A stretch of DNA of 44,029 bases from Bacilli bacterium. Its GTDB lineage: Bacteria > Bacillota_I > Bacilli_A > JAJDGJ01. Below are positions 1-44,029 of this stretch, one piece after another. The stretch is taken from contig JAISTP010000045.1 of NCBI GenBank assembly GCA_031272545.1, positions 1 through 44,029 on the forward strand. Reading direction: 5' to 3'. The position numbers and the translations under genes were made by a program. The notes beneath the pieces were generated by a model. That model was not told where the DNA came from. It worked only from the letters and a program-made list of their open reading frames with translations, and did no database searches. Position 1 is the stretch's first letter; each line of letters opens with the position of its first letter.

Positions 1-335
1 AAGAGCCAATTATTAGAATGAGGATTATCATAGAACTTAATTATCATATCAACTAAACTATTTAATTGCGTTTTAATTTCCACAAATGCAAAATTAGATA
101 CTAAATATAAAATTAAAATAAATGCAAAATATACTACAACAACACTATATTTTAAAGGTAATCTTACTAATTTATATAATAAATCACATAAACGATTAAC
201 TAATAAAGTAAAAATTAAAGTTAATAATAAAATATTAGCTATACTTTTAAAAAAATAAATAAGAATAAAAAAAACAACTAAAACAAATATTGTTTTAAAT
301 CTTTCATTTTTAAATAATTTTAGAAATTCTTCCAT
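1..335 (-). CDS. AI-2E family-like permease, N-terminal part (cut by window edge)
   Basis: This is the N-terminal 111 codons of a membrane protein whose C-terminus lies beyond the left edge. It starts at an ATG preceded by an AAAGGTG ribosome binding site. A short charged head is followed by two closely spaced hydrophobic stretches (about residues 15-45), then a third (about 60-80), then an amphipathic segment with the look of the periplasmic-facing region of the AI-2E/YrrI permease family (PF01594). The family assignment rests on this topology and general sequence flavour and is not certain. Members export small molecules or ions; the substrate here cannot be told. It is the last visible gene after the yqeG-yqeH group but has its own ribosome binding site and a 60-base gap. 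Confidence 0.55.
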   Translation of the reverse strand, partial: MEEFLKLFKNERFKTIFVLVVFFILIYFFKSIANILLLTLIFTLLVNRLCDLLYKLVRLPLKYSVVVVYFAFILILYLVSNFAFVEIKTQLNSLVDMIIKFYDNPHSNNWL

Positions 336-399
336 ATTATCACCTTTTTATAGTATAGCTTATTTTAATAAATAATAAAACAAATTTCTTAATTTAGTA

Positions 400-696
400 T
401 TACCTTCTTATTAAAAAAGAATGAATTAATATTGCTTGATAGTATCTTTGATTATATAATTCAATTTCTAAATTATAATAATTAACTCTTAAACGAGGAT
501 GTTTTAACATTTTTTTATAACTCATATTTAAAATATTTAAATAAAAATAATTATCATTAATATTAAAATAATTATCAATTAATTTGTAATCATTATATAA
601 ATCATGAGCATATCTTAAATGATAATCTTTTAATGTTAATTTATTTATTAATGGTTTAACAATATTATAATCATGATTTATTAATCTTTCATTCAT
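400..696 (-). CDS. Hypothetical protein downstream of yqeH
   Basis: A small protein of 98 residues, rich in Asn, Tyr, Leu and Lys, predicted mostly helical, with no signal peptide, membrane span or recognisable motif. The frame is open six codons further upstream, but a GGTGATG ribosome binding site sits just before the ATG giving MNERL, so I chose that start. It follows yqeH by about 55 bases on the same strand and is probably co-transcribed with the ychF-yqeG-yqeH group. In Bacillus the genes after yqeH are aroE, yqeI, nadD, yqeK and rsfS; this protein resembles none of them to my eye. Function unknown. Confidence 0.55.
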   Translation of the reverse strand: MNERLINHDYNIVKPLINKLTLKDYHLRYAHDLYNDYKLIDNYFNINDNYFYLNILNMSYKKMLKHPRLRVNYYNLEIELYNQRYYQAILIHSFLIRR

Positions 697-752
697 TATC
701 ATCACCATCAACATTATAAATTGTTAAGTTACATTTAAAATGAATAAATATC

Positions 753-1853
753 TTAAATTAAAGCAGGTCTAATATTGTAAGTAACACCTGGAGGTAATAA
801 TAATTCAATTTCATCACCAATAAAACCAAAGAAAGTAATCCAACCAAGTCCAGCTATAACAATATCCATTTTATCATCTTCTTTAATAGTAATAGTATGT
901 TTAATAAAATCACTAGCTTGATTAACATTTATTGGTTTTGGAGATAATAAATGATCAGTGGTGTGATTATCAAATAAAGAAAATGATGAATCATATTTAG
1001 TACGATGTATTTTTAAAGGATTATTAACAAAGAAAGTAAAACCATTTCTTTCACCATTAACATAACTAAAACAAACTAAACCACCAATATAAATACTTTG
1101 ATCACTATCTAATTGATAAGTACGAGCTTTAATTTCTTTTTTAGTATCTAAATAATTTAAATCATCTTCTTTAACATAATTAATCATTTGTCCTAAATAA
1201 TTTAAACCAGGCATATCAATTAAAGATACTTTATTATTTAAAGGGATTTCAATCATATCTAAAGTAGTATTTAAATAATTACTTACCGTTATTAACTGTT
1301 CATTAATATCTTTAGATTTTAAAATAGCATTAATTAAAGAAGATTTACCAACATTACTTAGTCCAAGCATATAAACATGATAATTATTATGATATTCAAA
1401 AATCAATGATAATAACTTATCAATATGATATTTCTTATTAGCACTAGTAATTAATACTTCAATAACATTATCACTATATTGTTTAACATATTCTTTAAGA
1501 TAATTTCTAATTTTATTATTATTAACATTTTTTAAAATTAAATCTCTTTTATTAGCAACCAATAATATTTGATTATGTTTAATATATTTAAAAATACTTT
1601 CATTTAAAGAAGAACTTAAATCAAATAAATCTACTACTAAAACAATTAAATTCTTTCTAGTAATATTATCATTAATTAATTTATCAAAATATGTTTGTTC
1701 AATATTAATTTTTTTAAATTCATGGTAATGAATACTACGATAACATCTTAAACAAAGCATTTCTTCATTATCTTTAATTCTAGGTACATAACCTATTTGA
1801 TCTTTATTCGTAGTTTGTAATAAAGCTCCACAACCATAACAATACTTACTCAT
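753..1853 (-). CDS. yqeH: Ribosome biogenesis GTPase YqeH
   Basis: A circularly permuted GTPase needed for 30S subunit assembly, in particular 16S rRNA maturation. An N-terminal treble-clef zinc finger is formed by Cys5, Cys8, Cys34 and Cys37. The G motifs come in permuted order: G4 NKRD at 101-104, G5-like TSAN near 136-139, G1 GLSNVGKSS at 164-172 and G3 DMPG at 213-216. A C-terminal domain of about 150 residues completes the family length (366 residues is normal). The start overlaps the end of yqeG by 8 bases, so the two are translationally coupled, as in other Bacillota where yqeG and yqeH are neighbours. The gene is intact. Confidence 0.95.
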   Translation of the reverse strand: MSKYCYGCGALLQTTNKDQIGYVPRIKDNEEMLCLRCYRSIHYHEFKKINIEQTYFDKLINDNITRKNLIVLVVDLFDLSSSLNESIFKYIKHNQILLVANKRDLILKNVNNNKIRNYLKEYVKQYSDNVIEVLITSANKKYHIDKLLSLIFEYHNNYHVYMLGLSNVGKSSLINAILKSKDINEQLITVSNYLNTTLDMIEIPLNNKVSLIDMPGLNYLGQMINYVKEDDLNYLDTKKEIKARTYQLDSDQSIYIGGLVCFSYVNGERNGFTFFVNNPLKIHRTKYDSSFSLFDNHTTDHLLSPKPINVNQASDFIKHTITIKEDDKMDIVIAGLGWITFFGFIGDEIELLLPPGVTYNIRPALI

Positions 1854-2367
1854 AATAATTACCTACTTTAAAAAGACCTCTTTTAGAAAGAGATTTAATA
1901 ACTTTCTTTTCAAAAAAACGATTAATTTTAGTATAAAAAATATCTTTATGAGCTAAAGGTTCAACTAAAATATTCATAATATGCATACCATTCGCACCAT
2001 AAACATCAGTAAGAATTTGATCACCTATAAGACATATTTGACTTGCTTGTAAATGATAATCATGTAATAGTCTTTTAAAGGCTTTTTTTAATGGTTTACG
2101 AGCACTATAATAATAGGGAATATTTAATTCATCACTAAATAATTGTACTCTTTTTTCTTTATTATTAGAAAGTATAACTACTTCAAAACCTAATGATTTA
2201 ATATATCTAAATAATTCAATAACTCTTTTATCAGGCAAAGCAACATCATGGGGTACTAAAGTATTATCTAAATCACAAGCAATTAATTTAATTCCTTCAT
2301 TTTTAAGCAAATTAAAATTAACATCAAAGATGCTTTTATAATATTTAGTTGGTTTAAATTTAGACAT
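1846..2367 (-). CDS. yqeG: YqeG family HAD-IIIA phosphatase
   Basis: A small cytoplasmic HAD-superfamily phosphatase of 173 residues, the usual length for the YqeG/TIGR01668 family. Motif I is DLDNT at residues 32-36, giving the nucleophilic Asp and the acid/base Asp; motif II is the ILSNN segment near 65-70; the conserved Lys is in RKPLKK; motif IV contains GDQILTD. The natural substrate is not firmly known for the family. It lies between ychF (12-base gap) and yqeH (8-base overlap), which fits the conserved yqeG-yqeH pairing and suggests a job linked to ribosome assembly. No anomalies seen. Confidence 0.92.
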   Translation of the reverse strand: MSKFKPTKYYKSIFDVNFNLLKNEGIKLIACDLDNTLVPHDVALPDKRVIELFRYIKSLGFEVVILSNNKEKRVQLFSDELNIPYYYSARKPLKKAFKRLLHDYHLQASQICLIGDQILTDVYGANGMHIMNILVEPLAHKDIFYTKINRFFEKKVIKSLSKRGLFKVGNYYE

Positions 2368-2378
2368 TCAAATCACCT

Positions 2379-3482
2379 TTATACATTAAATCTAAAATGA
2401 CAGATATCACCATCATTCATAATATATTCTTTACCTTCAATACGTAACTTACCATGTTCTTTAGCTTTTACTTCGCCACCATAAGCAATAAAGTCATCAT
2501 AAGATATAATTTCTGCTTTAATAAATCCTTTTTCAAAATCAGTATGAATAATACCAGCACATTCTGGAGCTTTCATTCCTTTATGAAAAGTCCAGGCACG
2601 TACCTCTTGAACTCCAGCAGTAAAATAAGTTTGTAAATTTAAAATATCATATGATATTTTAATTAAACGATCTAATCCACTTTCTTCAAAACCAAGTTCA
2701 CTTAAAAATAATTGTTGATCTTCTTCATCAAGCATCGCAATCTCTGCTTCAATTTTAGCACAAATCGGTATTACTAATGTTTGTTCTTCTTTTGCAAATG
2801 CTAAAACATTTTGATAATGAAGATTATTATTGTAGTCTTTAATATCTTCTTCATTCATATTTGCAACATAAATCATCGGCTTCATTGTTAATAAACGAAA
2901 ATGATTAATAATTTCTAATTCTTCTTTATTTAATTCAACTGTATTAGCTTTTTTATCTTCTAATAAAGCAGCCTGTATTTTCTTTAAAACATTAACTTCA
3001 AATAAAGCTTCTTTATCTTTAGTTTGAACTGCTTTCTTTTCAATACGATTTAATCTTTTTTCAACTTGTTCTAAATCAGCTATTACTAATTCTAAATTAA
3101 TTGTTTTAATATCATCAATAGGATCAACTTTGCCACTAACATGAGTAATATCACTATCATCAAAACAACGTACGACATGGGCAATAGCATCTACTTCACG
3201 AATATTCGCTAGAAATTGATTACCAAGTCCTTCACCTTTACTTGCACCTTTTACTAGTCCGGCAATATCAGTAAATTCAAAAGTAGTTGGAATAATTTTA
3301 TTAGGATTAACTAATGCACTTATTTTATCTAATCTCAAATCAGGAACTTCCACTACTCCAACATTAGGATTAATTGTCGCAAAAGGATAATTAGCAGCTT
3401 CTACTTGTGATTTAGTTATTGCATTAAACAATGTTGATTTACCAACATTTGGCAAGCCAACAATACCTGCTGTTAAGGCCAT
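2379..3482 (-). CDS. ychF: Redox/ribosome-associated ATPase YchF (Obg family)
   Basis: A universally conserved Obg-family P-loop protein of 367 residues, the usual size. G1 is GLPNVGKST at residues 9-17, the G2 region follows NPNVGVVEVPD, and G3 is DIAGLVKGAS with the glycine-rich stretch after it. The G4 position reads NMNE instead of NKxD, the change that makes YchF prefer ATP. A helical insertion lies near residues 130-200 and a C-terminal TGS domain ends the protein. It binds ribosomes and affects stress responses in other bacteria. It leads the ychF-yqeG-yqeH cluster. A TATAAT-like box lies about 40 bases upstream of the ATG but without a good -35 element. Confidence 0.96.
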   Translation of the reverse strand: MALTAGIVGLPNVGKSTLFNAITKSQVEAANYPFATINPNVGVVEVPDLRLDKISALVNPNKIIPTTFEFTDIAGLVKGASKGEGLGNQFLANIREVDAIAHVVRCFDDSDITHVSGKVDPIDDIKTINLELVIADLEQVEKRLNRIEKKAVQTKDKEALFEVNVLKKIQAALLEDKKANTVELNKEELEIINHFRLLTMKPMIYVANMNEEDIKDYNNNLHYQNVLAFAKEEQTLVIPICAKIEAEIAMLDEEDQQLFLSELGFEESGLDRLIKISYDILNLQTYFTAGVQEVRAWTFHKGMKAPECAGIIHTDFEKGFIKAEIISYDDFIAYGGEVKAKEHGKLRIEGKEYIMNDGDICHFRFNV

Positions 3483-3562
3483 ATATCTTCCTCATTTCTA
3501 TTTTTTCAACTTTAATATTATACCTTTATTTTAAAACTAATGCTATGTTTATTATATAGTCA

Positions 3563-4363
3563 TTATAAAATATATTTCTTTTTATTACTATTTTTATATT
3601 GTAAATAAGCTACATTCAATACTAAACCAAAATAGATTGCCCAACTCATATAAAAGAAGAAATGAGCTAAGACAATGATAAAAGCTAACGAACCATATAA
3701 AAAATTGAATCTTGTCATTGAAAAAATATAATTAGATAAAATTATCATTAAAAAAATCATAATAGTAGAAAATAATACTCCTAAAATTATATCTTTAAAT
3801 TTAAGTTTAAAATCACTTACTAAGCCATAACTTAAATAAATAATTACAAAAATAACAATCAATAAAATAAGAAAATACAAATTTAATTTAAGATCAATAT
3901 GAAGAAAATCTAAAATAAGTGGTAAAAAATTAGTTAAAACAATCATAATAATAATAACTAATAACAAAGATAAATTTAAAAGAATAGCATAAAGATATGA
4001 CTTAAAAAAAGAAATTTTCTTTAAATCATACATACTCTCTATGGCATACATAATACCTCTAAAGCCATTACAAGAAAAGAATAAGCTTACCACAAAGACA
4101 GCAATACTAATAACAAGACTAGCATCTTTAAAATCATCTTTAACATATTGAACAAAGCTAGCTAAATCAAAATCAATATTGTTAATAACAAGAATATGAT
4201 TAATTAAGCTAAGATCACTAATAAAATATCTAATAATAAATAAACTAAGGCCAAATAACAAGGGAATAAATGAAATGATAAAATAAAAAGCTAAACTAGA
4301 TGGTATCCAACGATATTCACCATGATAGACTATTTTAATGGCATTTTTAAGTACATTAATCAT
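3563..4363 (-). CDS. YihY/BrkB family inner membrane protein
   Basis: An integral membrane protein of 266 residues with about six hydrophobic spans, matching the YihY/BrkB family (PF03631, once misnamed ribonuclease BN). The N-terminal part has the family-typical segment in which aromatic residues flank a Pro-rich first helix (SLAFYFIISFIPLLFG), and the middle carries the FFSCNGFRGIMYAIESMY signature. The role of the family is unsettled; transport or lipid-related functions have been proposed. It overlaps the acetyltransferase gene upstream by 8 bases, so both are likely read from one mRNA. Confidence 0.88.
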   Translation of the reverse strand: MINVLKNAIKIVYHGEYRWIPSSLAFYFIISFIPLLFGLSLFIIRYFISDLSLINHILVINNIDFDLASFVQYVKDDFKDASLVISIAVFVVSLFFSCNGFRGIMYAIESMYDLKKISFFKSYLYAILLNLSLLLVIIIMIVLTNFLPLILDFLHIDLKLNLYFLILLIVIFVIIYLSYGLVSDFKLKFKDIILGVLFSTIMIFLMIILSNYIFSMTRFNFLYGSLAFIIVLAHFFFYMSWAIYFGLVLNVAYLQYKNSNKKKYIL

Positions 4364-4880
4364 AATTATATAAATACGAAGGATGCATTAAACCAGTTGG
4401 TTCATAATAGCATTCTTGATAGAATTTAAAACCTAAACTAAGTAACATAGTTTTACTACGAACATTATTAGGATTATGTCCGGCAAAAAGATTATCTACT
4501 TTTAAATCATCAAAAGCATATTTAATTACTTTAGACATTGCTTCACTAGCATAACCACAATGCCAATAAGTATCAAGTAAATGAATACCAATTTCTAAGA
4601 CATAGCCCTTATCAGGTAAAGAAATAGGTCTTAACCCACATACTCCAATAAAAGCATCATTATCTAATAAAAAAACAGGCCAATAACAATAACCATATTT
4701 TTTTTGTAAAGATAATTCTAAATTAAAACGATCTCTAATCATTTCATCACTAAAAACACCTTCTGCACTAATAAACTTAGTAACATGAGGATTGGAATAC
4801 AATTTAATAGCTAAATATAAATCATTATCATTCCATTTTTTAAAACCTAAACGTTTAGTTTTCATAAAATAATTATTCAT
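4356..4880 (-). CDS. GNAT acetyltransferase, RimJ/RimL-like
   Basis: A GNAT-fold N-acetyltransferase of about 174 residues of the Acetyltransf_3 type (PF13302), related to RimJ/RimL and ribosomal-protein-Ser acetyltransferases. It opens with the usual TKRLGFKKWNDNDL strand-helix start, and the acetyl-CoA binding part is the LDTYWHCGYASEAM segment followed by the HNPNNVRSKTMLLSLGF motif, where the Asn-x-x-Ser and Gly-Phe are family hallmarks. The frame is open five codons earlier, but those codons form the GGTGG ribosome binding site, so I start at the next ATG. The acceptor substrate cannot be predicted. It is coupled to the downstream BrkB-like gene. Confidence 0.85.
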   Translation of the reverse strand: MNNYFMKTKRLGFKKWNDNDLYLAIKLYSNPHVTKFISAEGVFSDEMIRDRFNLELSLQKKYGYCYWPVFLLDNDAFIGVCGLRPISLPDKGYVLEIGIHLLDTYWHCGYASEAMSKVIKYAFDDLKVDNLFAGHNPNNVRSKTMLLSLGFKFYQECYYEPTGLMHPSYLYNYD

Positions 4881-4955
4881 TAATCCACCACCCATTGTTA
4901 GTAGTATTTTATCATAAATAATAATAATAAAACATGAATTATAAACACATAAATT

Positions 4956-5008
4956 AAATAAAAACTAACTTAAGCAAAATTATATTAATAATCTACTTAA
5001 ATTAGTTT
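4956..5008 (-). terminator. Intrinsic terminator after the amino-acid ABC operon
   Basis: A 13-base-pair stem (4962-4974 with 4996-5008, one G-U pair) with a 21-base loop, followed on the minus strand by a TTTTTATTT tract. It lies 30 bases after the ATPase stop codon. Confidence 0.65.
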
Positions 5009-5039
5009 AATAAATCATAACTTATTAAAAATAATATTT

Positions 5040-5759
5040 TTATAATATCTTTGAAAGAAAATCCTTAGCACGATCAGTTTTAGGATTTTTAAAAAATACT
5101 TTAGGAGTTGTGTCTTCTAAAATTTCACCTGCATCAAGAAATAGTAATCTTGTTCCTACTTCTTTAGCAAAGTTCATTTCATGAGTAACAACAACCATTG
5201 TTACTTGTCCAACAATACTTTTCATTACATCTAATACTTCTTTAATCATTTCTGGATCTAAAGCAGATGTTGGCTCATCAAAAAGAATAACATCAGGTTT
5301 CATAGCTAAAGAACGAGCAATAGCAACTCTTTGTTTTTGTCCACCACTTAAATTCTTTGGATATTCATTAGCTTTATCAGCTAATCCAACCATATTAAGA
5401 AGTTTAAGACCACTATTTATGGCATCAGCTTCATTCATTATTCCTAATTTAATTGGTGCAAGCGTAATATTTTCTAATGCTGTTTTATGAGGAAATAAAT
5501 TAAATTGTTGGAAGACCATAGCTATTTTTTCTCTTATTTTATTAATATCATTAGCTTTATCATTAATATCTAATCCTTCAAAAAAAACATGACCAAATGT
5601 TGGCTTTTCTAAAGCATTCATACAACGTAATAATGTTGATTTTCCTCCACCACTAGGACCAATAATAACAACAACTTCATCTTTTTTAATATGTAAGTTA
5701 ATATCTTTTAAAACAACATTCTTTTTAAATTGTTTAGTTAATTCTTCAATCTTAATCAT
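5040..5759 (-). CDS. Polar amino acid ABC transporter, ATP-binding subunit
   Basis: The cytoplasmic ATPase of a HAAT-type (GlnQ/HisP-like) amino acid importer, about 239 residues. Walker A is GPSGGGKST (near 36-44), the Q-loop is in [11 protein letters not shown], the signature is LSGGQKQRV, Walker B runs into [10 protein letters not shown], and the H-loop is VVTHEM. The ATG used here overlaps the permease end by 8 bases. An in-frame TTG two codons upstream (5763-5765) lies 6 bases from a GGAGG ribosome binding site, while the ATG lies 12 bases from it, so the TTG may be the true start. It is the last gene of the binding protein-permease-ATPase operon controlled by the leader at 7299-7497. 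Confidence 0.95.
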
Positions 5760-6453
5760 TAGCAAACTTCGCCTCCATTAAACCAACTAATTTAGTTAAG
5801 CAATATACAACTAGAAAATATAAGATACCTGCCATAAATAAAGGTGGGAATGGATTATAAGTAATATTGGCGGCTTGTTTAGAGAAGAACATTAAATCTT
5901 TTGCACCAATAACTGAAACAATAGCTGTTTCTTTTGTTAAAGCAATAAACTCATTACCTAATGCTGGCATAATATTCTTAATAGCTTGTGGTAAGATGAT
6001 AAGTCTTAAACTAGCCTTATAATCAAAACCTAAAGAGCTAGCAGCTTCAAATTGACCTTTATCAACAGAAGTAATTCCCGCTCTAAAAATCTCCGCAACA
6101 TAAGCAGCACTATTTAAACCAATCGCAATAACTGAAATAACATAACTTGACCAATTTAAGCCAGTACCTGTTAATTCATTAACAATAAAAGCAGGAACAT
6201 AGTACATCATATATAATTGTAATAATAGTGGCGTACCTCTAACAAAATTAATATAAATGGTAACTATTCCTCTAATAAATTTATTTCCAACTAACTTGCC
6301 AATAGCTAATAATATTCCTACTAAAATACCAAGAAAGATACCTAATAGTGCAATACTAAGAGTGGTCAATAGACCACTCATTAAATCAAATACTTCAGCT
6401 TTATTAAAGAAGAAGGAAAAATCCCATAATTTTGAAATATCTAAAAACTGCAT
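5752..6453 (-). CDS. Polar amino acid ABC transporter, permease subunit
   Basis: A membrane permease of 233 residues of the HisM/GlnP type (His/Glu/Gln/Arg/opine family, TIGR01726, PF00528). It shows an N-terminal amphipathic stretch and about five membrane helices. The cytoplasmic EAA loop that docks the ATPase is [22 protein letters not shown], read here only in part as EAASSLGFD followed by the ILPQA ending. The family signature near the middle ([16 protein letters not shown]) is intact. It begins one base after the binding protein stop, with no strong ribosome binding site, so translation is probably coupled. Confidence 0.95.
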
Positions 6454-6454
6454 C

Positions 6455-7267
6455 TTAATTCAACTTATCATATAGTGCGACATTTTCATTGAACATTTTA
6501 TCTAGTTCACCACTATCTTTTAATTCTTTAATGATACTATTTAATTCATCTTTTAAAGCTGTTTCACCTTTAGGAAGACCAATACTAGCACCATCATTTA
6601 GTAAAGCATCATCAATACCTTTAATAGTAGTATAAGTATATTCTGGATATTGAGCAACAATATTTTTAGCACTAACTTCCGCAATAAATAAAGCATCAGC
6701 TTTACCACTTGTTAAAGAAGCAATACTATCAGTTACACCAGGTAATTCTAAAACTTTAGCTCCAGTTACTGCTTTAGCTGTATCATCTTGAGTAGTACCA
6801 GATTGAACAACAATAGTTTTACCTTTATATTGTGAAGCATCTTTATAATTAGCTACATCAGCTTTTTTTACAACGGCAACAGTTTGTGATTGATAATATG
6901 GATCAGAAAAATCAATAGATTTTTCTCTTTCAGGAGTATCAACCATACCTGCTAAAATAATATCAAATTTACCACTTTGAAGTGATCCTATTAAAGCATC
7001 AAAATCAATATCAACCCATTCTACTTTAACTCCTAATTTTTCAGCGATCGCATTACCTAAATCAACATCATAACCAACTAATTTCTTTTGATTATTAGAA
7101 GTATCATAAAATTCATAAGGAGGATAACCAGAATTTGTTCCAATTTTAATTACACCTGCTTCTTTAATCTTTTCAAGTGAATTATCCTTACTATCTGAAG
7201 AACTACCACAACCAGTAACAACTACCATCATTACTAACGCTAACATTAACCCTAAAAATTTTTTCAC
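6455..7267 (-). CDS. Polar amino acid ABC transporter, substrate-binding lipoprotein
   Basis: The extracellular binding protein of the importer, 270 residues, of the type-II bacterial solute-binding family 3 (PF00497). It starts at a GTG 9 bases after AGGAG. The N-terminus has a Lys-Lys head, a hydrophobic core and a lipobox VVTGC, so mature Cys20 would be lipidated. The amino acid binding signature GYDVDLGNAIAEKLG and the FDIILAGMVDTPERE segment are present, and the Arg in the latter normally grips the ligand carboxylate. The ligand is not certain from sequence; the Arg-codon leader peptide upstream suggests arginine or another basic amino acid. First gene of the operon, directly after the attenuator. 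Confidence 0.95.
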   Translation of the reverse strand: MKKFLGLMLALVMMVVVTGCGSSSDSKDNSLEKIKEAGVIKIGTNSGYPPYEFYDTSNNQKKLVGYDVDLGNAIAEKLGVKVEWVDIDFDALIGSLQSGKFDIILAGMVDTPEREKSIDFSDPYYQSQTVAVVKKADVANYKDASQYKGKTIVVQSGTTQDDTAKAVTGAKVLELPGVTDSIASLTSGKADALFIAEVSAKNIVAQYPEYTYTTIKGIDDALLNDGASIGLPKGETALKDELNSIIKELKDSGELDKMFNENVALYDKLN

Positions 7268-7298
7268 CTTTCTAATCTCCTATTCTAAGTTTTTTTAC

Positions 7299-7336
7299 AA
7301 AAAAATCACTACTTCAATTTTCATGAAATAGTGATT
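7299..7336 (-). terminator. Attenuator terminator before the ABC operon
   Basis: A 13-base-pair stem without mismatch (7304-7316 with 7324-7336, one G-U pair), loop of 7, followed by a run of seven T on the minus strand. It stands between the leader peptide gene and the binding protein gene, so it must be read through for the operon to be expressed. Its 5' arm can instead pair with 7364-7375. Confidence 0.85.
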
Positions 7337-7361
7337 AATTGTTTAATGAAATGCTAAAAAG

Positions 7362-7392
7362 CGTAACCTCTATCTCATGATATAAAGTTACG
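7362..7392 (-). promoter_or_regulatory. Anti-antiterminator hairpin overlapping the leader peptide end
   Basis: A hairpin with arms CGTAAC/GTTACG extended by seven more pairs around one bulged A and an ATGA loop. Its 5' arm is the last codons of the leader peptide (from the third Arg codon to Ser), and its 3' arm contains 7364-7375. That segment pairs with 7326-7337, the 5' arm of the terminator, at 11 of 12 positions (two G-U pairs, one A-A mismatch). A ribosome held on the Arg codons would block this hairpin and let the antiterminator form. Confidence 0.75.
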
Positions 7393-7443
7393 AGCGCGGC
7401 GGACAACCATTAAGTTATTTAATTTTAAATTAGTTAAAAACAT
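7375..7443 (-). CDS. Arginine-codon leader peptide of the ABC operon
   Basis: A 22-codon open frame from ATG to TGA with an AAAGAGGTG ribosome binding site 6 bases upstream. The N-terminal part is MFLTNLKLNNLM and the second part contains VVRRARNF. The Arg codons are CGC, CGC and CGT within four codons, and G+C there is far above the surroundings. It lies between a strong promoter and an attenuator terminator, with its last codons forming one arm of a competing hairpin, which is the layout of a classical ribosome-mediated attenuation leader. I infer that stalling at the Arg codons (low charged tRNA-Arg, or a nascent-chain effect of the RRAR segment) switches the ABC importer on. Confidence 0.75.
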   Translation of the reverse strand: MFLTNLKLNNLMVVRRARNFIS

Positions 7444-7467
7444 TGTCAACACCTCTTTCATGACAAT
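7442..7467 (-). repeat. Inverted repeat around the leader peptide ribosome binding site
   Basis: Seven-base arms ATTGTCA and TGACAAT (7442-7448 and 7461-7467) enclose 12 bases holding the leader ribosome binding site, and the inner arm touches its ATG. It could be a short RNA hairpin that presents or masks the site, or a DNA operator. Confidence 0.5.
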
Positions 7468-7468
7468 C

Positions 7469-7497
7469 ATTATAGACTGACTTAAGATTTTTGTAAA
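7469..7497 (-). promoter_or_regulatory. Promoter of the leader-ABC operon
   Basis: TTTACA (7492-7497) and TATAAT (7469-7474) on the minus strand with a 17-base spacer. Transcription would start about 20 bases before the leader peptide ATG. Confidence 0.8.
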
Positions 7498-7527
7498 TAC
7501 TTATTTTAAAAAATTTTTTTATTTTTA

Positions 7528-7557
7528 AAAAAAAACTGAATTTAATTCAGTTTTTTA
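7528..7557 (-). terminator. Intrinsic terminator after the response regulator gene
   Basis: ACTGAAT/ATTCAGT stem with a 3-base loop, flanked by A and T runs, so it can act in both directions. It lies just beyond the stop codon of the regulator and separates it from the ABC operon promoter. Confidence 0.75.
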
Positions 7558-7567
7558 TCAGATATAG

Positions 7568-8248
7568 TTATTTATTTAAGTTATTTTTAAAAATATAGCC
7601 TACTCCTCTTTTTGATTGGAGTTGTTCTATTAAATTTAATTTATTTCTTAAGGCATGTACATAAACATCAATGATACGATTTTTACTATCAAAATCATTT
7701 TTCCAAACACTTTTCATTAATTCATCTCGTCCAATAACACGATTAGAATTATTAATAAAATATGATAACAAATCAAATTCTAATTTACTTAGACTTATAT
7801 TAGTACCATCTAAAGTCGCATTACGAGTATTATTATCTAAAGATAAATTTTCATTAATAACAATTTGCTTAGGATATTCTTTTTTACTAATATCTCTTAA
7901 ATTAGCTTTTACTCTAGCTAGCAGAACACGAGGCGAAAATGGTTTAGTAATATAATCATTAGCTCCATTTTCTAAACCTAACACAATATCCATTTCATCA
8001 TCTTTAGTAGTTAAAACAATAATCCTAATACGATGATCAATGCTTCTAATTCTTTCAATTAATTCAATACCATTCAAATTAGGTAATTCAATATCTAAGA
8101 CAATCATATCAAATGTTTCATTTTTTATTAAATTAAGAGCATTTATCCCATCATTAGTTAATACAACTTTATAACCTTGTTGCTTGAAGTCATATTCTAA
8201 ACCTTTTTTTAATTCATCACTTGTATCCGCAATTAAAATCTTACTCAT
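7568..8248 (-). CDS. OmpR/PhoB family response regulator (orphan)
   Basis: A DNA-binding response regulator of 226 residues. The receiver domain (about 1-115) has the acidic residues near Asp8/Asp11, the phosphoacceptor Asp in DMIVLDIELP (near 52), the Thr of VLTTKDD and the Lys of ITKPF. The winged-helix domain (about 130-222) shows the LSKLEFDLLSYFINN and RGVGYIF segments of the OmpR class. No histidine kinase gene is adjacent on either side, so the partner must be elsewhere or absent. A good promoter (TTGCAA, 17, TAAAAT) lies upstream, with an inverted repeat between it and the ribosome binding site that might serve autoregulation. Confidence 0.95.
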   Translation of the reverse strand: MSKILIADTSDELKKGLEYDFKQQGYKVVLTNDGINALNLIKNETFDMIVLDIELPNLNGIELIERIRSIDHRIRIIVLTTKDDEMDIVLGLENGANDYITKPFSPRVLLARVKANLRDISKKEYPKQIVINENLSLDNNTRNATLDGTNISLSKLEFDLLSYFINNSNRVIGRDELMKSVWKNDFDSKNRIIDVYVHALRNKLNLIEQLQSKRGVGYIFKNNLNK

Positions 8249-8282
8249 ATTAAAACACCCTTTTTAAATAATTCTCACAATT

Positions 8283-8311
8283 ATTTTACACTATTTTAAC
8301 ATAAGTTGCAA
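8283..8311 (-). promoter_or_regulatory. Promoter of the response regulator gene
   Basis: TTGCAA (8306-8311) and TAAAAT (8283-8288) with a 17-base spacer on the minus strand. Just downstream, 8267-8285 holds the inverted repeat AATAATT/AATTATT separated by 5 bases, a possible operator or short hairpin. Confidence 0.65.
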
Positions 8312-8321
8312 TATCATTACT

Positions 8322-8849
8322 TTATTTCAAAGTTTTCTTTAATTGCGAAAATACTATTAAAGCAATTACTCCACCAATCGTAGCAGTGATAAATTGTGGA
8401 AATGAGAACATGGTACTAATAATAGTAGCTTGTTTAGCAGGTAACTGTAATACTAAAGGAACCATTATTTTAACAATACCTAAGTATAAAACTAATGTTT
8501 TAACTAGAGCTGCTCCTACAATTAAAATTATTTGACCAACAATATTCTTCTCTACTTTATCATAGACTAATTTGTAAATTATTACTAAAACTAAATTTCC
8601 TAACATTACAAATGGAATAATAGTCCATAATGGTCCAATACCAACTAATTTCGCTAGTATTGGTGATAGTATTGCGACAAAAGCACCTGTTTGTAAGCCA
8701 CAACTTAAAACTGAAATAATCAAAATTAAATTAACTAATGAACCAGTAATTAAAGTATTACCTAAGCTTGCAGTCGCAAATTGAATAACAACTAATAAAG
8801 CAATAAATAAAGCTGTTTGAACAATCCATCTAACTTGTTTATTTTGCAT
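8322..8849 (-). CDS. ECF transporter S component
   Basis: A small membrane protein of about 175 residues with five or six hydrophobic helices, matching the ECF_trnsprt family of vitamin-binding S components (PF12822). The N-terminal basic stretch followed by ALFIALLVVIQF and the GSLVNLILI loop are typical of the group. Such proteins bind a vitamin or other micronutrient and team with a shared EcfAA'T module, which is not in this window. Ligand unknown. The frame opens three codons earlier at a GTG that is part of the AAAGGGTG ribosome binding site; I use the ATG. The 5' leader carries a terminator/antiterminator switch (8873-8935), which implies regulated expression. Confidence 0.85.
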   Translation of the reverse strand: MQNKQVRWIVQTALFIALLVVIQFATASLGNTLITGSLVNLILIISVLSCGLQTGAFVAILSPILAKLVGIGPLWTIIPFVMLGNLVLVIIYKLVYDKVEKNIVGQIILIVGAALVKTLVLYLGIVKIMVPLVLQLPAKQATIISTMFSFPQFITATIGGVIALIVFSQLKKTLK

Positions 8850-8872
8850 TTCTTTCACCCTTTCATAATATT

Positions 8873-8905
8873 AAAAGCTCTTTTTATTAACACAAAAAGA
8901 GCTTT
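8873..8905 (-). terminator. Attenuator terminator in the ECF gene leader
   Basis: A perfect 12-base-pair stem (8874-8885 with 8894-8905) with an 8-base loop, followed by TTTTAATATT on the minus strand. It lies between the promoter at 8963-8991 and the ECF start codon. The U tract is modest. It could alternatively be the terminator of the aminopeptidase gene. Confidence 0.6.
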
Positions 8906-8935
8906 ATATTAAATATTATCTCTCTTTTGTGTCAA
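8887..8935 (-). promoter_or_regulatory. Antiterminator competing with the ECF leader terminator
   Basis: 8922-8935 can pair with 8887-8901 over 14 base pairs with one bulged T (minus-strand TTGACACAAAAGAG with CTCTTTTTGTGTTAA). This uses the 5' arm and loop of the terminator, so the two folds exclude each other. What decides between them is not evident: the leader upstream is only about 25-30 bases and fits no riboswitch class I know. Confidence 0.55.
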
Positions 8936-8962
8936 CGTTGTTTTCACATCAGAACCATTTAG

Positions 8963-8991
8963 ATTATAACTTAATTAATTAAGTAATTCAA
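8963..8991 (-). promoter_or_regulatory. Promoter of the ECF S-component leader
   Basis: TTGAAT (8986-8991) and TATAAT (8963-8968) with a 17-base spacer on the minus strand, immediately after the aminopeptidase stop codon. Confidence 0.65.
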
Positions 8992-9000
8992 ATAATTAAA

Positions 9001-10104
9001 CTATTTATTTAATTTTTTTAATTCTTCAATAACAAATTCGCCATCTTTTCTAATTAAAACATCATCAAAATAAATTTCTCCACCACCATATTCTTTAGTT
9101 TGAATACAAACTAAATCCCAATGTAAAATAGAACGATTACCATTATCCGCATCTTCATATGCTTGACCAGGTGTTAAATGAAGTGAGCCATAAATCTTTT
9201 CATCAAAAAGAATATCACCCATTGGATGATTGATCTTAGGATTTAAACCTAAAGAAAATTCTCCAAAATAACGTGATCCTTCATCACCATCAAAGATATC
9301 ATTTATTTTATCATTATTAATACTACTAGTAGCTTTAATAATTTTACCATCTTCTATTTCTAAATAAACATTATTAAATTCTAGACCATTAGTAAATGAA
9401 ATCGTATTATATTGAATATGTCCATTAACACTATCTTTTACTGGAGCAGAATATACTTCACCATCAGGAACATTATGTTCACCAGCACATATAACTGCAT
9501 TAATACCTTTTATAGAAAAAGATAAATCAGTATTAGGACCAACTATTCTAACTTTATCAGTACGATCCATTAATTCTTTTAATACTATACAATCTTTTTT
9601 CATTTGAGGATAATCTACTAACATTACATCATAGAAAAAATCTTGATAATCATCATAAGCCATTTTAGCTTTATTAGCATACATATTAGTTGGATAATTT
9701 AATAAAACCCATTTTCTTTCATTAACTCTAATATTCTGAGCTTCTTTATTTGCTAGACTAATTTGTTTAGTAATTTTTGTAGGTACTTTAGCTAACTCAT
9801 ATTCATTAGCTTTACCTCTTATTAAAATCATTGCATCCATATCAATAGTTTTTTCTAATTCCCATTTACTAGTTAATTGTAATCTTTTTTCATTAGTATT
9901 TAATTGTTGTAAAGCACTTACTTCATCATCATTAAACTCTACAATCGCAATAGCTTTTTGTTTAGTTAATTCTTTAATTAACTCTTTAACTAAAGGTTTA
10001 GTTTCAAAATCATGGGCAATAATTCTAACAACTTCATTTTCTTTAACATCAATAGAATAATTAACTAATTGACTAGCAAGTTTACTTATTCTTTCATCCC
10101 TCAT
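9001..10104 (-). CDS. M29 family metallo-aminopeptidase (AmpS/PepS type)
   Basis: A cytoplasmic aminopeptidase of 367 residues of the thermophilic metalloprotease family M29 (PF02073). The C-terminal half carries the metal-binding elements: GEHNVPDGE, GEFSLGLNP, GSLHLTPGQAYED and the LHWDLV ending, which supply the Glu, His and Asp ligands of the two-metal site. It should remove N-terminal residues from short peptides, recycling amino acids. It shares the TAATG overlap with the membrane-anchored protein upstream, so it is the last gene of the operon starting with the TagB-like transferase. Length is slightly below the 400-410 residues common in the family. Confidence 0.92.
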   Translation of the reverse strand: MRDERISKLASQLVNYSIDVKENEVVRIIAHDFETKPLVKELIKELTKQKAIAIVEFNDDEVSALQQLNTNEKRLQLTSKWELEKTIDMDAMILIRGKANEYELAKVPTKITKQISLANKEAQNIRVNERKWVLLNYPTNMYANKAKMAYDDYQDFFYDVMLVDYPQMKKDCIVLKELMDRTDKVRIVGPNTDLSFSIKGINAVICAGEHNVPDGEVYSAPVKDSVNGHIQYNTISFTNGLEFNNVYLEIEDGKIIKATSSINNDKINDIFDGDEGSRYFGEFSLGLNPKINHPMGDILFDEKIYGSLHLTPGQAYEDADNGNRSILHWDLVCIQTKEYGGGEIYFDDVLIRKDGEFVIEELKKLNK

Positions 10105-10766
10105 TATTCAACACTCTCCAATTCATATACATACCAATTATCACTAGCTTTAACTAAGACAATATTCATTTTATCTACAACATCAGTAGTACTTAATTTA
10201 TCATTAGCTTCATAAGTCCAAGAACAATTAACTTTAACTACGGAACTAATTTTAGTTTCTTTTTCACCTTTTTTAGTTTTAGGTAAAACAATATCATCAA
10301 CTTTACCTTTTTTAATAGTATTTACTTTTACTTCAGTTACTAAAGGTAAATTATCTTGACCATAAGTCACAATAAATTCTTTAATATCACGATAATAACT
10401 ATCAATAGCATTAGTTTTAAAAACACTTTGTGATACAGGCAAAACAAAACCAACTCCACCTACTTGTGAATAATTACTTTTATCTCTTAATGTAAAGTAT
10501 TCAGCCACAAAATATTGACTTACTAAAGTTTGTATTTGTTTTTCATCTTTTTTACTTATAGCATCTTCTAATAAAGGTGTTAATTCCTTTTCATATGCTG
10601 TTTTATCTTCAAAGACCGTATAAGGACCTATTTTATTATCTTTTTTAACTGTTAATTTACTTTTTTCTTTTAATTCAATCATGCTCTTTGCTTCATAAAT
10701 AGCTAAAAAACAAACCATAATTGTTAAAACAATAAATAAATATTTTGTCTTTTTATTTTTAAGCAT
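10104..10766 (-). CDS. Hypothetical membrane-anchored extracellular protein
   Basis: A protein of 220 residues with a basic start (KNKKTK), one hydrophobic span at about residues 8-24 and then a soluble domain that should lie outside the cell. The soluble part is Lys/Asp/Val rich, with alternating strands at the C-terminus (VVKVNCSWTYEAND, NWYVYELESVE) that recall an NTF2-like or DUF4878-type fold; this is only an impression. It overlaps the TagB-like gene upstream by 8 bases and the aminopeptidase downstream by one, so the three are one transcription unit. No function can be assigned. Confidence 0.65.
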   Translation of the reverse strand: MLKNKKTKYLFIVLTIMVCFLAIYEAKSMIELKEKSKLTVKKDNKIGPYTVFEDKTAYEKELTPLLEDAISKKDEKQIQTLVSQYFVAEYFTLRDKSNYSQVGGVGFVLPVSQSVFKTNAIDSYYRDIKEFIVTYGQDNLPLVTEVKVNTIKKGKVDDIVLPKTKKGEKETKISSVVKVNCSWTYEANDKLSTTDVVDKMNIVLVKASDNWYVYELESVE

Positions 10767-11844
10767 TCATTTCACCATCCATAATATTTTTAATTAATTC
10801 AATAACTCTATCTAAAGAATGACCATCACATTTATTTAAAAAATATGATTTTTGGTCTTGATAATCATTATTTTTTATCTTGCATATTATATCACATAAA
10901 TCACATATATTATATACAATTGGCAAATTGAGTTGCTTAATATCAATACAAATTCCTCTTTCTTTAACATATTTTTCATAATCATACCAATATAAAATAA
11001 GCTTCTTTTTTAGTAATATAGCTTCAAAAATTAAAGCCGAATAATCACTAATAATAATATCACTAACAATTAATAATTGATATAAATCTTCATTAGATAA
11101 ATCATTTTCTAATAAAATAGTTTTAGTTAAAGGATGTTTTTTAATGATTAATACTTCATCATCTTTTAATTGATTTTTTAATTCATCAAGTTTAAATTCA
11201 AAATTAATATCATCAATACCTTTACCCCGAAAAGTAGGAGCATATAAAATAATTCTTTTATTTTTGTATTGAGGATATTTTTGATAAAAAGCCACTTTAT
11301 TTTCATTAATAAAATTATTATCAAATAAATAATCACTTTTTATATTACCTAAATCAAAGGTATGATCTTTTTTAGTATTTAGTCTTAAAGAAAAAATATC
11401 TCTAAAATAATCAGAACTAGTGATTAAGTAATCATATCCTTTTATTTCATATCGTCTTTCACTTGCTTGTCCAAATTCTTTTATTGCGCCAATCGCATGC
11501 CACAATTGCATAACTTGTACTTTATTTTTAGCATTTATTCTTGAATAAACAAAACTGTTACCATCTAAAATAATTAATTTAGAAGTATTAAATAAATAAG
11601 TTTGATGAATAAAACTAAATAAATATTGAAATTTACCTAAATAAGAATTATTAAATTTTCTTAAATCATACTTAAATTTATAATTATTATTTAATTGATT
11701 AACTAACTTACTAAATTCTAAACCTAAATCATTATTAAAATAAGAAATAATACTAATTTGTTTATTATTTATTGGAAATAAATAAGTTAAATAATAAGTT
11801 ATTTTAACTAATATTGAAGCAATAATAACTTCTAATTTTTTCAT
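10759..11844 (-). CDS. CDP-glycerol glycerophosphotransferase family protein (TagB/TagF-like)
   Basis: A peripheral membrane transferase of 361 residues of the Glyphos_transf family (PF04464), which adds glycerol- or ribitol-phosphate units to teichoic acid or glycolipid carriers. Family landmarks are LWHAIGAIKEFG (catalytic His), TSSDYFRDIF, LYAPTFRG, IIKKHPL (second conserved His) and ISDYSALIFEAILLKK. The N-terminal 20 residues are hydrophobic and may associate with the membrane. It is the first gene after the asnS terminator. It indicates a Gram-positive envelope with polyol-phosphate polymers or capsule; the exact acceptor is unknown. Confidence 0.9.
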   Translation of the reverse strand: MKKLEVIIASILVKITYYLTYLFPINNKQISIISYFNNDLGLEFSKLVNQLNNNYKFKYDLRKFNNSYLGKFQYLFSFIHQTYLFNTSKLIILDGNSFVYSRINAKNKVQVMQLWHAIGAIKEFGQASERRYEIKGYDYLITSSDYFRDIFSLRLNTKKDHTFDLGNIKSDYLFDNNFINENKVAFYQKYPQYKNKRIILYAPTFRGKGIDDINFEFKLDELKNQLKDDEVLIIKKHPLTKTILLENDLSNEDLYQLLIVSDIIISDYSALIFEAILLKKKLILYWYDYEKYVKERGICIDIKQLNLPIVYNICDLCDIICKIKNNDYQDQKSYFLNKCDGHSLDRVIELIKNIMDGEMNA

Positions 11845-11892
11845 TTGTTCACCAACTTTTCATTACTTAACTATTTTATCATTTACTTAACA

Positions 11893-11926
11893 AATAAAAA
11901 AGAAAAACCTTGATAAACAAGGTTTT
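11893..11926 (-). terminator. Intrinsic terminator after asnS
   Basis: AAAACCTTG/CAAGGTTTT stem (11904-11912 with 11918-11926), 5-base loop, followed by TC and a T-rich tract on the minus strand. It separates asnS from the TagB-like operon. Confidence 0.85.
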
Positions 11927-11935
11927 ACTATAATC

Positions 11936-13324
11936 TTAGAACATACAATTATTTGGTGTACGAGGATAAGGAAGAACATCTCTAATATTAGCAACACCAG
12001 TAATATACATTAGAAATCTTTCAAAACCTAAACCAAATCCAGAGTGTTTAACTCCTCCATATTTTCTAAGTTCTAAATACCATTCCATACCTTCAACTGG
12101 AATATGCATATCTTCCATTCTCTTTAATAATTCATCATATCTTTCTTCCCTTTGAGAACCACCAACAAGTTCACCAATACCAGGAACTAATAAATCACAT
12201 GCGGCAACTGTTTTACCATCATCATCTAAACGCATATAAAATGCTTTGATTTCTTTAGGATAATTTGTTAAAAAGACAGGACCATTAATTACTTTTTCAC
12301 AAATATAACGTTCATGTTCTGATTGCAAATCACATCCCCAATAAACTGGATATTCAAATTCTACTCCATCTTCTTTAGCTTTTTCTAAAATAGAAATAGC
12401 TTCTGTATAAGTCATACGTTTGAAATCTGAATCCACAACAGCTTGAAGACGATCAATAATTCCTTTTTGAATAAATTCATTACAGAATTCCATTTCTTGC
12501 GGACATCTTTCTAATACATATTGAATACAATATCTAACCATATCTTCAATTAATTCCATATTATCATCTAAATCCGCAAAAGCAATTTCTGGTTCAATCA
12601 TCCAAAACTCACTTCCATGACGAGGGGTATTAGATGGTTCAGCTCTAAAAGTAGGACCAAATGTATAAGTATCTCTAAAAGCTAAAGCATATGCTTCAAC
12701 ATGTAATTGACCTGATACTGTTAAACAAGTTTTCTTACCAAAGAAATCTTCTTTATAATTTCCATCATCTCTAGTAGTGACAATAAATGCTTCTCCAGCT
12801 CCTTCAGCATCATTAGCAGTAATGATAGGTGCATGTACATAAACAAATCCTTGAGATTGATAAAATTCATGAATAGCCATTGATAAAACAGAACGAATAC
12901 GCATAACAGCTTGGAAAGTATTAGTTCTAACTCTTAAATGAGGAATCTCTCTTAAATACTCTAAAGAATGTCTTTTCTTTTGTAGTGGATAAGTTTCATC
13001 ACAAGGTGCTAACAATTCAATAGCAGTACATTGTAATTCAAATGGTTGTTTAGCATCAGGTGTTAAAACTAGTTTACCAATTGCTTTAATACCACATCCA
13101 GTTAAATATTTGGCAACGGTATCATAATCAGTTAAATTTTCCTTATTATAAACTAATTGTAATGTTTTAAAACAAGTACCGTCAGTTAATTCAATAAAAC
13201 CAATTGAACCATTATCGCGGTTTGTTTTAATCCACCCTTCAAAACATAATTCTTCTTCTGTTATTAATTCTTTTTCATCAATTAAATATTGATCATATAG
13301 ATCGGTTACTAACATAGCTTGCAT
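11936..13324 (-). CDS. asnS: Asparaginyl-tRNA synthetase
   Basis: A class IIb aminoacyl-tRNA synthetase of 462 residues that charges tRNA-Asn. The N-terminal OB-fold anticodon-binding domain (about 20-125) is followed by the catalytic core with motif 2 [21 protein letters not shown] and motif 3 [15 protein letters not shown]; the ending DVLPYPRTP is typical for AsnRS rather than AspRS. The open frame extends seven codons upstream, but those codons contain the AAAGGAG ribosome binding site, so I start at the ATG 7 bases after it. It is governed by a T-box leader with an AAC (Asn) specifier, which supports the identity independently. Confidence 0.97.
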
Positions 13325-13339
13325 AATTAAACTCCTTTC

Positions 13340-13545
13340 AAACAAAAAAAGAATGGTCTAGGAACGAATAAATCGCGGTACCATCCTAATTCACTAAATT
13401 AGTGCTCTTTTTAAAGATAACGGGTTTACCGTAGTAGTTTTTTGCTACTAAACTCCAGAGTGTTACTTTTTATATAAATCATCTAGCTTACACCATCCTA
13501 GATTCGCTTAAAATTTATACTTATAAAAAGGTCTCTTTCAACGTT
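13340..13545 (-). promoter_or_regulatory. T-box leader of asnS, Asn specifier
   Basis: A tRNA-sensing T-box riboswitch. The T-box sequence AGGATGGTACCGCG lies at 13374-13387 on the minus strand. The Stem I distal-loop region (GGATGGTG) is near 13482-13500, and the specifier codon AAC, followed by the conserved purine, is at 13462-13464. The terminator is formed by AGGATGGT pairing with ACCATTCT just before a T run at about 13344-13351. Uncharged tRNA-Asn should stabilise the antiterminator and raise asnS expression. Confidence 0.95.
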
Positions 13546-13548
13546 GTA

Positions 13549-13577
13549 TTAATAGTTTAACATTTTTTATAATTCAA
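13549..13577 (-). promoter_or_regulatory. Promoter of the asnS T-box transcript
   Basis: TTGAAT (13572-13577) and TATTAA (13549-13554) with a 17-base spacer on the minus strand, directly upstream of the T-box. The remaining intergenic stretch from 13578 to 13819 is about 90 percent A+T and shows nothing else I can support. Confidence 0.6.
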
Positions 13578-13819
13578 AACAATAAAATAAATTAATTTTT
13601 ATTAAAAATTATGATTAACTTATGATAAGGTATTAAGTATAAATTTTTGGAAATTAATTAAATCAGTAATTATTCCATATAAAAAGATTATATTAAATAT
13701 TTAATTAATAAAATAATTATAAAATATTATATTATTTACAATATTATTTATTTCATTATTATTTTTCTATATATTTTTTAATTAATATTATAGTTCTTTA
13801 AAATTAATATCTTCAATTC

Positions 13820-14037
13820 TTATTGTTGCTTCATTTTTCTATTACTTACTACATTTAAAGCTCCTGTACTATATAAATATAAAGTCTTTTTAATACTAAC
13901 CATTTCTTTTCACTTAAAATAACTACATTTTTATTATTTTTAGTATTAATTACTTTGATAAAATCATTATTTTTAAGAACATCATCAAATATATAATAAA
14001 TATCTTTAATTAAATTTGTTATAGTGATAGTTTTCAT
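13820..14037 (-). pseudogene. Frameshifted YefM/Phd-type antitoxin, no toxin gene
   Basis: The first 50 residues fit the PhdYefM_antitox family (PF02604): an N-terminal strand MKTITITNLIKD, a DDV helix, then the KNNKNVVILSEKKW segment. In the current frame the protein ends after 60 residues as RLYIYIVQEL. Shifting by one base near 13885 restores the normal family continuation, reading TLYLYSTGALNVV and running to a stop at 13820-13822, which gives a length of about 73 residues, close to the family norm. A one-base deletion therefore best explains the sequence. No YoeB/RelE-like toxin is found downstream. An AAAGGT ribosome binding site precedes the ATG. Confidence 0.65.
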
Positions 14038-14104
14038 ATTTAATACCTTTTATATAAATAATATTTCTATAAAATATCATACAATATTTAATTATTCATG
14101 CAAA

Positions 14105-14142
14105 TAAAAAACTAAGTAAATGTATTTTTTTACTTAGTTTTT
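14105..14142 (-). terminator. Intrinsic terminator at the end of the yhaM-hypothetical operon
   Basis: AAAAACTAAGTAAA pairs with TTTACTTAGTTTTT (14107-14120 with 14129-14142), followed by T-rich sequence on the minus strand. The stop codon of the upstream gene lies inside the stem. Confidence 0.8.
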
Positions 14143-14748
14143 ATCTATTAAACAATCTTCTATATTATCACAATCTAATTTAGCTAATTTATTTAGAAAA
14201 TCTTCTTGAATAAAATATGAATCAATTATTGCTGATATTTCTTGAAGAGCATAATCTTTATCACTTAATTCTTTAAAAATAGCTATATCATTACCATCAT
14301 AATCTTCTCGATTTTTATCAAAAAATTCCTCTGGCACACTATCACAATGTTCTTTTAAATCTTTAACCATATTTTTATATTTTTTAATTAATTCATTTAC
14401 TTCATTATTAGGTTCACTAACAATAATATCAAATTGAAGATCATTTACATTATTCATCATACTTACTTTAGGCATAGATAAATTATTTATTAAAAATTTA
14501 GTTTGTAATAGTATTATTTGAGCTTCAATATCATCATTATCTAATTCCTCTAATTCACCATTAAAATTACCAATATTACTATTCATAATAATATTTTCAT
14601 TTTCAAAATCAAAGATAATAATACAACGATAAAACTTATCATCATAATCATAAATTAAATCATAAAAAATTAAGTCTTTACATTCTCTACTATTAACTGA
14701 AAGTCTATCAAATATTAAATTAAATTCTGCTATCGAGTATTTATTCAT
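14134..14748 (-). CDS. Hypothetical acidic protein downstream of yhaM
   Basis: A soluble protein of 204 residues, strongly acidic (many Asp, Glu) and rich in Asn and Ile, without signal peptide or membrane span. The N-terminal half looks like alternating strands (FYDLIYDYDDKFYRCIIIFDF), and the C-terminal half is helical. I recognise no family. It overlaps the end of yhaM by 8 bases and ends in the terminator at 14105-14142, so it is the last gene of the operon that includes the flippase-like gene, GT4 transferase, recX and yhaM. A link to RNA decay or recombination is possible but not supported by motifs. Confidence 0.65.
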   Translation of the reverse strand: MNKYSIAEFNLIFDRLSVNSRECKDLIFYDLIYDYDDKFYRCIIIFDFENENIIMNSNIGNFNGELEELDNDDIEAQIILLQTKFLINNLSMPKVSMMNNVNDLQFDIIVSEPNNEVNELIKKYKNMVKDLKEHCDSVPEEFFDKNREDYDGNDIAIFKELSDKDYALQEISAIIDSYFIQEDFLNKLAKLDCDNIEDCLIDKN

Positions 14749-15691
14749 TTAAATTACCTCCCGTTTTTGGTTTATAAAAACTTCTATTTTCTAAAGCATA
14801 GATACGAGAAGTAAATTCACCTTCTTTAACATTATCTAAAGCATTCGTAATAGCATTTGTTTTAGCATCAATATTATCAATATAAGTTAAAATTTCAGCT
14901 TCTAATATTTGTGGTAAAACAGGAGAACCAAATTCATATTTACCATGATGTGATAGAATAATATGTTCTAATATCATTACTTGTTCACTATCTTCTAATT
15001 TTAATTCATGAGCTATTTCCATTAACTTGGCATGAATTATTGAAATATGACCTACTAAACGACCTCTAGTTGTATAAGTAGTGGCAACCACACCAGATAA
15101 CTCTTCTATTTTACCTAAATCATGAAGAATAACTCCCGCATAAAGATAGGAAACATTTAATTGTTTATATAATAAAGATAAACTTTTAGCTATTCTTAAC
15201 ATTGAAACTAAATGATATAAAAGACCAGTCTTAAAAGCATGATGGATATTAGATGCAGCTGGATATACTTCAAGTTCTTTACTATATAAGCTAACTAAAC
15301 GACTAACAATGAAATTAACTTTTTGATCACTAATTTCAAAAATAAATTCTTGTAATTCATTTTTTAAACTATCAATACTTTCAGGAGCACTCTTCACAAA
15401 ATTATCAACATCAACATTATCTTTATTAATAATTTCAATATCGTCAATTTTTAATTGTAAGTTATCTTTATATTTTATAACATTACCAATTACATTAACA
15501 AAACAACCATTAACTAAAGTATTTATTTGTTCTGGTTTAGCTTGCCATAATTTAGCATCAATACTTCCTGTTTTATCTTGTAATTTAATAGTTAAATAAT
15601 CATCACCATTATTAGCTTTTCCTTTAATAACTTGATTTATTAAATAAGTTCCTTTTATCTTTATTGTTTCCTTAAATTCATTGATAAACAT
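14741..15691 (-). CDS. yhaM: 3'-5' exoribonuclease YhaM family
   Basis: A metal-dependent exonuclease of 316 residues, the normal YhaM/CBF1 length. An N-terminal OB-fold (about 10-90) is followed by an HD domain in which GLLYHLVSML gives the first His, HDLGKIEEL the HD pair, and LEHIILSHHG further metal-binding His residues. It trims RNA from the 3' end and can act on single-stranded DNA in relatives. It follows recX by 4 bases and overlaps the acidic hypothetical gene. Nothing unusual seen. Confidence 0.95.
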   Translation of the reverse strand: MFINEFKETIKIKGTYLINQVIKGKANNGDDYLTIKLQDKTGSIDAKLWQAKPEQINTLVNGCFVNVIGNVIKYKDNLQLKIDDIEIINKDNVDVDNFVKSAPESIDSLKNELQEFIFEISDQKVNFIVSRLVSLYSKELEVYPAASNIHHAFKTGLLYHLVSMLRIAKSLSLLYKQLNVSYLYAGVILHDLGKIEELSGVVATTYTTRGRLVGHISIIHAKLMEIAHELKLEDSEQVMILEHIILSHHGKYEFGSPVLPQILEAEILTYIDNIDAKTNAITNALDNVKEGEFTSRIYALENRSFYKPKTGGNLNE

Positions 15692-15695
15692 GTCA

Positions 15696-16283
15696 TCATC
15701 CTTTCGTTATCTCTTCATAAATTTCTTTAATAATATCATAATAGAAGCCTTGTTTTTTTAATTTTGCGATTACTTTTTCTAAAGTTTTCTCATCATTAAT
15801 TTTATAACTACTTTTTAAAAAATAATTTCTTAAAGCTTCTTTTTGCATTTCAATAGTAAAATTAAAATTATTATTTAGTCCTAATTGATATAATTTATTT
15901 TTTATATATAAAGGACCATATCCTTGATTTATTTTAAATTCTACATAATCATTAATATATACTTCATCATTCAAATAATTATTATCTACTAAATATTCTA
16001 TCGTATTATTTATTATTTCACTATCATATTTTTTATTACTAAGTTTTTCATTCATTTCTTTAGTAGTATAAAATTTTTTATTTAATAATTTAAAAGCATC
16101 ACTTATACATTCATATTTTTTATTTTTATTTTGTATTTCATTTAATGCAGTACAAGATAATTCTTTTTTAGTAAGTATTTGATACTTAATTATATCTTCA
16201 TCATCAACTAATAATGATGTATTATTATCTAAAAAAACTCGATAAAGTTCGTATTCCTCCAGGATATTTAATATCTTTATCAT
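15696..16283 (-). CDS. recX: Regulatory protein RecX
   Basis: A RecA modulator of 195 residues with three tandem three-helix RecX repeats. Typical pieces are KLLNKKFYTTKEMNEKL, VEYLVDNNYLNDEVYINDYV (seen in variant form) and the KNKLYQLGL and KLKKQGFYYDIIKE ends of repeats two and three. It limits RecA filament growth. The start ATG lies 10 bases from an AAAGGAG site located inside the upstream glycosyltransferase gene, and the two coding regions overlap by 59 bases in different frames. The overlap is long but both frames look authentic. Confidence 0.88.
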   Translation of the reverse strand: MIKILNILEEYELYRVFLDNNTSLLVDDEDIIKYQILTKKELSCTALNEIQNKNKKYECISDAFKLLNKKFYTTKEMNEKLSNKKYDSEIINNTIEYLVDNNYLNDEVYINDYVEFKINQGYGPLYIKNKLYQLGLNNNFNFTIEMQKEALRNYFLKSSYKINDEKTLEKVIAKLKKQGFYYDIIKEIYEEITKG

Positions 16284-17463
16284 TTTGACTATTCTCCTTT
16301 ATCGCTTTTTGATAAACAGCAATTATCTTTTCATAAAAAATATCTGCTGAATACTTATTAACACTTTTAATAGCAGTAGTACTTAATAACTTATATTCAT
16401 CATCTTTCATATTAATAAACTTTTTAATGCAAGCACTTAATTCTTGAACATCATTAATGACAAAACCATTATGATTATCAATTACTAAATCTTTAAGATT
16501 TTCATCATATTTACAAATAACTGGTAAACCACTAGCCATTGCTTCTATATAAGTAAGTCCTTGTGTTTCACTAGTCGATGTAGCTAAAAAAACATCAGCT
16601 AAATGATAGTATAAAGGTATTAAATCATTTTTTACTTCACCAATAAAAATAATATTATTATTAAGTTGATATTCATTAACCATTTCTTTTAAATCATCAA
16701 TGCTAGGTCCTGCCCCAACAATTAAAAATTTATAATTATTAATAAATTCTTGATGAATTAATTTGAACGCATTAATTATCATATCAATATTTTTTTCTGG
16801 TGCAATACGACCAACATTTATAAAAATATAATGATCATCACTAATATCATATTTCTCTTTTAAGGTATTAATCGTATTTAAACAAATATTACTTTTATCA
16901 AAACGAGATAAATCAATACCAGAAGGAATAATATTTATTTCCTTAGTTACTCCATATTTAATCATAGCTTTGGCAGTTTTTTTTGAGGGAACAATTAATT
17001 CACTACAATGATTAGCATAAATACGGGAAGCACTTTTCATAAAATGTTTTATTGGTCTTGTGGAATATCTAGTTAAATATTTAGTTACATAATGAGTATA
17101 GTCTTCCATCATTGTATGATAAGTATAAATTAATGGAATATTAAATTGTGCTGCAATAATTCGAGCAAAAATACCAATGCCATATTCTGTTTGAGCATGA
17201 ACAACATCAAGTTCTAAATCACTAATATATTTAGCACCAATTAAAGAATAAATACCTGAAACATTATTATTATATAATTTCTTTAAATTTATTCCTGGAA
17301 TACGAATAACATTATTAACTCTAACTACTTTATGATAAGAAGATGAAGTAATAATAAAAACATTATGATTATGTTTTATTAATTCTTTTTCAAGTTGCAC
17401 AACAGAAGTAACTACTCCATTAATTATTGGAGTATAAGTATCGGTAAATATTCCAACATTCAT
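16225..17463 (-). CDS. GT4 glycosyltransferase, diacylglycerol glucosyltransferase type
   Basis: A GT-B fold transferase of 412 residues with the N-terminal MNVGIFTDTYTPIINGVVTS signature shared by MgtA/alpha-monoglucosyldiacylglycerol synthases. The C-terminal nucleotide-sugar half has NVGRIAPEKNID and the ETQGLTYIEAMASGLPV segment holding the E-x7-E motif. Relatives in Mollicutes and Bacilli transfer glucose from UDP-glucose to diacylglycerol to make membrane glycolipid, often the lipoteichoic acid anchor. It overlaps the flippase-like gene by one base, consistent with a glycolipid unit. The last 20 residues overlap recX and have no counterpart I recognise. Confidence 0.9.
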   Translation of the reverse strand: MNVGIFTDTYTPIINGVVTSVVQLEKELIKHNHNVFIITSSSYHKVVRVNNVIRIPGINLKKLYNNNVSGIYSLIGAKYISDLELDVVHAQTEYGIGIFARIIAAQFNIPLIYTYHTMMEDYTHYVTKYLTRYSTRPIKHFMKSASRIYANHCSELIVPSKKTAKAMIKYGVTKEINIIPSGIDLSRFDKSNICLNTINTLKEKYDISDDHYIFINVGRIAPEKNIDMIINAFKLIHQEFINNYKFLIVGAGPSIDDLKEMVNEYQLNNNIIFIGEVKNDLIPLYYHLADVFLATSTSETQGLTYIEAMASGLPVICKYDENLKDLVIDNHNGFVINDVQELSACIKKFINMKDDEYKLLSTTAIKSVNKYSADIFYEKIIAVYQKAIKENSQNDKDIKYPGGIRTLSSFFR

Positions 17464-18482
17464 TAATCTTCCTCCTCTTTATAAATTTCTTTAACATTTG
17501 AAAAAACTAAGAATGATATTAACATTGGTAAATAATATGTCAAAATACGCCACATTAACATAACTGAAGTAGTAGCTGCTCCAAAAATCATATTCATTAA
17601 TAAGACAAATACAGCTTCTGATCCTCCAGCTGCACCTGGAATAGGAATTAAAGAAGTTATCATATATATAAAAGTAGACATAATAATTACTAAAGGCATC
17701 TTATCAAATCCAATATCAACGCCAATTGCTTTAGCCGCAAAAAATGGTGCTAAATATAAAACAACTATTTTAAATAAATCTGTTAATAAACGACGCCATA
17801 ATAGTCGTGGTTCTGTTAAAAGATATCTAAATTCAACACGGAACATCTTTAACCAATTTTCAACTTTTTCTTCTTTATTTTTTAGACCTTTAAAAATTCT
17901 AAACTTACTTAAAAAAGGAATTAATTTTTCAAATATTAAGCGATGAAACGTTTTAGAAAAAGCTGATAAAAATAAACCAACAATAACTATAAAATTTATT
18001 AAAAAACCAATTAAGACAACACTAAATCCAATATTGAAATATCTAAACATGCCATTATAATTAAATATTAAAACAAACAAACCGAATAAAACTAGAATAA
18101 TTTGCCAAGAAATAAAAGATAACATTAACATACTTGCACTATAACTAGTAGGAATATTTTGTTTACCAAAAACATATACTTGGGCAAATTGGCCTCCACT
18201 ACTAGATGGCGTAATACTGCTAAAAAATACTCCAGTTTGTTCTACTTTAATAGCATCTATTAAACTATACTTTTTATTAAATCGTTTACAATAATAACGA
18301 ATATAAATCGCATCTGCTAAATGATAAATAATAATATTAGTTAAAATTCCAACTATTAGCCACCATACTTGAATACTAGAAAAAGATTCAATAATATGGT
18401 GATAATCATTTTTTAATGAGAAAATCATTACCACTAAAGCTAAAACTAAGATAATGATAAAATTACGTTTATTATTCTTCAA
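17463..18482 (-). CDS. LPG_synthase_TM family (YbhN/UPF0104) membrane protein
   Basis: A polytopic membrane protein of 339 residues with about eight hydrophobic helices, of the lysylphosphatidylglycerol synthetase/flippase transmembrane family (PF03706). The conserved SITPSSSGGQFAQVYVF stretch and the SLIPIPGAAGGSEAVFV stretch are hallmarks. Without the soluble catalytic domain of MprF it is expected to move or help synthesise lipids, not to aminoacylate them. Its one-base overlap with the GT4 gene suggests it handles the glycolipid that enzyme makes. First gene of a long operon reaching 14134. Confidence 0.88.
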   Translation of the reverse strand: MKNNKRNFIIILVLALVVMIFSLKNDYHHIIESFSSIQVWWLIVGILTNIIIYHLADAIYIRYYCKRFNKKYSLIDAIKVEQTGVFFSSITPSSSGGQFAQVYVFGKQNIPTSYSASMLMLSFISWQIILVLFGLFVLIFNYNGMFRYFNIGFSVVLIGFLINFIVIVGLFLSAFSKTFHRLIFEKLIPFLSKFRIFKGLKNKEEKVENWLKMFRVEFRYLLTEPRLLWRRLLTDLFKIVVLYLAPFFAAKAIGVDIGFDKMPLVIIMSTFIYMITSLIPIPGAAGGSEAVFVLLMNMIFGAATTSVMLMWRILTYYLPMLISFLVFSNVKEIYKEEED

Positions 18483-18576
18483 AATACCAACTCCATTTAT
18501 GATTATACACTATAACAATTATTATAATAAATAATAGACATATTATTTATTCAAGTTACTAAAAGATATATTTATT

Positions 18577-19242
18577 TTAACTATGTTTTAACTTTTTTTG
18601 AATTTCTTTATAATTAGGTAAATACATCTCAATAAGATGATAGAACTTTTTAGAATGATTAGGTTGAATAAAATGAGCTAATTCATGAACTATTACATAA
18701 GTAATACATTCAATATCATAATGAATTAACATACTTGCTAGAGTAATACTTTGTTTTTTAGGATAACAAACGCCAAATTTACTAGTCATTTTTCTTATTT
18801 TTAATATTGGTTTAAAATCAATATGTTCAAATTGAGCTAAAGTATGCATAAATAATTTAGGTAAAATTTTATTAGCTTCATCAATAATAAATTTATCAAT
18901 TATCTTACTAGCATTTTCTTCTTTTTTAATATTTACTATTAAATATTTATCTTTAAGGTAAGCAATCTCTTTAGCATTAGAAAAGTTATATTTAATAAAA
19001 TAAATCTTTCCTAAATACATAAATTCACTATTATTCTTGTAACCTACTTTAATACTAACTTTATTATTTGATTTTAATAATTTTTCAATGAACCAATCTA
19101 ATTGTTTATATATTTCTTTATCATTTAAATGAAAAGGACAAGTTACATTAATCGTACCATCAACTTGTTTACGAAAATAAATATTCTTATTTTTTGATTT
19201 TTTAATAATACAAAACTTATAATTACGATACTCTAAATACAT
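18577..19242 (-). CDS. YgjP-like zinc metallopeptidase (M48/DUF45)
   Basis: A cytoplasmic protein of 221 residues of the YgjP/SprT-like DUF45 family (PF01863). The zincin motif HELAH is at about 187-191 with a downstream NHSKKFYHLIEMYLP segment providing the third ligand; upstream SKFGVCYPKKQSITLASML is the conserved family stretch in a variant form. The function is not established; it probably acts as a metallopeptidase. Its ATG shares one base with the dUTPase stop codon, so both are co-transcribed. Confidence 0.9.
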   Translation of the reverse strand: MYLEYRNYKFCIIKKSKNKNIYFRKQVDGTINVTCPFHLNDKEIYKQLDWFIEKLLKSNNKVSIKVGYKNNSEFMYLGKIYFIKYNFSNAKEIAYLKDKYLIVNIKKEENASKIIDKFIIDEANKILPKLFMHTLAQFEHIDFKPILKIRKMTSKFGVCYPKKQSITLASMLIHYDIECITYVIVHELAHFIQPNHSKKFYHLIEMYLPNYKEIQKKLKHS

Positions 19243-19730
19243 TAATAATTATTTTCCTGTCTTTCAAAATTAACTTCATTCTTTCTTAAGTAAGCATTAA
19301 TAATAGCTTGTTCATCTATATTATTAGCAGCAGCAATTTTTAAATATGTTTTAAAAACATTTTCTAAATTATCTTTATTAATATTATTAACTAATTGAGC
19401 TGCTTTAGCACTTACATCTAAAATTAATAATGTTAAATTATCATTATCACAAATAATATCAAAATTAAAATTAATATTATAATCAATACCTAATGATAAA
19501 AGAAAATGAATTCCATCAACATATTCTTCTAAAATAACACTAGCTTCACTTGCTTTTTTTAATGACCAATATTTAAAACATCTTGTTTCATTAGCAAATT
19601 CTCCTAATTCAACAATAAAAGCTAATATTCTTTCATTAATAGTATCTTCATTAGTAACATGATGATTGTTTCTAATGGTTTCATCTAATTTTTTTTGTAA
19701 TGGGACTAAACTCTCTAAATTATAATGCAT
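19242..19730 (-). CDS. Dimeric dUTPase (dUTPase_2 family)
   Basis: An all-helical nucleotide pyrophosphohydrolase of 162 residues of the dUTPase_2/MazG-like family (PF08761). Metal-binding acidic motifs are visible as ELGEFANE and EEYVDGIHF, and the aromatic FKYW stretch follows the first. It converts dUTP to dUMP and diphosphate, keeping uracil out of DNA and feeding thymidylate synthesis. A clear GGAGGAAC ribosome binding site precedes the ATG. A TATAAT box lies about 20 bases further upstream. It is followed by the YgjP-like gene. Confidence 0.88.
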   Translation of the reverse strand: MHYNLESLVPLQKKLDETIRNNHHVTNEDTINERILAFIVELGEFANETRCFKYWSLKKASEASVILEEYVDGIHFLLSLGIDYNINFNFDIICDNDNLTLLILDVSAKAAQLVNNINKDNLENVFKTYLKIAAANNIDEQAIINAYLRKNEVNFERQENNY

Positions 19731-19798
19731 ATTGTTCCTCCTTTATGATTAATCAATTATACGCTAATTAATTATATAATAAAATAAGTAATTAGATA

Positions 19799-19829
19799 AT
19801 AAAAAAGCCAAAACAATTAGTCTTGACTT
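19799..19829 (-). terminator. Intrinsic terminator after rplT
   Basis: A 10-base-pair stem (19805-19814 with 19820-19829, two G-U pairs), 5-base loop, followed by TTTTATTA on the minus strand. It ends the infC-rpmI-rplT operon. Confidence 0.7.
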
Positions 19830-19839
19830 AATATCTTAA

Positions 19840-20475
19840 TTATTTTAATAATTCAATTAATTCATCTTTTTTCAAAGTTGAATAACCTTTTTTACCTTGT
19901 GCTTTAGCTTCTGCTTTTAATTCAGCTAAAGTCATTGAACTTAAATCTTTAGTTTCTTTAACTTCTTCTTTAACTTCTTCTTTAGTTTCAGCTTTAGCTT
20001 CTACTTTTTTAGTAGTTGTAGTTTTTTTAGTTTCTGAAACGATAGTAAAGTCAGCAGTTTTTTCTTTATTATTTTCAACATTTGAAATTACAACTTCTTT
20101 AGCAGCAGGTTTTTGATTACTTTCTAATGCTTTTTTAGCACTATTAACGATTGCTTCAAAACCTTTAATATCATGAATAGCAATTTCTGATAACATCTTT
20201 CTATTTAAATCAATTCCAGCACATTTTAAACCATACATTAAACGTGAATAAGAAATATCATACATTCTTGAAGCAGCATTAATTCTTGCTATCCATAATT
20301 TTCTGAAGTTTCTTTTTGTTTGTTTACGATCTCTAAAAGAATATTGTAATGATTTCATTACTTGTTCATTAGCAGTACGATAAAGAGTATGCTTTGAACC
20401 AAAATATCCTTTAGCAAGTTTTAATATTTTCTTACGTCTTTTACGTGCGACGTTTCCACCTTTTACTCTAGCCAT
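19840..20475 (-). CDS. rplT: Ribosomal protein L20 with C-terminal SAP/HeH-like extension
   Basis: The first 117 residues are an ordinary bL20, from [16 protein letters not shown] to about LNSAKKAL, including the long basic N-terminal helix and the globular RNA-binding part. The protein then continues for about 95 residues where bL20 normally stops: a Lys/Glu/Thr-rich linker (about 120-175) and a compact final module beginning [16 protein letters not shown] and ending [10 protein letters not shown], which has the spacing of a SAP/HeH or Rho N-terminal helix-extension-helix domain. The linker has repeated EEVKEEVK-like units. bL20 is essential for early 50S assembly and represses its own operon through the infC leader. 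Confidence 0.95.
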
Positions 20476-20492
20476 ATTATTCTTCCTCCTAA

Positions 20493-20687
20493 TTATTTAA
20501 CAAGTAAAGACTTGATTCTCTTATAATCACTTGTCGAAATAAGAGATTGCTTTCTTAAATGTCTTTTTTGTTTAGTTGTTTTACGAGGAGCTAAATGTGA
20601 AGTATAAGCACGTCCTCTTTTTAATTTTCCAGTACCAGTAGCTTTAACTCTTTTTGCTAAACCACGGTGCGATTTCATCTTTGGCAT
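20493..20687 (-). CDS. rpmI: Ribosomal protein L35
   Basis: A 64-residue bL35 with the standard start [15 protein letters not shown] and the [17 protein letters not shown] core, a strongly basic 50S subunit protein. It sits between infC and rplT with a GGAGG ribosome binding site, 12 bases after the infC stop, in the order conserved across bacteria. Confidence 0.98.
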
Positions 20688-20699
20688 AATAATATCCTC

Positions 20700-21239
20700 C
20701 TACTTATTTTTCTTAGGGGCAACATACATAAAAATGTTATTACCTTCTAATTTTGGCGCTTTTTCCATTTGAGCAACGTCTTCTAATTGTTCGAAGAACT
20801 TGTTCATAATATCCATACCTAAATCAGTATGAGTCATTTGACGACCTCTAAAACGCATCGATACTTTTAACTTATCACCTTTTTCAAGAAACTTACGAGC
20901 ATTCTTAAGTTTAGTATTGATATCTCCAACATCAATAACTGGTGTTAATCTAATTTCTTTAACATCTTGTACCTTTTGATTCTTCTTAGCTTCTTTAGCT
21001 TTCTTTTGAGCTTCAAAACGATATTTTCCATAATCAATAATCTTACAAACAGGCGGTTTAGCTTGTGGTGCAACACATACTAAATCTAAATTCTTACTAT
21101 AAGCTAATTGTAAAGCTTCACTTGAACTGACAACACCAACTTGTTCCCCTTGATCATCGATCAACAACAACTCTTTAAAACGAATATCTTCATTTACTAA
21201 ATCATCATTTTTCTTAATTTTTAGTTGCTTATTATTAAT
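20700..21239 (-). CDS. infC: Translation initiation factor IF-3 with ATT start codon
   Basis: IF-3 binds the 30S subunit and checks the start codon. From the first in-frame ATG/TTG-type start the protein would begin at MLLIDDQGE and lack the family's N-terminal VNEDIRFKE segment. That segment is encoded upstream in the same frame, and an AGGAGG ribosome binding site lies 7 bases before an ATT at 21237-21239, giving 179 residues, the usual length. ATT is the classical infC start in other bacteria and allows IF-3 to limit its own synthesis. An ATC directly precedes it. The C-terminal domain (AKKAKEAKKNQKVQDVKEIRL onward) is normal. Confidence 0.93.
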   Translation of the reverse strand: MNNKQLKIKKNDDLVNEDIRFKELLLIDDQGEQVGVVSSSEALQLAYSKNLDLVCVAPQAKPPVCKIIDYGKYRFEAQKKAKEAKKNQKVQDVKEIRLTPVIDVGDINTKLKNARKFLEKGDKLKVSMRFRGRQMTHTDLGMDIMNKFFEQLEDVAQMEKAPKLEGNNIFMYVAPKKNK

Positions 21240-21371
21240 GATAAGCCCTCCTTTAAAATAAAAGTACTCACGTAAAAGAGAGTACTTAATTAACTATTAA
21301 ATCTAATAGTGACTTTTACCTAAGAACATAATCCTTCAGGTGAGATAAGTATCTTCTTTCCACGCTTTATA
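21240..21371 (-). promoter_or_regulatory. L20-type leader of infC-rpmI-rplT with attenuator
   Basis: A 5' leader of about 130 bases precedes infC. It ends in a hairpin AAGTACTC/GAGTACTT (21262-21269 with 21280-21287) followed by TTATTTT on the minus strand, a terminator that must be bypassed. Upstream of it is conserved-looking G+C-richer sequence (GAAGGATTATG, GGTAAAAGTCACTATTAG) as found in Bacillota L20 leaders (Rfam L20_leader), where L20 binding promotes termination. The class call is from pattern memory. Confidence 0.7.
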
Positions 21372-21401
21372 AGTATACTATATAACTATAAGTTTTGTCA
21401 A
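21372..21401 (-). promoter_or_regulatory. Promoter of the infC operon
   Basis: TTGACA (21396-21401) and TATACT (21372-21377) with an 18-base spacer on the minus strand. Confidence 0.75.
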
Positions 21402-21517
21402 ACTATTTTTTGTAATAGAAATCAAAAATAATGTAAATTATTAATAGAAATGTAGTTTAAATATTTTTACTTCTTTATCTTTAATTAAACATAAGTTATA
21501 ATATTAACGGTGATTAA

Positions 21518-22123
21518 ATGAATATCTTTTTAAATATTATTTTTATTATAATTGGTTATTTAGTTGGTAGTATTCCTTTTGCTTTAGTTATTGGAGAAAA
21601 ATTCTATAATACTGATGTTAGAAAAGCAGGCTCAGGTAATTTAGGGGGAACTAATACTGGAAGAGTATTAGGTAAAAAAGCAGGATTAATCGTAATGGTT
21701 TTAGATGCTTTAAAAGCCTTTATCTTAGTAATGTTAGCAATGTTATTAAACCATTATTTATCATTACATATTAATCCATATTTAATTGGTCTAGCATGTG
21801 TAATTGGTCATTGTTATCCAATATTTGCTAATTTTAAAGGAGGAAAAGGAGTTGCTTGTGCTGCAGGTTTTATTTTAGCTTTAAATCCTTTATTATTGAT
21901 AATTGCTTTAATTTTATTATTAATTAATCTTAGATTACATCATATTATGTCATTAGCTGTTATCATTACTGTTTTTATCTTAGTTTTAATATGTTTTATG
22001 TTTGATTACTTTGATAATTGTAAATATATCGTATTAATATTATTTGTTTTTCTTACTTATAAACACAAAGATAATATTAAACGAATAATTAATGGTAGCG
22101 AAAATAAAGTAACTTGGATTTAA
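21518..22123 (+). CDS. plsY: Glycerol-3-phosphate acyltransferase PlsY
   Basis: An integral membrane enzyme of 201 residues that moves an acyl group from acyl-phosphate to glycerol-3-phosphate, the first step of phospholipid synthesis with PlsX. Family signatures are GSIPFALVIGEKFY, DVRKAGSGNLGGTNTGRVLG, ACVIGHCYPIFANFKGGKGVA and the G-rich phosphate-binding loop within it. About five hydrophobic spans are visible. It is the only gene on the plus strand in this window. A TATAAT box at 21496-21501 and a GGTGAT ribosome binding site precede it. Confidence 0.96.
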   Translation: MNIFLNIIFIIIGYLVGSIPFALVIGEKFYNTDVRKAGSGNLGGTNTGRVLGKKAGLIVMVLDALKAFILVMLAMLLNHYLSLHINPYLIGLACVIGHCYPIFANFKGGKGVACAAGFILALNPLLLIIALILLLINLRLHHIMSLAVIITVFILVLICFMFDYFDNCKYIVLILFVFLTYKHKDNIKRIINGSENKVTWI

Positions 22124-22149
22124 GAAGTAGAAATACTTCTTTTTATTTT
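22122..22149 (+). terminator. Intrinsic terminator after plsY
   Basis: AAGAAGTA-GAAA-TACTTCTT followed by TTTATTTTAT on the plus strand. It overlaps the 3' end of the convergent MFS gene. Confidence 0.8.
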
Positions 22150-23504
22150 ATTCTCTTTTTATAAAAGATAGCTAAGATAACACTAATTAGAGCTAAAAAA
22201 GTCATAAAAAGAAAAGCAATATTTATTCCATGAAGACTTCTTAGATTAATATTATTAATCGTAGAATGAGAACTTGCAATACTCATAACTACTACTGATA
22301 AAGAGCTACCTACAGAACCAGATATTTGTTTAATCGTATTAGTTAAAGCATTAGCATCTGGAAACATATCACGATTAATAGTTACTAAACCAGCACTAGC
22401 AATTGGAGAAATAACAGAAGCTACTCCAATAGATCTAACTAAGTAAATAAACATAATATGATGCTGTGAAGTATTCATACTTAAATGAGAAAACATAAAA
22501 GTAACACTACACATAATTAAAGAACCAATAATAGCTAAATATTTAATACCATAACGATCATATATACGACCAGTAAAAACACCCAATAATCCCATAACTA
22601 ATGAACCAGGCAATAATAATAAGGCGGCATTCATTGGTGAAAAACCACGAATATTTTGTAAGTACATTGGCATTAACAACATTCCACTATACATTGCCAT
22701 AGTAAAGATAATATTAATTATTAAAGCATAGCTAAAATTAAAATCCTTAAAACAATTAACATTTAATAAAGCATTATCTTTTTGATTAAGACAATGTTTA
22801 ACAAAAATAGCTAATATTAAAGCAGATAAAACTAATATAATAATATTTTCAGTACTGATACCATATAATAGAAATCCAAATCCTAAAGTAGAATAAATAA
22901 ATCCTAAAGTATCAAATTTTAATTTAATAACTTCATTACGATATTTAAAGAAAACAAATGATCCTATTAAAACTAATACTTCAAATATTCCCATAATAAG
23001 AAATAAAATATGCCAATCTAAAAAAGAAATAAATAATCCACCTAAACTAGGGGCAACTGCAGGAGCTAAAATTAATCCCAAACCATAAATACCCATTACA
23101 GTACCTCTTTTAGATATTGGAAAAACATCAGTAATAATATTTAAAGCAAGAGGCATTGAAATACCAGTTCCAATTGATTGAATGATTCGACCAATAAATA
23201 AAAAACTAAATGAAGTAGAAAGACCACATATAAAAGAGCCAACAATAAAAATAACTAACGAACAATGAAATAATTGTTTATATGTGAAACGACGGACTAA
23301 ATAAGCACTTAACGGAACTAATACTCCACAAACTAAAATAAAACCAGTAGATAGCCATTGAGCAGTTGATAAATTAATTTTTAAATCACGCACAATAGTT
23401 GGAATAAGCATGTTAATAATTGAATTATTACTTAACATAATAATCATACCAATCATAACAATACTTAACATCGTAAAAACAGGTCTTTTTTTAGCAATAG
23501 ACAT
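22143..23504 (-). CDS. MFS transporter, DHA2 (EmrB/QacA) family
   Basis: A drug:H+ antiporter-like permease of 453 residues with 12-14 predicted helices. The sequence after helix one, NMLIPTIVRDLKINLSTAQW, the motif-C-like GLILAPAVAPSLGG and the GRIIQSIGTGISMPL stretch are typical of the DHA2 branch, which exports antibiotics, dyes or lipids. The gene has its own promoter region containing a 9-base inverted repeat, so it is probably under a local or distant TetR/MarR-type repressor; no such regulator is adjacent. AAAGGAG precedes the ATG. Substrate unknown. Confidence 0.92.
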   Translation of the reverse strand: MSIAKKRPVFTMLSIVMIGMIIMLSNNSIINMLIPTIVRDLKINLSTAQWLSTGFILVCGVLVPLSAYLVRRFTYKQLFHCSLVIFIVGSFICGLSTSFSFLFIGRIIQSIGTGISMPLALNIITDVFPISKRGTVMGIYGLGLILAPAVAPSLGGLFISFLDWHILFLIMGIFEVLVLIGSFVFFKYRNEVIKLKFDTLGFIYSTLGFGFLLYGISTENIIILVLSALILAIFVKHCLNQKDNALLNVNCFKDFNFSYALIINIIFTMAMYSGMLLMPMYLQNIRGFSPMNAALLLLPGSLVMGLLGVFTGRIYDRYGIKYLAIIGSLIMCSVTFMFSHLSMNTSQHHIMFIYLVRSIGVASVISPIASAGLVTINRDMFPDANALTNTIKQISGSVGSSLSVVVMSIASSHSTINNINLRSLHGINIAFLFMTFLALISVILAIFYKKRIK

Positions 23505-23526
23505 TTAATTAGCTCCTTTCAAAATA

Positions 23527-23593
23527 GAAAAACAATCTAATAAGATTGCTCCGTATATATTATAACATAAATTTTCTAACAAACGTTAGAAAA
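23527..23593 (-). promoter_or_regulatory. Promoter/operator region of the MFS gene
   Basis: A TATAAT box lies at 23559-23564 (minus strand). Upstream of it, over the -35 area, is the inverted repeat TTTTCTAAC-AAAC-GTTAGAAAA (23572-23593), a likely repressor site. Just after the expected start of transcription is a 6-base-pair hairpin CAATCT/AGATTG followed by TTTTT (23527-23545), which could stabilise or prematurely end the RNA. Confidence 0.6.
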
Positions 23594-23635
23594 GTAATAA
23601 AATATTAACAATAGTCATAAAATGATAATAATTAA

Positions 23636-23666
23636 ATTAAAACTATCTTATTTAAAAAGATAGTTT
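23636..23666 (-). terminator. Probable terminator after yitT
   Basis: A perfect 10-base-pair stem AAACTATCTT/AAGATAGTTT (23640-23649 with 23657-23666) followed by TTTTAATTT on the minus strand. It lies about 50 bases after the yitT stop. Confidence 0.6.
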
Positions 23667-23714
23667 AATCAAAGATAAGTTAATAATTATATTTCATTAA
23701 CTAAATATAAATAT

Positions 23715-24575
23715 TTATTCATATTTATTCGCAATGAAATTTCCAAATAGTTTTTGAGATGAAGTAATATTCACAAAAGCATGAGGATCAATATCAAAAA
23801 TAATTTCTTTATTACCAGCTACTTCATAAGTTGAAATAACAGTATAAATAAATGATTTATCATCATTAGTATAAGCTCCTTTAGCAGGCATAATAGTAAC
23901 TCCATGAACGCCATTATTAATTAATGCTTGCGAAATTAATGGACCTTTATCAGTAATTATAGCCATTGTTACACGTTCATATCGAACATGAATACGATCA
24001 ACTACTTGGCTTGAAATAAAAGTTGCTATTAAAGTATAAATAGCAATATCCACTCCAAAGAAATAAGCTGAAATTAAGATAACAATTCCATTAAGAATAA
24101 GCATATAAGTACCAGCACTAACTTGTTTTTTTACAGATATATATAAAGCAATAAAATCTGTTCCGCCAGTGCAGGCTCCTGCTTCTAAAGCTAAGGAAAT
24201 TCCTAAACCAAAGAAGACTCCTCCACAAATAGCATTTAACAAAACATCATGAACTAAAACATCAGTTGGAAAAATATTTAAGAAAAATGATGATAAAACA
24301 ATATTAATAAAACTTAATATCGTAAACAACTTACCAATATTAAAATATCCTAAAATAGCTAAGGGGATATTAATAACTAATAAGAAAATAGATAAAGGAA
24401 AATGTCCATTAGTAAATTTGGAAATCATTAAACCAACACCAGTAAAACCACCAGATAATAAACCACCACTTGTATAGAAACAATTTAAAGCAAAAGCTTG
24501 TAGTAAGGCTGACAATAAAATAAAAGTACAAATTTTAATCCATTTTTTAGTATTCTTTTTTTTAATTACATTCAT
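23715..24575 (-). CDS. YitT family membrane protein (DUF161/DUF2179)
   Basis: A membrane protein of 286 residues with five or six helices in the first 200 residues (YitT_membrane, PF02588) and a soluble C-terminal DUF2179 domain (about 205-285) that resembles a small ligand-binding fold. The glycine-rich GGLLSGGFTGVGLMI and GACTGGTDFIALYIS stretches are family hallmarks. The physiological role is not established. It begins 4 bases after the rmuC stop and is the last gene of the run starting at pgcA. Confidence 0.93.
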   Translation of the reverse strand: MNVIKKKNTKKWIKICTFILLSALLQAFALNCFYTSGGLLSGGFTGVGLMISKFTNGHFPLSIFLLVINIPLAILGYFNIGKLFTILSFINIVLSSFFLNIFPTDVLVHDVLLNAICGGVFFGLGISLALEAGACTGGTDFIALYISVKKQVSAGTYMLILNGIVILISAYFFGVDIAIYTLIATFISSQVVDRIHVRYERVTMAIITDKGPLISQALINNGVHGVTIMPAKGAYTNDDKSFIYTVISTYEVAGNKEIIFDIDPHAFVNITSSQKLFGNFIANKYE

Positions 24576-24579
24576 TAAA

Positions 24580-25578
24580 TTAATTCTCCTCTTCCATATC
24601 TATATTAGCAATTTGTTCAAATTTATTTTTAATTTTATTAGATGTAATACTAACATCTTTAACATCATTTAAAACACTATCAACATGTTTGACTAAACCA
24701 TTCCATCTAATTAAATAGCGATCAAACTCTTCAGCTAATAAATTCAATTGTTTTTGAAGTAATTTAGTATTTTTACTCATTTCAATATTTTTAATTACCA
24801 TTAATATTGAGTTTAAAGTAGCCATTAACGTAGTTGGACTAGTAATCCAAACTCTTTTCTTGTAGGCATATTCAATAGTAGATGGTAATTTATCATTAAT
24901 GTATGCAAATATTGCTTCTGCTGGAATAAACATAATAGCTCCATTCCAAGTTTCATTAGTAATAATATATTTACTAGCAATATCATCAATATGCTTTTTT
25001 AAATCATAAGCAAATTGTTTTTCATATTGTATTTTATAGTTAGCATCTTCACTATTTATCATTTTTTGATATGATTCTAATGGAAACTTAGAATCAATCG
25101 GAATATTACCAAGGGGTAAAGCCACTTTTAATAAAGCATCAACTTTTGTTCCATTACTTAAAGTAGCTTGTAATTCATAAAAATTCTTATTTTCATTAAA
25201 AACACTAAATAAAATATTAGCTAAAGTATGTTCTCCATAGATACCTCTAGTATTTTTATTACCTAATATTTTTTGTAATGAAACAATTTCATTAGAAACA
25301 TTATCTATATGTTCTTGAGTAACATCAATTTTTTTAATTCCTTCAGCTACTTTTAATAAAGATGATTTAGTAAATTCTAAATTTCTTTCTAAACTATGAG
25401 AAAATTCCTTATTTAATTTCAAAAGATTATCATCAATTACTTTTCTTAATTCATAGTTTTCATTATTATTATTATTATTTTTCTTAGTCAATAACATAAC
25501 AATTAAAATTATTAAAACTAATAATAAAACTAAACAAGTAACTAATAATACAATTAATAAATTATCATTCATTTTCAT
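24580..25578 (-). CDS. rmuC: RmuC family DNA recombination protein
   Basis: A protein of 332 residues with one N-terminal membrane span (about 6-29), a coiled-coil stretch (about 40-105) and a PD-(D/E)XK nuclease-like RmuC domain (PF02646) from about 110. Conserved pieces are NTRGIYGEHTLANIL, PIDSKFPLESYQKM and the FIPAEAIFAYI segment, the DSK being the nuclease-like element. RmuC limits inversions between short inverted repeats in E. coli. It is shorter than many homologues (400-500 residues) because the coiled coil is short. It overlaps the VTT-domain gene by 14 bases. Confidence 0.92.
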   Translation of the reverse strand: MKMNDNLLIVLLVTCLVLLLVLIILIVMLLTKKNNNNNNENYELRKVIDDNLLKLNKEFSHSLERNLEFTKSSLLKVAEGIKKIDVTQEHIDNVSNEIVSLQKILGNKNTRGIYGEHTLANILFSVFNENKNFYELQATLSNGTKVDALLKVALPLGNIPIDSKFPLESYQKMINSEDANYKIQYEKQFAYDLKKHIDDIASKYIITNETWNGAIMFIPAEAIFAYINDKLPSTIEYAYKKRVWITSPTTLMATLNSILMVIKNIEMSKNTKLLQKQLNLLAEEFDRYLIRWNGLVKHVDSVLNDVKDVSITSNKIKNKFEQIANIDMEEEN

Positions 25579-26161
25579 GCTCCTTTGTAACTATTTTTTC
25601 TACAAATTTAGAAATTACATAAACTACTACTAACATTATACAAGCAATTAAACCTTTTATCGGATGATTTACAATACTTAGAATAGATTCTCCTAAATAA
25701 GAATACATTATAATTGCTACTATACGAGAGAATATAATTAAATACACAAATTTCTTAATTTCCATCTTTGATAAAGCGCAAGCATAATTTAATAAGCAAG
25801 TAGGCAAAAAAGGCATGCAAAATAAAATGAAAGATTTAGCTGGTTCACTTTTTTCCATCCAATCAATAAACTTATGAATTACTTTATTTTTTTTATATAT
25901 CTTAGAATTTAAAAACCTTTTAGTAAAAAGTTTTCTTATACACCAAAAAACAAGTAATGTCCCTAAAACTGATCCAATATAAGTATATAAATAACCTAAT
26001 AATCCAAAATTTCTTACATTAATACCAGCAATAGCAATTATAGGTAAACTAGGAAATACTGCTTCAAGTAAAGGCATTATAATGGCACCAAAAATACCAA
26101 ATTGACCTAACATAAATATTAAGTCACTTAATTTATCATTAAGATTATAGATTAATTCCAT
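25565..26161 (-). CDS. VTT-domain membrane protein (TVP38/DedA-like)
   Basis: A membrane protein of 198 residues of the VTT/SNARE-associated superfamily (PF09335). It shows the re-entrant region with acidic Glu in ALLEAVFPSLPI (seen as PLLEAVFPSLPI), the G-rich YIGSVLGTLLVFW segment and the FCMPFLPTCLLNYACA region equivalent to the DedA F-x-R-F/P motif. Relatives recycle the undecaprenyl phosphate carrier or scramble lipids. A second, more classical DedA protein lies at 28428-29057. It overlaps the ComK-like gene by 17 bases. Confidence 0.88.
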   Translation of the reverse strand: MELIYNLNDKLSDLIFMLGQFGIFGAIIMPLLEAVFPSLPIIAIAGINVRNFGLLGYLYTYIGSVLGTLLVFWCIRKLFTKRFLNSKIYKKNKVIHKFIDWMEKSEPAKSFILFCMPFLPTCLLNYACALSKMEIKKFVYLIIFSRIVAIIMYSYLGESILSIVNHPIKGLIACIMLVVVYVISKFVEKIVTKEHENE

Positions 26162-26576
26162 ATGAACTCAACTTCTCTTTTCTTAATTTATCAAATGCCA
26201 AATATTTTTGATATTGTTTTTTAATAGTAAATATTGAAAAATGACAAGGAATTACCATTTTATCTTTAAACTTAATATATGTTATCCCTTTTTCTTCATA
26301 ACATGAAAGATAACATTTTGCACTTATCCAAAAACTACCACCTTCATTTATATTACCTAAAGGAATTAAATAATCATTAATAATTGATAAATAAATAGGT
26401 AGTTTCTTTACATTTTTTAATATCCTTTTCCCAGATTTTAGACTAGATTCATAAGTAGTTCCACTTAATAAACATAAAGAATCTATATATTTTGTTAAAC
26501 TAGTATTAAACATCATATTCTTAGTCATTGATTTACAAAAAACCTTATTATTAAATTCATAAACAACGTTGTACAT
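26145..26576 (-). CDS. comK: ComK-like competence transcription factor
   Basis: A protein of about 143 residues that I match to the ComK family (PF06338): the motif block DSLCLLSGTTYESSLK corresponds to the family C-x-x-x-G-S-S-Y-x-G-R stretch, KKLPIYL to the K-x-P-I segment, IPLGNINEGGSFWIS to the F-P-x-x-S-x-x-x-C-x-W-I stretch, and VIPCHFSIFTIKKQYQK to the C-terminal S-x-x-x-x-x-x-Q motif. ComK switches on late competence genes in Bacillus. The ATG lies 9 bases after AAAGG; an in-frame TTG two codons earlier is too close. It is in an operon with pgcA, a VTT protein and rmuC. The match is from motif spacing and is not overwhelming. Confidence 0.65.
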   Translation of the reverse strand: MYNVVYEFNNKVFCKSMTKNMMFNTSLTKYIDSLCLLSGTTYESSLKSGKRILKNVKKLPIYLSIINDYLIPLGNINEGGSFWISAKCYLSCYEEKGITYIKFKDKMVIPCHFSIFTIKKQYQKYLAFDKLRKEKLSSYGINL

Positions 26577-26602
26577 AAGCAACGACCTTTCTCCATTAAT
26601 GT

Positions 26603-28312
26603 TTAATTTTTATATATTTCCTCCAAAATATTGTTAATACTATTTTGAAGTTCAATGATACTATCTTTACATTCTTGTAAAGAATCACGATGAACCTGCA
26701 TATATATTTTAATTTTTGGTTCAGTACCACTTGGACGAATTGCTATCCAAGAATCATCTTCTAGCATTAATTTAACAACTAATGCTTGAGGCAACATAAT
26801 TTTAGTTTGTTCATTAGCTGTATATTTCATTTGTTTATCATAATCTTCTAAACTAATTATTGTTTTATTATTAATTTTTTCTAAATCAGGATTAGAAAAA
26901 TAAGCCATAGTATCTTTAATTCTCTTATTTGAATATTTACTATCTAAACTAATAGAAATTTGTTTATTTAAATAATAACCAAATTCACGATAAATATTTT
27001 CTAATTCATCTAATAAAGTAGTATTACTCATTTGATAATAATTAATCATTTCCGCAATGATTAAACTAGTAGAAACAGCGTCTTTATCCGCAATATAACT
27101 ATCAGATAAGAAACCTAAACTTTCTTCATAACCAAATTCAAAATGAAATTCTTTAGTTTTTACAAATTCATTAATTAAAGAACCTATATATTTAAATCCA
27201 GTTAAAACACTAATATTATATAGTTGATATTTAGCTGCTATTCTTTTCCCAAGATCGCTTGTTACTATGGTATCAATTAATAATGAATTTTCTTGTAATA
27301 AGCCCTGTTTATTTCTTTCTTTTAAAATATAATTAATTAACAATGCTCCTATTTCATTACCACTAAGCAATTTAAATTCATTATCTTTTCTAACACAAAT
27401 ACCAATACGATCCGCATCAGGATCACTTGCGATAATATAATCAACATTTAATTCTCTAGCTTTTTTGATAGCTAACTCATAAGCTTCCATACTTTCTGGA
27501 TTAGGATTATTACAAGTATTAAAATCTGGATCAGGAATTAATTGTTCATTAACTGAAAAAACATGCGAGAATCCTGCTTTATTTAATAGTTTAGGTATAA
27601 TAGTTCCACCAGTACCATGCAATCCAGTATAAACAATAGAAGTATCACGATACTCTAAATTTTTATTAATCATTTTTGATAAAGCCGCATTAATAAAAAT
27701 ATCATCATAAGTTTCACCTAATAAATGAATTAAATTATCATTTTTCTTAAAACTTTCCAAATCAAGTTCTAGTTCATTATCAATATCATCAATAAAAGTT
27801 TTAATTTGTTTAGCTTCTTCATCTAATATTTGACAACCATCATTATCATAAATCTTATAACCATTATATTCTTTAGGATTATGACTTGCAGTAATATTGA
27901 TACCACCACCAGCATTAAAATATTTGATAAAAAAAGACAATTGTGGCGTAGGTCTTAATTCTTCAAATAAATATACTTTTATGTTATTATGAGCAATTAT
28001 ATTAGCAGCTAAAGCCGCAAATTCTTGTGAAAACTTTCGATTATCATAAGCAATAACAATACCTTTTTCATAAATTGATGTTGAATTAGCTTTCAAGTAA
28101 TTAACAAAACCTAAAGTTATTTTGGCAATTACATAGTGATTTAAACGATTGCTACCAGGACCAATTTTAGCTCTTACTCCTGCTGTACCAAATTCAACAC
28201 TTTTCGCAAAAGCATCATCTAATTCCTTACGATCTAATAAAAATAATTTTTCTTTTATATCAGGATCAATCGAATATGATTCAATCCATTTTTGATATTC
28301 TTTGTTATCCAT
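26603..28312 (-). CDS. pgcA: Phosphoglucomutase/phosphomannomutase, PgcA type
   Basis: A four-domain alpha-D-phosphohexomutase of 569 residues that interconverts glucose-1-phosphate and glucose-6-phosphate, feeding UDP-glucose and hence the glycolipid and teichoic acid steps. The phosphoserine loop is TASHNPKEYNG, the metal loop DPDADRIG, the sugar-binding loop FGYEESLGF and the phosphate-binding loop RPSGTEPKIKIY. The frame opens three codons upstream with an ATG that abuts the AGAGG ribosome binding site, so I choose the ATG 9 bases after it. A TATAAT box lies about 45 bases upstream. First gene of a likely five-gene operon. Confidence 0.95.
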   Translation of the reverse strand: MDNKEYQKWIESYSIDPDIKEKLFLLDRKELDDAFAKSVEFGTAGVRAKIGPGSNRLNHYVIAKITLGFVNYLKANSTSIYEKGIVIAYDNRKFSQEFAALAANIIAHNNIKVYLFEELRPTPQLSFFIKYFNAGGGINITASHNPKEYNGYKIYDNDGCQILDEEAKQIKTFIDDIDNELELDLESFKKNDNLIHLLGETYDDIFINAALSKMINKNLEYRDTSIVYTGLHGTGGTIIPKLLNKAGFSHVFSVNEQLIPDPDFNTCNNPNPESMEAYELAIKKARELNVDYIIASDPDADRIGICVRKDNEFKLLSGNEIGALLINYILKERNKQGLLQENSLLIDTIVTSDLGKRIAAKYQLYNISVLTGFKYIGSLINEFVKTKEFHFEFGYEESLGFLSDSYIADKDAVSTSLIIAEMINYYQMSNTTLLDELENIYREFGYYLNKQISISLDSKYSNKRIKDTMAYFSNPDLEKINNKTIISLEDYDKQMKYTANEQTKIMLPQALVVKLMLEDDSWIAIRPSGTEPKIKIYMQVHRDSLQECKDSIIELQNSINNILEEIYKN

Positions 28313-28410
28313 ATTTCCCATCCTCTCATATATAATAGAGATATTTTCTAACCTCTACATTATAACAAATCAAAATTAATATTGATATTAATTTTATTAA
28401 ACATTCAATA

Positions 28411-28454
28411 ATAAAACAAAAAGTATGCTACTTCTTATTACTTAACATACTTTT
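28411..28454 (-). terminator. Intrinsic terminator after the DedA gene
   Basis: AAAAGTATG pairs with CATACTTTTT across an 18-base loop and is followed by TTGTTTTATT on the minus strand. The DedA stop codon is inside the structure. Confidence 0.7.
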
Positions 28455-29057
28455 AATCTTAATAAATATTATAGGTAGTAATGAAACTACAACTATTCCT
28501 AATCCTAATAATGTAATATTATTTTTGACAATTGGAATGTTTCCAAAGAAATATCCTGCTAAAACAAATAATGTAACCCAGCCTATTGCTCCAAGTACAT
28601 TATAAGAAAAGAATTTATGATAACTCATATCAGATGAGCCAGCTAAAAATGGCGCAAATGTTCTAACAATTGGTACAAATCTCGCAAGAACAATTGTTTT
28701 AGGACCATGCTTTTTAAAAAATTCTCTTGTTTTATCTAAATGCTCTTTTTTAATAAAACGATTATTATCACCTATTTTATGACCTAAAAACTTACCAATA
28801 GTATAATTACATGCATCTCCAAGTACTGCCGCAATTAATAAAACAAAATAAAGAACGACAATATTTAAACCACCCATGGCCGCAATAGCACCTGAGACAA
28901 ATAATAAACTATCACCTGGAAGAATAGGAGTAACTACTAAACCAGTTTCACAAAAAATAATTAAAAATAATATGATATATGTTAACGAACCATAATTATT
29001 AATTAACTCAATTAAGTGTTTATCAAAATGAATTATAAAATCAATTAACATTCCCAT
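28428..29057 (-). CDS. DedA family membrane protein
   Basis: A membrane protein of 209 residues of the DedA family (PF09335), members of which return undecaprenyl phosphate to the inner leaflet and support envelope and pH homeostasis. Signatures are FCETGLVVTPILPGDSLLF, GDACNYTIGKFLGHKIG and FARFVPIVRTFAPFLAGSS (here VLARFVPIVRTFAPF), which contain the essential Glu and Arg residues. A strong GGAGAAT site precedes the ATG. It follows nusG by 15 bases and is likely co-transcribed with rpmG-secE-nusG, taking the place where rplK usually stands. Confidence 0.95.
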   Translation of the reverse strand: MGMLIDFIIHFDKHLIELINNYGSLTYIILFLIIFCETGLVVTPILPGDSLLFVSGAIAAMGGLNIVVLYFVLLIAAVLGDACNYTIGKFLGHKIGDNNRFIKKEHLDKTREFFKKHGPKTIVLARFVPIVRTFAPFLAGSSDMSYHKFFSYNVLGAIGWVTLFVLAGYFFGNIPIVKNNITLLGLGIVVVSLLPIIFIKIKSMLSNKK

Positions 29058-29072
29058 ATTATTCTCCTTCTA

Positions 29073-29657
29073 TTACATTTTTCTTAATTCATTAGCATTA
29101 ATTTCAATGGGTGTTTCACGACCTAAAATATTGATGATAACTTCAACCTTACCAGCTTTCAAATCCATACTAGTAACAGGACCAACTTCATTTTCAAAAG
29201 GTCCTTTAGTAACTTGAACCATATCGCCAACTTCAAAATCAACGCTTATTTCACTCAATCCCATTTGGAAGAAAATATCTTTAACTTCTTCATCACTTAA
29301 TGGAATAGGTTTAGCACCTTTACCACTAGAACCAACAAATCCAGTTACATTAGGTGTATTACGAACAATAAACCATGCTTCATCAGTAATTTCCATTTGA
29401 ATTAAAACATAACCTGGAAAAAGTTTTTTCATCTTTATTTTTCCCTCAGCTGTTTTTTCTTCAACTTCAGGAACTATGATATTTTCTATTAAATCAGTTA
29501 ATCCCATTGATTCAGTACGTAATTCTAAATATTCTTTAACTTTATTTTCATAACCTGAATAAGTTGTTACTACATACCATTTTCTATCTTTTTTTTCATT
29601 ATTATCAACTAATTCTTCATCTTCTAAATTATCATTTAATACTACATCTTCATTCAT
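29073..29657 (-). CDS. nusG: Transcription termination/antitermination factor NusG
   Basis: A two-domain elongation factor of 194 residues. The NGN domain (about 25-125) contains KWYVVTTYSGYENKVKEYLE and LFPGYVLIQME; the KOW domain (about 140-190) contains VGDMVQVTKGPFENEVGPV. An acidic, Asn-rich N-terminal tail of about 24 residues precedes it. It binds RNA polymerase and, in Bacillota, promotes pausing at certain sites. It follows secE by one base, the standard secE-nusG order. Confidence 0.97.
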   Translation of the reverse strand: MNEDVVLNDNLEDEELVDNNEKKDRKWYVVTTYSGYENKVKEYLELRTESMGLTDLIENIIVPEVEEKTAEGKIKMKKLFPGYVLIQMEITDEAWFIVRNTPNVTGFVGSSGKGAKPIPLSDEEVKDIFFQMGLSEISVDFEVGDMVQVTKGPFENEVGPVTSMDLKAGKVEVIINILGRETPIEINANELRKM

Positions 29658-29658
29658 T

Positions 29659-29859
29659 TTAAATCCCCATTCCTGCTAATATTGCATTAATTATTAAATC
29701 CATAATCCAAAATATTAATGCAAAAAGACCACATACGATAATAACTGTTATTGTCATGTTAAATAATTTACTACCTGTTGGCCATTCAACACGCTTAGCT
29801 TCATTTATTACTTCTCTAAAATATCCTGATTTCTTTTCTTTAGTTTTAACTTTAGACAT
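29659..29859 (-). CDS. secE: Preprotein translocase subunit SecE
   Basis: A 66-residue single-span SecE: a basic cytoplasmic head, the amphipathic FREVINEARRVEW-type helix (here YFREVINEAKRVEWP) and one transmembrane helix at about 35-58. It clamps SecY in the secretion channel. The frame opens three codons upstream, but a GGGGTG ribosome binding site favours the ATG of MSKVK. The gene follows rpmG by about 30 bases. Confidence 0.95.
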   Translation of the reverse strand: MSKVKTKEKKSGYFREVINEAKRVEWPTGSKLFNMTITVIIVCGLFALIFWIMDLIINAILAGMGI

Positions 29860-29888
29860 TATAAACACCCCTATTAACTTTCTTTCAC

Positions 29889-30038
29889 TTATTTGCTTTC
29901 TTTATGTAAAGTATGCATCTTACATTTTGGACAGTATTTCTTTAACTCAAGTCTTTTAGTATAAGTTGCCTTGTTTTTATATGTTGAATAATTACGAGAC
30001 AAACATCTTTCACATACTAGAATTACCTTTTCTCTCAT
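29889..30038 (-). CDS. rpmG: Ribosomal protein L33
   Basis: A 49-residue bL33, too short for an ordinary gene list but unmistakable: [12 protein letters not shown] at the start, the [20 protein letters not shown] core and a Cys4 zinc ribbon (CERC and CPKC). It is the zinc-binding form. An AAGGAG-like GGAGATG site precedes it. It opens the rpmG-secE-nusG unit, as in Bacillus, directly after a consensus promoter. Confidence 0.95.
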
Positions 30039-30054
30039 TTTATCATCTCCATAC

Positions 30055-30075
30055 TAAAAAAGGCTTTTGCCTTTA
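30055..30075 (-). terminator. Terminator-like hairpin in the rpmG leader
   Basis: AAAGGC-AAAA-GCCTTT followed by TTT on the minus strand. It sits between the rpmG promoter and the rpmG start, so it may end transcripts of the upstream membrane gene while also being the first structure of the rpmG mRNA. Confidence 0.65.
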
Positions 30076-30078
30076 ATA

Positions 30079-30107
30079 ATTATACTAATTATATAGTATT
30101 GTGTCAA
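30079..30107 (-). promoter_or_regulatory. Consensus promoter of rpmG-secE-nusG
   Basis: TTGACA (30102-30107) and TATAAT (30079-30084) with a 17-base spacer on the minus strand, a perfect sigma-A consensus. Confidence 0.85.
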
Positions 30108-30110
30108 TCA

Positions 30111-30839
30111 CTAACTCTTATTAGCTTTAATTAACCATGGTAAATATATGATAAACCAAATTAATGCAATTAACAATATAAAACCAAGTAAATAATATGA
30201 TCCAAATATATTTGCTAGAAAAGCTAATGGTGAACCAGTAGTAGCTTGATTTATAAAAAAGAAATTAGTATTAAGTTTAATATTAATATAATAAATTATT
30301 GGAACAACAATAATTAAAAACAATACCACTTGCCATATTTTATTAAAACTAGGAATAATTTCACTGCTACATAATTGATTTACAATATATAAAACAAATA
30401 AAAAATGAATAATAAAACTATGCCAACAAAAAATATTAAAAATAGGATAATCAGACCAATCTGGAAAAAGTAAAGCTGCTATTGCACCTGTTATTCCTAA
30501 AAAATATAGGTATTGTTTACTAAAATCACTTGCTTTAAAAGCATCTAATAAAATAATCCATACCGTAATTGAACATAAATGTAATGGCAAAAGAGCATAT
30601 TCATATTGATTAGAAATTATTAAAAATAATTGTCTTATCCATTCTAGTGAAAATATTATAATTGCTAAAACTTTTTTAAATTTATTTCTTCTATCTATGG
30701 ATAACTTTATATAATAATTAGAAATTAAATAAATTAAAAACAAACCTAATATTAAAACAAGAAAATGGATTATCGAAAATTTTTCAAAACCAATTCCTTT
30801 AGGTATATGACTAATATAAGTAAAAAAATAATCAAACAT
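30111..30839 (-). CDS. TIGR02206/YwaF-like integral membrane protein (TMEM164 family)
   Basis: A membrane protein of 242 residues with about seven hydrophobic helices, matching the TIGR02206/YwaF family (PF14808, TMEM164). The conserved LPLHLCSI stretch, with its His and Cys, and the ATTGSPLAFL segment near the last two helices support this. Eukaryotic TMEM164 is an acyltransferase forming ether lipids; the bacterial role is not established. AAAGGTG precedes the ATG. It interrupts the otherwise conserved sigH to rpmG gene order. Confidence 0.85.
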   Translation of the reverse strand: MFDYFFTYISHIPKGIGFEKFSIIHFLVLILGLFLIYLISNYYIKLSIDRRNKFKKVLAIIIFSLEWIRQLFLIISNQYEYALLPLHLCSITVWIILLDAFKASDFSKQYLYFLGITGAIAALLFPDWSDYPIFNIFCWHSFIIHFLFVLYIVNQLCSSEIIPSFNKIWQVVLFLIIVVPIIYYINIKLNTNFFFINQATTGSPLAFLANIFGSYYLLGFILLIALIWFIIYLPWLIKANKS

Positions 30840-30874
30840 AAAATCACCTTTTAAATTATATCATATTTACTTTC

Positions 30875-30902
30875 TTGACTATTACTTAATAATGTTTATA
30901 AT
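30875..30902 (+). promoter_or_regulatory. Plus-strand promoter of the hairpin RNA
   Basis: TTGACT (30875-30880) and TATAAT (30897-30902) with a 16-base spacer on the plus strand, just ahead of the hairpin at 30912-30976 and with no plus-strand gene nearby. Confidence 0.6.
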
Positions 30903-30908
30903 GTAATT

Positions 30909-30985
30909 TAGAAATAGGTTAACACCTGAGCGCACTTTGTATACTTTGGTATCGCGCTTGGGTGAGTAACCTATTTTTATTTTAT
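30909..30985 (+). ncRNA. Putative small hairpin RNA of unknown class
   Basis: A long hairpin of 21 base pairs: AAATAGGTTA/TAACCTATTT (30912-30921 with 30967-30976) and CACCTGAGCGC/GCGCTTGGGTG (30923-30933 with 30954-30964, two G-U pairs), with a small internal loop and a 20-base apical loop in which ATAC-TTTG-GTAT can add four pairs. The inner stem is strongly G+C-rich in a very AT-rich setting. It is followed by TTTTTATTTTAT on the plus strand. With the promoter upstream this would give an RNA of about 75 bases. It lacks the SRP, 6S and tmRNA motifs. It could merely be a strong terminator. Confidence 0.5.
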
Positions 30986-31092
30986 ACTTATACTACCTTC
31001 TTGCAGTTATAGCCATAACAATTCATTATTATCAATTCTAACTATTACATTATTAAAGTTATAGTTTCTATTTCAATCAATAATATCATTTA

Positions 31093-31224
31093 TTATCTCT
31101 TTATTAGTTTTCTATTCTTAGTTGCTTCATTTCTAAGAAAATCTAAGAAAACTATGCCATCTTGTCTACCATTAACTTCATTTAATTGTTTAATAACTTT
31201 TTTAATTCTATTAAATAAATTATC
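31093..31224 (-). pseudogene. Possible gene remnant after sigH, no start codon
   Basis: A frame of 43 codons with protein-like composition (pieces NRIKKVIKQLNEVNGR and FLDFLRNEATKNRK) that begins after a stop codon and contains no ATG, GTG or TTG start with a ribosome binding site. It lies directly downstream of sigH and a 28-base palindrome. I do not recognise the family. The rest of the 30986-31260 gap shows nothing else. Confidence 0.3.
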
Positions 31225-31227
31225 TTA

Positions 31228-31255
31228 TTTCTTATATTTATATAAATATAAGAAA
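31228..31255. repeat. Perfect 28-base palindrome after sigH
   Basis: TTTCTTATATTTAT followed immediately by its reverse complement. It is five bases from the sigH stop codon and has no T run on either side, so it is not a normal terminator. Confidence 0.7.
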
Positions 31256-31260
31256 CATAA

Positions 31261-31851
31261 TTAATATAAAATATACTTACGACATTTTCTAATAATATAT
31301 TCTATTTTTTTTATGTTTACTTGTAAGATAAGAGCAATTTCTTTATAAGAATAACCACTAACAAAAAGATAAAATACAGTTAATTCTAAATAAGTAATAT
31401 GATTAGTTAAACTACTTATTTCATTTTTTATATATAAATAATTATTCATATCTTTAATATAGCTACTTCTATTATCCGCAATTACATTACCAAAAGATAG
31501 ATTATCATTATTGTAATAATCTAATGAATAATCACTTTTATTATGATAATTACTTCTTTTTAAAGCTAAATTACTTCTTAAGATATTAGCTAAATACTTA
31601 TTCAAACATGCTGTAAAATAACTTTTAAAACTAGTTGAATATTGATCTTTAAAAGAATAAATATTCTTATATAATAAGAGTAATGATTCATTATAAATAT
31701 CATCAACATCACAATTATATAATTTATATCTTTCAATAAAACGATTAATAATAAAGTAGATTAATTTACGATATTTATTTTGTAGCATTTCAAATGCTTT
31801 TTCATCATTCATATAACAATAATATAATAATTCATAATCATTTTCTGACAT
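31261..31851 (-). CDS. sigH: SigH-like sigma factor (sigma-70 family)
   Basis: A sigma factor of 196 residues. Region 2 spans about 10-85 with KAFEMLQNKYRKLIYFI, DVDDIYNESLLLLYKNIYSF and SFKSYFTACLNKYLANIL; region 4 spans about 140-195 with a helix-turn-helix SGYSYKEIALILQVNIKKIEYIIRK. The family call as SigH rests on gene order: cysS-mrnC-rlmB precede it and rpmG-secE-nusG follow, exactly as around Bacillus sigH (yacP is missing). SigH directs early sporulation and competence genes in relatives. A GGGGAGG ribosome binding site precedes the ATG. The region 4 sequence is quite divergent. Confidence 0.8.
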   Translation of the reverse strand: MSENDYELLYYCYMNDEKAFEMLQNKYRKLIYFIINRFIERYKLYNCDVDDIYNESLLLLYKNIYSFKDQYSTSFKSYFTACLNKYLANILRSNLALKRSNYHNKSDYSLDYYNNDNLSFGNVIADNRSSYIKDMNNYLYIKNEISSLTNHITYLELTVFYLFVSGYSYKEIALILQVNIKKIEYIIRKCRKYILY

Positions 31852-31869
31852 TTTAATCCTCCCCTTGCA

Positions 31870-31927
31870 TAATAAAAAGATGTTACTTATTAATATAAAT
31901 AAATTATCTTAATATTTAACATCTTTT
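31870..31927 (-). terminator. Terminator between rlmB and sigH
   Basis: AAAAGATGTTA pairs with TAACATCTTTT (31875-31885 with 31917-31927) across a 31-base loop, followed by TTATTATG on the minus strand. It suggests sigH has a separate promoter or depends on readthrough. Confidence 0.6.
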
Positions 31928-31931
31928 ATTA

Positions 31932-32648
31932 TTATTTATTTCTAATACTATTTATTTGATAAAGAATAACACTAGCACTAACAGCTGCATTCAAACTAGA
32001 AGTTTGACCATACATTGGTATTTTTATTAGATAATCACAATGTTTTTTTACTTGTTCACTTATTCCTTTTCCTTCAGAACCAATAACTAAAGCAACTTTC
32101 ATATCATAATCTAATTTATCATAATTGATTTGAGCATTCATTTCAGTTCCAATTACCCAATAACCATTCTTTTTTAATTCTTTAATTGTATTATTTAAAT
32201 TAGTTACTTGAATAATATCAACATTATTAATTGCTCCTGTACTTACTTTAACAACCGTAGGTGTTACTTTAACACTTCTATTTTTAGGAATAATAATACC
32301 ATCTATTTGTAAGGCTTCACTAGTTCTAATAATACTTCCAAAGTTTTGAGGATCTTCTAAACCATCTAATATTAATATCGTATTACTATCTTTATTTAAA
32401 GTTTTATTTATTAAATAATTTAAATCTTTATATTCAAAAGCAAATACTTTTGCGACAATACCTTGATGATTAGCATTATTACTTAAAGTATTTAATTTAC
32501 TTTTACTAATTCTTATATATTGATAATTATTTTTATCTAATAAACTTAAGAGTTTACGATCATTAAAATCTTCGCTAATATAAATAGTTTCTAGTTTTTT
32601 CTTACCATTAACATAAGCAATAATAGTATTTTTTCCATATATGTACAT
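31932..32648 (-). CDS. rlmB: 23S rRNA 2'-O-methyltransferase RlmB (SpoU/TrmH family)
   Basis: A SPOUT-class methyltransferase of 238 residues that methylates G2251 of 23S rRNA in the model case. An N-terminal substrate-binding domain (about 1-75, MYIYGKNTIIAYVNG) is followed by the trefoil-knot domain with motif 1 LDGLEDPQNFGSIIRTSEA, motif 2 LVIGSEGKGIS and motif 3 IPMYGQTSSLNAAVSASV. It shares a TAATG overlap with mrnC and belongs to the cysS operon, as in Bacillus (yacO). Confidence 0.93.
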   Translation of the reverse strand: MYIYGKNTIIAYVNGKKKLETIYISEDFNDRKLLSLLDKNNYQYIRISKSKLNTLSNNANHQGIVAKVFAFEYKDLNYLINKTLNKDSNTILILDGLEDPQNFGSIIRTSEALQIDGIIIPKNRSVKVTPTVVKVSTGAINNVDIIQVTNLNNTIKELKKNGYWVIGTEMNAQINYDKLDYDMKVALVIGSEGKGISEQVKKHCDYLIKIPMYGQTSSLNAAVSASVILYQINSIRNK

Positions 32649-33016
32649 TAGTTAAACTCCTTAATAATCATATCCATTAAAGTATCAATTCTTGCTTTAT
32701 TATCACTAAGATATAAATAACCGATTAATGCTTCAAATCCAGTTGAAGCATGATAAGCTTCACTATTAAAATTCTTTCTTTTCTCATTTACCTTAGTATT
32801 ACGACCTTTTTTATAAATATTAATCTCTTCTTCATTTAACAAGTTATTGGCTAATAAATACTTTATAAAAGTTAAATGTGCTTTAGCACTAGCAAATTTA
32901 GAAGTCATACTTTGTAAATCATTAACTTTTAGCTTAGAATTTAATACAAAATATTCTCTAATTTTTAATTCCCAAACACTATCACCAATAAAAGCTAATA
33001 CTTTGCCATTTCTCAT
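32648..33016 (-). CDS. mrnC: Mini-ribonuclease III
   Basis: A stand-alone RNase III domain of 122 residues without a dsRNA-binding domain, which matures 23S rRNA ends in Bacillota. Catalytic residues are visible in LAFIGDSVWELKIREYF (Asp) and TGFEALIGYLYL (Glu), and the central NEKRKNFNSEAYHAS stretch is typical. It is embedded in cysS-mrnC-rlmB with stop/start overlaps on both sides. Confidence 0.94.
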   Translation of the reverse strand: MRNGKVLAFIGDSVWELKIREYFVLNSKLKVNDLQSMTSKFASAKAHLTFIKYLLANNLLNEEEINIYKKGRNTKVNEKRKNFNSEAYHASTGFEALIGYLYLSDNKARIDTLMDMIIKEFN

Positions 33017-34350
33017 TAAAGAATATCCAATTCTATTAGTTTAGTTCTTAATTCATCTGCTTTATTAAAATCTTTATTATTTTTAGCATTCATCCAATCA
33101 TTATATAAAGCAATATCATCTTTATTAAAATCATGAAGTTCAATATAAATACCTAAAATATGTAACATATCAATTAAAGCATTAAAATCTTGCGCTAAAG
33201 CTTCTAAATCAATTTCTTTAACACGAAGTAATTGATTAATTTCTTTAACTGTATCAAAGACAACAGAGATAGCTAATGAAGTATTTAAATCATCTTCTAA
33301 AGCATCTAAATATTTTTTAATTAAAATATCATTCTTTTTACCACTATGATAATTAGCTAATGTTATTTGTAAATGAGCTTGTTTTAAAGCCGCAGTTATT
33401 TTATCTACTTCTTTAGTTGTTGTTTCAATAAGTTCTTCACTAAAGTTTAATGGAGCACGATAATGAGTCGATAACATCGCTAGTCTAAAAACATTAGCAC
33501 CTATTTGCGCAACAACATCTTTAGCCCACTTAACATTTCCCAATGATTTAGACATTTTTTCATCATCAACATTAATGAATCCATTATGCATCCAATAATT
33601 AGCAATACTATGATTAAAGCATCCTTCAGCTTGAGCTATTTCATTTTCATGATGAGGAAATTTTAAATCCATACCTCCACCATGAATATCAATCATTTGA
33701 TTATCATTTATAGACGCAATCATTACAACACATTCAGTATGCCATCCAGGACGACCATGATCATTCCATGGACTAGGCCAACTGATACCTTCATCTGTTT
33801 TCTTCCATAAAGTAAAATCTAATGGATCTTCTTTTAAATCATTTTCTTCAATGCGAGCACCAACACGTAAATCATCTAAATTTAAATTACTTAATTTTCC
33901 ATAATCTTTATCTTTTTTAACTCTAAAATAAACATCTCCATCAACAACATAAGCATAATCTTTTTCAATTAATTTACTAATAAAATCAATCATTTGTGGG
34001 ATATACTCAGTTGCTTTAGGACGATAATCAGGCATAATGGTATTTAGATTTTTACGATCATCTTCATAAGCCTTAATAAATTTATTAGCCACATCTAATT
34101 CACTAACCCCTAGTTCTTTAGCCGCATTAATAATTTTGTCATCAACATCAGTGTAATTAGAGATAAATGTTACTTTATAACCAATATACTCAAATAATCT
34201 TCGTAAAGTATCAAATACAATCATAGGACGTGCATTACCAATATGAATGTAATTATATACTGTTGGACCACAAATATACATTGATACCTCATTTGGTTTT
34301 ATTGATTTAAATTCCTCTTTTTTATTTGTCATACTATTATATACTTTCAT
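33016..34350 (-). CDS. cysS: Cysteinyl-tRNA synthetase
   Basis: A class I synthetase of 444 residues that charges tRNA-Cys. The HIGH motif is HIGNARPM near 38, the KMSKS motif is EKMSKSLGN near 265, and the zinc ligands are in YICGPTVYN, WHTECVVM and the FPHHENEIAQAEG segment. The DALR and C-terminal anticodon domains follow but are compact. GGAGGGTC precedes the ATG. It is controlled by a T-box with a TGC (Cys) specifier. Confidence 0.97.
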   Translation of the reverse strand: MKVYNSMTNKKEEFKSIKPNEVSMYICGPTVYNYIHIGNARPMIVFDTLRRLFEYIGYKVTFISNYTDVDDKIINAAKELGVSELDVANKFIKAYEDDRKNLNTIMPDYRPKATEYIPQMIDFISKLIEKDYAYVVDGDVYFRVKKDKDYGKLSNLNLDDLRVGARIEENDLKEDPLDFTLWKKTDEGISWPSPWNDHGRPGWHTECVVMIASINDNQMIDIHGGGMDLKFPHHENEIAQAEGCFNHSIANYWMHNGFINVDDEKMSKSLGNVKWAKDVVAQIGANVFRLAMLSTHYRAPLNFSEELIETTTKEVDKITAALKQAHLQITLANYHSGKKNDILIKKYLDALEDDLNTSLAISVVFDTVKEINQLLRVKEIDLEALAQDFNALIDMLHILGIYIELHDFNKDDIALYNDWMNAKNNKDFNKADELRTKLIELDIL

Positions 34351-34357
34351 AATGACC

Positions 34358-34590
34358 CTCCTTCTAAAATAAAAAGCAATTCATATAGAGGCGCTTAATA
34401 GCACGGTTCCACTCTACTTGAATCACTTCACCTTTTTTCATTTAACGCATGATTACGTTTTTGACTACTTACTTCATCAAAACTCAAGTGAAGGCATTCA
34501 ATAAATATTTAATGAATCTTTTCACCAACCAGATTCTCTCTTTAAATAAATTATCTATTTACTATTTTCACTTATAATTTAATATGTGCA
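34358..34590 (-). promoter_or_regulatory. T-box leader of cysS, Cys specifier
   Basis: The T-box sequence AGAGTGGAACCGTGC lies at 34401-34415 (minus strand). The specifier TGC is at 34495-34497, in the 3' half of Stem I, whose distal loop GGTTGGTG is near 34525. The terminator pairs GTGATTCAAGTAGAG with CTCTATATGAATTGC (one mismatch) before TTTTTATTTT. Uncharged tRNA-Cys should open expression of cysS-mrnC-rlmB. Confidence 0.95.
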
Positions 34591-34593
34591 ACC

Positions 34594-34622
34594 ATTATAA
34601 CAAGCCTTATTGTTTAATGCAA
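34594..34622 (-). promoter_or_regulatory. Promoter of the cysS T-box transcript
   Basis: TTGCAT (34617-34622) and TATAAT (34594-34599) with a 17-base spacer on the minus strand. Confidence 0.75.
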
Positions 34623-34652
34623 ATGTTTTTATTTAAAAGATATAAAAAGTTT

Positions 34653-34679
34653 AAAACAGCACCATTATAGTACTGTTTT
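34653..34679 (-). terminator. Terminator after the surface protein gene
   Basis: AAAACAG/CTGTTTT stem with inner pairs and one mismatch, followed on the minus strand by TTTTAAACTTTTT, about 55 bases after the stop codon. Confidence 0.65.
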
Positions 34680-34735
34680 GTTCAAAATATCTAAATAATG
34701 AAATAAAAACTAAATTATTTGCTTATAATCTAAGA

Positions 34736-37420
34736 TTACAAGTTATTCTTTCTAGTTATAAAAATAAATCCTATATTAAATAATAATATAATTAAAACAA
34801 GATATAAATTACTATTACCAGTTTTATTAATATTAGTACTGATAGTATTATTTAATTGTTTATTATTATTTTTTTTATTTATTTTATTATTATCTTCATT
34901 ACTAGGTAAATTATTTATTTTTTTAAAGATAACTTTTATATGAAAGTCTTGATTAATGCGACTAAAATTATATAGATAATCATAGTTACCTCCTTTAATA
35001 GAACTAACTAAATTTAATTCTATTTCTTTATTATTTATTAATACTTTATCAAGCACATAATTATTATTACCTTTAAAATAAACATTAAAAGAACTATTAG
35101 CATCAACTGATGCCCCATCACTAATCTTACCATTGATTATTTCAGTAGTAATATTATATTTTATCCTATCTTGAGGATTATCACTGGATAACTCCCATCG
35201 AGCATATAAAGTGGTATCTTTATTTATTGGCATATTGGTAAAATCAAAAAGTATCGCATTACTAAAATCTTCATAATTATTAGTATTATCATTAAATAAA
35301 TACCAACCTTTAAAGTCATAACCATTTTTAATAGGAATAGAATTAGGTTTATGAGCTAGATTATTATTTGTACCATTAATAATAGTTTGAGCATTAAAAT
35401 CTTTTTCATGATTAGTTTTAGGTATTCCCCCTCTTAAATCAAAATCTAAATGATATTCATTGTTTTTCCATAAGGCAACATATGTTTGTTTATGTGCTTC
35501 ATAAACTTCATTTACATCTTTAATTTCACTAGTTTTATCTTTATTTTGCCAACCAACAAAACCCATCTTATCAGGAGCAATTAAAGTATTTCTTGTAAAA
35601 GTATAATTTTTTTCAAAAACAAAAGCATTATTAAGATATTGTGGAGGATTATTCACTTTATAAAAAACTTTATTATTAATTAAAGATTTTATGCCACCTT
35701 CATCTTTTAATAAAAAGTAGTTAGACCAATCACCAATATTAACATCAAATTTTGTCCAATAAATTTCAACAGCTCCTGCTGTAGGATAATAAGGATTAGA
35801 ACTACTTAAAGTTTCACGAGGATATCCTCTACTATCTAAAGTAATACCAGTAATGGTACGAGTACTATTAGTACGAAGCATTTCATCGATAACAGGACTA
35901 GGAATATATGAAAATCTTTGAGCTTGCGCATTATTAGCACCAACATAATCAATTAAAATAGGTTTAGCATCACCAACTCTAGCATAACTAGGAATATTAT
36001 CATTTGCATCATAAAATGAAGTAAAAACATTATCTTTAGTTACTAAACTATTACGATATGAATCATCTTTAATGAATAATTCACCATTATCATAGCCAAC
36101 ATTCCCATTGTTATTGACATTTGAAACAACACTAACATCAGTCGCAATATTTTGTTTAGTTATATCTACTTTAGGTGCAGTATTATCAATAAAAATATTA
36201 TTGGCTACTATGGCCGAAGTACTTCCTTTTTCTCCACTTAAACCAATAGCTCCTCCTCCACCACTTCCATTATTAATATTATTATAAAAAGTATTATGAG
36301 AAATAATCGTATCAGGTGAACCATAAGTTTGAATAGCTCCACCCACCCCATTTAGATCACCAAAACCATAAGCTTTATTATTTACAAAAGTATTATTGTA
36401 TACACTAGCTTTAGTATTACCATCATTCATCGCTTCAATTAACATCGCTCCACCATTATCATAAGCAATGTTTGATAAGAAAGTATTATTATATATTTCA
36501 AATTCTCCATTATTAGTACGAAAATTGTTTTTTAAGGCAATTGCGCCACCATCACTAATACCATCTACACCACTAGCTTTATTATCTTCAAAAACACAAT
36601 CATGAATTTTAAAAATAGTATTATTTACTTGATAAAAAGCAATAGCTCCTCCGACATTTCTTGTTACTAGATTACTTTTAAAATAACTATTATTAATTTC
36701 ACCCCTAATACCACTAGCATGATCAACCATGATAGCTCCTCCAGAATAACCTGTTTTCTTAGCCTTTTTTAAATTAATAAAACTACTATTTTCAATAATT
36801 AAATTAGTATTATTTCTAATTTTTAATACTCCATTTTCATAATTTTCACTTAAATCATTATTTTTGATAAGAGTATTATTAATTAATAATTTAGTATTAG
36901 TACTAACTATAACTGTATTATGACCATCTAAAAAAGAACTATTATTAACTTCTAATTGTTCTATTCCATCAATATTAATTATTTGGAATAAATAATTAGT
37001 AACTTCAATATTATCAAAAATAACTCTACCACTATTATTACCTTTTACATCAAAAAGAAATTGTTTGTTGTTAGTTAAATTAATATTAATATTTTTAATT
37101 GTAATTAAACCAGTTCCATTATGATTAATTTTCATAAATGCATTATTTAAAGTAATTGAGCTATCAATATTTATACCATTACCATCAATAACAATATTTC
37201 TATTATCATTATTAGTAATATCTAATATTATTGGTTTATTAGTTAAATTATTATCATCATTAAAATCTGTTTTGAGTTTAATAATATCATTGTTTTTAGC
37301 ACTATTAAAAGCATTTACTAATTCATTAGCACTACTTATTTCCATAGTACTAGCATTAATTGAATAACCAGAAAAAATCATCATTAAGATAAGTCCTAGT
37401 ATTGTAAATTTAATTTTCAT
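34736..37420 (-). CDS. Large surface protein: right-handed beta-helix, InlB-type repeat, C-terminal anchor
   Basis: A secreted protein of 894 residues. A signal peptide spans about 1-23 (MKIKFTILGLILMMIFSGYS). Residues about 30-500 have the strand-turn pattern of parallel beta-helix/polymorphic outer-protein-like repeats, with many N-N-x-F and GGAI units (SGGAIMVDH, VGGAIAFYQ, DGGAIALKN, NGGAMLIEA). Residues about 650-745 match the Listeria-Bacteroides InlB B-repeat, with GYDFKGWYL and TLYARWEL. A low-complexity Asn/Lys stretch precedes a final INKTG, a hydrophobic span and the tail RKNN, which resembles a degenerate LPxTG sorting signal. It probably faces the exterior as an adhesin; binding partner unknown. 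Confidence 0.85.
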   Translation of the reverse strand: MKIKFTILGLILMMIFSGYSINASTMEISSANELVNAFNSAKNNDIIKLKTDFNDDNNLTNKPIILDITNNDNRNIVIDGNGINIDSSITLNNAFMKINHNGTGLITIKNININLTNNKQFLFDVKGNNSGRVIFDNIEVTNYLFQIINIDGIEQLEVNNSSFLDGHNTVIVSTNTKLLINNTLIKNNDLSENYENGVLKIRNNTNLIIENSSFINLKKAKKTGYSGGAIMVDHASGIRGEINNSYFKSNLVTRNVGGAIAFYQVNNTIFKIHDCVFEDNKASGVDGISDGGAIALKNNFRTNNGEFEIYNNTFLSNIAYDNGGAMLIEAMNDGNTKASVYNNTFVNNKAYGFGDLNGVGGAIQTYGSPDTIISHNTFYNNINNGSGGGGAIGLSGEKGSTSAIVANNIFIDNTAPKVDITKQNIATDVSVVSNVNNNGNVGYDNGELFIKDDSYRNSLVTKDNVFTSFYDANDNIPSYARVGDAKPILIDYVGANNAQAQRFSYIPSPVIDEMLRTNSTRTITGITLDSRGYPRETLSSSNPYYPTAGAVEIYWTKFDVNIGDWSNYFLLKDEGGIKSLINNKVFYKVNNPPQYLNNAFVFEKNYTFTRNTLIAPDKMGFVGWQNKDKTSEIKDVNEVYEAHKQTYVALWKNNEYHLDFDLRGGIPKTNHEKDFNAQTIINGTNNNLAHKPNSIPIKNGYDFKGWYLFNDNTNNYEDFSNAILFDFTNMPINKDTTLYARWELSSDNPQDRIKYNITTEIINGKISDGASVDANSSFNVYFKGNNNYVLDKVLINNKEIELNLVSSIKGGNYDYLYNFSRINQDFHIKVIFKKINNLPSNEDNNKINKKNNNKQLNNTISTNINKTGNSNLYLVLIILLFNIGFIFITRKNNL

Positions 37421-37523
37421 ATAAATTTCTCCTACTTAATAAATTATTATTTATAATATTTTATCAAATATATATATAGATGATATGAATTATTTATGAA
37501 ATATTTATTAAATATTAACAATA

Positions 37524-37560
37524 AATAAAAACTATTTCTCTATATTTTAGAAAAATAGTT
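37524..37560 (-). terminator. Terminator after tRNA-Leu
   Basis: A 13-base-pair stem (37530-37542 with 37548-37560, one G-U pair), 5-base loop, followed by TTTATTTATT on the minus strand, 12 bases after the encoded CCA. Confidence 0.75.
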
Positions 37561-37571
37561 AATTTTTTATA

Positions 37572-37658
37572 TGGTCCCCAAGACCGGAGTCGAACCGGTA
37601 CAAGTTTAACCTCGGCAGATTTTGAGTCTGCTGCGTCTACCAATTCCGCCACTTGGGG
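37572..37658 (-). tRNA. tRNA-Leu (anticodon CAA)
   Basis: An 87-base class II tRNA with encoded CCA. Acceptor arms CCCCAAG/CTTGGGG, anticodon stem GCAGA/TCTGC around the loop CTCAAAA (anticodon CAA, reading UUG), a long variable arm, and a T arm GGTTCGACTCC all fold normally. It starts 22 bases after the AEC transporter stop codon. A TATAAT box immediately upstream may give it its own transcript. Confidence 0.97.
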
Positions 37659-37680
37659 CCTTAATATTATAACATAAAAA

Positions 37681-38619
37681 TTACTTGAATAGTAAATTAA
37701 AGATAAAGAATAAAATTGGAATAGATACAATAGAGAAAACATGACCTACAACGACTAAAGAAGAGGCAAGTTTAGTATCTTGCTTATATTCATAAGACAT
37801 TGATATTAAAACTGAAAGTGAAGGCATACATGATTGAACTAAAATGACAATAGCTAGCGTTGCCTCTAATCTTTGTTTAAATATTAAAAGAATCATTGCC
37901 ATTATTAAAGGAATAATAACCATTTTAACTCCTACTAAAATATGAGCTAAATGATTAGATAAAACATCTTTTAAATTATATTCATAAATTAACATACCCA
38001 TAAAAATAAAAGCTAATGGCGTTGTCATTTGCCCTAAATCATGACAGACTAAATAAGGAAAAGTAGTCACACAATTAAAACCTATTAAATTAAAGATAAT
38101 CATTAAGACAATTGCAATTATTAAAGCAATAGTAACTGGTGGAAATTTAAAACCATTAATCGTTGTAAATCTTCTCATACCTACAGTAGTAAATAATATA
38201 TTATCTATCATATAATAAATGGTCGCATAAAATAAACCTTGAGTTCCAAAGACAGCTTCAAGTAATGGAAATGCTAAAAAGGCAGTATTAGAATGCAAAG
38301 CACCATTAAGATAAATAGATTTACTTTCATCAGTTAAACGATGATAAGAAGCAGATATTAAAGCAAAAATATAATTTAATAAATAAACCAATAATGCTCC
38401 AACAATAACAATTAAAACATTAAAAATAACATCTTTAGTAAGTTCAATTTTAACGTATGCTGCAATTATCATAGCTGGCAAAGCAATTCTATTTAATAAT
38501 ATTGTAATAATTTCTTTACCTTTATCAGTAAGAATATTTCTCTTCATAATAAAAATACCTAGTATAACAAAACAAACAATACTAGCTAATCTGTTTAATA
38601 ATATTAAAGTATCTTGCAT
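37681..38619 (-). CDS. AEC family transporter (auxin efflux carrier/malate permease-like)
   Basis: A membrane permease of 312 residues with about ten helices of the AEC family (PF03547), whose bacterial members carry malate, malonate or related organic acids. The family traits are the N-terminal RIALPAMIIAAY stretch, the SNTAFLAFPLLEAVFG segment and the SCMPSLSVLISMSYEY segment near the C-terminus. Substrate not predictable. It precedes tRNA-Leu on the same strand. Confidence 0.88.
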   Translation of the reverse strand: MQDTLILLNRLASIVCFVILGIFIMKRNILTDKGKEIITILLNRIALPAMIIAAYVKIELTKDVIFNVLIVIVGALLVYLLNYIFALISASYHRLTDESKSIYLNGALHSNTAFLAFPLLEAVFGTQGLFYATIYYMIDNILFTTVGMRRFTTINGFKFPPVTIALIIAIVLMIIFNLIGFNCVTTFPYLVCHDLGQMTTPLAFIFMGMLIYEYNLKDVLSNHLAHILVGVKMVIIPLIMAMILLIFKQRLEATLAIVILVQSCMPSLSVLISMSYEYKQDTKLASSLVVVGHVFSIVSIPILFFIFNLLFK

Positions 38620-38657
38620 TTAAACACCTCGATAAATATTATATCATTACAAATGTA

Positions 38658-38687
38658 AATAAAAAAGACTATTAAGATATAGTCTTT
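38658..38687 (-). terminator. Terminator after the GNAT gene at 38690
   Basis: AAAGACTAT/ATAGTCTTT stem (38664-38672 with 38679-38687), 6-base loop, then TTTATTT on the minus strand. Confidence 0.75.
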
Positions 38688-38689
38688 CT

Positions 38690-39196
38690 TTATAAAACAA
38701 AGTAACTTGGATAATCAAGTTGACCAGCTAAATTTTTTGAGGCATCTTTTTCAATATCAAGAATTTGAAAATAACGATCTTCTATATCAAAAGGTAATTG
38801 ATATTTATGAGGATTATATGGTTCAAAACCAAATCTTTGATAATAATGTTCACTACCTAAAACTGTAATGAATTTATATTCATGATGAGTCATCGCCTGA
38901 GAAATAGCTTTTTTAATTAAGGATGTACCAATGCCAGTATTTTGATATTTTTCTAAAACACTAACTGGCGCTAAACATAAAACATCTCTTTGTCCATTTA
39001 ATAACATCGGACTAATAACTACATTACCTGCTAATTGACCATCGACAAAAGCAATATAAGAAATATAAAAATCACTAAATTCTTTTATATTATTAACTAA
39101 TTTAGCTTCATTATCTTGTTTAAATGCTTTGACAATTAATGAATAAATTTCATCATCATATTCATGATTATCATCTTTAACAATTTCTATTTTCAT
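38690..39196 (-). CDS. GNAT N-acetyltransferase, YhbS-like
   Basis: A GNAT enzyme of 168 residues of the COG3153 (YhbS) type. The acetyl-CoA pyrophosphate loop is in LEKYQNTGIGTSLIKKAIS, preceded by LAPVSVLEKY, and the ending HYYQRFGFEPYNPHK is typical for this branch. The substrate is unknown. It lies 8 bases after the alcohol dehydrogenase stop codon and is probably co-transcribed with it. Confidence 0.9.
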   Translation of the reverse strand: MKIEIVKDDNHEYDDEIYSLIVKAFKQDNEAKLVNNIKEFSDFYISYIAFVDGQLAGNVVISPMLLNGQRDVLCLAPVSVLEKYQNTGIGTSLIKKAISQAMTHHEYKFITVLGSEHYYQRFGFEPYNPHKYQLPFDIEDRYFQILDIEKDASKNLAGQLDYPSYFVL

Positions 39197-39204
39197 AAAG
39201 ACTC

Positions 39205-40371
39205 CTATCTTGATAATAATAAAATATTTTTAATATCATCAGTATTTAATTTAACAAAATTACCTTGCGTAATCGTATTATTACGTGTAGCTAATAAAGC
39301 TAATTCATCAATTTTATCTTCATTAATATTTAAATCTCTTAAAGTTAAAGGCATATTTAAACGTTTATAAAAATTAATTAAAGCATCAATACCTTTTAAA
39401 GCTGTTTTCTCTTTATCAAAGAAATCTTCTTCAACATTAAAAACACGAACAGCTAATTGAACAAAACGATCAACATCATGTTTGTAAACATATTTCATCC
39501 AATTAGGAAATAAAACAGCTAAACCTTCACCATGCGCTATTGAACTATCCATTCCACTTAATTCATGTTCAATCTGATGAGTAGCCCAATCTGTTTCACG
39601 TCCAACGCATAATGAATAATTATGAGCAACAGTACCAGCCCACATAATTTGAGCATATTTATCATAATCAGCCGGATTATCATAAACATATGGACCTAAT
39701 TCGATAATACTTTTCATTACAGCTTCCATTTGATAGTCAGTAAGTTCAACATTTTTAGTATTAGTAAAATATCTTTCAAAAACATGAGCTAACATATCAA
39801 CTAAACCATTTGCGACTTGATTCTTAGGTAGAGTAGCACATAACTCAGCATTTAAAATTGAGAAAACAGGATTAGGAAAACTAGCTCCTCTTTTTTCTAA
39901 AGTATCATCTTTAGTAATAACACTTCTAAAATTCATTTCTGTTCCAGTAGCTGGTAATGTTAAAATCGTACCAACAGGTAAAGAATCAGTACAAGTTAAT
40001 CCTTTAGCATAAAAATCCCATACATCACCATTGTATTTTACACCACCACCAATAGCTTTAGCAGAATCAATAACACTTCCACCACCTACTGCTAAGATAA
40101 AGTCAATATCATTATCTTGACACATTTTAATACCTTCATTAATTAAAGATAATAAAGGATTAGGAACAACACCACCAAGTTCAAATATTTCTAAATCATT
40201 ATCTTTTAAACTTTTAATAACTTGATCATAAAGACCAGATTTTTTTATACTGCCCCCACCATAATGTAAAAGAACTTTTTTTCCATACTTTTTAACTTCA
40301 TCACCAACATTTTTTTGAGTATCTTTCCCAAATATTATTTTTGTTGGATTATAGTAAACAAAGTTATTCAT
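39205..40371 (-). CDS. Iron-containing alcohol dehydrogenase (BdhA/YqdH-like)
   Basis: A group III metal-dependent alcohol dehydrogenase of 388 residues, close to NADPH-dependent butanol dehydrogenases. The start MNNFVYYNPTKIIFGKDT is the family start and is placed 8 bases after GGAG, whereas the frame runs 12 codons further upstream. The cofactor loop is GGGSVIDSAKAI, and the metal-binding His/Asp residues are in NGLVDMLAHVFERYF (Asp, His) and SIAHGEGLAVLFP and the DWATHQIEHEL segment (His). It likely reduces aldehydes in fermentation. Intact. Confidence 0.95.
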   Translation of the reverse strand: MNNFVYYNPTKIIFGKDTQKNVGDEVKKYGKKVLLHYGGGSIKKSGLYDQVIKSLKDNDLEIFELGGVVPNPLLSLINEGIKMCQDNDIDFILAVGGGSVIDSAKAIGGGVKYNGDVWDFYAKGLTCTDSLPVGTILTLPATGTEMNFRSVITKDDTLEKRGASFPNPVFSILNAELCATLPKNQVANGLVDMLAHVFERYFTNTKNVELTDYQMEAVMKSIIELGPYVYDNPADYDKYAQIMWAGTVAHNYSLCVGRETDWATHQIEHELSGMDSSIAHGEGLAVLFPNWMKYVYKHDVDRFVQLAVRVFNVEEDFFDKEKTALKGIDALINFYKRLNMPLTLRDLNINEDKIDELALLATRNNTITQGNFVKLNTDDIKNILLLSR

Positions 40372-40440
40372 TTTTATCTCTCCTTCACTTAGAAAATTAT
40401 ACCACAATAAATATTATAACGATGTATCTTTTAAGTAAAT

Positions 40441-40469
40441 AAACAAAAAACGTTTCATTAATGAAACGT
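40441..40469 (-). terminator. Terminator after the ArsB/NhaD-type permease
   Basis: A 20-base perfect palindrome ACGTTTCATT/AATGAAACGT followed by TTTTTTG on the minus strand. Confidence 0.85.
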
Positions 40470-40476
40470 CTAAACA

Positions 40477-41766
40477 TTACAATATAATAAATATAACATA
40501 TAAATAAATATAAGTAACAATAATACTCATCAAAGTTACAAAGAAACCGCGAACTAAAAACTTAGTATAAGTAATATTAACTCCTTCTTTTTTAGCTATT
40601 CCAACAGCTACAACATTAGCACTTGCCCCTAAAATAGTTAAGTTTCCACCAAAGCAAGCACCAGCTGCTAAAGCATACCACATTAAATTAGCATTTTCAT
40701 TAAATGTTGGAGCAACTTCTTTTAAGACGGGAATCATTGTCGAAACAAATGGAATATTATCAATAAAACCAGAGAATACAGCTGATACCCATAAAATCAT
40801 TGAATAAGTACCTTCTAAATTGCCATGAGTAATATTCATAATAAAGTTAGCCATAATATCAATTGCTTTAACTTCTTCTAAAGCACCAGTTAGCATGAAT
40901 AATCCCATAAAAAAGAAAATTGAAACCCAATCAACACTTTCATAAGCATATTCAATAACACTTTCCTTATTTCCATTAGTAATCATTAACATAACAAAAG
41001 CAACAAATAATGATAATAAAGCAGGATTAATACCAATAGTATCGCCAAAAATAAATAATAAAACTAAAACTAAAAGCACAACAATTGATATTTTCATTAA
41101 TTTTTTATCTTTAATAAATTCATTTTCATCTAAGCGCATTATTTTATAAATAGCTTTTCTTTCATAACGATATGATTGTTTACGATAAAAAATAGTTAGT
41201 ATAACAACACATAGAACAGTAATAATGATTACTAAGGGAACCATTACTATCGCAAAATCGACAAAAGGAATTCCTACTTGTTGAGAAATCATGGTATTAG
41301 GTGGATCTCCAACAATAGTCGCTGTTCCACCAATATTAGATAAAAATACTTGAAACATAAAAAAAGGAAAAGGACTTATTTTTAATATTCTAGTAATAGA
41401 TAGAGTAACAGGTGCTAATAATAAAATTGTAGTAACGTTATTTAAAAACATACTAGCAATACAAGTTAATAAACCTAAACCAATAGCAATCCTTAAGGGA
41501 TGCCCTTTACATAATTTAGCAATCTTAATGCCAAAATATTCAAACATACCACTAGTTCCCGCAATATTTACAATAATCATCATACCTATTAATAAGAATA
41601 AAGTATTCCAATCAATATACTTAGTAAGAGCTAAATCCCAGGGCATGATTTTTAAAACAATTAATAATAAGCCACCAATCATGGCTATAACACTACGATT
41701 AATCTTCTCTGAAATAATAATAGCATAGCAAATAACAAAAATAGCTAATGTAACTATAAGTTCCAT
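40477..41766 (-). CDS. ArsB/NhaD family ion transporter
   Basis: A membrane transporter of 429 residues with 11-12 helices of the ion transporter superfamily (CitMHS/ArsB/NhaD, PF03600). Two inverted repeats each hold a re-entrant motif, ASMFLNNVTTILLLAPV in the first half and AVFSGFIDNIPFVSTMIPV in the second; the GGTATIVGDPPNTMI segment is the family's nucleotide-like loop. Members exchange Na+ and H+ or export arsenite; NhaD-like function is more likely for a gut or host-associated organism but cannot be decided. Single gene between ricA and the dehydrogenase. Confidence 0.9.
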   Translation of the reverse strand: MELIVTLAIFVICYAIIISEKINRSVIAMIGGLLLIVLKIMPWDLALTKYIDWNTLFLLIGMMIIVNIAGTSGMFEYFGIKIAKLCKGHPLRIAIGLGLLTCIASMFLNNVTTILLLAPVTLSITRILKISPFPFFMFQVFLSNIGGTATIVGDPPNTMISQQVGIPFVDFAIVMVPLVIIITVLCVVILTIFYRKQSYRYERKAIYKIMRLDENEFIKDKKLMKISIVVLLVLVLLFIFGDTIGINPALLSLFVAFVMLMITNGNKESVIEYAYESVDWVSIFFFMGLFMLTGALEEVKAIDIMANFIMNITHGNLEGTYSMILWVSAVFSGFIDNIPFVSTMIPVLKEVAPTFNENANLMWYALAAGACFGGNLTILGASANVVAVGIAKKEGVNITYTKFLVRGFFVTLMSIIVTYIYLYVIFIIL

Positions 41767-41792
41767 ATATAAATTTCTCTCCTTAAATTGCC

Positions 41793-41820
41793 AAAATAAA
41801 TAGGAGTTAAACTCCTATTT
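41793..41820 (-). terminator. Terminator after ricA
   Basis: AAATAGGAGTT/AACTCCTATTT perfect stem (41798-41820) followed by ATTTTGG on the minus strand. The ricA stop codon lies in it. Confidence 0.75.
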
Positions 41821-42061
41821 CAATTAATCCTTTAATTTTACTAATCATTTGATGTAGTTTATTAGTTGCCTCAATAAACTTATTAATCAATGGATCTTTT
41901 TTTATCTGTTCATCATTAAAATTAGAATCAGTCAATCTTTCAAGATCAAGATTAGAATACTTAGAACTAACTTGTGATTTCAAGTTTGTATAAACTAAAT
42001 ATTCATTACTACTCTTAATTATTTTATTTATTTGAACAGCTTTATACTCAGCAGCATTCAT
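41807..42061 (-). CDS. ricA: YlbF/YmcA family protein, RicA-like
   Basis: An all-helical protein of 84 residues of the Com_YlbF family (PF06133). The identification as RicA (YmcA) leans on position: it starts at the stop codon of miaB, as ymcA follows ymcB in Bacillus. The sequence is short for the family (about 110-140 residues). RicA works with RicF and RicT in RNase Y-dependent mRNA maturation and influences competence and biofilm formation. It lacks a visible Cys cluster, so an iron-sulfur role is unlikely here. Confidence 0.7.
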   Translation of the reverse strand: MNAAEYKAVQINKIIKSSNEYLVYTNLKSQVSSKYSNLDLERLTDSNFNDEQIKKDPLINKFIEATNKLHQMISKIKGLIEIGV

Positions 42062-43488
42062 TAGTCAACCAACTCTCCTTCCAATGAAAAACTTTTGACA
42101 TCATTTATTTTAACATTAACTATCTTTCCAATCAACATTTTTGAACCTTTAAAATTAACTAATTTATTATGTTCACTATAACCACTTAAAACATCACTAT
42201 TTTTCTTTGATGGACCATCAACTAAGACTTTAAGTGTTTTATTAAAAAAACGTTGATTGTTTTTTAAAAAATAACCATTAACTTTTTCATTAAGTATCGC
42301 TAGTCTTGCTTTTTTCTCATCTTCACCAACATTATCTTTCATTTTAGCTGCCGGTGTACCAGTACGTGGTGAAAAAGCAAAAGTAAAAGCATTATCAAAT
42401 TGACAATAATCGACTAAAGCTAAAGTATCTAAAAAAGCCTCATTTGTTTCTTCAGGAAAACCAACAATAATATCGGTAGACATTGCGACATCAGTTTTTG
42501 CTTTTTTTAGTTTATCAAATAAAATTTTATATTCTTCTACACTATAACGACGTCCCATTTTCTTTAATACACCATTATTACCAGATTGAACTGGTAAATG
42601 AATAAAAGGCATAATATTATCATATTTACTAATAACATCAATCATTTCATCAGTAAAATCCCATGGATGACTCGTCATAAATCTAATACGAGGAATATTA
42701 GTTTTAGCAACATTTTCTAATAACTTCGCAAAACCATAACCTTTATTTAAGTCTTTTCCATAAGCATTAACATTTTGACCTAATAAAGTTATTTCTTGAT
42801 AACCCTCTTTTATTAAATCATTAACTTCATCTAAAATATTTTCCATTAAACGAGATCGCTCTTTACCTCTAGTATATGGAACAATACAATAAGTACAAAA
42901 TTTATCACAACCAAACATAATATTTACCCAGGCTTTAAATTTACTAGCTCGATTACTAGGTAAATTTTCAATAACTTGCCCTTCTTCACTAGTAACATCA
43001 ACAATTATTTCCTTAGAATATAGAGCATCTAATAATAAAGAAGGTAAATTATTAATATTATGAGTTCCAAAGACTAAATCAAGATGTTGATATGAAGATA
43101 ATATTTTCTCAATCGTTTTTTCTTCTTGCGCCATACACCCACATAAAGCAATTACTAAAGAAGGATTATCTCTTTTTAATTTCTTTAAACTACCTATTTT
43201 ACCAAAAACTTTATTTTCTGCATTCTCTCTAATCGCACAAGTATTAAAAATAATAAAATCTGAATTATTTTCATCATAAGTTCTTTCATAACCAAGCAAT
43301 TCTAAAATACCACTAATATTCTCACTATCTCTTTCATTAGCTTGACATCCATAAGTTTGAATTAAGTATTTTTTATTATTTCCATAGTTAACCATTTCAT
43401 TGGGAATATAAATCTTATCTTCTATTATTTCAACATCTTTATTACTTCTTTTTTGGGCCTTTTTTAAATTAGGTTTGTTCTTTATCAT
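42061..43488 (-). CDS. miaB: tRNA-2-methylthio-N6-dimethylallyladenosine synthase MiaB
   Basis: A radical-SAM methylthiotransferase of 475 residues acting on A37 of tRNAs that read U-starting codons. The N-terminal UPF0004 domain supplies three Cys (TYGCQANERDS, FNTCAIREN, CGCMAQEE), the radical-SAM cluster is CDKFCTYCIVPYTRG, and a TRAM domain ends the protein (about 410-475). A basic 40-residue N-terminal extension is as in Bacillus YmcB. The ATG lies after AAGGAGG. Followed immediately by ricA. Confidence 0.96.
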   Translation of the reverse strand: MIKNKPNLKKAQKRSNKDVEIIEDKIYIPNEMVNYGNNKKYLIQTYGCQANERDSENISGILELLGYERTYDENNSDFIIFNTCAIRENAENKVFGKIGSLKKLKRDNPSLVIALCGCMAQEEKTIEKILSSYQHLDLVFGTHNINNLPSLLLDALYSKEIIVDVTSEEGQVIENLPSNRASKFKAWVNIMFGCDKFCTYCIVPYTRGKERSRLMENILDEVNDLIKEGYQEITLLGQNVNAYGKDLNKGYGFAKLLENVAKTNIPRIRFMTSHPWDFTDEMIDVISKYDNIMPFIHLPVQSGNNGVLKKMGRRYSVEEYKILFDKLKKAKTDVAMSTDIIVGFPEETNEAFLDTLALVDYCQFDNAFTFAFSPRTGTPAAKMKDNVGEDEKKARLAILNEKVNGYFLKNNQRFFNKTLKVLVDGPSKKNSDVLSGYSEHNKLVNFKGSKMLIGKIVNVKINDVKSFSLEGELVD

Positions 43489-43508
43489 TAAAATCCTCCT
43501 TAGGAATA

Positions 43509-43531
43509 AAAAAACTAAGCAAGGCTCAGTT
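43509..43531 (-). terminator. Terminator after the ferredoxin gene
   Basis: AACTGAGC/GCTTAGTT stem with a 3-base loop (one G-U pair), followed by TTTTTATTCC on the minus strand. Confidence 0.8.
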
Positions 43532-43558
43532 TTTTTATATATTTAATTAGAATAGATA

Positions 43559-43732
43559 TTAAACCATATCGATACATGTAACTGGACAAACACCAGTACA
43601 AGCAGCACATTCAATGCAACCATCGTTAACATGTGCTTTTCCTTCATCATTAATTTCAATAACTGATACAGGGCATGTTCCTACGCATGATCCACATCCA
43701 ATACATTCTTCTTCTCTTACAAATGCAGGCAT
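43559..43732 (-). CDS. 2[4Fe-4S] ferredoxin
   Basis: A 57-residue clostridial-type ferredoxin, an electron carrier for fermentative and radical-SAM enzymes. The two cluster motifs are CIGCGSCVGTCP and CIECAACTGVCP, each with the CxxCxxCxxxCP pattern, with an internal repeat typical of these small proteins. AAAGGAGG precedes the ATG. It has its own promoter (43788-43815) and terminator. It is upstream of miaB, itself an iron-sulfur enzyme, but transcribed separately. Confidence 0.96.
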   Translation of the reverse strand: MPAFVREEECIGCGSCVGTCPVSVIEINDEGKAHVNDGCIECAACTGVCPVTCIDMV

Positions 43733-43756
43733 AACTCTAACCTCCTTTATAGAATT

Positions 43757-43781
43757 ACTTAAATTAATAAGTAATTTAAGT
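43757..43781. repeat. Inverted repeat in the ferredoxin leader
   Basis: Perfect 10-base arms ACTTAAATTA and TAATTTAAGT around 5 bases. It lies just after the expected transcription start and before the ribosome binding site, so it may be an operator or a leader hairpin. Confidence 0.6.
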
Positions 43782-43787
43782 ATTTTT

Positions 43788-43815
43788 ATTATACTATAAA
43801 TCGTGAGTTATTCAA
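43788..43815 (-). promoter_or_regulatory. Promoter of the ferredoxin gene
   Basis: TTGAAT (43810-43815) and TATAAT (43788-43793) with a 16-base spacer on the minus strand. Confidence 0.7.
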
Positions 43816-43914
43816 TGTACTTTACTTGATTTTTTTATTAAAAAATGTATTTTTTTTCATTTAATTAAATTAACTATAAATAAACTATAAAATATTTAAA
43901 ATTAGTATAAATTA

Positions 43915-44029
43915 CTACTCAACTCCGATATAGAAGGAGTATAGTGGTTGTTGTCCATTAATCGTTTCTACTTCTAAATCATATTCTTCTTCAATAAAAG
44001 ATTCTATATCATTTAATACTTCATCATCA
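43915..44029 (-). CDS. fakA: FakA/YloV (DAK2-domain fatty acid kinase), C-terminal end
   Basis: The last 37 codons of a gene whose start lies beyond the right edge. The acidic stretch IESFIEEEYDLEVE followed by GQQPLYSFYIGVE matches the conserved C-terminal ending (GGQPxYxYxxxVE) of YloV/FakA proteins, in which a DAK2 ATP-binding domain phosphorylates fatty acids held by FakB, or acts on dihydroxyacetone-like substrates. The call rests on this tail only, but the motif is distinctive. Confidence 0.75.
   Translation of the reverse strand, partial: DDEVLNDIESFIEEEYDLEVETINGQQPLYSFYIGVE

Follow-up and report, generated by a model that had tools for sequence, protein, structure and literature searches.

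A putative ribosome-mediated attenuator with an arginine-codon leader peptide precedes an amino-acid ABC importer operon in one family of Bacilli

The stretch of DNA analysed here (44,029 nucleotides of the Bacilli contig JAISTP010000045.1, hereafter the window) carries, directly before an amino-acid ABC importer operon, a leader element that is very probably a transcription attenuator of the trp/his type. Judging from its sequence, this element would be governed by a translating ribosome, would sense the charging of CGN-reading tRNA-Arg and would control an arginine importer. We infer the translation of the leader, the stalling of the ribosome, the substrate and the direction of regulation; the sequence elements, their conservation and the mutually exclusive pairings are observed directly. 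The promoter, the ribosome-binding site, the 22-codon frame with its cluster of Arg codons, the hairpin at the end of this frame and the 13-bp terminator followed by seven T, all named in the original prediction, were recovered by direct reading (Table 1). A short frame with its own Shine-Dalgarno sequence is thus placed between a promoter and structural genes, as expected of an attenuator.

Table 1. Features of the putative attenuator and of the importer operon in the window
Feature	Position	Strand	Basis or remark
Promoter TTTACA-17-TATAAT	7469..7497	-	read directly and by pattern search
-35 TTTACA, 17-nt spacer, -10 TATAAT	7497-7492 (-35); 7474-7469 (-10)	-	read directly
Shine-Dalgarno GAGGTG of the leader frame	7450..7455	-	read directly
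Leader ORF MFLTNLKLNNLMVVRRARNFIS, 22 codons	7375..7443	-	read directly; ATG 7443, TGA 7377-7375
Putative sensor codons CGC CGC GCT CGT (Arg Arg Ala Arg)	7390..7401	-	read directly; Arg codons CGC 7401-7399, CGC 7398-7396, CGT 7392-7390
1:2 hairpin (pro-terminator)	7362..7392	-	5' arm CGTAAC = last Arg codon and next Asn codon
Antiterminator arm 2, TGAGATAGAGGTTA	7364..7377	-	pairs with 7337-7324
Arm 3, antiterminator 3' side and terminator 5' arm	7324..7337	-	
Intrinsic terminator, 13-bp stem and T7	7299..7336	-	stem 7336-7304, T7 at 7305-7299
Substrate-binding lipoprotein, regulated gene 1, of the putative arginine importer	6455..7267	-	SBP_bac_3
Permease, regulated gene 2	5752..6453	-	BPD_transp_1, HEQRo_perm_3TM
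ABC ATPase, regulated gene 3	5040..5765	-	GlnQ/HisP/ArtP-type

The family set comprised four genomes, namely that of the window (G000), one of the same genus (G001, also JAITPW010000086.1, a Bacilli MAG), one of the same family (G002) and a fourth family genome (G003, 62% complete), in which no match to the importer was found. The orthologous operon is present in G001 and G002 with its gene order kept (binding protein, permease, ATPase and then an acetyltransferase gene), and in all three genomes carrying it, the operon is preceded by the promoter, the Shine-Dalgarno sequence, the frame and the stems. G001 also shares the gene that lies upstream of the leader, whereas this gene was not found in the corresponding region of G002, which indicates that the leader travels with the importer. 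The gene after the importer operon in all three genomes (window 4356-4895, reverse strand) encodes a GNAT acetyltransferase. The equivalent promoter site reads TTTACA-17-TATCAT in G001 and TAGACA-17-TATTAT in G002. Across the genome, the exact promoter pattern occurs no more often than its reversed control (20 against 26 occurrences), and the weight of this element therefore rests on its position and conservation. The Shine-Dalgarno-like sequences AGTGGTGA and AAGGAAGTGA occupy the matching site of the other two leaders, whose peptides are MLDYKLQLNSALVLRDRRNYLSRNRDYAF and MNNLNKLNSNIICVVRRRRNS; the three peptides end in ..VVRRARNF (window), ..VLRDRRNY and ..VVRRRRNS. The alignment of orthologous leaders, which had been proposed as a check, thus shows in silico that the Arg-rich frame is kept along with three exclusive stems, and the opposite outcome, stems kept with the Arg codons lost, was not the case in either G001 or G002.

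Beyond these genomes, the distribution of the element is narrow. The covariance-model search of 395 Bacilli genomes found it in three, which all belong to the family of the window; ten of the best further matches proved on reading to be ordinary terminators or coding sequence, with no Arg leader. The scan of the four family genomes for the RxxRN-coding motif (CGYNNNNNYCGYAAY) gave no enrichment over the reversed pattern, and, besides the three known leaders, a single match (L141) satisfied a loose hairpin test. The only other matches to the peptide-coding pattern in 100 relatives were L039 and L041, and no further Arg leader with a terminator was present upstream of the about 60 binding-protein homologues inspected.

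The alternative pairing, between the leader and the terminator's 5' arm, was also part of the original prediction; 13 of its 14 positions pair. The three hairpins, the last of which is an intrinsic terminator, are mutually exclusive in each of the three species. With the window given first, the folding energies are -10.5, -7.7 and -6.1 kcal/mol for 1:2, -9.0, -11.2 and -12.6 kcal/mol for 2:3, and -14.7, -15.1 and -15.5 kcal/mol for the terminator (3:4). The 1:2 hairpin has z values of -4.8, -4.2 and -2.4, and the fold of the window was equalled by none of 200 shuffles. The duplex between leader and terminator arm was matched in strength by 6 of 2000 dinucleotide shuffles in the window; the counts for the two orthologous leaders were 14 and 93 of 2000. 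In the alignment, 92% of the 2:3 cells are paired in register, compared with 41-63% when the strands are slid. Compensatory changes were observed in 1:2 (C-G to U-A between species) and in the terminator (A-U to G-C, in G002), and the three double changes counted among the three leaders did not exceed the shuffle control. These changes are suggestive of the 1:2 and 3:4 stems, in a non-statistical sense that goes with a comparison of only three sequences.

In the proposed mechanism, transcription would begin immediately upstream of the ribosome-binding site of the leader. When arginyl-tRNA is plentiful, the ribosome would pass the CGC and CGT codons, reach the stop codon and cover arm 2, leaving arm 3 to pair with arm 4, so that the terminator would stop transcription ahead of the importer. 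Under a shortage of arginyl-tRNA, the ribosome would stall at an Arg codon and cover arm 1, which consists of the Arg-Asn codons CGTAAC; the 2:3 pairing would then form, the terminator would be blocked and the importer would be transcribed. If the leader is not translated, 1:2 and 3:4 would form and termination would be the default. This scheme was examined with a footprint model, in which the edge of the ribosome was assumed to lie about 12 nt beyond the start of the A-site codon. With a modelled stall at any Arg codon, arm 1 is half or fully covered, arm 2 is free and the antiterminator keeps its full strength. Moving the ribosome to the stop codon abolishes the antiterminator in the leaders of the window and of G001, where arm 2 is then covered. 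In the G002 leader, part of arm 2 stays free of the terminating ribosome and a fold of -5.6 kcal/mol is left. At the assumed edge, a stalled ribosome falls on arm 1 and a terminating one on arm 2, less completely in G002 than in the others. The three-hairpin logic ascribed to this leader is thus supported by exclusive stems and footprint arithmetic in three leaders.

Arginine as the signal is indicated by the CGC and CGT codons, by Arg T-boxes on homologous importers and by the arginine physiology of the family. The nearest NCBIfam model of the binding protein is TIGR01096 (Lys/Arg/Orn), with 163.6 bits, under the cut-off of 256, and its best PDB match is 4ymx. T-boxes with CGC or CGU specifiers precede homologous importers in 11 genomes from five other Bacilli families (f6, f8, f9, f11 and f19); through these homologues the structural genes can be related to the amino acid sensed, and the proposal of an importer for arginine or basic amino acids gains support. 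Several of these T-boxes are arranged in tandem, with tandem Arg T-boxes ahead of homologous importers in L022, L028 and L031. The Arg specifiers were read by hand from alignments, with the specifier position calibrated on the 12 T-boxes of the window's own genome, none of them for Arg (Ser, Met, Val, Leu, Met, Ile, Asn, Asn, Asn, Thr, Ala and Cys). Eleven of these codons, all but the Cys one, presumably fit the downstream genes as we recognise them from their translations. The claim that the window holds two T-boxes was confirmed, as both match the T-box covariance model (RF00230); these are the only matches in the window, at 13357-13550 and 34384-34578, and the leader itself is not matched. 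Both lie on the reverse strand; the first has AAC (Asn) as its specifier and precedes an asparaginyl-tRNA-synthetase-like gene (11936-13345), and the specifier of the second is TGC (Cys). ArgR was not detected in the four family genomes. The argG gene was found in the genome of the window (L124, G000:C15:26146-27315) and was not detected in the other three; no leader lies directly upstream of it, and the preceding gene ends just before argG. CGY codons are read by tRNA-Arg(ACG), and among the 30 tRNA loci taken, the Arg tRNAs seen were ACG and TCT only.

The same attenuator might serve an importer whose main substrate is another basic amino acid, such as lysine or ornithine, or a mixture, which is an unlikely reading, even though the clade also holds importers under lysine riboswitches and the NCBIfam subfamily nearest to the binding protein, below its cut-off, is that for Lys/Arg/Orn. 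Against it stand the Arg T-boxes on 11 homologous importers and the presence, in the same genome, of a separate importer under a lysine riboswitch. The lysine riboswitch model (RF00168) gave no match in the window or at the G001 and G002 leaders.

A further question is whether the ribosome would respond to the codons or to the peptide. The three peptides share V-[VL]-R-x-x-R-N, and a nascent chain that arrests the ribosome on free arginine, ornithine or another small molecule, as in SpeFL, and not on uncharged tRNA, would be expected to show identical RNA logic. Arrest by the peptide is nevertheless very unlikely, given that the middle residues vary in charge (RA, DR, RR), that the C-terminal ends differ, that the codons used are the genome-rare CGC and that homologous importers are under T-boxes sensing Arg-tRNA. 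Membership of the SpeFL/orf34 group (DUF2618), defined by a HIRRT-HIMM core before speF, was rejected, since the peptides differ and the downstream gene belongs to an ABC importer.

Codon sensing is favoured by the composition of the frame. CGC occurs at 0.58 per 1000 codons in the genes of the window, and a random frame of 22 codons with the window's codon usage would contain at least three CGY among four consecutive codons with a probability of about 3.5e-5. The equivalent sensor codons are CGC GAT CGC CGT in G001 and CGC CGC CGC CGT in G002; every leader thus has three or four CGY codons, with at least one CGY outside both paired regions. The first Arg codon lies 14, 14 and 15 codons after the ATG in the three leaders, and this one whole codon is the only length difference before the Arg codons. 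A candidate helix between the Shine-Dalgarno region and the Val-Val-Arg codons (window 7396-7455, reverse strand) is formable in all three leaders, with -11.1, -11.4 and -16.4 kcal/mol, and clearly beats the shuffles in G002 alone (z -3.9, against -0.8 and -0.7 for the other two leaders). This helix could account for the conservation of the first Arg codon, and arm 1 for that of the last. Therefore, the cluster of Arg codons is conserved in three leaders with its first and last members partly confounded with helices, and the independent signal consists of the two codons between them, which are CGC GCT, GAT CGC and CGC CGC from the first to the third leader.

The same helices, together with the good conservation of the stems, are what could speak for a structured RNA that binds a ligand or protein, the short frame and its Arg codons being by-products of the stems. 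We regard this as highly unlikely, because the Shine-Dalgarno sequence, start and stop are kept, the length before the Arg codons changes by a whole codon only, in every leader one or more CGY codons lie outside both stems, the leader has no Rfam match, and a paralogous importer is preceded by a leader with codons for His, the matching amino acid. Least likely, to an extreme degree, is a macrolide-type attenuator with antibiotic-induced stalling at a +x+ motif (RAR, RDR, RRR), of a kind used in Bacillota (uORFC-6-1 before hflX, PMC8632094; yxjB, PMC6851288), since the motif, although present in all three peptides, is a trivial consequence of the Arg cluster, and the operon is that of an amino-acid importer without a resistance gene, for which reason assignment to the macrolide-inducible leaders was rejected.

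The trp/his-type reading of the Arg leader has a parallel among the paralogous importers of the same genome, of which two binding proteins served as controls. The binding protein at G000:C17:8330-9094 is preceded by the leader MFYNNNLNNFEHHHIMINNSIRHTMLF and then by a terminator. The His codons, antiterminator and terminator together span L120:1139-1292 (G000:C17, forward strand). Downstream of the His codons, the segment AGTATTCGCC pairs with GGTGAATACT on the 5' side of the terminator, the best duplex of the two regions having -14.6 kcal/mol. On sequence grounds, this pairing would be removed by a ribosome that reaches the stop codon. The closest homologues of this importer (L156-L159) bear T-boxes with CAC (His) specifiers, and in the tree L120 is sister to L156 (support 98/91). 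Since L120 stands among His T-box importers, the tree favours a history in which the His importer exchanged a T-box for a leader peptide. The Arg leader clade is nested in the basic-amino-acid clade and has no direct sister clade with T-boxes; the tree therefore gives no direction of sensor change for arginine. Other paralogous importers are preceded by lysine riboswitches, at L119:2222-2390 (G000:C23) and L123:2112-2282 (G002, C16), both on the reverse strand.

The short ORF with regulatory codons, the 1:2, 2:3 and 3:4 pairings, the intrinsic terminator and the stop codon at arm 2 are shared with the E. coli trp and his attenuators, from which the Arg leader differs in that it would sense arginine and control an importer, in a low-GC Bacilli genome; a relation in sequence is not known. 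The attenuation logic of the original prediction is supported; its view that such a device is unusual in Bacillota needs the correction that a His leader occurs in the same genome and that leader-peptide attenuation for His and branched-chain amino acids is established or predicted in the phylum by the cited papers. These describe His leaders before hisZ/hisS* (PMC2965389) and his operons, including those of Erysipelotrichales (PMC9413887), and branched-chain leaders in S. aureus, L. monocytogenes and Lactococcus (PMC6123439, PMC5794164); a leader has also been proposed for Acholeplasma aroF (PMC8632094), and the replacement of T-boxes by leader peptides has already been described (PMC2965389). 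Mechanism and phylum are common to the Bacillota leaders and the Arg leader, but the former respond to other amino acids and, in the cited cases, mostly precede biosynthetic or synthetase genes. In Salmonella speF, too, a short upstream ORF (orf34) senses arginine through ribosome pausing on consecutive Arg codons, but it acts through Rho termination, RNase G decay and translation of the decarboxylase and has no intrinsic-terminator attenuator (PMC6386406). The S. aureus rbfL, also a Bacillota upstream ORF whose Arg codons (AGA/AGG) sense arginine limitation, encodes an 8-residue peptide, depends on tRNA UCU and leads to repression, as the stalled ribosome blocks the downstream ribosome-binding site (PMC13009471). 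The Arg T-boxes share with the Arg leader homologous genes, the same presumed signal (uncharged CGY-reading tRNA-Arg) and the same output, but in them the RNA, unrelated in sequence, reads the tRNA directly and there is no leader peptide. No description of an Arg-specific intrinsic-terminator attenuator was found in open-access full texts, which mostly omit subscription journals.

Summarizing, there is an even chance that the Arg leader is an undescribed Arg-specific attenuator that forms part of a sensor change at the level of a lineage, in which the Arg and His importers of one family came to rely on leader peptides, as opposed to the T-boxes for the same tRNAs in related families, while T-boxes were kept on synthetase and biosynthetic genes. 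As leader-peptide attenuation is already known in Bacillota, the greater interest lies in the exchange of sensors among related families. If this is true, classical attenuation would be extended to arginine, and two unrelated devices, the T-box and the leader peptide, would stand side by side on homologous importers, presumably reading the same tRNA, with the His leader before the paralogous importer as a second instance. The contrast between Arg leader and Arg T-box opens the question of what causes the type of sensor to change in a lineage, and also raises that of why CGC, very rare in this genome, is used as the leader codon.
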